From Desulfobacterales bacterium (GTDB lineage Bacteria; Desulfobacterota; Desulfobacteria; Desulfobacterales; JASJAZ01): a stretch of DNA of 64,000 bases. The notes under the pieces are model-generated. The model ran no database searches and had not been told where the DNA came from. It saw nothing but the letters and a program-made list of their open reading frames with translations. Positions 1 to 64,000 of this stretch are shown piece by piece. Every line of letters begins with the position of its first letter. Positions within the stretch are counted from its first letter, which is position 1. Location: contig JASJAZ010000072.1 of the NCBI GenBank assembly GCA_030066785.1, positions 1-64,000 on the forward strand, written 5' to 3'. Both the position numbers and the translations under genes were made by a program.

Positions 1-432
1 CGTATGATTTTTACACAATTCAATTTTTCGCCGCTAATTTGTTCTCAAGGCCGACTTGGAATAATTTGTCAGAATAAAATATGGGTGGTGCTACAGTCGC
101 AAATTGATTAGGGAAAATGCATTTGTTGGTCACAACGCTAGTCATTATCTTGATGATGAAATATTAAATCATATTTGCCTTTTATTTTTTTCGACAATTG
201 GACAATGTCGTTTGTGGCATTTAATCGATAAATATGCGAGCCGTCAGATGATTAATTTTTATCCGATGAACCACGCGGCGTCAAACCTTTAGATGATAAC
301 ACCTTGAATATTATTAAAATTTCAAGTATAAATCCCAGCTAATATAAAAAGTCAAGTGGTTGTTAACCCTTGTGCCGTTTTACTTTTGGCGCGCTTGATT
401 TATCTATTTTCGATAATTAGCTATGATACCGT

Positions 433-1185
433 ATGAAAATACTTTTAACAAATGATGACGGTATTTATGCCCCGGGCTTAAAAGCACTCTATGATCTGTG
501 CGTTGTTCGTCATTCCGTTACAGTTGTTGCCCCGGACCGGGAGAGGAGTGCTATTGGACATGCCATCACGCTTAACAAACCGATCAGGTCAACAAAAGTT
601 AATTTCAATGGCAAAGCTTTCGGTTATGCGGTCAGCGGTACCCCGGCTGATTGCGTTAAGTTTGGCATCATGGAAGTCTTGTCTGAACGACCTGATTTGG
701 TAATTTCAGGCATCAATGCGGGCGCCAATGTGGGTGTCAATATCAATTATTCCGGAACGGTAGCCGCCGCCAAGGAAGCCGCAATGTATGGTATTAAAGC
801 CATAGCTGTATCGATTGCAAGTGATCGCGAACAACTTTACCAAGAGGCGTCGGTTTTTATTGAACGACTTGGCCAATTGGTGCTTCGCGAGGGATTACCC
901 CCAGGGACTTTTTTAAATGTCAATTTTCCCAATAGATCTTTAGACAAATCGATTGGTGTTCGAATTTGTCGACAGGGTATTTCCCTTTATGATGAGTATT
1001 TTGAACGTCGCGTGGATCCGCGCAATCGGACCTATTATTGGCAGGGATGTGATTCAAAGGCGCAATATGACGCTAAAGATATAGATGGGGCCGCCCTTGA
1101 TGCCGATTGTATTTCAATTACACCGATAAAGTGTGATATGACCGATTACCAAATGATCGAGGCCCTGCGAAAGTGGAAAATATAA
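433..1185 (+). CDS. surE: 5'/3'-nucleotidase SurE
   Basis: ORF begins MKILLTNDDGIYAPGLKAL, with SGTPADCVKFG and NVNFPN; typical SurE motifs and length (250 aa). Confidence 0.96.
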   Translation: MKILLTNDDGIYAPGLKALYDLCVVRHSVTVVAPDRERSAIGHAITLNKPIRSTKVNFNGKAFGYAVSGTPADCVKFGIMEVLSERPDLVISGINAGANVGVNINYSGTVAAAKEAAMYGIKAIAVSIASDREQLYQEASVFIERLGQLVLREGLPPGTFLNVNFPNRSLDKSIGVRICRQGISLYDEYFERRVDPRNRTYYWQGCDSKAQYDAKDIDGAALDADCISITPIKCDMTDYQMIEALRKWKI

Positions 1186-1352
1186 ACCATATTCACCTCG
1201 TGCATTAGGGTAGAAAACCTCCCTTAAAGTTACCAAGAGCAGGTGGATTTCTCAAAATGGCACTATTCATAATGATCCAACTAATTGAGAATCTTGAAAT
1301 TTGATGAACTTTTATCATTCGAAGATAAATGCAGAGGCATGCAGCGTTTGTC

Positions 1353-1985
1353 ATGTTTATTACTTTTGAAGGCATAGAAGGCGCCGGTAAAACCACGCAG
1401 ATCAAACGTTTATCGATTCATCTGCAACAAAAGGGTGAAAATTGCATCATTACCCGGGAGCCGGGGGGAACGGCTATCGGCGCTAAAATTCGTGCTATTT
1501 TGCTTGATCCCGCAAGCGGTGATTTGGCACCAGAGGCTGAATTATTGCTGTACCTGGCTGATCGAGCCCAACACATCAAACAGGTGATTCAACCTTATTT
1601 GAAGGCCGGCAATGCGGTATTATGTGATCGTTTCTATGATGCCACGATGGTCTATCAAGGTTTTGCGCGCGGTTTAAACCCAAGTTTAATTAGGCAATTG
1701 CATCAAATCATGTCAATCGATTTGCGCCCGGATATTACCCTACTTCTTGATCTTGCGCCACAGGAGGGTCTTAGGCGCGCATGGGCCGAATTAAAAAAGG
1801 GGTCGCGTGTTGGATGCGAATCCCGTTTTGAAGAAGAAACCCTTGCTTTTCACGAAAAAGTTCGCGCTGGATATTTGAAGTTAGCCCACCAAGAACCCCA
1901 CCGCTTTTGCGTTGTTGATGCACAGGTGGATGAAGAGCAGGTTCATCAACAAATCATTCAAACACTAGATGAATGGCAAAGATAA
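1353..1985 (+). CDS. tmk: Thymidylate kinase
   Basis: MFITFEGIEGAGKTTQIKRL P-loop, DRFYDATMVYQGFARG, LLLDL; internal ATG at 1353 is a better start than 1329. Confidence 0.95.
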   Translation: MFITFEGIEGAGKTTQIKRLSIHLQQKGENCIITREPGGTAIGAKIRAILLDPASGDLAPEAELLLYLADRAQHIKQVIQPYLKAGNAVLCDRFYDATMVYQGFARGLNPSLIRQLHQIMSIDLRPDITLLLDLAPQEGLRRAWAELKKGSRVGCESRFEEETLAFHEKVRAGYLKLAHQEPHRFCVVDAQVDEEQVHQQIIQTLDEWQR

Positions 1986-2064
1986 GGATCTTTTTGCGAC
2001 AGTTTTTTCACTTTATTACAGCACCTGGTAAAGACTATGACCACCGCCCGACAGGCCGTATAAG

Positions 2065-4341
2065 ATGAACGAATCCATATTGAATTGCATCGGCAATACG
2101 CCGCTGGTTAACATTCGGCAATTGAGTCCGAATCCGAATGTAACCCTCCTTGCCAAACTTGAATATATGAATCCGGGTGGATCTATTAAAGATCGGGTGG
2201 CCTTGGCCATGATTGAAGCCGGTGAAAAATCAGGAGAACTCACTCAAAATAAAACCGTCATCGAAGCCACTAGCGGCAATACCGGAATTGGATTGGCTCT
2301 GGTCTGTGCAGTTAAAGGTTACCGATTGTTGCTGGTCATGTCTGAGGCTGTCAGTTTAGAGCGGCGTAAAATATTAAAGGCCCGAGGCGCTGATATCCTG
2401 CTGACCCCCGGGCATTTGGGAACCGACGGTGCCATTGAAGAGGTCTATCGGATGTTGCGTGAGCAACCGGATGCTTACTTCATTACCGATCAATTTAACA
2501 ATGAGGCCAACTGGCAGGCGCATTATCATGGCACCGCGGAAGAGATCTGGCAGCAGACAAATGGCAGAGTCGATACGATCATATCCACTATGGGAACTAC
2601 CGGCACACTCATGGGCCTTCAGCGGCGCTTGAAAGAATTGAATCCGAAGCTGCATATTATCGGTGTAGAACCTTATCTGGGCCATAAAATTCAAGGCCTT
2701 AAGAATATGAAAGAGGCTTATCAGCCCGAGATTTACGATAAAGATCGATTGGATTATAAAATCAACATCGATGATGAAGACGCATTTGAAATGTCGCGTA
2801 GGTTGGCCAAAGAAGAAGGCCTATTTGTGGGTATGAGCAGTGGTGCGGCCATGGCCGTTGCCTGCAATGTGGCGCGCGATATGGAAGCGGGCCAGATTGT
2901 TGTGATTCTACCAGATGGTGGTGAACGCTACCTCAGCACTCCCCTTTTTGCTGAACGCGAAACGATTCAACTCAAATTTTACAATACCTTGAAAAGGTGC
3001 AAAGCACCGTTTGCGCCGATTATACCCGGCAAAGTATCGATGTATTCCTGCGGCCCAACGGCCTATGCTGAATTAAGTTTTGATGAATGCCGACGGGTTA
3101 TTTTTTCTGATCTTTTAAGCCGCTACTTGAGTTACCGTGGTTTTAGCGTTCAGCATGTTATGAACATTACCGATTTAGACGACAATACCATTGAATGCTC
3201 GGAAAGAGCCGGTGAAGAATTAACGATTTTTACCCAGAAATATATCGATTCTTTTATGAATGATTTCAATACCCTTGGTGTCAAACCAGCCGAAATGTAT
3301 CCCAAAGCCAGCGAACATGTAGATGATATGATCCAGTTGGCCAACGTGTTGGTAAAGAAAGGTTTTGCTTACGAAAAACTGCGCTCGGTCTATTTTGATA
3401 TTTCCCGTTTCAAGGATTATGGACGACTTTCGGGGATCGATTTAAATAAAATTCGCTTAGGAGCTACGGTGGATCTGGATGAATATGAAAAAGATAATCC
3501 CCGGGATTTTACACTGCTCAAACGCTGCAAGCTATCTGAATTGAAACGGGGGATATTCGCCAAGACCGAATGGGGCAACGTACGACCGTCTTGGCATCTT
3601 CAGTGCGCCGCCATGTCAATGCGCTATTTAAGTGCGCATTTTGATATCCATACAAGTCACCGCGAACTAATATTTCCGCATCATGAAAACGAAATAGCTA
3701 TTTCAAAGGCTGCGACCGGCGAGTCTCTGGCCAACTTTTGGCTTCATTGTGACGGTGTGATGGTTGATGGAAAGCGGGGTGGCAAAAAAGAAACGCCTTA
3801 TACAATCGCCTTTTTACAGGATCAAGGTTATACCGGTAAGGAAATTCGCTATTGGCTGCTTGCCACGCATTATCGCAAACCGGTAAAGTTCTCGCTGGAT
3901 CGGTTGGAATCGGCCAAACGATCCCTGAAGAGATGGCAAGCCTGTTTGCAGGCGCTTTACCGTATTAAAGACGGCCAGCCTTATCCTGACATGGATCAGC
4001 TGCTTTATGATATAAAGAATGGATTTCTTGGAGCGCTTGATGACGACTTGAATATTTCAGCTGCGCTGGCTGCTATTTTTAAACAAATAAAAAAGATCAA
4101 TACGCTGATCTCCGCAAGAAAAATCGATGATAAAGATGCACAAAAAATATTAGATGCATTTCGTTCGATTGACACGGTGCTTAATGTCCTCGAGTTTGAG
4201 CAGCCGGCAATCGATCTGGCTGTTGCGCAGCTGATTAAACAGCGCGATCAAGCGCGCCGCGCGCAAAACTGGGAACTTGCCGATAAGCTTCGCCAGCAAT
4301 TGATGGCCCATGGCATTCAACTAAGGGATGAGAAAATATAA
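2065..4341 (+). CDS. Fusion protein: PLP-dependent cysteine synthase (CysM/CysK type) + C-terminal cysteinyl-tRNA synthetase-like domain with degenerate catalytic motifs
   Basis: N-term GGSIKDRVA (PLP Lys), EATSGNTGIGLA and TMGTTGT loop. From about 2977, FYNTLKRCKAPFAPIIPGKVSMYSCGPTAY... WHLQCAAMS... LIFPHHENEIA is CysRS-like. HIGH region reads SFDE; KMSKS region reads RGGKK. Confidence 0.93.
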   Translation: MNESILNCIGNTPLVNIRQLSPNPNVTLLAKLEYMNPGGSIKDRVALAMIEAGEKSGELTQNKTVIEATSGNTGIGLALVCAVKGYRLLLVMSEAVSLERRKILKARGADILLTPGHLGTDGAIEEVYRMLREQPDAYFITDQFNNEANWQAHYHGTAEEIWQQTNGRVDTIISTMGTTGTLMGLQRRLKELNPKLHIIGVEPYLGHKIQGLKNMKEAYQPEIYDKDRLDYKINIDDEDAFEMSRRLAKEEGLFVGMSSGAAMAVACNVARDMEAGQIVVILPDGGERYLSTPLFAERETIQLKFYNTLKRCKAPFAPIIPGKVSMYSCGPTAYAELSFDECRRVIFSDLLSRYLSYRGFSVQHVMNITDLDDNTIECSERAGEELTIFTQKYIDSFMNDFNTLGVKPAEMYPKASEHVDDMIQLANVLVKKGFAYEKLRSVYFDISRFKDYGRLSGIDLNKIRLGATVDLDEYEKDNPRDFTLLKRCKLSELKRGIFAKTEWGNVRPSWHLQCAAMSMRYLSAHFDIHTSHRELIFPHHENEIAISKAATGESLANFWLHCDGVMVDGKRGGKKETPYTIAFLQDQGYTGKEIRYWLLATHYRKPVKFSLDRLESAKRSLKRWQACLQALYRIKDGQPYPDMDQLLYDIKNGFLGALDDDLNISAALAAIFKQIKKINTLISARKIDDKDAQKILDAFRSIDTVLNVLEFEQPAIDLAVAQLIKQRDQARRAQNWELADKLRQQLMAHGIQLRDEKI

Positions 4342-4342
4342 A

Positions 4343-5338
4343 ATGTTACCCACGCTATTTCCCCATACGTATATTCGCGCGGCTGATTTGGAAAAACTGC
4401 ACTTGCTTTTCAATAGCGTCGTTGTTTTGCAACCGGCCCCAGCCGAACTATCGGAAGCAATGCGCAAATGGACCGATGAACAGTTTTTACAGACTAGAAT
4501 CCCCATTGATAAGGACAATCAGAGGCTTGAACAAGTATTGGCCGGTTATCGATCATGGGCAGCGGAGCAGCATCTGGGAGATTTAGCCTTTTTAAAATCG
4601 CATTCGCCAGCCCCCCCCTTTAGAGATGCGTCACTGCCCTCTCAAATTCGTTCGCAAATAGCGCGTAATCTTAAAAACAGCGAGGACTCATTTAAACCCG
4701 ATCGTCTTTTAAATGACAGAGTATTCTTATCCATGGCGCATAGTTTTGATCAGCAAAACGATGACCTGAGTCAAGATTTAGGTAAGTTTTCTGTGTGGCA
4801 GCAAGAGCTTTTATCTGATTTATGCAGCACAGATGCCGTCGCCCTTCACAATTTGACCGATGCAAAAGTGACATCACACGACAATCGAGAACATTATATG
4901 ATCGAGCAGCGGCTCAAAGCTTGGGCCCATCTATGGCACTATGATGCATCTCCCTCCAAGGTTTACGTAACCACCAGCAAAGATGCGTATGCGCATTTAT
5001 TTGAATATGCAACTGGGGCGCAAGAACTTATCAATTATGACCATCTGGCCATCCCTCATTATCAAGCGCCCGAATGGCAGAAATGGCAACAGCGATTTTC
5101 AAATCGTATGGTCGACTTACTGTCATGCCAATGGACGCAATCGATTGATCTTCATTTCCTTGAAACTGATGACCTGAATCCATCAAGTGGTTTATCCATT
5201 TCAATCGGTGGATTTCCTAATAGATCACCGTTAGAAGTTTTTAATGAGATAGCTGATCTCACCAATGCACCACAATCTTTATCCCCCGAAAATAGCCACG
5301 GCAATACATTGATCATTTATCTTGGCCCACCGAAGTGA
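4343..5338 (+). CDS. Uncharacterised protein, probably translationally coupled to the upstream fusion gene
   Basis: About 331 aa ORF starting at the ATG overlapping/abutting the taa of the upstream gene (taaaATG); no recognisable domain by eye. Confidence 0.75.
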   Translation: MLPTLFPHTYIRAADLEKLHLLFNSVVVLQPAPAELSEAMRKWTDEQFLQTRIPIDKDNQRLEQVLAGYRSWAAEQHLGDLAFLKSHSPAPPFRDASLPSQIRSQIARNLKNSEDSFKPDRLLNDRVFLSMAHSFDQQNDDLSQDLGKFSVWQQELLSDLCSTDAVALHNLTDAKVTSHDNREHYMIEQRLKAWAHLWHYDASPSKVYVTTSKDAYAHLFEYATGAQELINYDHLAIPHYQAPEWQKWQQRFSNRMVDLLSCQWTQSIDLHFLETDDLNPSSGLSISIGGFPNRSPLEVFNEIADLTNAPQSLSPENSHGNTLIIYLGPPK

Positions 5339-5635
5339 GTTCCTGCAGACCGGCCTTTGAATTTCATTCATAAAAATAGCGAATCCCATATTATGCTGCG
5401 GTTGCATTAATGCACCATTATATACTTGCCAACGTTTTACCATTGATGAAATTTTAGTTAATAATAATAGGTTGTTATAATGTTGATTGTATCTCCAAGT
5501 TACTTTTATGAAAAAAAATGTTGAAGCCTTGACTCGCCTTGTTAATTAGTATATGGAGTTTTTTTCCGAATGTTGGAATGAATCAGGTGATAGCAATCAC
5601 TTTATGTTATTATTTTAAGAAAGGAGGCTTTATAA

Positions 5636-5824
5636 ATGGCTTTTATCCCGACCGTCGATCAAGAGAAATGCGAAGGCTGCGAAGAATGTGTTGATGTTTG
5701 CCCCGTTGAAGTATTTGAAATGGAAGATGGCAAATCAGTACCGGTTAATGCCGATGAATGCCTTGGCTGTGAAAGTTGTGTAGAAGTTTGCGAACCCGGC
5801 GCAATTACCATCGAGGAAACCTAA
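5636..5824 (+). CDS. 2[4Fe-4S] ferredoxin
   Basis: CEGCEECVDVCPVEVF and CLGCESCVEVCEPGAI double cluster motifs; strong RBS aggagg upstream. Confidence 0.95.
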   Translation: MAFIPTVDQEKCEGCEECVDVCPVEVFEMEDGKSVPVNADECLGCESCVEVCEPGAITIEET

Positions 5825-5838
5825 ATATTTATATTTAC

Positions 5839-5872
5839 GTTCCTTCTGTTCCAAATGCGGAGCAGAAGGAAC
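5839..5872 (+). terminator. Hairpin terminator downstream of the ferredoxin gene
   Basis: GTTCCTTCTGTTCC-aaatgc-GGAGCAGAAGGAAC: 14-bp stem with one G-U pair and 6-nt loop; only weak T-rich tail. Confidence 0.6.
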
Positions 5873-6078
5873 TATTCTCCCGACCTTTTCCTTCCTCTAT
5901 TAGCATGATTTCCCAATAAAAACTCTAAAATCTAGCCGATTCAGCGATCCATCAATATGATGTTATTCTCGATTTATCATATGGTGTATGATGGGTTGTA
6001 GCAGTTTCAAATCCCTCTCTGTAGTAATGTGGGCACTCATCCATTAAACCATATACAGCTTGCCTCTGCCAATATTCT

Positions 6079-6429
6079 ATGATAGCTTCACAGCCCATGA
6101 AGCAGTATGTGGTTGATGAGTTAAGACTTGAGGATTATGATAGAATCAAAGATTTTTTAGATGAGCATTTGGAATCCTCACAAATTGATGGCATCTATTG
6201 GTTGCCACTCGATCCGACAATTCTATCCGAGGATCAGATATCCCATACCGATTGCCAGCCTTTTTACTTTGCCCTCGATTTAGAACCAGATAAACTAACT
6301 TGTGAATTTTTGGTGCGAACAAAAAAAAGGGTTCGATGTAGTTGTATGGGGTATGCCGATCCAGAACAATGTCATTGGTTGATGCAATACGTTGATCGTA
6401 TATTTAGAACTTTGCAGATTAAAATTTAG
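6079..6429 (+). CDS. Conserved-type hypothetical protein
   Basis: 116 aa ORF (possible start at MKQYVVDEL, 6097); Cys-containing C-terminus VRCSCMGYADPEQC; no family recognised. Confidence 0.6.
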   Translation: MIASQPMKQYVVDELRLEDYDRIKDFLDEHLESSQIDGIYWLPLDPTILSEDQISHTDCQPFYFALDLEPDKLTCEFLVRTKKRVRCSCMGYADPEQCHWLMQYVDRIFRTLQIKI

Positions 6430-6518
6430 CAGCCCACCGCTCAAAAACCATGTTTCCCAATATTGTTCATGGCATAGAAATGATGCCGGCAGGCGAAATC
6501 AAAATGCACAAGCTATAA

Positions 6519-7265
6519 ATGCAATCAGATTTTATCTATAGGCTATACACGTATTTTGTTATAGTGTGGGTTATACTTCTCACACTTATTTTTGGGATGG
6601 CGGCCATCATATTATCTTTTTTTAGCAAAACCGGTAATCTGCCACACTTGGCGGCCAGGATGTGGGGACGGTTGATTCTTTGGGGTAGCGGCATCAAGGT
6701 GTCGGTCAAAGGCGCTGCCAACATTGTGCCCAATCGTTCAGCCATATACATGTGTAATCATCAGAGCAATTTTGACATTCCCGTGCTGCTGGCCTTTTTA
6801 CCGGTACAATTTCGCTGGCTGGCTAAAGCCGAATTATTCAGAATTCCGATTTTCGGTCGGGGTATGCGCGGTTGCGGTTATATCAGCATTGATCGCTCGA
6901 ATCGGCCATCTGCATTTGAAAGTTTAGCCCTTGCCGCTCGAAAAATTCAATCCGGCGTTTCGGTACTCATCTTTCCCGAGGGTACGCGAAGCTCAGATGG
7001 CTGTATCAGGCCTTTTAAAAAAGGCGGATTTGTAATGGCGCTCAATGCCAAGGCGCCAGTGTTGCCGGTCATTATTAATGGTACGTGGGACATTATGTCC
7101 AAAAGCAAGCTATTGATTAAACCGGGCCGCGTTCAACTAGAAATTAAAGAGCCTATTGAGACCATAACATATTCGCGTGATAGACTAGAAGAATTAATGC
7201 ATAACGTCCGAACGGTGATTGAATCATCCTACAATCGGGGAAAACGCTTATCAAAACAATGTTAA
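6519..7265 (+). CDS. plsC: 1-acyl-sn-glycerol-3-phosphate acyltransferase
   Basis: NHQSNFD (HX4D) and FPEGTRSSDG acyltransferase motifs; N-terminal TM segment. Confidence 0.93.
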   Translation: MQSDFIYRLYTYFVIVWVILLTLIFGMAAIILSFFSKTGNLPHLAARMWGRLILWGSGIKVSVKGAANIVPNRSAIYMCNHQSNFDIPVLLAFLPVQFRWLAKAELFRIPIFGRGMRGCGYISIDRSNRPSAFESLALAARKIQSGVSVLIFPEGTRSSDGCIRPFKKGGFVMALNAKAPVLPVIINGTWDIMSKSKLLIKPGRVQLEIKEPIETITYSRDRLEELMHNVRTVIESSYNRGKRLSKQC

Positions 7266-8908
7266 AAGTGATACCGCTGGGAGGCTTGGGTGAGATCGGC
7301 CTCAATATGATGGTTTTTGAATATGAGAACACGATTTTTGTAATCGATGCCGGACTCATGTTTCCGGAAGATCATATGCTGGGAGTCGACTGCGCCATTC
7401 CGGACATGAACTATCTTTTTCAAAATAAGTCTAAAGTTACCTGCGTTGTTTTAACTCATGCACATGAAGATCATATTGGTGCGTTGCCTTACTTGATTAA
7501 AGAATTGAATGTACCGATTTTTGGAACGCCGTTTACCCTTGAAATGGTTCGCTGCAAGCTGGAAGAGCGCGACCTGGCCGAATCAGTGAAATTGCACCCG
7601 ATTTCTCCCGAAGAAACGTTGAAGATTGGGCCGTTTGAACTCGAATTTTTTCGTGTGAGCCACAGCGTGGTGGATGGTGTTGGCATAGCGGTGCGTTCAC
7701 CGGTGGGCTTGCTGATTCATACGGGCGATTTCAAAATTAACCATTCGGCGATGGATGGTTATTTGACCGACGTGAACCGCCTCGCGCGTTATGGTGAAGA
7801 GGGGGTCGTCGCCCTTTTTTCAGATTCAACGAATGTTGAAAAAGAGGGCTATACAATTTCCGATGAAGAGATCGGCAAAACCCTCGCGCGCATTACGGAA
7901 GAATGCCAGGGGCGAATTATCGTGGCGCTTTTTGCTTCCAGCATTTACCGAATTCAGCAAATAATTAACATTGCCAAGGCCAGGAATAAAAAAGTAGTAT
8001 TTAGCGGTCGCAGCATTGAAAGCAGTGTCCAAGCCGCCAAAAAGTTGGGTTATTTACGTTTTACCGATGACATTACGATCGATATTCAGGAGGTTTCCCA
8101 ATACGCCGATGATGATATCATTATTATAACGACCGGCAGTCAAGGTGAACCGATGTCAGCCTTAGCCCGCATGGCCGAAGGCTCCCATAAACAAATTAAA
8201 ATTAAAACTGGCGACTTGGTGATTTTGTCATCAAAATTTATCCCCGGCAATGAAAAGGCCATCACAAACATCATTAACAAACTTTACCGGCGCGGAGCGG
8301 ATGTGATCTACGAGAAAATATCTGCTATTCATGTTTCGGGACACGCCTTTCAGGAAGAACTAAAACTGATGATTAATTTGACCAAACCTGAATATTTCAT
8401 TCCGATTCATGGAGAATACCGACACCTGCATTTACATAAACGTTTAGCTGAAAAGGTTGGCATTGAACCTCAGCATATATTGCTGGCCGAAAATGGTCGG
8501 GTTTTGAGATTTTCTAAAACCGGTGCATCTGTTGAGGAGCATGTGCACACGGGAAGAGTGCTTATCGATGGGAAGGGCGTTGGTGATGTTGGGCGAAGCG
8601 TTCTTAAAGAACGGCGACTGCTTTCGGAAGACGGCCTGGTGGTTGTCAACATGGCGTTTGATGAAGAGACCGGCATTATTGTTTATGGTCCGGAACTCGT
8701 TTCGCGGGGCTTTGTATTTCCCACCGAGACCGGTCATCTGCTAGAGGATGCCAAGTGTATTATCTTAGAAATCGTTGAGGAACTGGGACCGGAAGAACCG
8801 AACCGCATCGATCGAATTCGTGGGCGGCTGCAAACCTCGCTAAAACAGTATTTTAATTTTGCCATTAAGCGCAAGCCGGTGATCCTTCCATTTATATTGG
8901 AAGTATAA
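7259..8908 (+). CDS. rnj: Ribonuclease J
   Basis: Metallo-beta-lactamase HAHEDHIGALPY, HTGDFKI, SGHAFQEELKLMINLTKPEYFIPIHGEYRHL; beta-CASP architecture, 549 aa. Confidence 0.95.
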   Translation: MLKVIPLGGLGEIGLNMMVFEYENTIFVIDAGLMFPEDHMLGVDCAIPDMNYLFQNKSKVTCVVLTHAHEDHIGALPYLIKELNVPIFGTPFTLEMVRCKLEERDLAESVKLHPISPEETLKIGPFELEFFRVSHSVVDGVGIAVRSPVGLLIHTGDFKINHSAMDGYLTDVNRLARYGEEGVVALFSDSTNVEKEGYTISDEEIGKTLARITEECQGRIIVALFASSIYRIQQIINIAKARNKKVVFSGRSIESSVQAAKKLGYLRFTDDITIDIQEVSQYADDDIIIITTGSQGEPMSALARMAEGSHKQIKIKTGDLVILSSKFIPGNEKAITNIINKLYRRGADVIYEKISAIHVSGHAFQEELKLMINLTKPEYFIPIHGEYRHLHLHKRLAEKVGIEPQHILLAENGRVLRFSKTGASVEEHVHTGRVLIDGKGVGDVGRSVLKERRLLSEDGLVVVNMAFDEETGIIVYGPELVSRGFVFPTETGHLLEDAKCIILEIVEELGPEEPNRIDRIRGRLQTSLKQYFNFAIKRKPVILPFILEV

Positions 8909-8969
8909 GAGGATTTATTCCGCAAGCGGCGTTCATTAAAATACAAGAACTGAGGGTAGAAAAGCGTTT

Positions 8970-11108
8970 ATGCGTAAAGAAATTATCGGACTTTCACTCT
9001 TTTTTCTGGTGATTTTTAGCCTTATTAGCCTTTTATCGTACGATCCTGCTGATCCCTCAATTCACAACGCCAAAGCTGCGGGTGACGTTTATAATGCATT
9101 CGGATTATTGGGCGCGCACATGGCCGGCTTTCTCATCGGGTTGTTCGGTTTAGGAGCCTTTTGGATACCGGCTATTTTCCTGTTGGCCAGCATTCAATTC
9201 TTCAGGGGGCGCAGTGGTAACGAAATTTTATTGACATTATCTGGTGGATTAATTTTGGCGATCACCACCGGCAGCTTATTGGCATTCAAACAAAAACAGT
9301 ACCTTCTTTTCGGTGCATCCTTTTCCTCCGGGGGGATTATCGGGATTCCACTGAAGGCCTTTTTGACGCGCTACACCAATCCCACCGGTGGCATTATCAT
9401 CCTCTTGCTTCTCTGGGTTATCGGCCTGATTCTCGCTACAGGATTCTCAATTATGACTTTTCTGGAGCACTGCCAGCGATTTATGCTGCTGATCAGCGAT
9501 CGTATTCAGACCGTGACCATTAAATGGGTGGAACGCAGACGTAAAGCGCGAAAACGCACTAAAGTATTAAAATCCCAAGTTAAAAAGCGCAAACCGCCGG
9601 TTAAAATCAAAGCGCGCGAATCGGTTCCCATTAAGGACACGCCTGCGCCCAAGCAAGAGGTCTTTGGTTTTATGCAAAACGGTAAGCGTTTTCAGCTACC
9701 CTCGGCCAATTTTCTGGATGAGCCAGACACTCCTTCGGTTATGGTGGATGATAAGAATTTATCCATGCAATCCAAACTCTTGGAAAAGAAGCTAGAGGAT
9801 TTTGGCGTTCAGGGCGAGGTGCAATCGGTCATTCCCGGACCCGTCATTACCACTTTTGAATATAAACCTGCTTCCGGAGTTAAGATTAATAAAATTGTTA
9901 ATCTCGTCGATGATTTGGCGCTGACCTTGCGGGCTACGAGCATCCGTGTGGTTGCACCAATTCCAGGCAAAGCCGCCATCGGTGTTGAAATTCCCAACTC
10001 AAACCGTGAAATTGTGCGGTTTAAAGAAATTGTGATTTCAAAGGCGTTTGAGAAATCTAAATCCAACCTGACCATTTGCTTGGGTAAAGATATCGTTGGT
10101 AATCCGATTGTGGCGGAACTAGATAAAATGCCGCACTTGCTTATCGCAGGCGCCACCGGATCGGGCAAGAGCGTGGCGCTTAATACGATGATCTGCAGCT
10201 TTTTGTACAAATCCAGTCCGGATGCCGTTAAGATCATCATGATCGATCCTAAGCGAATAGAACTCTCTATTTATGACGGTATCCCGCATCTCATCACGCC
10301 TGTGGTTACGGATGTTAAAAAAGCAACCAATGCCCTGTTTTGGGCCGTGCGCGAAATGGAGCGTCGGTATGAAGTCCTGTCAGAGATGCAGACCCGCAAT
10401 ATCGATCAGTATAATCTCAAAATTACGAAAGCCATTAAAGGCCATCAAACCGATCAACCACAAAAACTGCCTTATATTGTTATCGTGATCGATGAATTGG
10501 CCGATTTGATGATGGTGGCATCGCGTGATGTGGAAGTGGCTCTGACTCGGCTGGCACAAATGGCGCGGGCGGCTGGCATCCATTTAATTCTTGCCACGCA
10601 AAGACCTTCAGTTGATGTGCTAACCGGTATTATTAAAGCTAACTTTCCAACACGGCTTTCTTTTCAAGTGTCTTCCAAGACCGATTCGCGGACCATCATT
10701 GACACTAACGGCGCTGAGAATTTACTCGGCAACGGGGATATGCTGTTTCTACCGCCAGGAGCTGCCAAAATCCAGCGAGTACACGGCGCCTTCATATCCG
10801 AGGTTGAAATTGCTCGGATTACTAAATTTTTGAAAGACCAAGAAACGCCACAATACAACAATGAGGTGCTTGAGGCCCGCAAAGAAGCAAAAGAATCCGC
10901 GGACGATGTAGAATACGATGAGAAATATGATGAAGCCGTCGCCTTGGTAACTAAAACGGGTCATGCATCAATATCTATGATCCAGCGGCATCTTCGAATC
11001 GGTTACAATCGTGCCGCCCGCATCATCGAAGTGATGGAAAAAGAAGGGATTGTCGGGCCTTCCGATGGCGCTAAACCGCGGGAAGTGCTAGTTCGTGGAT
11101 ATGAATAA
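8970..11108 (+). CDS. ftsK: DNA translocase FtsK/SpoIIIE
   Basis: N-terminal TM segments, GATGSGKSVALNTMI, PHLITPVVTD, IVIVIDELADLMM, RAAGIHLILATQRPSVDVLTG, gamma domain. Confidence 0.96.
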   Translation: MRKEIIGLSLFFLVIFSLISLLSYDPADPSIHNAKAAGDVYNAFGLLGAHMAGFLIGLFGLGAFWIPAIFLLASIQFFRGRSGNEILLTLSGGLILAITTGSLLAFKQKQYLLFGASFSSGGIIGIPLKAFLTRYTNPTGGIIILLLLWVIGLILATGFSIMTFLEHCQRFMLLISDRIQTVTIKWVERRRKARKRTKVLKSQVKKRKPPVKIKARESVPIKDTPAPKQEVFGFMQNGKRFQLPSANFLDEPDTPSVMVDDKNLSMQSKLLEKKLEDFGVQGEVQSVIPGPVITTFEYKPASGVKINKIVNLVDDLALTLRATSIRVVAPIPGKAAIGVEIPNSNREIVRFKEIVISKAFEKSKSNLTICLGKDIVGNPIVAELDKMPHLLIAGATGSGKSVALNTMICSFLYKSSPDAVKIIMIDPKRIELSIYDGIPHLITPVVTDVKKATNALFWAVREMERRYEVLSEMQTRNIDQYNLKITKAIKGHQTDQPQKLPYIVIVIDELADLMMVASRDVEVALTRLAQMARAAGIHLILATQRPSVDVLTGIIKANFPTRLSFQVSSKTDSRTIIDTNGAENLLGNGDMLFLPPGAAKIQRVHGAFISEVEIARITKFLKDQETPQYNNEVLEARKEAKESADDVEYDEKYDEAVALVTKTGHASISMIQRHLRIGYNRAARIIEVMEKEGIVGPSDGAKPREVLVRGYE

Positions 11109-11167
11109 ATTGCAGCTAGGAATCGCCTATGCTCCAAGCAACACGATTCTGATTAACGCAAATTAAC

Positions 11168-11785
11168 GTGATGGAAATTGACTCACATCTGCTAGAAGCC
11201 ACCGAAGGTTTTCTTGAAGTTTCCGAAGGCCAGCGTTTGTATGAGGTGGCATTGGAAGCCAGCTCTTTTGGCCCCTGTTTAGAAGTTGGTAGCTATTGCG
11301 GGAAATCGGCCATGTATATCGGCGCCGCTTGCCGCCGTAACAACAGCATCCTTTTTTCGATTGACCACCATCGCGGCAGTGAAGAGCATCAACCAGGTCA
11401 AGAGTATTTTGATCCGGCGCTTTTTGATCCAAGACAACATCAAATCGACACCTTACCGTCTTTTCGACGCACCTTGCTAAAAGCGAATTTGGAAGACACG
11501 GTGGTGCCGATTGTGTGTCGTTCTGAAGTGGCAGCCAAGCAGTGGGCCACCTTACTAAGTTTGGTGTTTATTGACGGAAGTCATTCCTATAAAGCCGTTT
11601 ATACAGATTTCCAATGCTGGCACCCAAAATTAATGCAGGGTGGCTTTCTTTTAGTTCATGATATTTTCAGTGATCCCACCAAGGGGGGCCAAGCACCCTA
11701 TCAAGTATATCAGCATGCGCTGCAATCTGATCTCTTTGAAGTACTGCCTATGACCGGGACCTTAGGGGTTCTCAAACGCAAATAA
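11168..11785 (+). CDS. Class I SAM-dependent methyltransferase
   Basis: LEVGSYCGKSAMYIGAA, SIDHHRGSEEHQPGQEYFDP, LVFIDGSHSYKAVYTDF; methyltransferase-24-like. Confidence 0.82.
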   Translation: MMEIDSHLLEATEGFLEVSEGQRLYEVALEASSFGPCLEVGSYCGKSAMYIGAACRRNNSILFSIDHHRGSEEHQPGQEYFDPALFDPRQHQIDTLPSFRRTLLKANLEDTVVPIVCRSEVAAKQWATLLSLVFIDGSHSYKAVYTDFQCWHPKLMQGGFLLVHDIFSDPTKGGQAPYQVYQHALQSDLFEVLPMTGTLGVLKRK

Positions 11786-11842
11786 TTAGGCTTGCGCAAA
11801 TAGGTTCTGCTTTAGGCCATAACCGTTATGATTGTCAAGGGA

Positions 11843-12571
11843 TCAGGTAAGAGTCTGTTTCTGTAAATAAATTACCAGACTTTTTCCCATAATCGGATTT
11901 AAAAGGCGGTCAATAAAACCGGTAACCCAAGGCCGTTGCATCATATCCCATACTAGGAAACGATGGTAAAGGTTAATTAGCCACGAGTCATTGCATTCTA
12001 ATCCGATCAAGCATTTGAGCCACCAATAGGGTGAATGCAAACTATGGGCAAAGTGGGAGGTTTGTTTGATTAATCCGAATGATTTAAGTAAATTGATTAA
12101 GCTTCTGGCGCGGTAGATGCGAAGATGGCCACCGGCGCTTAGGCGATATGCGCTTGAGAGTCGCCAACATATTTTTTCTGGCAAAAAACGCGGTACACTG
12201 ACCACCATTGTTTGGCCTGGTTTTAATACCCGCACGATTTCTTTGAGTGCTTTACCATCGTCAGGAATGTGTTCGAGTACTTCGCAACAAATCACCAGGT
12301 CAAAGTAGTTGGTGTGAAACGGTAATTGGGCAATATGGGAATTTACAATTTGCCAGCGGCCTTTGATTCCGCCAACATGTTCATGTAGCTTAAGTCGTTC
12401 TTCAGCTTTTCGTAATTCATGAAAACTAACATCCGCACCAATAATCCTCACCCCATCATGGCGCAGGGCTGCTGGTAAATGCCTCCCGGTCCCGCAGCCC
12501 ACATCTAAAATGCGATAGGTGGAACCGCGGCCATTGGACATATCAATACGATTAAATTCGATGGTAATCAT
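11843..12571 (-). CDS. Class I SAM-dependent methyltransferase
   Basis: ILDVGCGTGRHLP motif I, DLVICCEVLEHIPDD, LKPGQTMVVSVPRF. Confidence 0.88.
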   Translation of the reverse strand: MITIEFNRIDMSNGRGSTYRILDVGCGTGRHLPAALRHDGVRIIGADVSFHELRKAEERLKLHEHVGGIKGRWQIVNSHIAQLPFHTNYFDLVICCEVLEHIPDDGKALKEIVRVLKPGQTMVVSVPRFLPEKICWRLSSAYRLSAGGHLRIYRARSLINLLKSFGLIKQTSHFAHSLHSPYWWLKCLIGLECNDSWLINLYHRFLVWDMMQRPWVTGFIDRLLNPIMGKSLVIYLQKQTLT

Positions 12572-13820
12572 TAATGGCCTTCTGGTAAACGCTAACCGTT
12601 TTCTGGGCCGCCTGCTTCCAGGTAAAGAGGCGATTGACGCGCTGTCGCCCGGCTTTGCCTATTTGGGCGGCCCAGCGTGGATGGTCCAAGACCCGTGCAA
12701 TGGCAGTCGCTAAAGATTTTGTATCGGCAGGTGGTATGATAATGCCCCCATCTCCGACCACCTCGGGCAAAGCCCCACCACTGGTACTAATGACCGGTGT
12801 GCCGCATGCCATTGCTTCGCCGGCCGGCAGTCCGAATCCTTCATATAACGAAGGCACAACCGCAACGGCTGCACGCGCGTATTCGGTAACATATTTTCTA
12901 TCATCGATACGACCGGTAAAAGTGACCATACCGGCGAGACCCAGTTTGTGGATCAGCTTTTCGATAGTGCCGTTTCTTTTGGGCGCCCCCACGACAACCA
13001 ATTTGATGTCACGTAGTTGCGCAAGCATTGCCACAGCTTTGAGCAAAATATGGAGTCCTTTCATGGGTATGTCGGCGCTATTGGTAACGACGATCCGATT
13101 TTTTTCCCGTTTGATGTTAGGAAAGGGGTGGAAGATAGCGGTGTCGATGCCGTTGGGAATTACATCAAAGCGACTCCACGGCACTTTATACTGGCGGCAT
13201 ATATCTGTACGTGCGGCCTGTGAAACGGTTATAAGCGACCGGAGGCTGCGTGCCACCCTTTTTTGCATTGATATGAAAGAATACCAGCGCAAGTGTTTCA
13301 GTTTGTGCCAGAACGAAGATGTTGATTTGATCGCAATGCGACAATCAATGCTGATGGGGTGGTGTATGGTAGCGACGGTCGGCACATGTTGGCTAAGTGC
13401 CCAAATGCCGTATGAAAGGCTTTGATTGTCATGCACCACATCGAAATGGTTTAGTCGGGGATATAAAAACTGGTATGCCCGCATGCCGAATGTTAGCGGT
13501 TCCGGAAATCCCATGCTACAGACACCAATCCATTCGATAAGATTGATGGGGTTTAGCAATTCTTTTATGGATGGTGTACGAAAAAGGTTCTGCGGATTGT
13601 ATAGATCCAATCCGGACAGCTTGTGCAGTTTTACACCGCTGGTAAACTTTGGAAAGGGAGGGCCCGAAACAATTGTTACCTGATGCCCCAACTCTTTGAG
13701 TGCTTGGCTCAAGTAATAAAGGTAAACGCCTTGGCCACCGCTGTGGGGGTTGCTGCGGTAGCTTAAAAGACATACGTTTAGGTTTCTACTTATATTCCTC
13801 TGCATGCGAGTACCAATCAT
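12552..13820 (-). CDS. Glycosyltransferase family 4 (group 1) protein
   Basis: SNPHSGGQGVYLYYL, VIPNGIDTAIFHP, VPSLYEGFGLPAGEAMACGTPVISTSGGALPEVVGDGG. Confidence 0.92.
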   Translation of the reverse strand: MIGTRMQRNISRNLNVCLLSYRSNPHSGGQGVYLYYLSQALKELGHQVTIVSGPPFPKFTSGVKLHKLSGLDLYNPQNLFRTPSIKELLNPINLIEWIGVCSMGFPEPLTFGMRAYQFLYPRLNHFDVVHDNQSLSYGIWALSQHVPTVATIHHPISIDCRIAIKSTSSFWHKLKHLRWYSFISMQKRVARSLRSLITVSQAARTDICRQYKVPWSRFDVIPNGIDTAIFHPFPNIKREKNRIVVTNSADIPMKGLHILLKAVAMLAQLRDIKLVVVGAPKRNGTIEKLIHKLGLAGMVTFTGRIDDRKYVTEYARAAVAVVPSLYEGFGLPAGEAMACGTPVISTSGGALPEVVGDGGIIIPPADTKSLATAIARVLDHPRWAAQIGKAGRQRVNRLFTWKQAAQKTVSVYQKAINDYHRI

Positions 13821-13982
13821 TCTCCATTTAAAGTATCCAGATGGGTATTAATGTTCATCGTCTCGGCAAACGCTCCCGCCACATAGCGTCTTTTTGGCAA
13901 AAGAAATTTCCAGGCAAAATTCACCGAGCGCTTCGCGCTTAATTAAAATTAGTCGATAAAATCGCTGAAGGTGTTTAAGCGT

Positions 13983-15074
13983 CTAAGGTTTGGAGATCAA
14001 CCTTTCTAGTTCATCATCGTAGCAGTGAATGATATTTGGCCAGGCATACTTGTCCATCGCTTGTGAGAGCGCTTGACGAATTCGGTAGTATTTTGCGAGG
14101 TCATTCAATACCATGCTCAGTCGATCTACGAGTTGATGAAGGTTTTGATAAAGGCATGTACGGTGAAACGCTTCAGGTATAATTTCCGGATATGCCAGGC
14201 GGTTTGGCAATAATGGCAGGCAGCCAGAGCGAATCGCTTCCACTACTGCCATTCCAAAATTTTCCTGATCCGCCGTACTGATGACAATCGAACCTCGCCG
14301 CAGCCATTCAAGGTACTTTTTTTGTGATTGTACATACCCATACTGAACAATGCGACTTCCCAAGCGTTGTCGCGCAGCTAAGAAAACTTTGGGCACAATT
14401 TGAAAGTTTTCACCCAATAAAGCTACTTGAAATTCGTATCCGCGGGCCAACACTTGCTCAAGCGCTTCGAAGAACGCATCGGGATTTTTATCGAATTCCC
14501 ACCGATGGTTCCAGATAATTAAGGGCGGTTCGCGATTAGGTGTTGGTCGGGTTATATTGCCATGATTCAATTGGCAACCGGGATGGAGAATACCGGCCTT
14601 TTCGCGGATTGCTGGCACGATCCATTTGGGTTTGTATTCCGGCATCATTTCAAGAAAAACAGGTAGATTATCAAAAAACGCGCAATAGTGGGTATCCGAA
14701 TTAAACAATACCCGCTTGGCCGTTAAAGCCGTGGTGATATCCGTAAATCCAAAATGAACATCCCGGGTTTCCCCCGGTGCCAGAGGATAAGTAATCTGAT
14801 TTTCATGAAAATATGCTAAGGCGGGGGGACAATCCGGTCCGATGAGCGCTTTGAAATCAGCCAAACTCATTAGATCTGTTATAACGAGACCATCATATTT
14901 TTCGATATTTGACAATTTATGCGAGAAATACAACGCTGCACCGCGCATGCGCCATTTCCAAAATCGCGCCGGCAGTGTTTCTAAATGAATGCGATGACGT
15001 GAATGGGCGATCAGCCCCTCTGCGAACTTGCGATGCGATCCGCCAAAAAATGGTTCTAAAAACAAAAATTTCAA
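13983..15074 (-). CDS. DUF3524 / tRNA-queuosine alpha-mannosyltransferase-like (GTDC1/QTMAN-like) glycosyltransferase
   Basis: EPFFGGSHRKFAEGL, AYFHENQITYPL, FNSDTHYCAFF, IIWNHRWEFDKNPDAFFEAL resemble GTDC1 family signatures. Confidence 0.83.
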   Translation of the reverse strand: MKFLFLEPFFGGSHRKFAEGLIAHSRHRIHLETLPARFWKWRMRGAALYFSHKLSNIEKYDGLVITDLMSLADFKALIGPDCPPALAYFHENQITYPLAPGETRDVHFGFTDITTALTAKRVLFNSDTHYCAFFDNLPVFLEMMPEYKPKWIVPAIREKAGILHPGCQLNHGNITRPTPNREPPLIIWNHRWEFDKNPDAFFEALEQVLARGYEFQVALLGENFQIVPKVFLAARQRLGSRIVQYGYVQSQKKYLEWLRRGSIVISTADQENFGMAVVEAIRSGCLPLLPNRLAYPEIIPEAFHRTCLYQNLHQLVDRLSMVLNDLAKYYRIRQALSQAMDKYAWPNIIHCYDDELERLISKP

Positions 15075-15143
15075 TATGTGCCTCTATAAATCTACCATCA
15101 AAGAAAGTGAGGTTAACATAACGATCGTACCGGATTGGTTACC

Positions 15144-15623
15144 ATGCACGACAACCCCTTAACGCTGGTGGGAACGGAAGCTAAAGTGGGAGATTCCGCG
15201 CCTGAATTTGAGGTTATAGATAACAATTTAAATCCGGTAAAGCGGTCTGCTTTAAAGGGCAAGGCTTGCTGCATTTCTTCGTTGCCATCATTAGACACAC
15301 CGGTGTGTGACATGCAAACCCGTTGTTTCAACCAGGAGGTCAGCTGTTTCAGCCCCGACACAGAAATTTTGACCATTAGTATGGATTTACCGTTTGCTCA
15401 AAAACAATGGTGCGGCGTTGCCGGTGTTGATAACGTTACCACATTGTCGGATCATCGCGAGGCGTCATTCGGCAAGGCCTATGGTGTTTTGATAAACAAA
15501 TTACGCCAGTTGGCACGGGCGGTTTTCATTGTTGATCGCGATGGATTTCTACAATATCAGCAATTAGTGCATGGAGTCGCCGAGGAACCCGATTATGCGG
15601 CAGTCATTGAAGCCTTAAAATGA
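15144..15623 (+). CDS. tpx: Thiol peroxidase (Tpx-type peroxiredoxin)
   Basis: LPSLDTPVCDMQTRCFNQ peroxidatic Cys region, KQWCGVAGVDNVTTLSDHR resolving Cys region; ATG at 15144 is the likely start. Confidence 0.92.
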   Translation: MHDNPLTLVGTEAKVGDSAPEFEVIDNNLNPVKRSALKGKACCISSLPSLDTPVCDMQTRCFNQEVSCFSPDTEILTISMDLPFAQKQWCGVAGVDNVTTLSDHREASFGKAYGVLINKLRQLARAVFIVDRDGFLQYQQLVHGVAEEPDYAAVIEALK

Positions 15624-15790
15624 ATCGGTTAAACCTATCAAGACTAACAATCTGCTTTCTTCTCATATCAGTTGAGTTATTTAACAATTAAAATCAGATA
15701 GACAAGTCTTAACGGTTTTTATGGGAAATAAAGCCTTGGCAACCATGCGCATCCAGAAAGTATATTTCACTTGGATGCCAATTGGAATGA

Positions 15791-16378
15791 TTAGGAGCGT
15801 ATTGCTTCGGAGAAACGCCGGCCCATTTCCTGGGCCTGTTCCAAATATTCAGGATGTTTTTGAACATCTTTTTCAAAATCCAGCCCTCGAAATAACAAAG
15901 ATTTCCAAAGTGTCATATCCAGCGCATCAAGAAAGTATCGGATGCTCAGCAGTGTACCATCAAACAATTTCTTGCCCTTGGTCGCACCGACTGAAATAAA
16001 CAACCCCTTGCGCCTGCTGGTGTTTTGATTATGCGATTGTTTATCAATCCAGTATTTTTTGACCCATAGAGATTGGCAGCGATCCATTAAAATTTTGGTA
16101 TGCGCACTGACAGTGTAAAAAAAAATGGGTGAGGCTAAAATGAGACCATCACACGCCATTAATTTATCATATACTAATTGGAAATCGTCCTGAATTGCAC
16201 ACCGTCCGTTTTGCTTGCATCCATAGATTTCAAGGCATGGCGACATCTTTAGGTCTCGTAACACAATATCTTCAACATGGGCCCCATCCTCGCGTGCTCC
16301 TTGCACGGCCCGCTTTAATAACAGCGCCGTGTTACCCTCACGGCGCGGACTTCCATAAATCGCCAATAGTTTATTCAT
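15791..16378 (-). CDS. Flavodoxin-fold NAD(P)H/FMN-dependent oxidoreductase
   Basis: AIYGSPRREGNTALLLKRAVQGA, LILASPIFFYTVSAHTKILMDRCQSLW. Confidence 0.88.
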   Translation of the reverse strand: MNKLLAIYGSPRREGNTALLLKRAVQGAREDGAHVEDIVLRDLKMSPCLEIYGCKQNGRCAIQDDFQLVYDKLMACDGLILASPIFFYTVSAHTKILMDRCQSLWVKKYWIDKQSHNQNTSRRKGLFISVGATKGKKLFDGTLLSIRYFLDALDMTLWKSLLFRGLDFEKDVQKHPEYLEQAQEMGRRFSEAIRS

Positions 16379-16620
16379 GATAAAAATTGCTCCAAATCAG
16401 TATATCTTAGCTGATGAAATGGTATTATTAAAAATCACCCGATCTGCAATGGTAGATTTAATATCTTTCTTAATAATAATTTGCAATAACCGTGTGTAAA
16501 CCTCTGAAAACTTGACAAAGAATGGGGCTTAACCGATAATTCTATAAAGTATACCGTCATTTTTTTAACATTCATCATCAAAATTTAGGCATAACCGTCA
16601 AAAAAAATGGCAATTTAACT

Positions 16621-16634
16621 GTCATTTTATTGAC
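16621..16634. promoter_or_regulatory. FleQ-box-like palindrome upstream of the HD-GYP gene
   Basis: GTCATTTTATTGAC (reverse complement GTCAATAAAATGAC), one mismatch to the Pseudomonas FleQ consensus GTCANTAAATTGAC; part of a TGTCA-N6-TGACA palindrome. Confidence 0.35.
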
Positions 16635-16731
16635 ATTTTTGGTAGAAATTCAATTATACCTTGTTCAGATGTTTGACAGGTAGAATGGATGAACATGAGA
16701 AAGTTTTTCATTTCTTTATTCAATTTCATTC

Positions 16732-16758
16732 TACATTTTTTTGCTTGAAAACCGATAA
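16732..16758 (+). promoter_or_regulatory. Candidate sigma28 (FliA) promoter
   Basis: TACA-N15-ACCGATAA versus TAAA-N15-GCCGATAA, 8 nt before the ATG at 16767. Confidence 0.35.
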
Positions 16759-16766
16759 CTCTATAT

Positions 16767-18353
16767 ATGAATTCCGTTCCACAGAACAAAAAGATTCTTT
16801 TTGTTGATGACGAGGAAAGCATCCTCGACATTGCGCGTGAATATTTTCTACAAAAAGGTTACGAAGTCCGCACAGCTCATAACGGTTTAGAAGCCCTGCA
16901 GATTTTAAAAGGGGAAAAGGTAGACTGCTGCTTCACCGATATTAACATGCCGGAAATGGACGGGCTTGAGCTGGCGGAAAATATTCGTATCCATGATAAC
17001 ACCATCCCGGTGGTGGTGATGACCGGATATCCATCGCTGGACAATACCATTCAAACGTTAAAAAACGGCGTTGTCGACTTTTTGATTAAACCGGTCAATC
17101 TTAATCAAATGGAGCTCTGTGTTCGCAGGGTTCTGCGGGAGCGTCACCTATTTATCGACAACGTGTTATTGCGAAAAGAAGTCGAGAGCAAAGCGCGGCT
17201 TGAACAGCTGAATCAAGAATTGCTCTTTAAGGTGGACGAACTCAATATTTTAAATCGAATAATGGGTGATTTTACGGCCATTAGCACTTCATCTGACGTT
17301 TTTCAGCGAGTTGTTGATTTAGCCATCGAAATCATTCATGCGGATCAATCCAGTTTTTATGTGATCAATGACGCTGTAAAAAAACCGTTTCGCGTTACGC
17401 AAGCAAAGGCGGGATCGGTTGATGCGGAATCAGACCTTGACCATAATGCCATCGAACCGAAAGCGCCGCATTCTTCAACCGACCCTCATCCAGATTTATG
17501 CCAGGGGCAGTTAAATCAGTTATTGCTTGAAATAGTTTCCGACGAGCTCCCTCTTTTGGTGACAGAAAATGCCGGCACCCAAAAATTGTCACAAGAGACG
17601 CGTTCCTTCATGGGCGTTCCTTTGAAAATTAGAGATAAAATATTTGGCGTATTAACGGCCGCCATCACCCGCAGCGCAAAGCGTTTTTCTGAAAAAGACT
17701 TGTATTATCTGTCCTTTATGACCCAGACCGCGGCTCAAGCCATAGAAAATTTGGCTCTGTATGAAAACATTTATGAAAATCTTTTTGCAACCCTCTATGG
17801 TTTTGTAAAAGCGCTCGAGGCGCGTGATCCTTATACACAGCAACATTCTACCCGTGTTACCAATATTGCGCTGGCGATTGGCAAACAAATGTTGTTTTCG
17901 CCTGAAGATTTGGATGTTTTGAATGTTGCTGGACGGTTACATGATATCGGCAAAATTGGTATCCGGGATGATATTTTATTAAAACCGGGTAGACTCACCA
18001 AAGAGGAATATGAAAAAATTAAAGAACACCCCTCTATGGGGGCTGAAATTGTGGGTCAACTCGGTTTATGGGATAAAGAACGCGAGATTATTCGTAGCCA
18101 CCATGAACGTTTTGACGGTACCGGTTATCCGAATGGCCTGGGTGGCCAAGATATTCCGTTGCTGGCAAGGGTCATGTCGGTTGCCGATGCATATGATGCC
18201 ATGGCTTCTGATCGCGCTTACCGTCAGCGTATGAAAACCGAAAGAATTCTCAATATTCTTGAGGAGGGTGCTGGAACTCAGTTTGATCCTGAAATCGTTG
18301 AAGTATTTTTAGCTTTACATCATAAAGGATCCATCGGGATCGATTTGCCATGA
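16767..18353 (+). CDS. Response regulator with REC + GAF-like + HD-GYP (c-di-GMP phosphodiesterase) domains
   Basis: Intact REC (FVDDEE, TDINMP, MTGY, IKPV); HDIGKIGI and HHERFDGTGYPNGLGG HD-GYP motifs. Confidence 0.94.
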   Translation: MNSVPQNKKILFVDDEESILDIAREYFLQKGYEVRTAHNGLEALQILKGEKVDCCFTDINMPEMDGLELAENIRIHDNTIPVVVMTGYPSLDNTIQTLKNGVVDFLIKPVNLNQMELCVRRVLRERHLFIDNVLLRKEVESKARLEQLNQELLFKVDELNILNRIMGDFTAISTSSDVFQRVVDLAIEIIHADQSSFYVINDAVKKPFRVTQAKAGSVDAESDLDHNAIEPKAPHSSTDPHPDLCQGQLNQLLLEIVSDELPLLVTENAGTQKLSQETRSFMGVPLKIRDKIFGVLTAAITRSAKRFSEKDLYYLSFMTQTAAQAIENLALYENIYENLFATLYGFVKALEARDPYTQQHSTRVTNIALAIGKQMLFSPEDLDVLNVAGRLHDIGKIGIRDDILLKPGRLTKEEYEKIKEHPSMGAEIVGQLGLWDKEREIIRSHHERFDGTGYPNGLGGQDIPLLARVMSVADAYDAMASDRAYRQRMKTERILNILEEGAGTQFDPEIVEVFLALHHKGSIGIDLP

Positions 18354-18504
18354 TTTGGACACCTAAAGCCCTAAGTTGGCTGTTGAGGTGCTTGGTTTTA
18401 AAAAGCGCACACAAATGTTTTGAAAAGACGACGGGTTTCCCATCCATCGTCATGCTATAATGTAAGATTAATACGATTCTCAAGGCTCCGACAAAAGGTG
18501 ATGC

Positions 18505-19083
18505 ATGGTTGCAAAGGATCAAAAAGAAAAACGTGATTATGTTCGCGCTGTGATTTCGATTCGAGCAAAGGTAAAATTGATCGATCCAAATGAATTTGAT
18601 GAAATCCGAAATCGCAAGAACCTCATTTCTACTGTTTTAAGCGAGTGTGAACCAGGTGGGGCTCGATCTACCGAAGCTCCGACCACGCAAGGTCTATTTA
18701 GCTTGTTTACTTACATGATGCAGATGGATGAGAAATTGGATCGTATTCTTACGAAACTTGAGGGCGAACAAGTTGAGGAAAGTCGGTTTTTAACGGTTGA
18801 TACGAAAGACATCAGCGGCTCCGGCGTTAGTATGATGTTTCCCGATAGCATCGAAATTGGTCAGCTGGTGTATATCACCATGATTATTCCAAACGTAGCC
18901 GCTGGATTTTTCAATATGTGCGGCGAAGTTGTCCGCAGCCGGCAAGCAACCGTTGATGGCAAAACCATGTTTGATACCGGCATTAAGTTTATCGATATCA
19001 CTGAAGATGAGCGCGAGCGGTTAATTGCATGTTCATTCAGCCAGCAACGCGAAAGTATTCGGAAATTAAAAGACATTCAATGA
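18505..19083 (+). CDS. PilZ domain protein (probable c-di-GMP receptor)
   Basis: KRDYVRA (RxxxR) and DTKDISGSGVSMMF (D/NxSxxG), about 190 aa. Confidence 0.85.
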   Translation: MVAKDQKEKRDYVRAVISIRAKVKLIDPNEFDEIRNRKNLISTVLSECEPGGARSTEAPTTQGLFSLFTYMMQMDEKLDRILTKLEGEQVEESRFLTVDTKDISGSGVSMMFPDSIEIGQLVYITMIIPNVAAGFFNMCGEVVRSRQATVDGKTMFDTGIKFIDITEDERERLIACSFSQQRESIRKLKDIQ

Positions 19084-19151
19084 ATGACATAAATCAAGCA
19101 GTGTTTTTATTCTCATTTATTATTTAATCGCATTAACTTAGCTCTCCAACC

Positions 19152-19508
19152 ATGTTTGAAGGCGTCAGCGCCGAACGGCGCAAAAATATTAGAGTTGATT
19201 TTAAAACCCGAATCGTTTTACAAGCGGGTGAATCGGAAATTCAACTTCAAGGTAATTCCAGAAATCTTAGTCTCAATGGGGTATTTATACAAGCGGTACC
19301 TCCGCTACCGATTAATTCTGATTGTACAGTAAAAATATTCCTAAGCGGAACCACGGAACCGACAGCGATTGAGGCCAAAGGTGCTATTGTGCGCCATGGC
19401 AATGATGGTTTTGCTATCACCTTCACCGAATTGGATATTGATAGTTATGCTCTCTTAAAAAATATTGTCGGATGCAATGTGACCCTTCCAGAGGAGATGA
19501 CAGACTAG
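19152..19508 (+). CDS. PilZ domain protein
   Basis: ERRKNIRVDF (RxxxR) and SRNLSLNGVFI (NxSxxG). Confidence 0.88.
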   Translation: MFEGVSAERRKNIRVDFKTRIVLQAGESEIQLQGNSRNLSLNGVFIQAVPPLPINSDCTVKIFLSGTTEPTAIEAKGAIVRHGNDGFAITFTELDIDSYALLKNIVGCNVTLPEEMTD

Positions 19509-19666
19509 ATTAACTTATTATTTAACCTTCGCATTGCTAAAGAGTGCTGATAGCTGTAGTAGTTTCAAAATTATTTGATTGATATCTAAGGGGCATAGAC
19601 GCTGCTGGGGATGTATAATCCATTTTTGCAAAATGTTTTTCAGCGCTTGATTAGGAGAATTATTGA

Positions 19667-20041
19667 ATGGATCTTTCTATAAAAGTGCTGGTTGTGGATG
19701 ATTTCGCTACTATGCGCAGAATTGTGAAAAATTTTTTGAAAGAGATAGGGTTCAAAAATATTATCGAAGCCGACGACGGTGCAGCCACCCTTGATGAACT
19801 TAAAAAACTAAAGTAGATCTTCATTGTTTCTGATTGGAACATGCCCAAAATGACTGGATTAGACCTCCTAAAGCAGGTTCGTGCGAGTGATGATTGGAAA
19901 GATATTCCCTTTTTAATGGTAGCTGTCGAATCTCAGAAACAAAACGTCATTGATGCTGTTCAGGCCGGCGTTTCAAATTATGTGGTTAAACCGTTTATGG
20001 CTGATCAGATTTCAGAAAAGTTGTAGAAGATATTTGAATAG
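19667..20041 (+). pseudogene. cheY: Chemotaxis response regulator CheY interrupted by two in-frame TAG codons
   Basis: One uninterrupted frame reads [67 protein letters not shown]...GVSNYVVKPFMADQISEKL*KIFE*; TAG at 19814-19816 and 20024-20026. Confidence 0.85.
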
Positions 20042-20106
20042 GTCCTTGGGTTGGGTTCAAGAATTAGTACTTCAAAACAACATCATCAGTTGATTCTAAG
20101 GTAATC

Positions 20107-21516
20107 ATGTCGAAAATACTTGTTGTCGATGAGGATTCAAAAGCTGTTGGATCTCTAATCAATCTGCTAAAATCTGAAGATGATTTTCAGGTCAGTGCCG
20201 TCTTAAGCCGAGATCAAGCTTTGAATCGTTTGGCAGATGAATTTTTTCACGTTGTCATAACAGATGACAATTCAAATGTGGATTTTGGCAAGAGCATTAT
20301 TGAGCAGGTTGTCGAACAGTATGCTCAAACCCAATGTATTATATATGCCAGCCAAGGTTCGATCACTGGAGCCGTGCAGGCAATGAAAAAAGGTGCCTGT
20401 GATTATCTTAACCACCCCTCAGACCCATCCATTATATTATCGACTGTGAAGGCCGCGGTGGCCAAAGCATCGCTCGACACGCCCAAACGACGCCGGACTG
20501 ATTCGGCACCGGGAGTGCGTTTTGGAGAATTAGTGGGCGAGAGTCCCAAAATTTTAAAAGTTTTTAACGCCATTGATAAGGTTGCTAAAACGGACAGTAC
20601 CGTACTGATTACCGGTGAGAGTGGCACCGGTAAAGAATTGATTGCCCGTGCTATTCATTACAACAGTGCACGTTGCAATAAACCGATGGTGGTTATTAAC
20701 TGTGGTGCTATACCCGGTGAACTACTCGAAAGCGAATTGTTCGGACATGAAAAAGGCGCTTTCACAGGGGCCCATCGAACCCGTGTGGGGCGATTTGAAA
20801 TGGCCGATACCGGCACCATATTTTTAGATGAAATTGGTGATATGAGTCCTGATCTGCAGGTTAAACTGCTAAGGGTCTTACAGGAACAAAGTTTTGAGCG
20901 TGTCGGCAGTACAAAAACCATTCGGGTTAATATTCGCGTCTTGGCAGCGACCAATAAAGATTTAATCAGTTCCATTAATGACGGAACTTTTCGCGAGGAT
21001 TTATATTACCGACTAAACGTTATCCCCGTAACGGTACCGCCTTTAAGGGAACGCAAATCCGACATCCCCCTTCTTGTTAATTTTTTTCTAAAAAGACTCG
21101 GAGGACGTCGACGGCAAGACCGTCGGCGGATGAAAACCCTGTCGGAAGATGCAGTAAAAATGTTGATGGAATATGATTGGCCCGGCAATATCCGCGAACT
21201 CGAGAATATGATCGAACGGCTCTCGGTTCTGGTCGAAGAGTCGGTTATTCAGGCCGATGATCTTCCCGAACGCATTCGGGGTAGAACCACCAAAATGCGT
21301 CCAACGGCTCTGGAATCACTCGAAGATGGCATTGATTTCAACGGTGCGGTTGAGCATTATCAAAAAAGCCTGATTCTAGAGGCGCTAAATCAGACTGATT
21401 GGGTCAAAGCAAAAGCGGCTGATCTCTTAAAGATGAATCGCACAACCTTGGTCGAAAAAATAAAAAAAATGAACCTCGAAGCCGTGCGAGTCTCCAACAA
21501 ACAAGATTCATTATAA
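20107..21516 (+). CDS. Sigma54-dependent transcriptional activator (REC-AAA+-Fis HTH), FlrC/FleQ-like
   Basis: [42 protein letters not shown], Fis-type C-term; receiver atypical (T and K positions replaced). Confidence 0.95.
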   Translation: MSKILVVDEDSKAVGSLINLLKSEDDFQVSAVLSRDQALNRLADEFFHVVITDDNSNVDFGKSIIEQVVEQYAQTQCIIYASQGSITGAVQAMKKGACDYLNHPSDPSIILSTVKAAVAKASLDTPKRRRTDSAPGVRFGELVGESPKILKVFNAIDKVAKTDSTVLITGESGTGKELIARAIHYNSARCNKPMVVINCGAIPGELLESELFGHEKGAFTGAHRTRVGRFEMADTGTIFLDEIGDMSPDLQVKLLRVLQEQSFERVGSTKTIRVNIRVLAATNKDLISSINDGTFREDLYYRLNVIPVTVPPLRERKSDIPLLVNFFLKRLGGRRRQDRRRMKTLSEDAVKMLMEYDWPGNIRELENMIERLSVLVEESVIQADDLPERIRGRTTKMRPTALESLEDGIDFNGAVEHYQKSLILEALNQTDWVKAKAADLLKMNRTTLVEKIKKMNLEAVRVSNKQDSL

Positions 21517-21765
21517 AAATTGGCGTGTTTTATGCGTCAATTTTTTGACTTTTTTTTACTTTGCCTTCCTTACGTAGATCCCCCATTTCATCAGGCCTAA
21601 CATTTCACGTTTCGCAATCAAGCTGTGACCTACATTTTCAACGCAGTTGATTATTCTTAACTATTTAAAAATCCAAACAAAATTCAAATGATTAACTGTC
21701 GCTTAAATGATTACCTGTTTTGACCTGATGGCGGGGGGGCTTGTTGCCTGACCTGTTGTCAGCAC

Positions 21766-21781
21766 TGGCACGCTGTTTGCT
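21766..21781 (+). promoter_or_regulatory. Sigma54 (-24/-12) promoter
   Basis: TGGCACGCTGTTTGCT, consensus TGGCACG-N4-TTGCW match with correct GG-N10-GC spacing; 82 nt before the TPR gene. Confidence 0.88.
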
Positions 21782-21862
21782 CTGTAAGCAGCCGGAAGGG
21801 AGCGTGATGAAGATTAGAAATATAATTAAGTTTCACGATCTATTAGACCCGAATATAAAAAT

Positions 21863-24400
21863 ATGAACGGCATTCGAACTATCGACATAGTCCCTCAAAT
21901 TGCGCAACATCAAAAGTCGAAACTTGTTTGTTACCAATCAGGACGGCGTGGCAGTAATCGTTGGTCTTGGCGTATCCATTTGATGACGTTGCTGGTCCTA
22001 ACAGTAGTATTGATTCCGTCATTACAGGCAAAGAATTTAAATATTGTCAAGCGGGTTACACTCGACCAAAGCGCTGGCATCATTCAAGTCTACTTATCAC
22101 ACAAACCAACGGCCAAAACGATCCAACTTGACCGCAATGAATTTATCATTGCCTTTAAAGACTGTCGGTTGGCCAATCCGATGGCGGCTGCATCGCAATT
22201 ACCGCCGACTGTGTCCAAACTTGAGATTCTACAGCTACCCCGTAATGTAGTCGGCTTGCTTTTAACCACACACAATAAAGGTTCCCTATCGAAGGCCTCA
22301 TGGGATGATGTAAAACGGCGTTTGTTAATCGGTGTCGATGCCCCTGCCCAACTAGCCCATACACCAGATTCGTTGGTTGCCGCGACACCGATATCATCGC
22401 TGGATGTGAAGAAGCTTAGAGGGCGAATTTCCACCTTATTAGGCCAGCCTAATTTTACAGAATTGCCAAAGCCGCTAGATGCCTTCGATCGGTTTTTGGA
22501 TAGTGTGCAAAATACTACTTGCAGTCGCGCTCCCAAATTGAAAAAGGCCATTGTTTTAAATCAGAAGGAACAGTGGAAAGCAGCATATCAATTAACGGAC
22601 CGTTTTATCAGTAAAAAAGCATCTGATCCATGCTTGGAAGCAGCTGCATTTTTAAAAGCCTTTAGCGCATTTAAAATGCATGGTGACCATGATGTCGAAA
22701 GTGGCTTACTGCAAACCATTGATATGTTTAAGACCGCATTGAGTTATTATCCGCAGTCAGTCTATACGCCACATGCATCCGTCGTTTTAGGCAAGATGTC
22801 AAAACAACTTAACAACATTGCCGAAGCCCGCGGTTATTTCAAAGTAGTATTAACGCGCTACCCAAAGTATGAAGGGTTGCCGGAAGTAATGGTTGAGCTT
22901 GGTAAAACTTATCTGGCCCGCAATAAGTATAAACAGGCAATTACGCTATTTGAGCGCTTGTTAAGGGATTTCCCCAACAGCGATTATGCTGCCGAAGCAA
23001 AGATACTCTTGGGGCAGGCCCTTTATCAAACAAATCGGTTTGCGGAAGCATTGCAAATATATGAAAAACTGCTGGAAACGGATCCGGAAAGGATATTAGT
23101 AGCACCCGAATTATTGATAGCGATGGGCAATATTTACTACCAAAGTCAAGACTATACCTCAGCCCGCGAACTGCTGTCATTTGCTTATAATTATTTTCCG
23201 GATCTGGAAGATCGTCACCTCGTTTTAACCCGCTTGGGAGATATTCATGGACATCTCAACCAATCGGAGAAAGCCATTTCAATTTATAAACTGATGATAG
23301 AAAAATATCCGGGTACAGACGGTTTTATCATCAGCTCAATGCGATTAGCGGACTATGCAGATAAACCCTCTGAGAAAGAAGCGATGTACCAGATGATTCT
23401 TTCTGACCATCCCGAGCATTCCATGGCAGATCTAGCCATGGTTAAATTGGCACGGATATGGAACCAATCCGGTCAATATGCCAAGACGATTGAGGCCGTG
23501 CGTAAGTATTTCAGCAAGAGGCGCGGACAACTCCGGGAGGAAGCCATATTCGAATTGCAAAAATCATATCTCGCACTCTTTACGCGTTGGCAGTCTGAAG
23601 GGCTTTTTGATAAAATTCTGATGCGGTATGAAAAGGATAAATCGCTTTTAAAGCGCTTTGATAAACCTGAGCTTTTTATCATTATCGGCGATGCGTATCT
23701 AAAAGGACATTTATACTATCGCGCCGCCCAAACTTTGCAAAAAGCGCAAGAAACCATGGCGGACCAGGCCCAGCCACCGGATTTTGGGTTTAAATTGGGT
23801 GTTGCTTGGCAGGAAGCCGGTCAAAATGATTTAGCATTTGAAGCCCTGAGTCAATACATTGAAAAATACCCCAATGGCAAGCACCTCAAAGAGGCGCATT
23901 ACCGTATTGGGCGTATATATTTGAGTAGATCGGAATATCAAAAAGCAGCACGTCATTTCAGCGCGAAATCATCGTCCCAATCAAAATCATCTCTGGATGC
24001 GATTTGCCTGATTGGGTTGGCAGAGAGCTACATCGGCCTGAAACGTTTGCCGGATGCTAAGCATAATCTCAATCGAGCGATCAAGCTACTAGCGCAGCAG
24101 CCCCACCGCCAGCAGACAGAAATGGGTTATGCTTACCGTTTACTCGGTGATGTTTGTTCCCAACTTGAATTGCATGACAAAGCTGCCCAAGCTTATGCGA
24201 GTGTGTTGAAATTTGGAAACGATGATATCAATGCGGATATCAAACTATTGCTGGCCGATGCCTATCGCAATGCCCAAGCGTTTGATGAGGCCGAACAAAC
24301 TTATGCTGAAATTATTGCAATGGAAGTCCCTTTCTGGACCAACCTGGCCCGCGAAAAACTACGTGAAATGAAAATTAAAGCCAATTTAAATCAGATTTAA
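21863..24400 (+). CDS. Large exported TPR-repeat protein
   Basis: N-terminal hydrophobic segment (WRIHLMTLLVLTVVLIPSLQAKN); many TPR-like units (KQAITLFERLLRDFPNSDYAAEAKILLGQALYQTNRFAEALQIYEKLLE). Confidence 0.88.
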   Translation: MNGIRTIDIVPQIAQHQKSKLVCYQSGRRGSNRWSWRIHLMTLLVLTVVLIPSLQAKNLNIVKRVTLDQSAGIIQVYLSHKPTAKTIQLDRNEFIIAFKDCRLANPMAAASQLPPTVSKLEILQLPRNVVGLLLTTHNKGSLSKASWDDVKRRLLIGVDAPAQLAHTPDSLVAATPISSLDVKKLRGRISTLLGQPNFTELPKPLDAFDRFLDSVQNTTCSRAPKLKKAIVLNQKEQWKAAYQLTDRFISKKASDPCLEAAAFLKAFSAFKMHGDHDVESGLLQTIDMFKTALSYYPQSVYTPHASVVLGKMSKQLNNIAEARGYFKVVLTRYPKYEGLPEVMVELGKTYLARNKYKQAITLFERLLRDFPNSDYAAEAKILLGQALYQTNRFAEALQIYEKLLETDPERILVAPELLIAMGNIYYQSQDYTSARELLSFAYNYFPDLEDRHLVLTRLGDIHGHLNQSEKAISIYKLMIEKYPGTDGFIISSMRLADYADKPSEKEAMYQMILSDHPEHSMADLAMVKLARIWNQSGQYAKTIEAVRKYFSKRRGQLREEAIFELQKSYLALFTRWQSEGLFDKILMRYEKDKSLLKRFDKPELFIIIGDAYLKGHLYYRAAQTLQKAQETMADQAQPPDFGFKLGVAWQEAGQNDLAFEALSQYIEKYPNGKHLKEAHYRIGRIYLSRSEYQKAARHFSAKSSSQSKSSLDAICLIGLAESYIGLKRLPDAKHNLNRAIKLLAQQPHRQQTEMGYAYRLLGDVCSQLELHDKAAQAYASVLKFGNDDINADIKLLLADAYRNAQAFDEAEQTYAEIIAMEVPFWTNLAREKLREMKIKANLNQI

Positions 24401-24432
24401 TTATATTTGAGACGATTGTTAACGAAGGCGAA

Positions 24433-25809
24433 ATGGCGCTTGATCACCAAATTTTGATTGTTGAAGTCGATCCCAAAGAAAGGGTTGCACTGCGCAAGCT
24501 TGTGGAAGAGCGTGGTTATCATGCCACCACCGCGCGTGATGGAAACGATGCGCAAAAAAAACTTTTAAATGATGAATTCCCCTTAGTCATTGCCAACTAC
24601 GTTATTCCAGGCTTCAGTAGCCGGAAATTTTTGGACTGTGTCAAGTCTCACAATGAACAAACCGAAGTGATCTTTATATCCGATCATGTATCCGTTGAAA
24701 GTGCTGTAGAAGCAATGCGATTCGGTGCCATGGATTTTATATGCCGCCCGATCGATACAGACCAGTTAATTGAACTGGTTAAAAAATCGTTCACCCGCAA
24801 CGGTAAATCTGTCGGGCACGGGCCCAATTCCGTCTCCGCGACCAAAATTGTTGCCCAAGACCAATCCATGCGGCGCTTGATGGATCTTGCCAAACAGATT
24901 GCGGACAGTCGCGCATCGGTTTTAATCGAAGGCGAAAGTGGCACTGGTAAAGAACTGTTTGCGCGCTACCTCCACGAGCACAGCCAACGGTGCCAGAGTC
25001 CTTTTATTGCTGTTAACTGCGGCGCGCTGCCTGAAACACTTCTTGAAAGTGAATTGTTTGGCCACGAAAAAGGTGCGTTTACCGGTGCCATTTCCCAAAA
25101 GCCGGGTAAATTTGAGTTGGCTGATAGGGGCACACTTTTGTTGGATGAAATCACAGAAATGCAATTTCACCTGCAGGCCAAATTGCTGCGGGTTCTTCAG
25201 GAAAAAGAAATTGATCGCGTAGGGGGCAGACATCCGGTGTCGGTAGATGTCCGCATCATCGCCACCACCAATCGCAACATTAGAAAAGCGATTGAAAAAG
25301 GTGAATTTCGATCGGATCTTTTTTATCGGTTAAATGTCATTCCGTTCAAGATTCCACCATTGCGTGATCGCCATGAAGATATCCCGGTTTTGGCACAATA
25401 TTTTGTTGAAAAGTACAATCAAATTGACGGAAGAAATGTCAAAAGTTTGGCGACCTCAGCCTTAAATCAGCTTTTGCAGCATCCATTCCCAGGCAATGTG
25501 CGCGAACTGGAAAACATTATCGAGCGCGCCGTTTTGCTGTGCAACGGCGAAACGATTCAACCGGAAGATTTGTTCATTGGCCATACGTTGCTGGAAACGC
25601 CGTCAGATATTTCACAAGATTTTGAATTTGAACAAAATTTAATGTCTTTTCCACTGAAAGAGGTTGAAAAGAAACTTATTTTTCACACCTTAGATAAGAC
25701 CAATGGCAACCGCACCCATGCCGCCAAAATGTTAGGCATCAGTGTCAGAACACTGCGCAACAAGCTGAATGAATACAAAGAAAAAATGGATGCGCTTGAA
25801 CCCGGCTAA
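24433..25809 (+). CDS. Sigma54-dependent transcriptional activator with phosphorylation-dead receiver domain
   Basis: [50 protein letters not shown]; receiver reads VIANYVIPG with Asn at the phospho-Asp position. Confidence 0.95.
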
Positions 25810-25928
25810 CCTTTCGATTTCCGGTCATAAAAAAAATTTTTCTACCTTTGTTGCCTTTATCATTGCGACATAAGTTTTAGAGTATGCACAATCGCAGTCT
25901 AGCGTTCATAGCGTTTTTTGGCATGGTT

Positions 25929-25944
25929 AGGCACATTATTTGCT
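25929..25944 (+). promoter_or_regulatory. Sigma54 promoter upstream of flgB
   Basis: aGGCACattatTTGCT, GG-N10-GC spacing, 61 nt before flgB. Confidence 0.75.
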
Positions 25945-26004
25945 AACTACTTTGGGTTAAATGTTGAAGGATAAATTTCATAGCATTGTATCGAAAGGAC
26001 TATT

Positions 26005-26403
26005 ATGGCCGACTCCTTAGTAACCGATTCAACACTCAATGCGCTTGAAAAGGCTTTGGATATCTCCACGCAAAGACATACTCTTATTACCAACAACATC
26101 GCCAATGTTGATACCATTGGTTACAAACCCAAAGATCTTGATTTTAAAAAAACTTTGCGCAAAGCGCTTAATAGCAATTCGATCAATTTGCATCAAACCC
26201 ATCCGCAACACATCCAAGTTGGTTCCGGTGCGACCGGGCAACGCCAAGACGCGGGCACTGTCAAAGAACTGCAGCGGCGTCCGGATGTCGATAAGGAAAT
26301 GGCCCATTTGATTGAAAACAACATAAAATTTCGGACAAGCGTTGAAATGCTGCTACGCAAAATGAACATGATTCGGCATGCGATTGCGGAAGGAGGACGC
26401 TAA
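26005..26403 (+). CDS. flgB: Flagellar basal-body rod protein FlgB
   Basis: TLNALEKALDISTQRHTLITNNIANVDTIGYKPKDLDF; position before flgC/fliE. Confidence 0.95.
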   Translation: MADSLVTDSTLNALEKALDISTQRHTLITNNIANVDTIGYKPKDLDFKKTLRKALNSNSINLHQTHPQHIQVGSGATGQRQDAGTVKELQRRPDVDKEMAHLIENNIKFRTSVEMLLRKMNMIRHAIAEGGR

Positions 26404-26837
26404 TGGATTTACTCCAGGCAATGCAAGTCAGCGCCACCGGACTGAGCGCGCATAGATCCAAAATAAATGTAATCGCTGAAAACTTGGCCAACGCTGAGAG
26501 CACCCGTACCCAGGATGATGAACCGTATCGGCGCAAAATGGTAGTATTTAGTGAAAAAAGGCTAAACGATTTTAGAAGCGTTTATGGGCGTCTGAAATCG
26601 AACCCTTCAGGCGTTCAAGTGACAGATGTCGTTCGGTCTCAAAAAGAATTTCGGCTGGTGCACAATCCCGATCATCCCGATGCCGATCCCGAAACCGGAT
26701 TTGTGTCAATGCCCAATGTAGACCTTTTGACTGAAATCGCGGACATGATGATTGCACGCCGATCTTTTGAAGCCAATGTAACAGCCCTGTCCAATACCCG
26801 CAGCATGATATTGAAGGCTTTGGAAATCGGAAAATAA
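26403..26837 (+). CDS. flgC: Flagellar basal-body rod protein FlgC
   Basis: MQVSATGLSAHRSKINVIAENLANAESTRT, NVDLLTEIADMMIARRSFEANV. Confidence 0.96.
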   Translation: MDLLQAMQVSATGLSAHRSKINVIAENLANAESTRTQDDEPYRRKMVVFSEKRLNDFRSVYGRLKSNPSGVQVTDVVRSQKEFRLVHNPDHPDADPETGFVSMPNVDLLTEIADMMIARRSFEANVTALSNTRSMILKALEIGK

Positions 26838-26866
26838 TGTTAGCACGTCGATGAGAGGAAAATGCT

Positions 26867-27157
26867 TTGGATAAGATCAGTATCAACCCCAATTCAATTG
26901 TCAACAATCGTTATCTAAAACCGGATTCTGAATTAAAACCCAAGGGTTTTGGGGCTACACTTAAACAGGCTGTGTCAAGGGTCAATCAAGCGCAGCTAAC
27001 CGCCGATTCAGCCGCAAAGCAAGCTGTGCAGGGTGAACTTGGCATTCACGAGGGTATGGTTGCACTGAGTAAGGCTGAAATTTCATTAAGGCTGTTGATA
27101 CAGGTCAGAAATAAAGCCATGGAAGCGTACAACCATATCATGCGAATGCAATTCTAA
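26867..27157 (+). CDS. fliE: Flagellar hook-basal body complex protein FliE
   Basis: MVALSKAEISLRLLIQVRNKAMEAYNHIMRMQF; TTG start. Confidence 0.94.
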   Translation: MDKISINPNSIVNNRYLKPDSELKPKGFGATLKQAVSRVNQAQLTADSAAKQAVQGELGIHEGMVALSKAEISLRLLIQVRNKAMEAYNHIMRMQF

Positions 27158-27272
27158 TCCATTTGACTTGATCAGTCGGTTGGGCGGAGGCAGCCAATTA
27201 AGATCAGCAGGCTAACGTGAAAATCACATTTTTTTTACTAACCGGTTAAGTTTTGGAATGCAATAAAGAACT

Positions 27273-28856
27273 ATGAATCCAGTTGTCGAACAAACGAGCA
27301 GTATTTTGAAATCAATGCCGCTTTCACGCAAAATTGCGATGGTGGCCGTACTCGGGTTGGTGGTCACAGGTTTTGCCCTCATGTTTTTCTGGGCCAACAC
27401 GATCGACTATCAGCCGTTATACACCAATCTTTCACCTGAGGATGCGTCTGAAATCATCGCCAAACTAAAAGAGCAACGCGTTGCCTATCAATTAGGTGGT
27501 GGCGGCACCATGATCCTGGTTCCTGCAGAAAAAGTGTATGACGTGCGTCTAAGCATGGCGGGGGCTGGCCTTCCAAGCGGCGGTGCCGTCGGCTACGAAC
27601 TATTTGATGAGACCGATTTCGGTACCACCGAGTTTGTCCAAAAATTAAACTACAAGCGGGCATTGCAAGGCGAGTTGGCGCGAACCATTAAACAGTTTCG
27701 TGAAATCGTCGATGCCAAAGTCCTGGTCGTAATGCCGAAAAATTCCATATTCATCCAAGAGACCAAACCTCCTTCCGCATCAGTCTTATTAAAACTTCGA
27801 TCAAGCATGGGCCAAGAAAAAGTTGATGCGATTGTTCACTTAGTGGCCAGTGCCATTGAAGATCTTTCACCGGAGCGGGTGACGGTGGTGGATACCAACG
27901 GCAAAGTATTGTCGCGAGGAAATCCGGAGGAAAAAGTTGGTTCATTGGCCAGCAGTCAATTCGATTATAAATCTGCATATGAAAAGAACTTAGCTGCTCG
28001 TATCCAAACGATGCTGGAACAAATAGTGGGTGAAGGCAAGGCGATTGTTCGCGTGAGTGCCGATATGAGCTTTGACCAAGTTAACATCAATGAAGAATTA
28101 TATGACCCTGATAGCCAAGTTATTCGAAGTAAACAAAGCATTGTAGAGTCAGCAGACCAGCGGGCTGGTTCATCCGGCAGTGTTTCCAGCGTCAATCCCG
28201 TGGGTGCTGCTGCTAGTACAACCGCACCTCAGAACCGTTCCGATCGCAGTCAACGCCAGGATGAAACGGTTAATTATGAAATCAACCGGACTATTCGGCA
28301 AGTTGTCAAACCAGTGGGGACCGTCCAGCGTCTCTCGGTCGCAACGGTTTTGGACGGCTCCTACGTTTTTGAAACCGATGCTAATGGCAATCAGGTTCGT
28401 AAATATGTGGCCCGCACTAAAGAAGAGTTAGCACATTTTAAAACAATCGTTCAAAATGCCATGGGCTACAGTTCTGACCGCGAGGATCAGGTATCGGTGG
28501 AATCGTTTCCCTTTGCCTACATGGATGAGATGACCATGGAAAAATCGCCGGCATTCGATTGGGTGCCGCTGGTCAAACAGTATGGCCGCACCATATTAAA
28601 CGTTTTTCTGATTCTGCTGGTGTTCCTATTCGTGGTGCGACCGATGATAAAAACGGTTAAAGAGGTTAAAAGCACGGTGGTTCAATCACTCCCGGCGGGA
28701 GCGGGCCGACCGGATGAATTGCCGGAGCCACCAGCCGCGGCGGGATTACCTGAATTGGCAGATCAAGATCCCCGTCAAAAAGCGGAAAATTTGGCTAAAC
28801 AGAATGTTGATAAAACATCTAATCTTATTCGCGGCTGGATCGGAGAAGCAAGCTAG
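27273..28856 (+). CDS. fliF: Flagellar M-ring protein FliF
   Basis: DYQPLYTNLSPEDASEI, GYELFDETDFGTTEFVQKLNYKRALQGELARTI. Confidence 0.97.
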   Translation: MNPVVEQTSSILKSMPLSRKIAMVAVLGLVVTGFALMFFWANTIDYQPLYTNLSPEDASEIIAKLKEQRVAYQLGGGGTMILVPAEKVYDVRLSMAGAGLPSGGAVGYELFDETDFGTTEFVQKLNYKRALQGELARTIKQFREIVDAKVLVVMPKNSIFIQETKPPSASVLLKLRSSMGQEKVDAIVHLVASAIEDLSPERVTVVDTNGKVLSRGNPEEKVGSLASSQFDYKSAYEKNLAARIQTMLEQIVGEGKAIVRVSADMSFDQVNINEELYDPDSQVIRSKQSIVESADQRAGSSGSVSSVNPVGAAASTTAPQNRSDRSQRQDETVNYEINRTIRQVVKPVGTVQRLSVATVLDGSYVFETDANGNQVRKYVARTKEELAHFKTIVQNAMGYSSDREDQVSVESFPFAYMDEMTMEKSPAFDWVPLVKQYGRTILNVFLILLVFLFVVRPMIKTVKEVKSTVVQSLPAGAGRPDELPEPPAAAGLPELADQDPRQKAENLAKQNVDKTSNLIRGWIGEAS

Positions 28857-28858
28857 CA

Positions 28859-29875
28859 ATGAATATGAAAGTAGATCCTCAAAACTTAAGCGGTGTTCAA
28901 AAGGCGGCGATCTTTTTACTTAAAATGGGCGAAGAATATGCCAGCGATATTTTACAAAAGATGACGGATGAAGAAATTAAGAAGACAGCCACGGCTATGG
29001 CGGAAATCGATGAAATCCCGCCTGAAATGCTCAATGCAGTTATGAGTGAATTTATCGAAAATTATGAGGACACTGACCGTTTGATAGTGCAGGGTGAGAG
29101 CTTTATAAAAAATGTCATCGATAAAAGTCTTAGCAAACAAAAAGCTGAGACAATTCATACCGAGTTGAATAGGCGCAGGCGCGACAAGCCTTTTGCTTGG
29201 TGCCAGAATGTGGATGTAAATACTCTGGCGACACAGATCAGCGGTGAGCATCCGCAAACCATTGCCATGATTTTGGCCTATTTACCACCTGATATCGCGT
29301 CAGAGATATTGATCACGCTTTCTGATGATCTGAAAGGCGACATTGCTGTACGCATTGCCCAATTAGGTCAGGTGCCCGAGGAAATTGTAGGGGCTGTGGA
29401 CCGGGCGTTGCGCGAAAAGGTGGGCAAAATTGGGGGGAGTGGATCTGAGGCTGGCGGTGTGGAAACGCTGGTGGGAATCTTGAATTCTGTCGATCGCTCA
29501 ACTGAAGAAATCATTATGGAATCCATCGAAGATGAACATTCCACTATGGCTACCGAAATCCGGGAAATGATGTTTGTCTTTGAAGATCTTACCAGTATTG
29601 ATGACCGCGGAATGCGTGAAATTCTTAAACGTGTCGAAAGCAATCAACTGGTGCTTGCAATGAAAACTGCCAGTGAAGAGATGAAAGAAAAAATATTCGG
29701 TAACTTATCATCGCGTGCAGCCGAGATGCTACGTGAAGATCTGGAAGTGATGGGACCGGTTAGACTGACTGAAGTTGAAGAAGCTCAGCAAGCCATTATC
29801 CGTGCTGCCAAGGAATTGGAAGCTGAAGGTACGATTGTTTTAGGCGGCAAAGGAAAGGAGGATATCCTTGTCTGA
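28859..29875 (+). CDS. fliG: Flagellar motor switch protein FliG
   Basis: LSGVQKAAIFLLKMGEEYASDIL, EHPQTIAMILAYLPPDIASEIL, MFVFEDLTSIDDRGMREIL. Confidence 0.97.
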   Translation: MNMKVDPQNLSGVQKAAIFLLKMGEEYASDILQKMTDEEIKKTATAMAEIDEIPPEMLNAVMSEFIENYEDTDRLIVQGESFIKNVIDKSLSKQKAETIHTELNRRRRDKPFAWCQNVDVNTLATQISGEHPQTIAMILAYLPPDIASEILITLSDDLKGDIAVRIAQLGQVPEEIVGAVDRALREKVGKIGGSGSEAGGVETLVGILNSVDRSTEEIIMESIEDEHSTMATEIREMMFVFEDLTSIDDRGMREILKRVESNQLVLAMKTASEEMKEKIFGNLSSRAAEMLREDLEVMGPVRLTEVEEAQQAIIRAAKELEAEGTIVLGGKGKEDILV

Positions 29876-30635
29876 TCATGTTGCCCGACCTGATAAGCAA
29901 ACCGCTGACTGGCAGCAGCTTAACCTGGACCGGCTTGAAAAGTTGAATTCCAATGACATACAGGTTCTCGATGTTCAAGCTAATTTGCCGGAAGATTCAT
30001 TCCGCATCTTTTATGATAATTCTCGAGAAATAGGGGCTCCAGACGAGTTTGTCAATCTGCAAGACGATGCTCTGAATCAAGATCCCGATGCACTCCGGTC
30101 AACGGCGACGACTACCCCGCCAGGGGAAGTAGATGCTGAGATCGTGGAGGCCAAAAAAGGCATCGATGAAGCCACCCATAAGTTGGAAATGATGCTGAAT
30201 GCGATTGAATCTTACTGGGATCACCTAATTAATCATTATGAAGAGCAGCTTCTCAAACTCATTTGCCAAGTGGCCGAAACAATAATTTACACCCAAATCG
30301 GTTTAGACCGGGAAGTTGTAAAGCGCACAATCTTAAATGTGTTTAAAACAATACCGCAACCAACCAATGTCAGCATTCATATTCACCCGGATGATTATGA
30401 ACAAATCGATACCGCCAAAGCTGAATTTTTTGAAAATATCCAAACCCTGAAGCAGGTATCGGTTGTATCCGATACCACCATCACACGAGGTGGCTGCAGG
30501 GTTATGTCGGATGTCGGCGCGGTCAATACCGACATCGAAGCAAGGCTAGAGGATGTCAAAAGCAGCTTAATGGAAGCCTGGGCGGCACACACCAATACAG
30601 AGGATGATCACCTAAGGCAGGCTTCTGATGCTTAA
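29868..30635 (+). CDS. fliH: Flagellar assembly protein FliH
   Basis: C-terminal FliH-like region LLKLICQVAETIIYTQIGLDREVVKRTI, GGCRVMSDVGAVNTDIEARLEDVKSSL; between fliG and fliI; TTG start. Confidence 0.9.
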   Translation: MSDHVARPDKQTADWQQLNLDRLEKLNSNDIQVLDVQANLPEDSFRIFYDNSREIGAPDEFVNLQDDALNQDPDALRSTATTTPPGEVDAEIVEAKKGIDEATHKLEMMLNAIESYWDHLINHYEEQLLKLICQVAETIIYTQIGLDREVVKRTILNVFKTIPQPTNVSIHIHPDDYEQIDTAKAEFFENIQTLKQVSVVSDTTITRGGCRVMSDVGAVNTDIEARLEDVKSSLMEAWAAHTNTEDDHLRQASDA

Positions 30636-31956
30636 CACATCACCGCGTATTGACTGGCAGCGCTACCATCATGTTTTGGAGCAGTGCAGCGGATTTAGTT
30701 TAGAAGGCCGAATTGTTGAGGTAGTCGGTCTGATAGCCGAGGGCCATGGTCTTGGAATGAGCGTTGGCAGTCTTTGCAGCATTGAAAACGAAATGAACGA
30801 AGAAATAATGGCTGAGGTTGTTGGTTTCAAAGAGAATCGTGTGTTGCTAATGCCCTATGGTGATAACCGCGGCATACGCCCTGGCAGCCGGATCCGTTTG
30901 ATTCACCAAAATCCCCAAACCCCGGTCGGCAATGACTACCTGGGAAGAGTTCTGGATGGCCTTGGGCAACCGATTGACGGTTTAGGCTCAATTCAACCGT
31001 CAGCGCAATATCCGCTCTACGGCAAACCACTGAATCCTTTGGAACGTGAACCGATCAAGGAACTGATGGATGTGGGCATTGCCGCCATCAACACCATGGT
31101 TTCGTTAGGCCAAGGCCAACGCGTTGCCATTTTGGCAGGCTCAGGGATCGGCAAAAGCATTTTAATGGGAATGATGACACGTCATACTTCCGCTGATGTC
31201 ATTGTGATTGGATTGATCGGTGAACGCGGACGGGAAGTTAAAGAATTTGTAAAGAATATTTTAGGCGCCGAAGGATTAAAACAATCTGTGGTTGTGGCCG
31301 CCACTTCCGATGCACCGCCGCTAGTCCGTATGCGGGGAGCCTATCTGGCAACTACCTTAGCGGAGTATTTCAGAGATCAAGGCCAAAATGTACTGTTGAT
31401 TATTGATTCGATTACCCGGTTTGCCATGTCATCACGCGATGTTGGTCTAGCGGCCGGAGAACCCCCCACCAACCGTGGCTATACACCTTCTTTTTTTGCG
31501 AAATTGCCGGCTCTGTTGGAGCGTGCCGGCAATGTTCAGGGTAAAGGCAGTATTACCGGTATATATACGGTATTGGTTGAGGGCGACGATATTAATGATC
31601 CGGTGGCGGACACGGTGCGATCCATCGTAGACGGGCATATTGTGCTGTCACGTAAGCTTGCCAATCGTGGTCATTATCCCGCAGTGGATGTTTTAGATAG
31701 CGTCAGCCGCGTAATGCGCGATGTTGTTGATGAAGAACATTTAACGCTGTACCAAAAGGCGGTGGAGACGCTGGCCGCATATGCCGATGCCGAAGATATG
31801 ATTACAATTGGCGCTTATGTGGATGGATCGGATTCCCGTATCGACACGGCCAAAGTGTTGGTTCCCAAAATCAATGCCTTTATGCAGCAGGAAATTGGCC
31901 GTAAAATTCCCTACGAACAGAGTTTGCAGCAGCTGCGCATAACACTCGGAGAATAG
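30628..31956 (+). CDS. fliI: Flagellum-specific ATP synthase FliI
   Basis: LAGSGIGKSILMGMM, GLIGERGREVKEF, RDVGLAAGEPPTNRGYTPSFFAKLP. Confidence 0.97.
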   Translation: MLNTSPRIDWQRYHHVLEQCSGFSLEGRIVEVVGLIAEGHGLGMSVGSLCSIENEMNEEIMAEVVGFKENRVLLMPYGDNRGIRPGSRIRLIHQNPQTPVGNDYLGRVLDGLGQPIDGLGSIQPSAQYPLYGKPLNPLEREPIKELMDVGIAAINTMVSLGQGQRVAILAGSGIGKSILMGMMTRHTSADVIVIGLIGERGREVKEFVKNILGAEGLKQSVVVAATSDAPPLVRMRGAYLATTLAEYFRDQGQNVLLIIDSITRFAMSSRDVGLAAGEPPTNRGYTPSFFAKLPALLERAGNVQGKGSITGIYTVLVEGDDINDPVADTVRSIVDGHIVLSRKLANRGHYPAVDVLDSVSRVMRDVVDEEHLTLYQKAVETLAAYADAEDMITIGAYVDGSDSRIDTAKVLVPKINAFMQQEIGRKIPYEQSLQQLRITLGE

Positions 31957-31960
31957 CGCC

Positions 31961-32413
31961 ATGAAAAGATTCCGATTTAAATTAGAGCCGCTACTGCAGT
32001 TTCGACAGCATCTGGAAAAGAAACAACAGTTGGAGGTTGCGCGTGCCTATACAGCGGTTATTAACTGTGAAAAATTAATTGAAAAATACCGACAGCAGGC
32101 GCGCGAAGCGACCCAGCAATTGGACAAAGAGATTGAAACCGGTATCGATGCCTCCCGCATTTTAAGATATCAATCTTTTTTAAGCGGATTGAATGCGGTC
32201 ATGGATACCGAAGAGAATCGTCATAAGGGCCTGGTAGCCAAATTATCTGATGCGCAAGGGCAGCTAGCGCGGAAATCAAAAGCAAAAAAAATATTAGAAA
32301 ATCTTAAAGATCGGCATCAAACAGGTTTTTATGCCGATCAGTTAAAAGCCGCGCAGAAAGAATATGACGAAATGGCTTTGCTGAAAAAAAATAGTAAGGA
32401 CGCATACCTATGA
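31961..32413 (+). CDS. fliJ: Flagellar export protein FliJ
   Basis: Coiled-coil, FKLEPLLQFRQHLEKKQQLEVARA; immediately after fliI. Confidence 0.88.
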   Translation: MKRFRFKLEPLLQFRQHLEKKQQLEVARAYTAVINCEKLIEKYRQQAREATQQLDKEIETGIDASRILRYQSFLSGLNAVMDTEENRHKGLVAKLSDAQGQLARKSKAKKILENLKDRHQTGFYADQLKAAQKEYDEMALLKKNSKDAYL

Positions 32414-33063
32414 AGACAAAACGCCGTTCATACTTAAAAGCGATATTAATAGGATTTCTATTCGCTAAGATAGCCTTCACACTTTGTTATTTGGCTAGCG
32501 CCTATTCCATCACCGATTTTTTATTCCATAACAGTGAAGCGATAGCTCAGGATAAATCCCAAGTGTCAAAGGTTGATCAGAAGAATCAGTTGCCGCTAAA
32601 AACCTCCGCTGAAACTGATAAAGTTTATTCCAGTGAACTGAGCAGCAGGTTGTTTGCATTAGAAGAAAAGCGGCAACGTTTAAAGAAAGAAGAAAATCGA
32701 TTAAACGCACAGCGCAAACAACTTGAGGAGCTTAAAAAAGAAATTGAACAAAAAATAGGAGAGTTAGCCCAAATCCAACAGCAGATTGAATCTACTCTGG
32801 AAAGGCGACAAGCCGCGCAGACCGAAGTTGAACAACGCCAAAAGTTAGCACAGGAAGCCAAAATTAAACGATTGGTGAAAGTTTACACCAGTATGAAACC
32901 CAAAACGGCGGCCGCCTTAATCGAAAAGATGGACATGGATGTGGTTTTAAAATTATTTGCGCGCATGAAAGGCGAACAAATCGGCAGCATTCTTACCTAT
33001 GTCAATCGTGATCGGGCGGCTAAAATATCCGAGCTGCTGGCTCCGAAATCAAGCGCCGGCTAA
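32410..33063 (+). CDS. MotE-like (MgtE N-terminal domain) periplasmic flagellar protein
   Basis: Signal/TM segment, coiled-coil, and VKVYTSMKPKTAAALIEKMDMDVVLKLFARMKGEQIGSILTYVNRDRAAKISELL. Confidence 0.82.
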   Translation: MKTKRRSYLKAILIGFLFAKIAFTLCYLASAYSITDFLFHNSEAIAQDKSQVSKVDQKNQLPLKTSAETDKVYSSELSSRLFALEEKRQRLKKEENRLNAQRKQLEELKKEIEQKIGELAQIQQQIESTLERRQAAQTEVEQRQKLAQEAKIKRLVKVYTSMKPKTAAALIEKMDMDVVLKLFARMKGEQIGSILTYVNRDRAAKISELLAPKSSAG

Positions 33064-33457
33064 TTGCTTTTGACACCGTCTGGGTGCGTGTCATTCTAAC
33101 TTAGACCCAGGGCCTGGATTCACCTTAAAAAACTTTTCAAAAAACCCATCGCATTGATAAAAATTTAATCCAGCCATCAATAGGCTGAAAAGGACTAGCC
33201 GACACGTCAATTATTCCATCAACCTAATCATATATAGGCGTTTCTCTGCCGCTCACCCTTTTAAGCGTAAAATGAGTTTCTTCATGCCCACTTTTCATCA
33301 TTAATTGCTTTGACATGAATTGAATGTTTTTTTTCCACGATATCATTTCTCAGAGTCTGTTGCCATCCGAATTGATCGTTGTTAATAGAATAGAATTTCT
33401 GGCACGGCATCCAATCCTATCGCACTATAATCGTTTTATCTGAGCCAACAGGGAAAT

Positions 33458-33489
33458 ATTTGCCGCTCACTTCTGTTTGGCAGGCAAAT
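33458..33489 (+). terminator. Candidate hairpin with T-tract in the motE-fliK gap
   Basis: ATTTGCC...GGCAAAT followed by TTTTC; 18-nt loop, so moderate support only. Confidence 0.3.
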
Positions 33490-33582
33490 TTTTCTATCCA
33501 TATCCTTTGGCGCAACGGCCGGTAAAATCGCACTCCTTCTTATAGTTCTGAAAATATTCATAAAATTTACAATCATAAACAC

Positions 33583-33599
33583 TTGGCATGTGTGTTGCT
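33583..33599 (+). promoter_or_regulatory. Sigma54 promoter upstream of fliK
   Basis: TTGGCATGTGTGTTGCT, GG-N10-GC; about 81 nt before the fliK ATG. Confidence 0.83.
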
Positions 33600-33679
33600 C
33601 AACAATGGGTCAATCAAATCCAGATGTATTCTTAAAAACGCTAAATTTCATACGGAAATTGCATTAGAGAGCAAGCATT

Positions 33680-35407
33680 ATGGGAGAAGCTAACTTAAAG
33701 GCCGCGCCGCAAATTACCAAATTAATGCAACATATCACGCGCGCCTCCAACAAAAGCGAGGCCTCTATTCAAGTTCGCGAACGTTTTCAAGCCATTATGC
33801 AGAGCCTAATCCGCCAAACAGATATGGGTTCTGAGAAAGCTTTTTTTAATACGGAAGATGTGAACCGATTGAAAAAACTTGATGGCAATGTTTTGTTGCA
33901 ACAGCTTCGCAAAACCCTCTTGCGGGGCGGCCGGCCTCTTGAAAAGCAGTTTATCGATTCAGAGCATTTGTCACACCTTGCGGATCTGCTGACGGCTGCC
34001 GGAGTTAGTGCTCAAAATGCAAACCAGTTTATAAATTCTTTAAAAGCACGCGTTGGCAACCGTGCCCTGTCGCTTGCCACAATATTTAACGAACTGGCTA
34101 ATTTAGAATCACTGCAATCTGTAAAAAATCCTGACATATTAATGGAATTGTCGGCACTACCCTACATGGAAACCATTTTACAGGGTTTAGGGCTTTCCCC
34201 GGAGCAGATATCGCAGGCATTTGATGGAGCGGTCGATCACACGGGTGGTATTGGGCTGAACCGGCTGATTGCCAATTTAAAGCAGATTGATGCGCGGAGC
34301 GTTGATTTATCGGATCCTGCCAAGCAAGCAATGTCTTCCCAAAAACTTGCTGAATTGCTGATGCGGGCCGACCTGCTAACCAGATCAGAAGGTATTGATG
34401 CCCAGAGTCCCTCCCACGTAGAGTTTGGCAAGGCAATGAATTCGTTGCTTTTTTCCGAGGAAACGACAGGTTCCGCGGGCCGCCAAGACATTTTAACCTT
34501 GCCGCGCCTGATAGCCAAACTGGAAACAATGATGGTGACTCGTGCTCCACTTGGTGTCTCTGAAGAAACGATTGCTGAAAGAATAAACCTGTTCCTTGAA
34601 AAAATCACCATTCCCACCTCGAGTGATTCCCAATCATCCCAGCTGTCGACTAATCTGAAAAACCAGATTTTAAGGCTGCCACATGCTGATCGGAATAATG
34701 CCGCTAATTTTAGCCGACAAAACCAAACGCCAGATTTAAGTGCGAACAGGCAAGTTAAACTCGCAGCAAGATCCGCCAAGGCCACAGACGGTTTCAGCAT
34801 GCAGCAATTGGCGGTGGGTGTTAGCAATGATGAAAGCTCATTTGGTTCTAAATTGGAAGCAAAACAAGTTGAAGCGTTGCAGGATCGGTTGGCCTTACTA
34901 GGCGGCCAAGGAGATAAAAAAGTCACTTGGGAGTCGACAATAACAGCGCCCGCATCCAAGTCCGGAAGCGCAACCCTGCCAGCCTACGTGTTAAACCAAG
35001 TGGGTCGCCAGTTAATTCGTTCACATTTGGCCGGAGAAAATGAAATCCGTCTGCAGCTCAAGCCCCCTCAATTGGGTCGCTTGCAGATGTATATAGAGCG
35101 CGTTGAAGGTGTATTGAAGGTTGAAATAGCCTCGGAGCTGCAGGCCACTAGAGATCTACTGTTAGCCCACAGCCAGGAATTAAAAGCACTATTATCAGAT
35201 CAGGGGCTACGTGTGGATCGAATCGATGTGAATCTCAACGATCAATTCGAACACGCCATGACATTTAATCGGCAGGAATCCAACCAATCAAGAGGTAGAA
35301 AAAATAAAAGCGCAGTCCCAAAAAACATGTCGGCGGCACCTTCAGCTAATACGGAAGCACAACCTCCAAAATTTGTAAGCGATGGTATGGTTGACTTGGT
35401 GGCTTGA
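33680..35407 (+). CDS. fliK: Flagellar hook-length control protein FliK
   Basis: C-terminal NEIRLQLKPPQLGRLQMYIERVEGVLKVEIASELQATRDLLLAHSQELKALLSDQGLRVDRIDVNL; followed by flgD. Confidence 0.9.
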   Translation: MGEANLKAAPQITKLMQHITRASNKSEASIQVRERFQAIMQSLIRQTDMGSEKAFFNTEDVNRLKKLDGNVLLQQLRKTLLRGGRPLEKQFIDSEHLSHLADLLTAAGVSAQNANQFINSLKARVGNRALSLATIFNELANLESLQSVKNPDILMELSALPYMETILQGLGLSPEQISQAFDGAVDHTGGIGLNRLIANLKQIDARSVDLSDPAKQAMSSQKLAELLMRADLLTRSEGIDAQSPSHVEFGKAMNSLLFSEETTGSAGRQDILTLPRLIAKLETMMVTRAPLGVSEETIAERINLFLEKITIPTSSDSQSSQLSTNLKNQILRLPHADRNNAANFSRQNQTPDLSANRQVKLAARSAKATDGFSMQQLAVGVSNDESSFGSKLEAKQVEALQDRLALLGGQGDKKVTWESTITAPASKSGSATLPAYVLNQVGRQLIRSHLAGENEIRLQLKPPQLGRLQMYIERVEGVLKVEIASELQATRDLLLAHSQELKALLSDQGLRVDRIDVNLNDQFEHAMTFNRQESNQSRGRKNKSAVPKNMSAAPSANTEAQPPKFVSDGMVDLVA

Positions 35408-35498
35408 CGCTAGCGGTATTTCAGTACTTATGACAAATCTCATATTATAGCGGTAGATCTGCAAATAGACGCAACAATATAAAAGGAGCGAACACGCA

Positions 35499-36191
35499 AT
35501 GTCTTCAGAATCAATTATAAACAGGTATCAACCGGTAGACGACCTTTTCAAAGGTTACTCCCAGGAGGTTGGGAAAAAAGAAGATCCGTTAGGCCAGGAA
35601 GCCTTTCTAACAATGTTGGTAGCGCAACTTGAGCATCAGGACCCACTGAATCCGATGGATGGCACCGACTTTACGGCCCAACTGGCACAATTTTCAAGCC
35701 TGGAACAATCTTTTAAAACTAACGACACACTGGAGGCTATTCTTGCTGCCGTTAATACCGGCAGCGAAGAAAATTTACTGGACTACATCGGTAAAAATAT
35801 ACGCAGTGAAGACAATGCGATTACGGTGAATAACGGTCAAGCGTCGCAAGGCTCATTCAGCCTCAACGAATCTGCCGAGGTTGTGGTCTCTATTTACAGC
35901 CCGGACGGACGTGAGATTAAGCGCATATATCTCGGTCAACGCGATGCGGGAATGCATGAGATTATATGGAACGGTACCGATAGCCAGGGTACGCAGGTGG
36001 CCGATGGTTCCTATACATATGCAATTGCAGCTATCGGAGACGGAGGCAATTTGGTTCACAGTCGGCCTTCCATCACGGGTGAGGTGACCGGGGTTACTTA
36101 TGAACACGGTGAGCCCTACCTATTGCTGGATCAACGATTGGTGCATCCGCAGACGATTACCAAGGTTTGGCAGGCAACAGAGGAGACTTAG
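35499..36191 (+). CDS. flgD: Flagellar hook capping protein FlgD
   Basis: [35 protein letters not shown]. Confidence 0.96.
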
Positions 36192-36258
36192 CAATTCGCA
36201 ACATCCAATATTAATGCAGAACAACTATTCATCAAATCAGTAGCAAAGGAGAAATAGC

Positions 36259-37662
36259 ATGTCACTCACCAGTTCACTTTTTTCAGGTATTAGCGGTTTG
36301 GCCACGCTGGGAAACTCGATGCAAATTATCGGCGACAACATTGCCAATGTTAACACCGTGGGCTTCAAGGCCAGTTCCTATGCTTTTCAGGACCTTTTGT
36401 CCCAAGCGACGGCTACCCAATCGGGTACTTCTCAAATCGGCCGCGGAACTGCCTTGGCCGACATCTACTCGTCATTTGAACAGGGATCTTTTGAATCCAC
36501 CGGCAATACTACCGACCTTGGCATCGGCGGCGCCGGTTTTTTTCAGTTGCGCGAGGGCGGCAGCAACCGGCTGTTCTATACCCGGGCAGGCAATTTTCGT
36601 TTCGACCAAAACGGTTATCTCATCAATCCGGAAGGGTATGTGGTGCAAGGCTGGCAATTAGACGCCAATGCCAACGATGTTGGTTCGGTAACCGATATAC
36701 AACTAGCGTCATTTACATCTCCGCCCGCAGCCAGTGACCATGTCACCGTTATTAGCAATCTCGATTCGGACGCCATTAGTTTGACTGCTGATATCTCGGC
36801 ATCATGGGATGGAGCAGCCAGCCCTTCCATTATAGGCAATAACTATGAATACCAATCGACTGTAAAAATATATGATTCTCTGGGAAGTACGCATGATATC
36901 ACCATTTACTATGATAGGGCGGCCGGTCCATCAACCTGGGAATATATTATAACCTGTAATCCAGTCGAAGATAGTCGTGCAGGTTTTGGAGGGGGTAATC
37001 AATATGACGGCTTGTTGGCAAGGGGCACCATTGCCTTTTCGGATAGCTCGGGAACGATTACCCCGGCAGGGTTGACCATGCAAATTTGTGATGACCCTAC
37101 CGCCCCGACCTGGCCGGCAGCCACCATGAACACCAATGGATATTTTACATTTCAGCCGGATTTCATCGGCGGTGTGCCCCAGGATATTGAATTTGATCTT
37201 GGCACAAGGTGGGATGGTACTGCATTTGTTAACGAATCATTAACTTCCACCCAGTTTGCGCGTTCTTCCACCACCACCTTTCAATCGGCCAATGGTTATG
37301 GCGCCGGCGATTTCCAGGGTGTCGATGTAGATGTGGATGGTGTTATTACCGGCATCTATTCCAATGGTCAATTGATTCCGTTGCATCGCGTCGCACTGGC
37401 GAAGTTTTTAAATCAACAGGAACTGCACAAAGAGGGTGGTAATCTGTACAGCGAAACCAACGATAGCGGACAAGCCATTACCAATCACCCAGGCACTAAT
37501 GGCTTGGGAGACATTTCACCCAACTCATTGGAGCAGTCCAATGTCGATATCGCCAACGAATTTGTTAAAATGATTACCAGCCAAAGAGGTTTCCAGGCCA
37601 ATTCTAAAATTATTACCACTGTCGATCAGATGCTGGCTGAGACAATTCAAATGAAGCGTTAG
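36259..37662 (+). CDS. flgE: Flagellar hook protein FlgE
   Basis: SLFSGISGLATLGNSMQIIGDNIANVNTVGFKAS, C-term LEQSNVDIANEFVKMITSQRGFQANSKIITTVDQML. Confidence 0.96.
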   Translation: MSLTSSLFSGISGLATLGNSMQIIGDNIANVNTVGFKASSYAFQDLLSQATATQSGTSQIGRGTALADIYSSFEQGSFESTGNTTDLGIGGAGFFQLREGGSNRLFYTRAGNFRFDQNGYLINPEGYVVQGWQLDANANDVGSVTDIQLASFTSPPAASDHVTVISNLDSDAISLTADISASWDGAASPSIIGNNYEYQSTVKIYDSLGSTHDITIYYDRAAGPSTWEYIITCNPVEDSRAGFGGGNQYDGLLARGTIAFSDSSGTITPAGLTMQICDDPTAPTWPAATMNTNGYFTFQPDFIGGVPQDIEFDLGTRWDGTAFVNESLTSTQFARSSTTTFQSANGYGAGDFQGVDVDVDGVITGIYSNGQLIPLHRVALAKFLNQQELHKEGGNLYSETNDSGQAITNHPGTNGLGDISPNSLEQSNVDIANEFVKMITSQRGFQANSKIITTVDQMLAETIQMKR

Positions 37663-37685
37663 AAGTCTAGTGTGAAAATGGCAAG

Positions 37686-37716
37686 GCGGTGGCAACTATT
37701 TAACAGTTGCCACCGC
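37686..37716 (+). terminator. Perfect 12-bp stem hairpin after flgE
   Basis: GCGGTGGCAACT-atttaac-AGTTGCCACCGC, 24 nt after the flgE stop; no clear U-tract. Confidence 0.6.
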
Positions 37717-37851
37717 GTTCGTCATGATTTTGACACACCTACCTGCGCGCAATGCGCATGGCAACTATTTCCCATCCGGCTTGCCTAGTAAATCTATATC
37801 ATAACAGTATGTTAGCGTCATATTGGTTCACCCTACGCATTAGTGGCCGAA

Positions 37852-37868
37852 TTGGCACAGAGGTTGCT
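37852..37868 (+). promoter_or_regulatory. Sigma54 promoter upstream of motA
   Basis: TTGGCACAGAGGTTGCT, GG-N10-GC; about 82 nt before motA. Confidence 0.86.
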
Positions 37869-37949
37869 GTATCTGTTGGGTGTCAATCTGTCGGCAAGGA
37901 CCTGCATGTAAACAATTCATCTTTCAAATTGTTTAAGAAGAGTTGATCT

Positions 37950-38714
37950 ATGGATATTGCAACTTTAGTCGGTATCATTTCAGCATTTGGGCTGGTTTTA
38001 TCGGCCATCCTGATGGGCGGCGGTATTACGTTGTTTATCAATATTCCTTCAATGTTAATCGTTATCGGCGGAACCTTGGGAACCACGATGATTAACTATC
38101 CGCTAAAAGATGTCTTGGGCGCAATAAGTGTTGTCAAAAATGTCTTTTTTACTAAAGGCATGGCGATTGATGAAATCATCACGAAGTTTGTCGATTTCGG
38201 TGCTAAAGCCCGTCGGGAAGGCATCCTTGCTTTGGAGGCTGACGTAAACGATATTGATGATGAATTTCTTAAAAAAGGATTACAGCTTTCAGTGGATGGA
38301 CTGGAACCTCAAGCAATCCACGGGATTATGGATACGGAGATCGATGCACTCAGAGAGCGTCACCAATTAGGTGCCGAAATTTTCACAACCATGGGAACTT
38401 TTGCACCGGCGCTTGGGATGATCGGGACCTTGATTGGCCTGGTTCAAATGCTGCAATCCATGGATGATCCCAATTCTATCGGCCCAGCCATGGCGGTTGC
38501 ACTTTTAACAACCTTTTATGGTTCCTTAATGGCCAATTTAGTTTGTATGCCGGTTGCCGGCAAATTGCGGACACGCAGCAAAGAGGAAACGCTTTCCAAA
38601 GAGATGGTGATCGAAGGCATCATTTCCCTGACCAAAGGAGAAAATCCGAGAATTTTGGAGCAGAAAATGTTGGCCTTCATGCCACCCAAGTTACGACAAG
38701 CCGCATCAAAATAG
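37950..38714 (+). CDS. motA: Flagellar motor stator protein MotA
   Basis: MGGGITLFINIPSMLIVIGGTLGTTMINYPLKDV, FAPALGMIGTLIGLVQMLQSMDDPNSIGPAMAVALLTTFYGSLMANLV. Confidence 0.96.
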   Translation: MDIATLVGIISAFGLVLSAILMGGGITLFINIPSMLIVIGGTLGTTMINYPLKDVLGAISVVKNVFFTKGMAIDEIITKFVDFGAKARREGILALEADVNDIDDEFLKKGLQLSVDGLEPQAIHGIMDTEIDALRERHQLGAEIFTTMGTFAPALGMIGTLIGLVQMLQSMDDPNSIGPAMAVALLTTFYGSLMANLVCMPVAGKLRTRSKEETLSKEMVIEGIISLTKGENPRILEQKMLAFMPPKLRQAASK

Positions 38715-38773
38715 CATTATCAAGAGCCGAGACAGGGACTACTGCTTCAATTGATCAATGGTATTAAACGCTG

Positions 38774-39526
38774 ATGGCCGCCAAAGCAAAGCAAAAGGCA
38801 GCAGAAGAACCGAAATCAGATCTGATTCAGATCATGACAGTATCGTTGTTTATTATCCTGCTGGCCTTTTTTATTTTGTTGAATGCGTTTGCTACCATTG
38901 ATGATATACGCCAGCGTGAAGTGTTGGGCTCCATCATGAAAAGTTTCGGCATTTTGTCAGGTGGAAGTTCGCTGATTGAAGGTCAAGGCGATACGATTGT
39001 GCCGCCGAAGTTGCAGCACTCCCCTGAAGATATCGATCTCTCTCATCTTTATAAATTGGACGATAATCTGCTAGTCAACATTGATATGTTTGCCAATAAT
39101 AATGGCAACGTGGTGCGGATTCCTGCCGATTTATTGTTTCAAGGCCATACTGCACGGCTGAAGACCGCGGCCGAACCTTTGCTAATTGAATTGGGGCGTA
39201 CGATTGCATCCAATCAGTATCCGGTGGAAATTAGTGGGCATTCGGATAATGCCTACCGAATTTCCGGAAAAAAGATTTCCAAACGAGAATTGACCAGCAT
39301 GCGCGCCTATCAGGTGCTGGGATATCTGGTTGATAGAACCGATATTGCACCCAAACGATTAACCGCTTTTGGTTGGGGTGCGCAGCAACCGATTGTATCG
39401 AATCAAACCCCGGAGACCCGGGCGTTAAACAATCGGATTGAAATTCTTTTTGTTAACCAGAAAACCGTTCGTAAACCTAAGGGGGTGTTTACCTTCAAAG
39501 ACTTTTTCTTCAAAGTCTTTGAATAA
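38774..39526 (+). CDS. MotB paralogue lacking the conserved proton-carrying Asp (OmpA-type peptidoglycan-binding C-term)
   Basis: TM segment TVSLFIILLAFFILL aligns to MotB with Ser in place of Asp; ISGHSDN...MRAYQVLGYL...NNRIEILFV OmpA domain. Confidence 0.88.
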   Translation: MAAKAKQKAAEEPKSDLIQIMTVSLFIILLAFFILLNAFATIDDIRQREVLGSIMKSFGILSGGSSLIEGQGDTIVPPKLQHSPEDIDLSHLYKLDDNLLVNIDMFANNNGNVVRIPADLLFQGHTARLKTAAEPLLIELGRTIASNQYPVEISGHSDNAYRISGKKISKRELTSMRAYQVLGYLVDRTDIAPKRLTAFGWGAQQPIVSNQTPETRALNNRIEILFVNQKTVRKPKGVFTFKDFFFKVFE

Positions 39527-39547
39527 AACACCGCAATAACGAGTCAA

Positions 39548-40291
39548 ATGGCTGGAAGCAAAAATAATAAAAGCGCTGAAGGTGTCAAGGCCGATCCAAA
39601 TGCATGGATGATTACTTTCGGCGACTTGCTCATGTTACTACTGACCTTTTTTGTTTTGCTTTTGACAATGAAGTCCATGGACGGCGGGCGTCTTAAAGAA
39701 GTCTTCAATCAGTTTTTAGAAACCCATGGTCCTTTAGAATACAACGATACTTCGGGAAAACCGAATGCTATTGAAATCGGTGATCATTATGCGAAACCGA
39801 TGCAAATTCAATCGAGTGCCATGCTGCGTGAACTCATCAGTATGTTGCATGACATCGAACAGATCACAGACAAGCAGGATGAAGTGAAGAATCTAAATGA
39901 TATTTTAGATATTACGGAAGATGATCGCGGTGTGATTGTCACCTTGGCCTGTGATGATTTGTTTGCGCGTGGCAGCGCCGATTTAAAGCCTGATCGAGTG
40001 GATATTCTCGACAAAGTTGGCGACCTATTGCGTTATGCAACTAATGAGATTTTAATCATGGGCCATACCGATGACATGCCGGTGAACCCTTCGGCCTTTG
40101 ACTCAAATTTGCAGTTGTCTTTTTATCGGGCACTAAGCGCATTCCAATACATGACCGATAACCTGGATTTCCGACCAGATCGTATGGCCGTGGGTGGTTA
40201 TGGCCAGTTGAGGCCACAATATCCTAACGATAGCGAAGCCAACCGAGCCAAAAATCGCAGGGTCGAATTTATATTACGCAAACTAACATAG
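39548..40291 (+). CDS. motB: Flagellar motor protein MotB with conserved Asp
   Basis: WMITFGDLLMLLLTFFVLLLTM with Asp; OmpA domain GHTDDMP...AVGGYGQLRPQYPNDSEANRAKNRRVEF. Confidence 0.94.
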   Translation: MAGSKNNKSAEGVKADPNAWMITFGDLLMLLLTFFVLLLTMKSMDGGRLKEVFNQFLETHGPLEYNDTSGKPNAIEIGDHYAKPMQIQSSAMLRELISMLHDIEQITDKQDEVKNLNDILDITEDDRGVIVTLACDDLFARGSADLKPDRVDILDKVGDLLRYATNEILIMGHTDDMPVNPSAFDSNLQLSFYRALSAFQYMTDNLDFRPDRMAVGGYGQLRPQYPNDSEANRAKNRRVEFILRKLT

Positions 40292-40305
40292 AAAGGGACA
40301 AGCCA

Positions 40306-40830
40306 TTGGCCGAACAGAATCAAAACCAACCAGACGCAGGCGCTGGGAACGCTGAAGTCAAATCTTCGAAATCTTCCATGAAATTTATCATCATCGGCAT
40401 CGTGGTCGTGATTTTGGCCGCTGGTGGATATATCGGCTGGACTAAATTTATCAAACAGCCTGCCGAAGCCAAGGAAACAGTCGGAAAAACTGCATCAGTA
40501 CAACAATCGGAACAATCGGGGGATTCCATTGGGCAAGTTTTTGATCTGGAAACCTTTCTCGTTAATTTGGCTGATCGTGGCGGCAAACGCTATTTAAAGA
40601 CTAAAATTACGCTGGAATTATCTTCAGAGCTAGCTGTTGAGGAGGCCACAGCGCGAATGCCGCAACTGCGCGATGGCATCCTGTTGTTGTTGAGCAGCAA
40701 ATCAATGGAGGAAATTCAAGGGATTGAAGGCAAAATTGCCTTACGCAGCGAATTGGTAATGCGTGTCAATCAAATTCTCAAACAAGGTAAAGTGCGGAAT
40801 CTATACTTTACCGAATTCGTTATTCAATAG
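40306..40830 (+). CDS. fliL: Flagellar basal body-associated protein FliL
   Basis: TM segment then VFDLETFLVNLADRGGKRYLKTKITLELS...GKVRNLYFTEFVIQ; immediately before fliM; TTG start. Confidence 0.93.
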   Translation: MAEQNQNQPDAGAGNAEVKSSKSSMKFIIIGIVVVILAAGGYIGWTKFIKQPAEAKETVGKTASVQQSEQSGDSIGQVFDLETFLVNLADRGGKRYLKTKITLELSSELAVEEATARMPQLRDGILLLLSSKSMEEIQGIEGKIALRSELVMRVNQILKQGKVRNLYFTEFVIQ

Positions 40831-40839
40831 TCTATTCGA

Positions 40840-41817
40840 ATGAGTGAAATTCTAAGCCAAGAAGAAGTCGATAGCCTGCTCACAGGTCTAAGTTCAGGTA
40901 AAGTCGAAGCCGAAACAGATGCGCCCCCTGAACCTGAAGGCTTAAAGCCGTATGATTTTACTAGCCAGGACCGGGTGATTCGCGGCCGCATGCCGACCTT
41001 TAAGGTTATTAATGACCGGCTCGCCCGTCAAATGGGCAGCAGTCTATCAAAACTGTTGATGACCAACGTCGACATAAGCGCAAGTAACATGGAGACTTTG
41101 AAGTTTTCTGATTTCGTGCAATCTCTGCCGGTTCCGACCAGTTTGCATGTCTTTCGGATGTTGCCCTTCAGGGGCCATGCATTGTTGGTGATGGAGAGTC
41201 AGTTAGTCTTCAATTTGATCGACACTTTCTTTGGCGGTTCAGGCAATGGCAAAGCCAAGATCGAGGGTCGCGAATTCACACCGATTGAAGAAATGATGAT
41301 TCGCAAGGTAGTAACAGCATTGCTTGAAGATATGGTCAAAGCCTGGAGTCCAGTTGAAAAGGTAACCCCCCAATTTGTTCGCTCTGAAGTTAATCCGCAA
41401 TTTGCAACGATTGTGCTGCCGGCTGATTTGGTTATTACGGCGAAGTTTGACGTCGAGTTAGAGCAAAATGCGGGAAAGGTTACGATTTGTCTGCCATATG
41501 CCATGATTGAACCCATTCGCCATAAGCTTTCGTCGGGTTTTCAGAGTGAAGCCTTGGAAATTGATCACGAATGGCAGAAACGGGTTAAAGACCAGATATT
41601 AAACTCGATGGTGGATATTGCCGTTCAATTAGGTACCACTCAAATTACAGGGGAACGCCTGATTCATTTTAAGGTTGGTGATGTTATTCAATTGGATCAA
41701 AACGCATCGCGAAGCTTGATCGGGCTGGTGGAAGATGTACCTAAATTAAGAGGGTTTGCCGGAGTCCGGAACAAATACCAAGCATATAAAATAGAACAAA
41801 AATTGACATTGGAGTAA
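40840..41817 (+). CDS. fliM: Flagellar motor switch protein FliM
   Basis: N-terminal CheY-binding peptide SEILSQEEVDSLLTG, YDFTSQDRVIRGRMPTFKVINDRLARQ. Confidence 0.97.
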   Translation: MSEILSQEEVDSLLTGLSSGKVEAETDAPPEPEGLKPYDFTSQDRVIRGRMPTFKVINDRLARQMGSSLSKLLMTNVDISASNMETLKFSDFVQSLPVPTSLHVFRMLPFRGHALLVMESQLVFNLIDTFFGGSGNGKAKIEGREFTPIEEMMIRKVVTALLEDMVKAWSPVEKVTPQFVRSEVNPQFATIVLPADLVITAKFDVELEQNAGKVTICLPYAMIEPIRHKLSSGFQSEALEIDHEWQKRVKDQILNSMVDIAVQLGTTQITGERLIHFKVGDVIQLDQNASRSLIGLVEDVPKLRGFAGVRNKYQAYKIEQKLTLE

Positions 41818-41821
41818 AACG

Positions 41822-42184
41822 ATGGAAGAGACCGCTAAAGTTGAAACACCTGAAAATGAAATCCCCAACCAAGAAGCAGAAGTAAAAGCCAATCCGTCAG
41901 CGGCCCCGGCACAGGAAACTCAAGACCGGGAGATTGATTTTATTTTGGATATTCCATTGGAGTTATCGGTCGAACTAGGTCGGACACGTATGCTAGTAAA
42001 CGATTTATTGCAATTGGGACAGGGTTCGGTCGTTGAATTGGATAAACTGGCCGGCGAGCCGCTGGAAATATATATTAATCGGAAACTGGTGGCGCGTGGT
42101 GAGGTTGTAGTGGTTAATGAAAAATTTGGTATACGGCTGACCGATATCGTTAGTCCGATTGAGCGTGTTAAGAGCTTGCATTGA
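41822..42184 (+). CDS. fliN: Flagellar motor switch protein FliN
   Basis: DIPLELSVELGRTRMLVNDLLQLGQGSVVELDKLAGEPLEIYINRKLVARGEVVVVNEKFGIRLTDI. Confidence 0.97.
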   Translation: MEETAKVETPENEIPNQEAEVKANPSAAPAQETQDREIDFILDIPLELSVELGRTRMLVNDLLQLGQGSVVELDKLAGEPLEIYINRKLVARGEVVVVNEKFGIRLTDIVSPIERVKSLH

Positions 42185-42282
42185 TTACAACCATTATAAA
42201 GTATTGGAACTGCCAGCATTAAAATCGCGTATTTTAGGGAACAATTTACGAACTGATAAAGAGCTGTCTTCTGGATGACATA

Positions 42283-42690
42283 ATGAATTCTCTGGTAACT
42301 GATCCTTCTCAAACACTTACAACCGATCTATGGTTCACCCTGATTAAAAGTGCAGCCATGCTATGTGTGGTATTGGGGATCCTGCTGGCAGTTCTTTTCT
42401 TGATACGTCGCTTGTTTTATCAGCAAAGCCGGAATTCTGGCCAGGGTTTGATTAAAATGCTGGCGACCTACAGTGTGGCGCCCAAGCAGCGGCTTTTGCT
42501 CCTGGATGTGTTGGGCGAAAAAATCCTGGTTGGTATCACACCGCAGAGCATTCACCGGATTGCTACCCTGCAAGACGCTGGTGAAGTCGAGATCCCGAAT
42601 CCTGCGCTTACTTCCGGCTTTTTCAAAGAGATTTTTCAAAGCGCTTTCAAAAAACAAACCCAAAATAAACCGACGGCAGGTCCATCTTGA
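42283..42690 (+). CDS. fliO: Flagellar biosynthetic protein FliO
   Basis: Single TM then MLATYSVAPKQRLLLLDVLGEKILVGITPQSIHRI; between fliN and fliP. Confidence 0.9.
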   Translation: MNSLVTDPSQTLTTDLWFTLIKSAAMLCVVLGILLAVLFLIRRLFYQQSRNSGQGLIKMLATYSVAPKQRLLLLDVLGEKILVGITPQSIHRIATLQDAGEVEIPNPALTSGFFKEIFQSAFKKQTQNKPTAGPS

Positions 42691-42808
42691 TGTATTGGAC
42701 ACTCAATCCGCTGTCAAAGGGTTCTGAATCTTATTTGGTAAGTTTTGGCAATATGATGAGATGGCGGGGTTTCGATAAAGATCCCCAACATATACTATTC
42801 TATTTGAG

Positions 42809-43567
42809 ATGATACGAAGAATAATCATTATGGCGGTTTTCTTGCCTCTGGTTTGCGGTGTTTTGCCGGCATTTGGTGCTCCGCTTCCGCTGCCTTCGGT
42901 CCAAATTGGGGTCGGTGAAGCAGAGAATCCGGAAGAAGTATCGGTGGTTTTGCAAATTGTTGCGTTGCTGACCATCCTGTCCTTGGCGCCCGCCATTTTG
43001 ATTCTTATGACATCCTTTACGAGGATTGTGGTTGTATTTCACTTTCTGCGACAAGCCTTGGGTACACAGCAATCTCCACCCAATCAAGTGGTGATCGGAT
43101 TGTCACTCTTTATTACTTTTTTCATTATGACACCGGTTTGGCAGCAAGTTTACGGCAAGGCCCTGCGGCCTTACTTAGACAAGGAAATTTCGTATCAGGA
43201 AGCGTTCGACAATGCCAAGACGCCGGTGCGCCAATTCATGTTGTACAACACCCGTGAGAAGGATCTGGCTTTATTTGTCAATGCATCCCGATCTGAAAAA
43301 CCCCCAACACCTGATGATGTCTCTCTGTTGGTGTTGATTCCGGCGTTTGTCATTAGTGAATTAAAAACAGCCTTTATTATTGGCTTTGTGTTGTATGTAC
43401 CATTTTTGGTTATCGATATGGTTGTCGCCAGTGTGTTGCTGTCCATGGGAATGATGATGTTGCCGCCCATCATGATATCGTTGCCCTTTAAAATAATGTT
43501 GTTTGTTTTGGTTGACGGTTGGAATTTACTAGTAGGTTCAGTCGTCAAAAGCTTTGGAGTTGCATGA
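42809..43567 (+). CDS. fliP: Flagellar biosynthetic protein FliP
   Basis: LTILSLAPAILILMTSFTRIVVVFHFLRQALGTQQSPPNQVVIGLSLFITFFIMTPVW. Confidence 0.97.
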   Translation: MIRRIIIMAVFLPLVCGVLPAFGAPLPLPSVQIGVGEAENPEEVSVVLQIVALLTILSLAPAILILMTSFTRIVVVFHFLRQALGTQQSPPNQVVIGLSLFITFFIMTPVWQQVYGKALRPYLDKEISYQEAFDNAKTPVRQFMLYNTREKDLALFVNASRSEKPPTPDDVSLLVLIPAFVISELKTAFIIGFVLYVPFLVIDMVVASVLLSMGMMMLPPIMISLPFKIMLFVLVDGWNLLVGSVVKSFGVA

Positions 43568-43568
43568 C

Positions 43569-43838
43569 ATGACGCCTGAATTTGCGGTCACATTTGCCAA
43601 AGATGCCATCATGCTGACGGTCATGGTTGCCATGCCCATGCTGGGCCTTGGATTAATCGTGGGACTGGCCATCAGTATTTTTCAAGCCACTACTTCCATA
43701 CAGGAAATGACATTGTCGTTTGTGCCTAAAATCCTGGCGGTGTTGTTTGGGCTGCTATTTTTTGCGCCCTGGATGTTGGAAAAACTGGTCAGCTATACCA
43801 ATAGAATTTTTTCCAATATTCCCATGTATATTCGCTGA
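43569..43838 (+). CDS. fliQ: Flagellar biosynthetic protein FliQ
   Basis: LGLIVGLAISIFQATTSIQEMTLSFVPKILAVL; start ATG at 43569 preferred to 43554. Confidence 0.95.
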   Translation: MTPEFAVTFAKDAIMLTVMVAMPMLGLGLIVGLAISIFQATTSIQEMTLSFVPKILAVLFGLLFFAPWMLEKLVSYTNRIFSNIPMYIR

Positions 43839-43875
43839 TTTGCGAGGATGCGTCAGCTAATGGTTCGAGATACAA

Positions 43876-44661
43876 ATGCATATTTACGGTTTTGCACCCG
43901 AAAGCTATCAAATCTTTTTACTGATTCTGGTCAGGGTCAGCGTCATATTGTTTTTGTTTCCGGTTTTCAGCAGCGGCATGCTGCCCAGCTTGGCTAAAGC
44001 CGGTTTAGCCTTTATCCTCACACTGATACTTTATCCCGTTTTACAGGTCGATCCCGCCCAGTTCCCTCGACAACCCTCCGATGTGATCATTTTGCTGGTA
44101 GTCGAATTTTTTATCGGCATGGTGCTTGCGCTCGGGGTACGCTTGTTTTTTGGCGCCATCGAATTGGCCGGGCAAATTATCGGTTTCCAGATGGGGTTTT
44201 CCATCATTAATGTCATCGACCCCCAAACCGGTACGCATGTATCCATTATGGGGCGCATCGGCAATTTGGTGGTGCTGCTCGTTTTTTTGTTGATCAACGG
44301 ACATCATTTGCTGATTTCAGCGTTAGTGGAAAGTTTTGCCGTGATTCCCTTTGGAATGCTTCGCCTACAAGGTGGTTTTTTTACCCAACTGATCGATTTA
44401 TCGGCACATATGTTTGTACTCAGCATCAAGATCGCCTCGCCGGCCATGGTGGCGCTTCTATTTACCAGCGCAGCGTTTGGGTTATCGGCTAAATTTGCCC
44501 CCCAAATGAACATTCTTATAGCTGCTTTTCCAGTGAAAATTGTTGTGGGGCTTATTTTTTTTGGCATGTCACTGCAAATTATACTTGTGATGACCAAAGC
44601 ATACGTGGCGCAGCTTCCCGCCTTGTTTTCTTCTTTAATTGCTTGGATGGGAACCGGTTGA
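43876..44661 (+). CDS. fliR: Flagellar biosynthetic protein FliR
   Basis: MGFSIINVIDPQTGTHVSIMGRIGNLVVLLVFLLINGHHLLISALVESF. Confidence 0.96.
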   Translation: MHIYGFAPESYQIFLLILVRVSVILFLFPVFSSGMLPSLAKAGLAFILTLILYPVLQVDPAQFPRQPSDVIILLVVEFFIGMVLALGVRLFFGAIELAGQIIGFQMGFSIINVIDPQTGTHVSIMGRIGNLVVLLVFLLINGHHLLISALVESFAVIPFGMLRLQGGFFTQLIDLSAHMFVLSIKIASPAMVALLFTSAAFGLSAKFAPQMNILIAAFPVKIVVGLIFFGMSLQIILVMTKAYVAQLPALFSSLIAWMGTG

Positions 44662-44677
44662 GTAGGGAATTCTCGAA

Positions 44678-45745
44678 ATGGCCAGAGATGATTTCCAAGA
44701 ACGAACTGAAAAGGCGACGCCCAAAAAGCGCGAAAAGGCACGGGAAGAGGGGCAGGTTGCCCGCAGTATGGAGATACCCTCGGTCCTGGTACTAATGGCG
44801 GGCATGATCGGGATGTATTTTGGTGGCTATTTTCTTTTTCACAATATTTCCGGTGCCTTGCGGCATAGTTTTTCCTTTCAGTCCATCCCGGCAGGCGATT
44901 TTAACTTTTTTTTGCAGATTCTTTACCGATTCTCAAAAACATTTTTCTTGATTGTCCTACCGGTTATGAGTGCGGTGCTGGTCACCGCACTCGTGGCCAA
45001 TTTGGTTCAGGTTGGATTCAAGCTCTCTGCCAAAGCCATCACACCGAAACTCTCGCGTTTCAATATCGTCAATGGATTCAAACGATTGTTCTCGGTGCGC
45101 TCGCTGGTTGAGCTGATCAAATCTATTTTGAAACTGACACTGATCGGCATTACCGCATATTTGGTGATTAAGAGCCAGGTAGGGCAAATGATGAATCTTT
45201 ACGATACCAGTATCGCCAATATTCTGCTGTTTGTGCTCAAAGGCATATTTCGGTTTTTCATGGCGGTTTTGCTGGCCATGATTTTACTGGCAATTTTGGA
45301 CTATGCTTTTCAACGATGGCAGTTTGAAAAAGATATTCGCATGACCAAACAAGAAGTCAAGGAGGAGCACAAACAGGCCGAAGGTGATCCGCTGGTTAAA
45401 TCACGCATACGCAACATCCAATATCAGATCGCGCAACGACGTATGATGCAAGAGGTTCCAGAGGCCGATGTGGTGGTCACAAACCCCACCCACCTTGCCT
45501 TGGCCATCCGCTACGATCAGCTATCAATGAGCGCTCCCCAAGTGGTGGCCAAGGGCGCCGGTAACATCGCTGAGCGGATTAAAGATATTGCCAATGAGCA
45601 ACATATACCGGTGATTGAGAACAAGGAATTGGCCCGAAACTTGTATAAAATAGTAGAGGTCGGCCAGGAAATTCCTTCCCAATTTTTTATGGCAGTGGCG
45701 GAGTTGTTGGCCTATGTTTATAAACTTAAAGGAAAATCAATATGA
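44678..45745 (+). CDS. flhB: Flagellar biosynthesis protein FlhB
   Basis: ERTEKATPKKREKAREEGQVARSMEI, autocleavage motif VVTNPTHLALAIRYD. Confidence 0.97.
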   Translation: MARDDFQERTEKATPKKREKAREEGQVARSMEIPSVLVLMAGMIGMYFGGYFLFHNISGALRHSFSFQSIPAGDFNFFLQILYRFSKTFFLIVLPVMSAVLVTALVANLVQVGFKLSAKAITPKLSRFNIVNGFKRLFSVRSLVELIKSILKLTLIGITAYLVIKSQVGQMMNLYDTSIANILLFVLKGIFRFFMAVLLAMILLAILDYAFQRWQFEKDIRMTKQEVKEEHKQAEGDPLVKSRIRNIQYQIAQRRMMQEVPEADVVVTNPTHLALAIRYDQLSMSAPQVVAKGAGNIAERIKDIANEQHIPVIENKELARNLYKIVEVGQEIPSQFFMAVAELLAYVYKLKGKSI

Positions 45746-45932
45746 TACTAAATTCGCGCGATTTGAGAGGCGCCAATTGATTGGTTTGGGTTTGTCAACC
45801 ATCCAACGGCCAATGCCAAAACTCAGACACTTCCATGGTGGTCTATCCTTTAGGGACCATTTTGAAACACAGTATCGGAGTTTGGCCGAAAGCGAATTTA
45901 ATACCATTACAAATTCCGTTGCGGGGTAACGT

Positions 45933-48026
45933 TTGGAAGCCGGGACAGACAATAAAAGGTTTTTGAATGGTGTTTCAGGGGAAACACCGAATATTGTGCT
46001 CGTTATCGCCGTCATCGGTATATTGGCGGCCCTTGTTTTGCCGGTGCCCGCATTCATCCTTGATATGCTGCTGGCATTAAACATCACCACTGCTATCATT
46101 GTGCTGGTCACGGTGATGTATGCCAGATCCCCCCTCGAGTTTTCTATATTTCCGTCGTTGCTGTTGGTTTTAACCTTGTTTCGACTCAGTCTGAATGTGG
46201 CCTCAACCCGCCTGATTCTGCTGCATGGCAACGAAGGCCATCTGGCCGCTGGTGCCATCATCAAATCATTTGGTAATTTTGTTGTCGGCGGCAATTATGT
46301 CGTCGGTATGATCGTGTTTCTGATTTTAGTGTTGATCAATTTCATTGTCATTACCAAAGGCGCTGGCCGGATAGCCGAGGTGGCGGCACGCTTTACCCTG
46401 GACGCCATGCCCGGGAAGCAAATGGCCATCGATGCCGATTTAAATGCGGGGCTAATTGATGAGAATGAGGCCAGAGCCCGTCGCGAAGAAATAGCACATG
46501 AATCTAAGTTTCATGGCGCCATGGATGGTGCCAGCAAATTTGTTCGCGGCGATGCCATCGCCGGTATTATCATTACCTTTATCAACATTATCGGTGGTTT
46601 CATCATTGGTGTATTGCAACAGGAAATGCCAATGGTGGTTGCGGCACAGAATTACTCGCTGCTGACCATCGGCGATGGCCTGGTGTCACAAATTCCAGCG
46701 CTGGTAATATCCACGGCTGCCGGTATTTTAGTATCACGCGCGGCTTCCAATGACCGCATGGGTAAAGAATTCGGGAAGCACATATTTACCAATGCAAGTC
46801 CAATTTACATTGGATCATTTGTGGTTTTTCTTTTTGGCTTGGTTCCGGGTATGCCGGCCTTGCCATTTATGGTTCTGGGGACTCTTTTAGGCGGCAGTAT
46901 CTATCTGTTTCAAAGAAGTCGACCTCAGGTTGTCGAAACGGCCCTTGTGGCCGCAGACGCGGAGGAACCGGAACAACTTGCGGGACCTGAAGATGTGGAG
47001 CACCTGCTAGTGCTTGACACCATGGAACTCGAGGTTGGTTATGGCCTGATTACGCTAGTGGATACCGAACAGGACGGCAGTCTGCTCAATCGCATCCGCG
47101 CTATCCGCAGACAATTCGCATCGGAAATGGGGCTCATTATACCCCCGATTCACATCCGCGATAATTTGAAGCTGCGACCATCTGAATACCGGTTGGTGAT
47201 CAAAGGTGTTGAAATGGCGCGCTCCGAGGTCATGACCAATCATTTGCTGGCTATGAATGCCGGCGAAACCCCTGAGACCATTGAAGGCATTCCCACAACC
47301 GAACCTGCCTTTGGGCTTCCAGCACTGTGGATACCTCCAGAAAAAGAGGAAGAAGCCAAATTTTCCGGTTTCACGGTCGTGGACGCCTCCACTGTGGTTG
47401 CTACACACTTAACTGAGATTATTCGCAGTAATGCCCCCGATCTCCTGGGACGGCAAGAAGTCCAGCACTTGCTCAACAACTTGTCGAAAACAAGCCCGAA
47501 GGCGATTGAGGAATTGGTGCCAGGTCTTATGTCGGTGGGTCAGGTGCAGAAAGTATTGCAAAACCTTTTGCGCGAACGAGTATCGATTCGTGATTTGCTG
47601 ACCATTGTCGAGACCCTGGCGGATTTTGCTCCCATGAGCAAAGATCCGGATTTGTTAACTGAGTATGTGCGCCAAAAGCTAGCGCGTATGATTCTAAGCG
47701 ACTATGTGCAGCCGGATGGTATGCTGCAAATCATTTCCGTCGATCAAAAAGTCGAAGACATGTTGAGCAATGGGATTCAACATACCGATCATGGATCATA
47801 CCTGTCGGTTGAACCTGGTGTCATTGAGGCCGTGCTGGCATCGACCCGCAAAGAAGTGGAACGTGTGACGGCTCTGAATATTCAACCGGCGATTCTGTGC
47901 TCACCGGTTTTGCGCCGTCACCTGCGCAAGATTGTGGAGCAGATTGCACCCTCTGTGGCGGTCTTATCCCAGGCTGAAATTATTCCCAACATTCGCGTGC
48001 AGTCCGCAGGGAAGGTTCAGTTATAA
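45933..48026 (+). CDS. flhA: Flagellar biosynthesis protein FlhA
   Basis: YARSPLEFSIFPSLLLVLTLFRLSLNVASTRLILLHG, FVITKGAGRIAEVAARFTLDAMPGKQMAIDADLNAG-like region; TTG start. Confidence 0.97.
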   Translation: MEAGTDNKRFLNGVSGETPNIVLVIAVIGILAALVLPVPAFILDMLLALNITTAIIVLVTVMYARSPLEFSIFPSLLLVLTLFRLSLNVASTRLILLHGNEGHLAAGAIIKSFGNFVVGGNYVVGMIVFLILVLINFIVITKGAGRIAEVAARFTLDAMPGKQMAIDADLNAGLIDENEARARREEIAHESKFHGAMDGASKFVRGDAIAGIIITFINIIGGFIIGVLQQEMPMVVAAQNYSLLTIGDGLVSQIPALVISTAAGILVSRAASNDRMGKEFGKHIFTNASPIYIGSFVVFLFGLVPGMPALPFMVLGTLLGGSIYLFQRSRPQVVETALVAADAEEPEQLAGPEDVEHLLVLDTMELEVGYGLITLVDTEQDGSLLNRIRAIRRQFASEMGLIIPPIHIRDNLKLRPSEYRLVIKGVEMARSEVMTNHLLAMNAGETPETIEGIPTTEPAFGLPALWIPPEKEEEAKFSGFTVVDASTVVATHLTEIIRSNAPDLLGRQEVQHLLNNLSKTSPKAIEELVPGLMSVGQVQKVLQNLLRERVSIRDLLTIVETLADFAPMSKDPDLLTEYVRQKLARMILSDYVQPDGMLQIISVDQKVEDMLSNGIQHTDHGSYLSVEPGVIEAVLASTRKEVERVTALNIQPAILCSPVLRRHLRKIVEQIAPSVAVLSQAEIIPNIRVQSAGKVQL

Positions 48027-49163
48027 ATGGGCGTTAAAATATATAGAGCCAAGAGTATTCAAGCAGCGATACGCCGCATCAAGGCCGATCTGGGCTCGGA
48101 TGCATTGATTCTGAAGACGCGCCGGATTCCACCTGAAAACGGAAGTTCGTATGCAACCGGTTTATTTGAGGTGACTGCCAGTGACCGGTATGGGGACAAA
48201 AGTTCCGGGATCACCATGAATGTTGCAGCCCGAAGAAACTTTGAAGATCAGGCCACGTCTGGTATTCGTTTTGATGTCGATCAAGGACCTGAAAAGTATG
48301 CGGTCGATCATTGGGAAGTCCTGCGGGATGAAATTTTGCAAATAAAAGATATGTTTTTTTTAATGAAACACTCCGCAGCAATGCCAAGCTTTCTTATGAC
48401 CCATCCCGAAATGCTGGAGCTTTATGCACGGTTGGTTAAGGCCGGTATTTCTGAATCGCGTGCCCAGGCAATCATTAAGCAAAGCCTTGCGTCGGCGCAG
48501 CCCAATGCCGCCGCTAAAAGCGTGGTAAAAATTTTATTGAATTACGTGGAAGTGTGCGATCCGTTTCAAAATCTAAACGGTCATGCCAAGCTAGCTGCTT
48601 TTATTGGCCCCACTGGTGTGGGCAAAACCACAACCATAGCTAAATTGGCAGCCGAGTTAAGTCTAAAACGCAAAAAACGGGTGGGAATTGTCGCGGTGGA
48701 TAATTATCGCATTGGTGCCGCTGATCAACTTAAAACCTATGCGACAATCATGGGTTTGCCATGTCTTGCGGCGTTTACCCAACGTGATTTGGTCAGGGCC
48801 ATCGGAAAATTCCGTAACAAGGATGTTATTTTAATTGATACTGCCGGTCAAAGCCACCTGGATAATAACCGGCTGCAAGAATTAGCCATGTTGATGTGCG
48901 GTGATCTGCCGATTACTTCCCATTTGGTTTTAAGTGCCGGTTCTAAGTCAGAGGATATGAAGGAAATCACAGCCAATTTTAGCCAGCTGAAACCACAGAG
49001 CTACATATTTACGAAGTTTGATGAAACCCGGCAGCATGGTGCCATCATTGATCAACTATGTGAAATGCAGTTGCCCATATCGTATGTCACCAATGGACAG
49101 CGAGTGCCAGAAGACCTTGTCACCGGTCATCAACGGACCGTTTTACGCATGATATTGAGTTAA
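48027..49163 (+). CDS. flhF: Flagellar biosynthesis SRP-type GTPase FlhF
   Basis: AFIGPTGVGKTTTIAKLAAE, DNYRIGAADQLKTYA, LIDTAGQSHLDN. Confidence 0.96.
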   Translation: MGVKIYRAKSIQAAIRRIKADLGSDALILKTRRIPPENGSSYATGLFEVTASDRYGDKSSGITMNVAARRNFEDQATSGIRFDVDQGPEKYAVDHWEVLRDEILQIKDMFFLMKHSAAMPSFLMTHPEMLELYARLVKAGISESRAQAIIKQSLASAQPNAAAKSVVKILLNYVEVCDPFQNLNGHAKLAAFIGPTGVGKTTTIAKLAAELSLKRKKRVGIVAVDNYRIGAADQLKTYATIMGLPCLAAFTQRDLVRAIGKFRNKDVILIDTAGQSHLDNNRLQELAMLMCGDLPITSHLVLSAGSKSEDMKEITANFSQLKPQSYIFTKFDETRQHGAIIDQLCEMQLPISYVTNGQRVPEDLVTGHQRTVLRMILS

Positions 49164-49304
49164 TCGGGAAAAAAACAACACCACCGGTTGGTGAATACAT
49201 AAAAAAGTTTCAAGGTAGGAATGAAAGGCGCAAACAAAATGAGCATGGATTCAGGACTTGGCTTATAGTGTTTTTGGAGGGTTAACCAGCAGAGGGAGAC
49301 ACAC

Positions 49305-50231
49305 GTGGATCAAGCAAGCAGTTTACGGAAAATGGTGGAAGCAACTGGCAAGCGTGACCGGTTGAATCGGCTGGAGACCGCAGTGGAAAACCCGGAGAAT
49401 GTTCCCCGCGTCATCGCTATTACCAGTGGCAAGGGAGGCGTCGGAAAAACCAACATTGTTGGCAATATGGCCATGGCGCTCTCCGCAATCGGCAAAAAGG
49501 TTTTGGTACTGGATGCAGATTTGGGTTTGGCCAATATCGATATTATTTTTGGCATTCATCCCCAATACAATATTGGCCATGTACTAAACGGAGAAAAAGA
49601 ACTGTCTGATATCATCGTTGATGGTCCTCCGGGTATCCGGATTATCCCCGCGGGTTCAGGATTTGTTAATTTGACTCATTTGACTGAGGGGCAAAAACTG
49701 AGCCTACTTAGCGAATTTGAAGCCCTTAACGAAATATCGGATATTTTTCTGATTGACACCGGTGCTGGAATTTCTTCCAATGTTTTGTATTTTAACTTGG
49801 CCGCGGATGAGTGCATTATCGTGGCCACGTCTGAGCCGACATCGATTACCGATGCTTACGCAATGATTAAGGTCATGTCTTCCCAGCACAACGCGAAGCA
49901 TTTTAAATTGCTGGCCAACATGGTCAAAAGTGAAAGTGAAGCAAAATCGGTTTACAAAAACCTATGTCAAGCCGCCGATCGTTTTTTATCCGGTGTGGCA
50001 ATCGAATACCTTGGTTATATCCCGCGGGATGAAAAAATATGCGATGCCGTTAAACAGCGTCGCACGGTGATGGATTTTTGTCCGGCGTCGGCTTCCAGTT
50101 GTCAATTTAAGAAACTGGCCCAGCGACTTTGGGAGTCACCCAAGCGTTCTGATAATGTCGGCAACATTAAATTTTTCCTGCATCGTTATATTAGTGCCAA
50201 AACAAACACAGCCGACCAACATGCACTATAA
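49305..50231 (+). CDS. flhG: MinD/ParA-family ATPase FlhG (FleN)
   Basis: N-terminal DQASSLRKMVE FlhF-activating-type motif, ITSGKGGVGKTNIVGNMAMAL; GTG start. Confidence 0.94.
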   Translation: MDQASSLRKMVEATGKRDRLNRLETAVENPENVPRVIAITSGKGGVGKTNIVGNMAMALSAIGKKVLVLDADLGLANIDIIFGIHPQYNIGHVLNGEKELSDIIVDGPPGIRIIPAGSGFVNLTHLTEGQKLSLLSEFEALNEISDIFLIDTGAGISSNVLYFNLAADECIIVATSEPTSITDAYAMIKVMSSQHNAKHFKLLANMVKSESEAKSVYKNLCQAADRFLSGVAIEYLGYIPRDEKICDAVKQRRTVMDFCPASASSCQFKKLAQRLWESPKRSDNVGNIKFFLHRYISAKTNTADQHAL

Positions 50232-50342
50232 TGCAACCGACACCCAATAGCTCGATGGTGTATTTTGCTAATTATGCGATAAAAAAGAGTATCTAACCAT
50301 TAGTGTTAATGCAGTCAAAGCTAGAAAGGTCCAAAAAGGATC

Positions 50343-51110
50343 ATGCCACGTAACCAACAAAATCAAGCTGCCAAGGCCATATCCGGGGCATTCAGCCCGG
50401 AAGAGCGCGAACTGCTTATCGTTAAATATGCTTATTTGGTTAAGCATTATGCGGGCCGCATGGCGATGCGATTACCCTCCAGCGTTTTGTTTGATGAACT
50501 GGTCAGCGCCGGCAGCGTGGGATTAATTGATGCCATTGACAAATTTGATCCCAGCAAGGATGTCGATTTAAAAACCTATGCCTCCTATCGCATCAAAGGG
50601 GCCATACTGGACGAGTTACGCAGTATGGACTGGTATTCGCGGCCGATGCGCAAGAAAATGCAAGACATCGAAAAAGCGATGACCGCGGTTGAGGCCCGCG
50701 AGGGGCGTCCCGCTAAAGATTGGGAGATCGCTGAAGAGCTGGGAATGGAATTGGAGGCCTACTTTAAGATTCTTTCAAATATTCACAATATCGCGCTTTT
50801 CAGTTTTGATGAATACATCAAAGATGATGCTAACGACATTCTGGCCAAAAAATCATTTCAAGATAAAATTATGAGCGATGATGACCCGGACAAGCATCTT
50901 GCCAAAGAAGAGATGAAACAAGTGGTTGCTCGCGCCATCCGAAGTCTATCGCAAAAGGAACAGACAGTAATTTCTCTTTACTACTATAATGAATTGACTT
51001 TGAAAGAAATCGGGGAGGTGCTCAGTTTAACCGAGTCAAGAATTTGTCAAATCCATACCATGACACTCATTAAACTCAGATCACGACTAAGGCAATACTT
51101 CCAAAACTAA
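50343..51110 (+). CDS. fliA: Flagellar sigma factor FliA (sigma28)
   Basis: LVSAGSVGLIDAIDKFDPSKDVDLKTYASYRIKGAILDELRSMDWYSRPMR, region 4 LKEIGEVLSLTESRICQIHTMTLIKLRSRL. Confidence 0.96.
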   Translation: MPRNQQNQAAKAISGAFSPEERELLIVKYAYLVKHYAGRMAMRLPSSVLFDELVSAGSVGLIDAIDKFDPSKDVDLKTYASYRIKGAILDELRSMDWYSRPMRKKMQDIEKAMTAVEAREGRPAKDWEIAEELGMELEAYFKILSNIHNIALFSFDEYIKDDANDILAKKSFQDKIMSDDDPDKHLAKEEMKQVVARAIRSLSQKEQTVISLYYYNELTLKEIGEVLSLTESRICQIHTMTLIKLRSRLRQYFQN

Positions 51111-51166
51111 TTGGAAGATAAAAGACCCTTGACGATTTAGAAACGCCATTTGATCAGTGACCATTT

Positions 51167-52171
51167 GTGCCGGCAAAACTCATGAAGGAATCCAATGCGA
51201 ATACAATCGATGAGGCGCTCATATCTCAAAATGATATCGATCAACTTTTAAAAGATGTCGTAGAGCCTGATGAGCCTGCGGGGTCTAGTGATATCGTTGA
51301 AAACACACAAGATGCGGAGACACAGGCGGCGCCGTTAGATCCAAACAAGGGCCCCAATAGTGCTAAGCCACAACAAAAAGGAGATTTGGATTCATCGTTA
51401 GGGCAGGCACAAGGGCCCCAAGCCACTGACACCCATCATGCTAGTGCCGAAAAGGCAAATAAAGCTACCGGTACTAAAGAAATTGAATCAAGCCTCGTAT
51501 CACAAGATGATCTTGATGCGCTATTAAGCGATACCTCTGAACAAGCGCAAGCTAAGGATGACGAAGCCCCGGATCGCATCATACTGGAAGAACCGGACGA
51601 AGAAGAACCGGCTCAGAAAGAAGAACCAGATCCGGCACCAAACGTAAAATCACCAACCAAGCCGATGGTCAAAGGGCGCAAAAAACGCTCGACCATTATA
51701 TTAGTCATTGCGGGCATATCAATGTTTGTGGTCGGTGGGTGGGTGATTCTTAAATTGTTAAACCGGACGCATGAACCGGAAACTCAACCAGTGCAACGTT
51801 TTCAGATCGTCACTCCGAAAGCGGCCAAATCATTGGCCTCGCGGGTAATGCCTAAGCCGCTGACAGATGACAATTTGGTCCAGTTGGAAGAATTTGTTGT
51901 ATTCGCGCCTCCTGAAAAGCCAGGCATCACATTTCTTCGATTGAAAGTATCGCTGACAATGAATGACCCGATGCTGGCCAGGAAAATCAAAGCCAATCGG
52001 GTTTTTTACAGAAGTATTATTTTTAATCGCCTCAATGATGTAGTGGCAACTAAACATGTAAGGGAGATTGAGCCACGTAGAATTGAAAAGTTGCTTGTTG
52101 AAGCGTTGCGCCCGTCTCTGCCGGGCAGAGCTCTTAAAAAAATAATGTTCACTAAATTCATTGTTACCTAA
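51167..52171 (+). CDS. FliL-like protein with long N-terminal tail carrying two FliM-type CheY-binding motifs
   Basis: Tail motifs LISQNDIDQLLKD and LVSQDDLDALLSD; acidic linker; TM IILVIAGISMFVVGGWVILKLL; C-term LVQLEEFVVFAPP...ALKKIMFTKFIVT resembles FliL. GTG start. Confidence 0.78.
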   Translation: MPAKLMKESNANTIDEALISQNDIDQLLKDVVEPDEPAGSSDIVENTQDAETQAAPLDPNKGPNSAKPQQKGDLDSSLGQAQGPQATDTHHASAEKANKATGTKEIESSLVSQDDLDALLSDTSEQAQAKDDEAPDRIILEEPDEEEPAQKEEPDPAPNVKSPTKPMVKGRKKRSTIILVIAGISMFVVGGWVILKLLNRTHEPETQPVQRFQIVTPKAAKSLASRVMPKPLTDDNLVQLEEFVVFAPPEKPGITFLRLKVSLTMNDPMLARKIKANRVFYRSIIFNRLNDVVATKHVREIEPRRIEKLLVEALRPSLPGRALKKIMFTKFIVT

Positions 52172-52172
52172 A

Positions 52173-52472
52173 ATGGCGTCTATATCAGACTTAAATATCG
52201 TTATTCAACAAGGCGGCAAGGTCCAAGAAGTGCAGAATCCCCGGCAGGGCCAACTGGATCCGAATCATGTGATTGCTCACCATCAGATTAAAAAAGTAGA
52301 CAAGAAGAAGAAAACGGTTAAACAGTCACAAGACGCAGATCAAGTTCAACCAGATGCCGAGAACCCCCAAAAGTCTAAACACCGTAAACAATCTTCTTCT
52401 CGCGCAAAAATGGCAAAAGGCAAAAACGCCCTAGCCAAGAGGCGCGGGCGATTAATTGATACCGTCGTCTAA
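52173..52472 (+). CDS. Small basic hypothetical protein
   Basis: ATG overlapping region of upstream stop; Lys/Gln-rich 99 aa; in same-strand flagellar block. Confidence 0.55.
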   Translation: MASISDLNIVIQQGGKVQEVQNPRQGQLDPNHVIAHHQIKKVDKKKKTVKQSQDADQVQPDAENPQKSKHRKQSSSRAKMAKGKNALAKRRGRLIDTVV

Positions 52473-52549
52473 TCACGTTCTAGCGGATGAAACCAGTTTC
52501 GATGAGATTAACAGTTGGTTTAAGGCAAAATGCTGAATCAGGTTGAAAA

Positions 52550-53035
52550 ATGGAAATTTTTTCGCTTAAATTTTGGATTTTTTTTCAAATGCTGGTCGAC
52601 GTATTTTTGGTAGTTATGGTGATTTATTTTTTAAGAAATATGCGAGCCGGCTGGCATCGCGAGGCGACAACGGCAGCATCAGAACGGATTATTACAATGC
52701 TGGAACCTCTATTAAATGAGGCCGATCGTACGACTCGGACCTTTACCAATCAATTGAATGAAAAGAAAAGCCTTATCCGTGATTTAAATGAAAAACTAGA
52801 TAGCCGCATCATTAGCTTGAATTTACTTTTAAATCGATCCGAAGCGTGGCTACAAGACCCATCACCTAAGATGGCGGTGGCGGCTAAAACCAATGTATGT
52901 GATCAACAGGAATCCATTATCCAGATGCATGCAAAGGGATTGAATGCCGCCACCATTGCTCGCAAGCTTTCCATGTCACAGGGTGAGGTGGATCTTGTGA
53001 TAAATCTGAAACAGAAATTTCAATCCATGCAATAG
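52550..53035 (+). CDS. Membrane-anchored DUF6115/SwrB-like protein
   Basis: N-terminal TM, coiled-coil, C-term ESIIQMHAKGLNAATIARKLSMSQGEVDLVINL HTH-like motif as in SwrB-type proteins. Confidence 0.68.
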   Translation: MEIFSLKFWIFFQMLVDVFLVVMVIYFLRNMRAGWHREATTAASERIITMLEPLLNEADRTTRTFTNQLNEKKSLIRDLNEKLDSRIISLNLLLNRSEAWLQDPSPKMAVAAKTNVCDQQESIIQMHAKGLNAATIARKLSMSQGEVDLVINLKQKFQSMQ

Positions 53036-53109
53036 ATCATTACGGAGACGTGCATGCGATATCGAACGCATCGGTTTGATCCCACCTAATTCATTGGTAG
53101 ATAACCGCC

Positions 53110-54207
53110 ATGGTCGCCTTTGTCATATCCTCTTCTGAAATTATTCTGCAAAATTATCGGCAGGCAGAGTTTCAATTACCCTCTGCAGCGAAACAAACCA
53201 TGCTTGAGGCCAAGGTGCTGTCTGTGAAGCGGCCTGATTATGCTGAACTCTGGGTTCAGGGTCAAAAAGTGCGCGCTAAAACGTATGCGCCTTTACAGCG
53301 AGGCCAACAGATAAAGCTTGCCCTGACCAAGGCCGGCCGCCAACCAATATTTAAGCTGGTGTCAACCAACGGTTCGAACCATTCAGGCCTTCCAAACCAT
53401 AGTGCCGGTTTCATCGATGGATCCCAAATATTTGCTAAGCTGACCGCGGTCATGAATTATTTTAATGAACGATCAGATCCAAATGTGACCTCAGCATCTG
53501 TCAAACAGTTTATTGCTCGCATCCGGGCTATCGCCTGGCAATCAGAAGACGGCAACATTGACCACCTGAAATCCATGGTTAAAAACAGCGGGCTAATGTG
53601 GGAAAATAAACTGGCAAGATCGTTGACGGCGGCACAACAATTGTCGCTAAACCAGGTTGACCGGATGATTGCCGATGATTTGAAAGCATTGGCGCTAAAA
53701 ATCGGCCAAACGACAGGAACATCGGATAGCGTTCTTGGGCGTGGGCTGCAATCTTTTAGTGAGGCACTTGAAAATCTGCAAGTTCTAAACAAGCTAACCG
53801 CCGAAGAGTTTGGGCGCTACCTATTGCCGCTGCCGCTAGTGGAGAACACGGATTTTTCACTGGGGCAATTGCTGATCGATATCGGAACGCGTGCGAAAGC
53901 CCGCGCTGAAAGAGGTCCTGATTTGATTCGGTTGGCATTTCTGTTGGAGATGTCGAATCTTGGGAAAATTCGGGGTGATTTCACGGTTCAGCATCAGACC
54001 GTACAGGGTACTTTCGATGTAACCTGCAAAGATACGCAGACCCTTATGGTAAATAAGCGCAACGATTTAATCGCTAAGCTAAATGAACTGAATTTCAATC
54101 CCGGTGATATTCAGATTAATTTACTCTCTTCGGAAACGGACTTGGAGCAATCTTTTATTGACCAGATGACCATGCCGTCGGACAAGATGGTTAACATCGT
54201 CATATGA
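53110..54207 (+). CDS. Second FliK-like (putative hook-length/export control) protein
   Basis: Upstream of FlhB-C homologue; FLLEMSNLGKIRGDFTVQHQTVQGTFDVTCKDTQTLMVNKRNDLIAKLNELNF resembles FliK C-terminal fold pattern. Confidence 0.62.
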   Translation: MVAFVISSSEIILQNYRQAEFQLPSAAKQTMLEAKVLSVKRPDYAELWVQGQKVRAKTYAPLQRGQQIKLALTKAGRQPIFKLVSTNGSNHSGLPNHSAGFIDGSQIFAKLTAVMNYFNERSDPNVTSASVKQFIARIRAIAWQSEDGNIDHLKSMVKNSGLMWENKLARSLTAAQQLSLNQVDRMIADDLKALALKIGQTTGTSDSVLGRGLQSFSEALENLQVLNKLTAEEFGRYLLPLPLVENTDFSLGQLLIDIGTRAKARAERGPDLIRLAFLLEMSNLGKIRGDFTVQHQTVQGTFDVTCKDTQTLMVNKRNDLIAKLNELNFNPGDIQINLLSSETDLEQSFIDQMTMPSDKMVNIVI

Positions 54208-54320
54208 CAGGTTGGTTTTGATTTGCTAATGACAGCTAATCCCTGGTCTGTAAATGCTGGACTAACCGTTCTGAGCAGCACTGGCCGCAGCCGAACTTTA
54301 TTTAGCGCTAAGCCATAAAA

Positions 54321-54605
54321 ATGTCTGATTTTCCAAAATATCCTCGCAAAAAAGCGGTGGCATTACGCTATCAACCGCACAAAGATAGTGCTCCCAAGGT
54401 CACCGCCAAAGGTACCGGTCCGGTTGCCACCCGTATTATTGAACTCGCCCGCGAACACGGTATCCCCATAAAAGATGATCCCGATTTGATTGAAGTGCTG
54501 TCCAAATTGGATATCGATGACGCCATCCCCGCCAGCGTGTACGTGGTAGTCGCCGAATTATTGGCATTTGTATATTCCCTCAACCGGCAAAAACAACCTA
54601 GCTAG
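54321..54605 (+). CDS. Stand-alone FlhB C-terminal domain homologue (FlhX / EscU-YscU-HrcU switch family)
   Basis: KKAVALRYQPHKDSAPKVTAKGTGPVATRIIELAREHGIPIKDDPDLIEVLSKLDIDDAIPASVYVVVAELLAFVY. Confidence 0.92.
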   Translation: MSDFPKYPRKKAVALRYQPHKDSAPKVTAKGTGPVATRIIELAREHGIPIKDDPDLIEVLSKLDIDDAIPASVYVVVAELLAFVYSLNRQKQPS

Positions 54606-54618
54606 GTAGTTTTTGCCG
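54585..54618 (+). terminator. Near-perfect 34-nt palindrome spanning the flhX stop codon
   Basis: CGGCAAAAAC-A-ACCTAGCTAGGT-A-GTTTTTGCCG with stop TAG at 54603-54605 inside. Confidence 0.6.
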
Positions 54619-54782
54619 TGCCTGCTTCTTTTGCACCAAGATAAATTTATCCCATTTTAAGCGACAACATAAGGTGTTTGCTACAGCGAGACTGATCTAA
54701 TTATAACATATTGAAATAGTTATATTAAATATAAAATTTGCAACACCTAAATTTGGATTCGAATTTGAATAAAAATAAAATC

Positions 54783-54799
54783 TTGGCATTCTAATTGCT
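54783..54799 (+). promoter_or_regulatory. Sigma54 promoter upstream of flgF
   Basis: TTGGCATTCTAATTGCT, GG-N10-GC, about 41 nt before flgF. Confidence 0.82.
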
Positions 54800-54840
54800 A
54801 AGTCTTGGTATCAAATTAAACGGCAAAGGAGACTAAAGCA

Positions 54841-55518
54841 TTGCTACATCAGATGAGAATGCCGGTGACCGGCGCTAATCGACAAAGAATGAAATTCGAT
54901 ATGTTATCCAACCACCTGGTAAATTCCTCAACGGTTGGTTTTAAAGGCGACATCCTGACATTCGATGATGCCATGGGGATTCAGATGCACAATAATTTTA
55001 AACAAGGTGAACTGCAGCGTACCGGCAATGAGCTTGATGTAGCCCTTAACAGTAATGGTTTTTTTGCGGTGGAAACCCCTGCCGGTACCCGTTATACCCG
55101 CAATGGCAACTTTAAGTTAAGCGATGAAGGCATGTTGCTAACGCAATCTGGATATCCGGTGTTGGGTGACAGTGGACCCATTAACATTGAAGGTAACGAC
55201 ATTAAATTTAACGAGAATGGTGATGTCAATGTCGATGGCCAAATTGTTAATCGGCTAAGGGTTTCGACTTTCAAGTCACCGGATAAATTGCGCAAAGAAG
55301 GCAGTAACCTTTTTGCCTATGATGGTCCCGAAGGAGATGCATCTGAGCCCGAATGGGTTCAAATGGCCCAAGGGTATGTTGAAGCACCCAATGTCAAAAT
55401 GGTGGGAGAGATGACCAATATGGTGGAAACCGTGCGAATATTTGAGGCTTTTCAGAAACTTATGCAGACCTATGATGATATGGCCGGAAAAGTTATCAGC
55501 GAGGCCGGAAGGATATAG
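54841..55518 (+). CDS. flgF: Flagellar basal-body rod protein FlgF
   Basis: RQRMKFDMLSNHLVNSSTVGFKGD, GNELDVALNSNGFFAVETPAGTRYTRNGNFKL; TTG start; precedes flgG. Confidence 0.93.
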   Translation: MLHQMRMPVTGANRQRMKFDMLSNHLVNSSTVGFKGDILTFDDAMGIQMHNNFKQGELQRTGNELDVALNSNGFFAVETPAGTRYTRNGNFKLSDEGMLLTQSGYPVLGDSGPINIEGNDIKFNENGDVNVDGQIVNRLRVSTFKSPDKLRKEGSNLFAYDGPEGDASEPEWVQMAQGYVEAPNVKMVGEMTNMVETVRIFEAFQKLMQTYDDMAGKVISEAGRI

Positions 55519-55596
55519 TTTTATCCTTACCATCGGCCACTGACTTTCAGAATAAAACCAGAATAAAGATCAGAGTGGATTTGAGGAGGAAAACAT

Positions 55597-56379
55597 ATGC
55601 TCAGAGGATTATACACGGCGGCTTCCGGTATGGCATCCCAGCAAATGCTCATTGACGTTATTTCAAACAACATTGCTAATGCCAACACCACTGGATTTAA
55701 AAAAAGCCGATGCAATTTTCAGGACTTAATGTATCAGACGCTATCGGTGGCTGGCGCCACAACAGCCGGCGGGGGCCAGATACCGGTGGGCATTCAAACC
55801 GGCATGGGGGTTTCGGTGGCCGGGGTTCAAAAAGTTAACACCCAGGGTGATTATCAGCAAACCGGCAATGAATTGGACTTGGCCATCGAAGGCAAAGGAT
55901 TTTTCAGGGTGCAGACCGGTGATGAAGAACGATACACGCGAGCCGGTAACTTTACGGTCGACAGCGAAGGCTTTCTCACCACCGCCAATGGTGACCGCCT
56001 ACAGCCGGAAATATCTGTGCCGCAGGACACCGTCACGATTTCGGTTCAACCCAATGGAACCATGACCTTCTACGGCCCCGGCAGCCAGGAACTGGGTACC
56101 GCCGAAGTCGTTCTTTACAATTTCATGAACCCTGCCGGTTTATATGCGACCGGCCGCAATTTATTAAAGCAGACCGACGGCTCGGGTGATCCCATTGAAG
56201 GTACACCCGGCAGTGACGGATTCGGTACGATATCCAATACGTTTCTGGAGATGTCCAATGTCAGTATCGTCGAAGAAATGGTGGCCTTAATTGTGGCCCA
56301 ACGCGCCTATGAGGCCAGCTCCAAAGCCTTGCAGACCGCTGAAAATATTTTGCAAATGACCAATAACGCCAAACGCTAA
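55597..56379 (+). CDS. flgG: Flagellar basal-body rod protein FlgG
   Basis: MLRGLYTAASGMASQQMLIDVISNNIANANTTGFKKSR, SNVSIVEEMVALIVAQRAYEASSKALQTAENIL. Confidence 0.97.
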   Translation: MLRGLYTAASGMASQQMLIDVISNNIANANTTGFKKSRCNFQDLMYQTLSVAGATTAGGGQIPVGIQTGMGVSVAGVQKVNTQGDYQQTGNELDLAIEGKGFFRVQTGDEERYTRAGNFTVDSEGFLTTANGDRLQPEISVPQDTVTISVQPNGTMTFYGPGSQELGTAEVVLYNFMNPAGLYATGRNLLKQTDGSGDPIEGTPGSDGFGTISNTFLEMSNVSIVEEMVALIVAQRAYEASSKALQTAENILQMTNNAKR

Positions 56380-56409
56380 GCCGCAAACTTTAGATATAGG
56401 AAAAATATC

Positions 56410-57447
56410 ATGCGATCTGATATTACGCACACAAATCGAAAGGAAGCTACCTTGATACTTGTTTGTCGGGCCATACGCTATTTGGCAGTGGCTTCGATCT
56501 GTAGTGGCTTCGTCTTAATTTTTAGCACTCTTGCCATTGCAACGGCAACAGCCCCGTCGCCAGAAGTAATTGTAGTCAAAGAATACATCCAAGTCCCGGA
56601 CGATCACATTAAACTTGCATCGATAGCTGACATCCAGGTGCCTGGCAGGGTCAAAGACAAAATTGGTCGCATTTCCCTGGGTACGGCACCCCGACCAGGG
56701 ATGGAAAAGATTCTGCCGGGCCATTGGGTGGCCTCTAAAATCCGATCGCGCAAATGGGTCGGTGAGACGGTTCAGGTTATTGTACCCCGGCAGGTCCATG
56801 TGACCCGTGCTAGTCAAACATTGACCGACGAGCGGTTACAAGCAATTTTTCAAGATTATATTCGTACCCAACTCAAAGATATTCAATTTAATATCAGCCG
56901 CTTTAAAGCGCGCGGAATGAAAACCTTGCCGGCCGGCGAGTTGAGCTATCAAATACAACCAACCCGCACAAAAAAAATCATGGGGCAGACAAATCTCGGC
57001 CTGTCTCTCGCTGTGAATGGGAAAGCGGTAGGTCGTTTATCATTGTCGGGCTGGGTGGATCGTTTTGAAAAAGTTGTTTGTGCGCAGCGCGATATAACCC
57101 GCGGCACCATCATATCGGCGGACGATTTGATCCTGGAGTCTGTTAACATCGCCAAAGCACCCATGGGTGTATACCATCGCCTTGAAGATGTGATTGGCAA
57201 GCGAACTCGCCGTGCCATACGGGTCAATTCGATCATTCGAGGACCGATGATGGAAACCCCACCGCTGATATTCAAAGGAGATCGCGTTAAGTTGGTGGCC
57301 AAAATCGGTGCCTTGACGGTCCGAACAATTGGAATTGCCAAGAATGAGGGCGGCAAGGGTGACCAGATTCGTGTGGTGAATATCAGTTCTAAAAAAACGG
57401 TCGTGGGCCGGGTCATGGATGCGGCTACGGTCGAGGTCGTATTTTAA
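56410..57447 (+). CDS. flgA: Flagellar P-ring assembly protein FlgA
   Basis: C-term VVCAQRDITRGTIISADDLILESVNI...RVNSIIRGPMMETPPLIFKGDRVKLVAKIGALTVRTIGIAKNEGGKGDQIRVVNISSKKTVVGRVMD (SAF/FlgA). Confidence 0.94.
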   Translation: MRSDITHTNRKEATLILVCRAIRYLAVASICSGFVLIFSTLAIATATAPSPEVIVVKEYIQVPDDHIKLASIADIQVPGRVKDKIGRISLGTAPRPGMEKILPGHWVASKIRSRKWVGETVQVIVPRQVHVTRASQTLTDERLQAIFQDYIRTQLKDIQFNISRFKARGMKTLPAGELSYQIQPTRTKKIMGQTNLGLSLAVNGKAVGRLSLSGWVDRFEKVVCAQRDITRGTIISADDLILESVNIAKAPMGVYHRLEDVIGKRTRRAIRVNSIIRGPMMETPPLIFKGDRVKLVAKIGALTVRTIGIAKNEGGKGDQIRVVNISSKKTVVGRVMDAATVEVVF

Positions 57448-57458
57448 GGAGGTTTAGC

Positions 57459-58196
57459 GTGAACAATCGTTTTATAAAACATACCAAGGGGATTCTGTTT
57501 GGCAGTCTTTTTGTAATTTTGCTTGGTTGCTCTTCATCAAGTCCGATGGTTCAACCTCAAAAACTGGCCGCTTCCAATCCTCCGCCATTTAAGCCTTTCT
57601 TGGCGATGCCGGTTCCGGCCGAAGGTTCTTTGTGGACGGACAATGGTGAATTATTATTTGTGGATAACAAAGCGCGTCGGGTGGGCGATACTATTACCAT
57701 TGATATTGTAGAGAATGCATCCTCGGAACTAAATGCCAATACTAAAGCTGATCGGTCTTCTTCTCTGGAAGCCAATATTGAAGAATTTTTGGGCTACATC
57801 CGTTACCTGGAAGAAAAGAACCGGCGCTTCAAGCGTGACAAGGATGGCAACCTGGTCGATTCTTTGTTCAAAGGCAGTTTGGAGAGCAAATTCAAGGGCG
57901 ATGCTAAAACTGACCGTGATGGGCGCGTGACAGCTTCCATCAGTGGTCGCGTGATTGAAGTGCTGCCCAACGGCAACCTGGTGATTCAAGGCCGCCGCGA
58001 GATGAAGGTTAATTTTGAGGTTCAGGTCATTACGGTGACCGGAATAGTGCGACCCAAGGATATTGATGTTGATAACCGCGTGAAATCGACTTTTCTGGCC
58101 GATGCCCGTGTCGAATATTTTGGCAAAGGTGTGCTGGCTGACAAACAAAAACCTGGTTGGGGAACTCAGGTGCTGGATAAAATCTGGCCGTTTTAA
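57459..58196 (+). CDS. flgH: Flagellar L-ring protein FlgH
   Basis: Lipobox VILLGCSS, GSLWTDNGELLFVDNKARRVGDTITIDIVE; GTG start. Confidence 0.95.
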   Translation: MNNRFIKHTKGILFGSLFVILLGCSSSSPMVQPQKLAASNPPPFKPFLAMPVPAEGSLWTDNGELLFVDNKARRVGDTITIDIVENASSELNANTKADRSSSLEANIEEFLGYIRYLEEKNRRFKRDKDGNLVDSLFKGSLESKFKGDAKTDRDGRVTASISGRVIEVLPNGNLVIQGRREMKVNFEVQVITVTGIVRPKDIDVDNRVKSTFLADARVEYFGKGVLADKQKPGWGTQVLDKIWPF

Positions 58197-58218
58197 ATAT
58201 CGGGAGGAAATTAGACAG

Positions 58219-59364
58219 ATGCATCGGATATTCAATCGATTTGCTGCTCGTGTGACCATCGTGTGGATAATTGTTTTGATCATGCTGGCTCTGACCGGTT
58301 TCGGACAGTCGGCTGACGCTTCCCGCCTCAAGGACCTGGTATCCATCAAAGGTGTGCGTTCCAACCAACTGGTGGGATACGGTTTGGTGGTCGGTCTGGA
58401 AGGCTCCGGTGATAAAGCCGGAACTGAATTTACCATTCAGTCCCTGGTCAATATGTTGGAGCGTATGGGTATCAATGTTGATCAAGACGATGTCAAAGTG
58501 AAAAACGTGGCAGCTGTAATGGTTACGGCCAAAATGCCGCCGTTTGCGCGTGTTGGCAGCCGGATCGATGTCGTGGTGTCTTCCATCGGTGATGCCAAAA
58601 GCCTGTATGGCGGGACCCTGTTGATGACGCCCTTGAAAGGGGTTGACAATCGGATCTATGCGTTGGCGCAGGGACCTTTAGGTGTGGGCGGTATCGCGGC
58701 TAGTGGTGAAGCCGGCGGGGGTGTGAGTATCAATCACGCCCTGGTGGGCCGGATTGCCAAAGGAGCCAGTGTGGAACGTGAAATTCCGATAGATTTAAAC
58801 GGAAAAGATGCCATCACCCTCGCGTTGCATAATCCGGATTTTACCACCGCTATAAGAATGTCGGAAACAATCAATAAAGCCATCGGATCAGATTTTGCTC
58901 AGGCGATTGACTCGGCCACTCTGCAAGTCAAGGTGCCGGTGGAAATGCGTGATAATGTCACCCGCTTTATCGCTCAAATCGAACCGCTGGACGTGGTGCC
59001 GGATATGATTGCTAAAATTGTGGTCAACGAAAAAACCGGCACCGTCGTCATTGGTGAACATGTCCGTATTTCAACAGTGGCAGTATCACACGGTCTGTTG
59101 AGTATTTCGATCAAGGAAAATCAGAATGTTTCGCAACCCGGACCATATTCCGGATTTACCGATGCCGAGACGGTTGTAACCCAAGATACGGATATTCAAA
59201 TTTCAGCCGAAGAAAACAAAGTGTTAATTGTTCCCGGCGGCTCCACCATCGGTGAATTAGTGCGTGCCTTAAATGCCATCGGTGTGGGTCCCCGGGGATT
59301 AATCGCCATATTTCAAAGTATCAAGGCCGCAGGTGCCTTGCAGGCTGAAATTGAAATAATCTAA
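58219..59364 (+). CDS. flgI: Flagellar P-ring protein FlgI
   Basis: SRLKDLVSIKGVRSNQLVGYGLVVGLEGSGDKA; internal ATG at 58219 with signal peptide is the likely start. Confidence 0.96.
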   Translation: MHRIFNRFAARVTIVWIIVLIMLALTGFGQSADASRLKDLVSIKGVRSNQLVGYGLVVGLEGSGDKAGTEFTIQSLVNMLERMGINVDQDDVKVKNVAAVMVTAKMPPFARVGSRIDVVVSSIGDAKSLYGGTLLMTPLKGVDNRIYALAQGPLGVGGIAASGEAGGGVSINHALVGRIAKGASVEREIPIDLNGKDAITLALHNPDFTTAIRMSETINKAIGSDFAQAIDSATLQVKVPVEMRDNVTRFIAQIEPLDVVPDMIAKIVVNEKTGTVVIGEHVRISTVAVSHGLLSISIKENQNVSQPGPYSGFTDAETVVTQDTDIQISAEENKVLIVPGGSTIGELVRALNAIGVGPRGLIAIFQSIKAAGALQAEIEII

Positions 59365-59417
59365 CAGTGAACCGCCGAAAAACGTTACAGGTGTTATAAA
59401 CATCAAAGGATAACGAT

Positions 59418-59768
59418 ATGACCATTAATTCGATCAACTCCAATGTGCCCACAGGCACAACCAAAACCGTGGATCAAACCCAAAATGCCAAACTGCGCCA
59501 AGTCTGTGCTGATTTTGAGTCGGTATTTCTGAACTACATGTTACAGGCCATGCGCAGTACCCTGCCGGGCGATGATGTGTTCGGCAAAAGCTTTCAGAAA
59601 GATATGTACGAATCCATGTATTTTGAAAAAATCGCTGAAACCGTCTCGGGCAACAAGGGATTGGGTATTGGCGAGGCTTTGTACCGTCAGCTCAGCAGTT
59701 ATTTGCCCTCCACACAGATTATAGATGAGGCAGCAAAGAGTGTGGATATGAACAACTCCGAAGAATAA
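59418..59768 (+). CDS. flgJ: Flagellar rod-binding protein FlgJ (rod-binding domain only)
   Basis: KLRQVCADFESVFLNYMLQAMRSTLPGDDVFGKSFQKDMYESMYFEKIAETVSGNKGLGIGEALYRQL; no hydrolase domain. Confidence 0.92.
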   Translation: MTINSINSNVPTGTTKTVDQTQNAKLRQVCADFESVFLNYMLQAMRSTLPGDDVFGKSFQKDMYESMYFEKIAETVSGNKGLGIGEALYRQLSSYLPSTQIIDEAAKSVDMNNSEE

Positions 59769-59814
59769 GGAAATAAGGGTACCATTGAACCTCCGATTTT
59801 CAGAATCGAAACAT

Positions 59815-59842
59815 TACAGAAGTCGGGATGATTTGCCGATAA
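59815..59842 (+). promoter_or_regulatory. Candidate sigma28 (FliA) promoter upstream of flgN-flgK-flgL
   Basis: TACA-N16-GCCGATAA; exact -10 octamer, imperfect -35. Confidence 0.5.
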
Positions 59843-59876
59843 CTAGATAAGGAAGCGATTTACCGGGAGAATCATT

Positions 59877-60371
59877 ATGGATATTGTTACGGCCAAAATC
59901 GAAACATTATTTCAAGAAAAATTATTATTATATCAGGATTTGCTGGAAGTCTTGAAACAGGAAGCCGCCTGTCTGGGCGAGGTGGATGTGGACAGGTTAT
60001 GGCAGTTTTCCAAAGCCAAACAGGACTTGGCCGTTCGTATTGACGAAATTCGCCATCAGATTTTAGCGGTTTTAACCGACGCTTCGATTGAACATGGCAT
60101 GGACACGTCCTCTTTTAACGTTTCCAAAATTATGACCCTGTTATCGGCCCCGCTATATCAAACCTTGCGCCGTTTCAATATGTCGCTAATGACACTCAAA
60201 GATGAAATTCAGACCCTGGCAGCCCAAAATAAACGGTTTGTGGAAGATTATTTAAAAATATTAGATGATTTGATGGGAATTATTACGGCCACTGATCAGA
60301 ATGATCCGGTATACGCCGCAACTTCGCATACCGATCGGCGCGCAAACCTTTTACTGCACACCGAGGTTTAG
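59877..60371 (+). CDS. flgN: FlgN-family flagellar export chaperone
   Basis: All-helical 164 aa, immediately upstream of flgK; LLLYQDLLEVLKQEAACLGEVDVDRLWQFSKAKQDLAVRI. Confidence 0.82.
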   Translation: MDIVTAKIETLFQEKLLLYQDLLEVLKQEAACLGEVDVDRLWQFSKAKQDLAVRIDEIRHQILAVLTDASIEHGMDTSSFNVSKIMTLLSAPLYQTLRRFNMSLMTLKDEIQTLAAQNKRFVEDYLKILDDLMGIITATDQNDPVYAATSHTDRRANLLLHTEV

Positions 60372-60373
60372 CT

Positions 60374-62128
60374 ATGTCGGGAATTACCACGCTTTTAAAT
60401 ATCGCCAAAGGTGCGCTTGCCGCCCAGCAATATGGCTTAAATGTCACCGGTCATAACATTGCCAATGTGAATACACCCGGTTACAGCCGCCAGAACGTAC
60501 CCCACACGTCGGCCATGCCGTATCAAGCCGGCGGCTTTTTGATCGGAAATGGCGTGGAGGTTGATCAGATTCAACGTTCAACGGACCTGATGCTTGAAAA
60601 TCGACTTCGCCAGAGCAATTCGGACTTGGCTGGATTTGAAGAAATTGCCAATTATATCCGCATTCTCGAAAATGCATTTAATGAGAATACGGATGACAGC
60701 ATGAATCAGTTGCTATCCGATTTTTGGAATTCCTGGCAGGATTTATCCAACAATCCCCAGGGTATTCCTGAAAGGGTGGCGGTGTATAATGCCGGCGTCC
60801 GTTTGACTGAAAAATTCGATGCCTTGAATGCGGAGCTTTTGAATGTTGAAACTGAAATGACTCAGGAAGTGGAAGTTTCCATTACTGAAATTAATAACTT
60901 AACAGTCCAAATAGCTGATTTAAATAAACAAATCGTGGTGCTAGAAACAACCCGATCAGCCAACGATTTGCATGATAAACGGGACGTATTGGTGACCCAA
61001 TTGGCTCAGCATATCGGAATCCGTGTTTTTCCTCAAGATAACGGCGCCTATACCATTGTTACCGGAAATGGCAACACTTTGATATCAGGGGTTGATGCTT
61101 ATCGGCTAGAGCTTTCAGGTGGTCGTGTATACTGGGAAGGCTCGGCTGGTATGATGGACATCACAGATCGTATTGAAGGTGGTAAAGTGGGCGGATGGTT
61201 AGATATGCGCGATGAAATCGTGGCCAAATATAAGACCGATTTGGATGAATTGGCCCATGGTTTGGCCTGGTCTGTTAACCTGCAGCACAGCCAGGGTGCT
61301 GGCTTGGAATACTTTGATGCGCAGTTGATCGGCAGTTATGCCGTCACAAACCCTGCGGCCGATTTATCGCTCACAAGCACCCTTGATTTTGGTGATAAGA
61401 TCGATTTTACCAAAAATTTTAAAATGTGGATCAAGGATAATACACCGGCAGCACCGGTGTCTGTGGAAATCGATCTTTCCACTTTGGCCACACCATCACT
61501 AAATGAATTTGTGGCGGCTTTCAATGTGGCTGCCGGCGGGCGTGTGCTGGCCAGTGTCAATGCTGACAACCAATTACAATTCCAACCCCAAGGTACCAAT
61601 CAATTTGCATTTGGCGACGACGGTTTTGACGATTCCGGGTTTGCGGCCGCGCTTGGCATTAACACCTTTTTTCAGGGCCATGACGCCATGACCATCAGGG
61701 TCAATGAGGTGTTGAAAGATCCGGAATACATCGCCGCGGCCAAATTGGACATCAACGGCGCGTTCGGTGTGGGCGACAACCGCAATGCCCTAGCCTTGAC
61801 CGACGCGCAGCATATGCCTGTCAGCATTGATCAATGGACCTATATTCGCAATCAACCGCCCACCAGTAAAACCGTTTCAACATCATTTGACGAATATTAC
61901 CGCACCATGGTCAGCTCGCTAGGTGTCAAAGCATTGAGCACGTCTCGCGACGTGGAATTTAACCAGACGATGGTAACGAAAATCGGTGAGCAGCGGGATT
62001 CCATTTCGGCGGTATCGCTGGATGAAGAGATGGTCAGTCTAATGAAATACCAGCATGCGTATGCCGTGGCCGCCAAATTGCTCACCATGGCTGATGAAGT
62101 TCTTGAGGATCTGGTTAGGGCTAAATAA
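60374..62128 (+). CDS. flgK: Flagellar hook-associated protein FlgK
   Basis: GALAAQQYGLNVTGHNIANVNTPGYSRQ, C-term VSLDEEMVSLMKYQHAYAVAAKLLTMADEVLEDL. Confidence 0.96.
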   Translation: MSGITTLLNIAKGALAAQQYGLNVTGHNIANVNTPGYSRQNVPHTSAMPYQAGGFLIGNGVEVDQIQRSTDLMLENRLRQSNSDLAGFEEIANYIRILENAFNENTDDSMNQLLSDFWNSWQDLSNNPQGIPERVAVYNAGVRLTEKFDALNAELLNVETEMTQEVEVSITEINNLTVQIADLNKQIVVLETTRSANDLHDKRDVLVTQLAQHIGIRVFPQDNGAYTIVTGNGNTLISGVDAYRLELSGGRVYWEGSAGMMDITDRIEGGKVGGWLDMRDEIVAKYKTDLDELAHGLAWSVNLQHSQGAGLEYFDAQLIGSYAVTNPAADLSLTSTLDFGDKIDFTKNFKMWIKDNTPAAPVSVEIDLSTLATPSLNEFVAAFNVAAGGRVLASVNADNQLQFQPQGTNQFAFGDDGFDDSGFAAALGINTFFQGHDAMTIRVNEVLKDPEYIAAAKLDINGAFGVGDNRNALALTDAQHMPVSIDQWTYIRNQPPTSKTVSTSFDEYYRTMVSSLGVKALSTSRDVEFNQTMVTKIGEQRDSISAVSLDEEMVSLMKYQHAYAVAAKLLTMADEVLEDLVRAK

Positions 62129-62163
62129 TAGATGTTATGAAAAAGTAACCAACTGCAAAGGGG

Positions 62164-63405
62164 ATGATGATGCGGGTCGCGCATTCAACTCTGTATAATA
62201 CCAACATGCTACGGTTGGGCGATCTGACCAGTCGACTCAGTCTTGCCAATGAGGTGGTTTCCACTGGTAAACAGATCAATAAGCTATCAGATGACCCCAC
62301 CGGGTTAAATCAGGTATTAAACATCAAAGCCAATCTGGCCAATCTGGAACAGCTTAAGCGCAATATATCCGAGGGACGCACCTGGCTGAATTCGGCTGAA
62401 ACCGCCCTCGCAACAACCAAAGAATTGGTCACCGATACCAAGGTGTTGGCCTTGGCAATGGACAACGACTCGGTGAGTTCGGCCGATCGTGCCGAAGCTG
62501 CTGCGACTGTAAGGGGCACTTTGGAGCATCTGGTTATGTTGGCCAATTCGGACTTAAATGGGCGCTATATTTTCGCCGGCACCCGGATTGACACGGTACC
62601 TTTCCAACTGGATACAACGGTAAATCCGCCCACGGTCACTTACCATGGCAACGACAGTGAATTTGCTGTCAAGTCCGGTCGTAACACCACCGTCGGTGTC
62701 GGTCATGACGGGGAAAAAATTTTTTGGGAAGATACCCTGGAGGTCGATGCTACCAATAATCGCATTGATTTTAGTGAAGACGGTGGCACGACCCAGTTGG
62801 TGGCCACGATCCAAAATGGCACTTATACCGCCGATGCTCTGGCCGCCGAAGTGGAGCGCGCCCTGGAAGCTGCATCGGGTGTGGGGCGGGATTTTACCGC
62901 CACCTATGATGCCAATACCCGTCAGTATGCCATCACCAATGATGATGCAGGCAATCTGCAGATGCTGTGGAATTCAGGTGCCAACACAGGTACCAGTATT
63001 GCCCCCGATTTGGGCTTTGATCCGACTGCCGACGATGCGGTCGGTGGGCCCTACACCAGCGACAGGGAAGCACGCTGGGGTATTTTTCAGACCTTAATCG
63101 ATCTTGAGGGGTATCTGCAGACCGATGATCGCAATGGCATTAACCGGTCTCTTTCACGGTTGGATGCTAATCTCAACCATATGATTGCCGGCGTTTCATC
63201 CATTGGTGAAAAAGAAAGCCGCCTGGATGTTAAAGAGCAGATTATCGAAGATTTAATCCTTTCATATGAGGAAAAGCGTTCGAAAATCGAAGATGCCGAT
63301 ATCATCGAGGCGGTTTCCAAACTGCAAGCTGCTGAAATGGCGTATCAAGCCGCCCTGGCTTCAACGGCCCGGATCTTAAGGTTAAGCCTGGTAGATTATA
63401 TGTAA
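62164..63405 (+). CDS. flgL: Flagellar hook-associated protein FlgL
   Basis: LTSRLSLANEVVSTGKQINKLSDDPTGLNQVLNIKANL, GRYIFAGTRIDTVPF. Confidence 0.95.
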   Translation: MMMRVAHSTLYNTNMLRLGDLTSRLSLANEVVSTGKQINKLSDDPTGLNQVLNIKANLANLEQLKRNISEGRTWLNSAETALATTKELVTDTKVLALAMDNDSVSSADRAEAAATVRGTLEHLVMLANSDLNGRYIFAGTRIDTVPFQLDTTVNPPTVTYHGNDSEFAVKSGRNTTVGVGHDGEKIFWEDTLEVDATNNRIDFSEDGGTTQLVATIQNGTYTADALAAEVERALEAASGVGRDFTATYDANTRQYAITNDDAGNLQMLWNSGANTGTSIAPDLGFDPTADDAVGGPYTSDREARWGIFQTLIDLEGYLQTDDRNGINRSLSRLDANLNHMIAGVSSIGEKESRLDVKEQIIEDLILSYEEKRSKIEDADIIEAVSKLQAAEMAYQAALASTARILRLSLVDYM

Positions 63406-63511
63406 TTGACCGCAATTATCCCAATGCGATGCAGCTTGTTAATTTTTTCATTTTGCATTACGATTAGTCCAGCTTAGGTTTATGCTTACTTTTAATCGCC
63501 AGGGAGGGCGT

Positions 63512-63757
63512 ATGCTGGTCTTAACGCGTAAAATTGGAGAAAGTATTCATATCAATGATGATATTGTTGTCAGTGTTGTCGAGGTAAGTCGGGGCAAGGT
63601 TCGAATCGGTGTAGAGGCACCCGGCGATGTATCAATTCTGCGCAGTGAAATATATAGCCGTATCCGTGAGGAAAATATTGAATCCTCCGCCAGCAAAACC
63701 GAGACGTTGACGGATGCGGTTAAACTTCTAAAAAGGAAAATCCAGCCAAGGAAATAA
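63512..63757 (+). CDS. csrA: Carbon storage / translational regulator CsrA
   Basis: MLVLTRKIGESIHINDDIVVSVVEVSRGKVRIGVEAPGDVSILRSEIY; RBS gggagg before ATG at 63512. Confidence 0.97.
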   Translation: MLVLTRKIGESIHINDDIVVSVVEVSRGKVRIGVEAPGDVSILRSEIYSRIREENIESSASKTETLTDAVKLLKRKIQPRK

Positions 63758-63758
63758 A

Positions 63759-64000
63759 TTGGAGCTGACCACCCAACAATTTGGAACCGTTCAAATCGAC
63801 GACGAGAAAATTTTACAGATGCCGGCTGGTATGCCGGGCTTTGCAAACTTAAAACGGTTTATTGTTATCGAACGCGAAGAAATTACGCCGTTTTTCTGTT
63901 ATCAGTCGGTGGATCAAGCGATGCTGTCGTTTATCATCATCAATCCATATCTGATTGAACCGAACTATACCGTGGATGTGAGCGCAGGTTTGGATGAGAT
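63759..64000 (+). CDS. fliW: Flagellar assembly factor FliW (truncated by window end; not in ORF track because of TTG start)
   Basis: Translating from TTG 63759: LELTTQQFGTVQIDDEKILQMPAGMPGFANLKRFIVIEREEITPFFCYQSVDQAMLSFIIINPYLIEPNYTVDVSAGLDE; adjacent to csrA. Confidence 0.92.
   Translation, partial: MELTTQQFGTVQIDDEKILQMPAGMPGFANLKRFIVIEREEITPFFCYQSVDQAMLSFIIINPYLIEPNYTVDVSAGLDE

Follow-up and report, generated by a model that had tools for sequence, protein, structure and literature searches.

Tandem FliM-type motifs on a FliL paralogue of the Desulfobacterales: a candidate multivalent docking site for CheY

Introduction

The N-terminal peptide of FliM is commonly viewed as one tether on each FliM subunit, and the peptide at the C-terminus of E. 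coli CheZ that binds CheY is similar in sequence. The EIDALL element of FliM and FliY was reported to bind CheY-P (PMC9126983). Furthermore, in monotrichous species the FliM N-terminus is bound by FlhG (PMC12826062), and in Bacillus/Geobacillus the first 36 residues of FliY suffice for FlhG binding (PMC12327844); the EIDALL element lies within the part of FliM or FliY that FlhG binds. FliL, for its part, is known in other bacteria to form rings around the stators (PMC11870540).

The window analysed here, a stretch of 64,000 nucleotides from contig JASJAZ010000072.1 of a Desulfobacterales bacterium, holds a gene, referred to below as gene X, in which a FliL-like domain is joined to FliM-type motifs. 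A published description of a FliL with arrays of such motifs was not found in the open-licence literature. The joining of a FliL paralogue to a multivalent set of FliM-type motifs is a real and conserved architecture and is apparently undescribed.

Results and discussion

Gene X and its place in the flagellar cluster

Gene X starts with GTG, an in-frame ATG being located at 51182 (Table 1). The initial annotation had reported its ORF and coordinates, two motifs, an acidic linker, one transmembrane helix and a C-terminus reading KKIMFTKFIVT, all of which were recovered, as was the likeness of the motifs to the FliM N-terminal peptide, the FliM of this genome beginning with MSEILSQEEVDSLLTG at 40840. 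Both gene X motifs fit SQ-x-D-(I/L)-D-x-L-L. When SQ-x-[DE]-h-D-x-L-h was scanned as DNA, only four matches were obtained in the 4.6 Mb genome, namely FliM, the two in gene X and one chance match in an opposite-strand ORF, and 1000 shuffles of the gene X tail gave a mean of 0.0 motifs against the 2 seen. A transmembrane helix and a basic patch are present as in FliL, but the tail before the membrane, where FliL has a short cytoplasmic N-terminus, is about 178 residues long and reaches up to about 770 residues in relatives. The KGRKKR that precedes the helix fits a cytoplasmic N-terminus of the predicted product.

Table 1. Positions of gene X, its parts and the other genes of the window discussed in the text.
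Feature	Position	Strand	Basis
cheY pseudogene, two internal TAG codons, conserved Thr lost	19667..20038	+	orthologue comparison
canonical fliL, separate gene without motif	40306..40830	+	Pfam FliL, 98.7 bits
fliM, N-terminus MSEILSQEEVDSLLTG	40840..41817	+	Pfam, sequence scan
flhG, intact, candidate alternative ligand	49305..50231	+	ORF list, residue comparison
fliA, immediate upstream neighbour of X at nearly every syntenic locus	50343..51110	+	ORF list, synteny
gene X, FliL paralogue with FliM-type motifs, 334 aa	51167..52171	+	ORF list; syntenic orthologues
motif 1, LISQNDIDQLLKD	51218..51256	+	sequence, genome scan, orthologues
motif 2, LVSQDDLDALLSD	51494..51532	+	sequence, genome scan, orthologues
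acidic, proline-rich linker; conserved (V/I)ILE; basic patch before membrane	51533..51682	+	sequence; low-confidence in model
transmembrane helix, model residues 63-89 of fragment starting 51497	51683..51763	+	sequence, AlphaFold2
periplasmic FliL domain, strand-strand-helix-helix-helix-strand	51869..52168	+	PDB profile matches, AlphaFold2, fold matches
small lysine-rich ORF, conserved neighbour of X	52161..52472	+	synteny
DUF6115 protein, conserved neighbour of X	52550..53035	+	synteny, Pfam

In a Pfam scan the gene X product matched neither FliL (PF03748) nor the FliM middle and SPOA domains, and the NCBIfam FliL model PRK08455 gave an E-value of 2.7e-5 and 23.9 bits, below its cut-off of 187. 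A profile built from gene X homologues (A1) matched the FliL chains 9hmf_O (7.8e-7) and 7sgn_A (2.6e-6) of the PDB and recovered canonical FliL across the phylum with E-values down to 1e-16. An AlphaFold2 model of residues 111-334 comprised one transmembrane helix and a FliL domain whose pLDDT exceeded 90 at most positions, the linker and tail being of low confidence and without secondary structure, and the top 11 PDB fold matches of the predicted structure were all FliL, with target TM-scores up to 0.77. The FliL-like periplasmic domain first read from the sequence is supported by these profile, PDB and fold matches. Since it falls below the Pfam and NCBIfam FliL cut-offs, gene X is, as judged from sequence and predicted structure, a FliL paralogue or superfamily member and not FliL itself.

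The gene order flhA-flhF-flhG-fliA-X-(small ORF)-DUF6115 gene was kept in nearly all of the 20-kb regions that cover it, the DUF6115 gene following X in nearly every syntenic locus, and in a few regions (L100, for example) single neighbours of X were undetected. The small ORF had no Pfam match. Canonical fliL sits apart from X, before fliM, in the regions compared, and together with the kept gene order this separate copy identifies X as a syntenic FliL paralogue. A search with the X protein found homologues in 13 of the 58 same-order genomes, at least one of them (L015) being canonical FliL, and A1 matched 89 of the 195 genomes of the order with canonical FliL counted too. Two tandem motB-like genes lie between motA and fliL in the window (38774-40291), a layout also seen in most relatives.

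Motif arrays in X and on other proteins

It was stated in the initial annotation that its reading would be refuted if the motifs were not conserved in orthologues. Strict motifs were in fact borne by 34 of the 56 syntenic X proteins, the window's included, at 1 to 16 per protein, and with a looser pattern the count rose to as many as 17 (L086, L103). All 210 strict motifs lie before the transmembrane helix and none after it, with a median spacing of 36 residues. An origin of the arrays by chance in acidic tails was ruled out by shuffling, which gave at most 0.008 expected motifs per protein. The consensus of 209 units reads [I/V/L]-S-Q-[D/E]-D-I-D-x-L-L (Q in 100%, L in 97% and S in 89%). Among close relatives identity in the motif core amounted to 80-100%, whereas the linkers reached 42-77% and the FliL domain 45-86%. 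Conservation of the core thus exceeds that of the linkers and, in general, that of the FliL domain, and the motif is under selection.

None of 39 canonical FliL proteins had a motif. In the genomes concerned FliM has (S/T)Q(D/E/N)EVDSLL or a near variant, and because this is of the EEV/DEV type and not DDI, we reject an origin of the arrays by simple copying of the local FliM peptide. In a tree of FlhA, FlhF, FlhG and FliA from 48 genomes the array-bearing genomes formed one group with the array-less outside it; within the order the array is restricted to a single clade, the tree being midpoint-rooted and the choice between gain and loss at its base depending on the root.

A three-motif stretch, aligned in four rows, was also scanned against contigs from one genome per species, which gave at least 40 loci. 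Most loci among the matches listed were X genes of Desulfobacteraceae and relatives, including those of the cultured Desulfospira joergensenii DSM 10085 and Desulfobacter vibrioformis DSM 8776, with seven motifs each. Three loci (L229:3425-4288; L237:3485-4273, from Terasakiella brassicae; L243:3227-4219) coded for CheZ, above the Pfam cut-off in each case, with C-terminal tandem SQDDIDxLF arrays, and the one in L243 is closely preceded by a cheY gene. Such CheZ arrays were likewise not found described in the open-licence literature. In a Phycisphaerae MAG (L241:1056-2168) an N-terminal array of this kind was carried by FliN (SPOA), and in a Nitrospirae MAG (L232) an array occurred on a membrane protein with a weak FliL match. 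With tandem arrays in relatives and the same arrays on CheZ, the case for the architecture is stronger than was at first put forward. One planctomycete and two unclassified MAGs (L234, L239, L240) have N-terminal QDDIDALL arrays on a coiled-coil protein with a conserved but unassigned C-terminal part, and genes with 10 or more motifs adjoin receiver-domain genes in two Verrucomicrobia MAGs (L235, L238).

Candidate ligands of the motifs

Across the family, we read the motifs of X as a putative CheY-docking device, to which we assign a probability of about 0.5. This reading draws support from the logo of the X motif, which corresponds to the EIDALL element of FliM with its reported binding of CheY-P, and from arrays of the same kind on CheZ, the phosphatase of CheY-P. 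X would be an inner-membrane protein that sits with the stator and basal body as FliL does, and its disordered acidic tail would display one to about 17 FliM-N-type motifs per chain in the cytoplasm, each of which could bind one CheY-type receiver. Were X to form FliL-like rings, a dense membrane-anchored docking zone would arise beside the C-ring, and it might concentrate, buffer or compete for CheY-P. Ring formation, stator contact, CheY binding with its effect, and any effect on motility are thus predictions that we infer for X.

Motif number correlated with CheA number (Spearman 0.50 in all genomes and 0.66 in the array-bearing ones), and independent contrasts agreed (array-bearing genomes, r 0.49, p 0.008; all 48 genomes, r 0.36, p 0.013), the correlation over the full set being not significant once genome size was controlled (partial r 0.20, p 0.17). 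FlhG was undetected in four array-bearing genomes (L243, L234, L239, L240), for which completeness is unspecified. A CheY ligand is favoured since copy number rises with CheA and since genomes in which FlhG was not found carry arrays. Besides the weaker correlation over all genomes, other observations argue against it: the motif of the arrays is not that of FliM in the same genome; CheA is mostly still present in the clades whose X lacks a motif; and motifs are kept in two genomes, the window's with two and G572 with three or four, that lack CheA, CheW, MCP and CheB.

The state of chemotaxis in the window's organism bears directly on the last of these. Its genome, 92.9% complete, gave no matches in family searches to CheA (PF02895), CheW (PF01584), MCP (PF00015) or CheB (PF01339), and the only canonical cheY, the one in the window, is a pseudogene in which 6 of 52 family-invariant positions are changed, the conserved Thr included; functional orthologues have 0-2 such changes and a divergent second copy (L197) has 9. 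The same four families are absent from the array-bearing G572 (97% complete) and the array-less G478 (95%), and at such completeness it would be unsurprising for one or two of 34 array-bearing genomes to miss one chemotaxis cluster by chance. Because four families are missing and cheY has also decayed, true loss of chemotaxis is likely in the window's organism. It was proposed in the initial annotation that X could recruit or titrate CheY-P at the stator or membrane, as a chemotaxis input to the stators and not to the switch. With no CheA, CheW, MCP or CheB and a cheY pseudogene, such an input is unlikely in this organism, and the proposal stays plausible for chemotactic relatives. The two remaining motifs would here be recent leftovers, or might serve FlhG or another receiver. 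The flagellar cluster of this genome (window contig C218) is nonetheless full, and the genome codes for 102 receiver domains, many of them stand-alone.

That the window's two motifs are functionless remnants of a former CheY-binding array would agree with the cheY pseudogene, the absent chemotaxis genes and a copy number that is low next to the nine motifs of the sister lineage G040, but the constrained positions of both motifs are all intact, and we regard this as distinctly improbable. At the decay rate of cheY (6 of 52 positions and two stops) intact motifs would be expected without selection about once in six, so their intactness is not decisive against such remnants, and as a test of decay after chemotaxis loss it was not significant alone. 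Retention of the motifs without chemotaxis genes, in a genome so rich in stand-alone receivers, might instead reflect a structural role in the motor or the binding of a receiver other than CheY, the tail being a docking strip for non-chemotactic regulators. No candidate partner was found, and such a role does not account for the CheZ arrays on its own; we consider it improbable.

FlhG is the main rival to CheY as the ligand. X might retain this MinD-like ATPase of flagellar number on the membrane close to newly forming basal bodies, or titrate it away from FliM/FliN, so that assembly at the level of the stators would be coupled to flagellar number or gene expression. FlhG is a documented ligand of FliM and FliY N-termini that the initial annotation had not considered, its gene precedes X by two genes wherever a syntenic locus covers it, and it is intact in the window's organism despite the loss of chemotaxis; furthermore, the motifs of both X and FliM are kept in chemotaxis-less genomes. 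The residues K177 and F215, through which Geobacillus FlhG binds FliY, were kept in nearly all FlhGs examined, but so they were where X has no motif, and the third such residue, R207, was not kept, being N in the window's FlhG. FlhG contact residues failed as a marker separating array-bearing from array-less genomes. CheZ proteins also carry arrays, as do genomes in which FlhG was not detected, and copy number follows that of CheA. On balance, docking of FlhG seems unlikely.

If CheY is the ligand, X, with as many as about 17 motif copies in one chain, would provide many additional binding sites next to the switch, and the modelling of CheY-P concentration, cooperativity or stator behaviour in the bacteria that carry it would have to change. 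Judging by the CheZ arrays, the principle may extend beyond the FliL paralogue. We tentatively propose that tandem FliM-N arrays may be a general means of docking CheY-P multivalently that has so far gone unrecognised. Desulfobacterota would have it on a FliL-type motor protein, some other bacteria on CheZ and some Phycisphaerae on FliN; in the FliL paralogue it would act as a membrane-anchored CheY-P reservoir near the motor, with a copy number scaling with the number of chemosensory pathways. The two cultured carriers make the reading testable.

Comparison with known systems

Like FliL (PF03748), the X protein is predicted to have one transmembrane helix, a cytoplasmic N-terminus and a periplasmic FliL/SPFH-like fold, but X is a second copy elsewhere in the cluster and has a long acidic tail with FliM-type motifs. 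With respect to FlhG and its binding to FliM and FliY, what is alike is that a MinD-like ATPase from the same operon binds those N-termini; we know of no interaction between FlhG and any FliL protein. With the CheY-binding peptide of FliM X shares I/L-S-Q-x-(D/E)-h-D-x-L-L, whereas in X it is repeated up to about 17 times, on a membrane protein that has no FliM middle or SPOA domain, and reads DDI where the local FliM has EEV or DEV. The array-bearing CheZ proteins resemble X in having the motif in tandem on a flexible tail, which in CheZ is attached to a soluble phosphatase core and in X to a transmembrane helix and a FliL domain.
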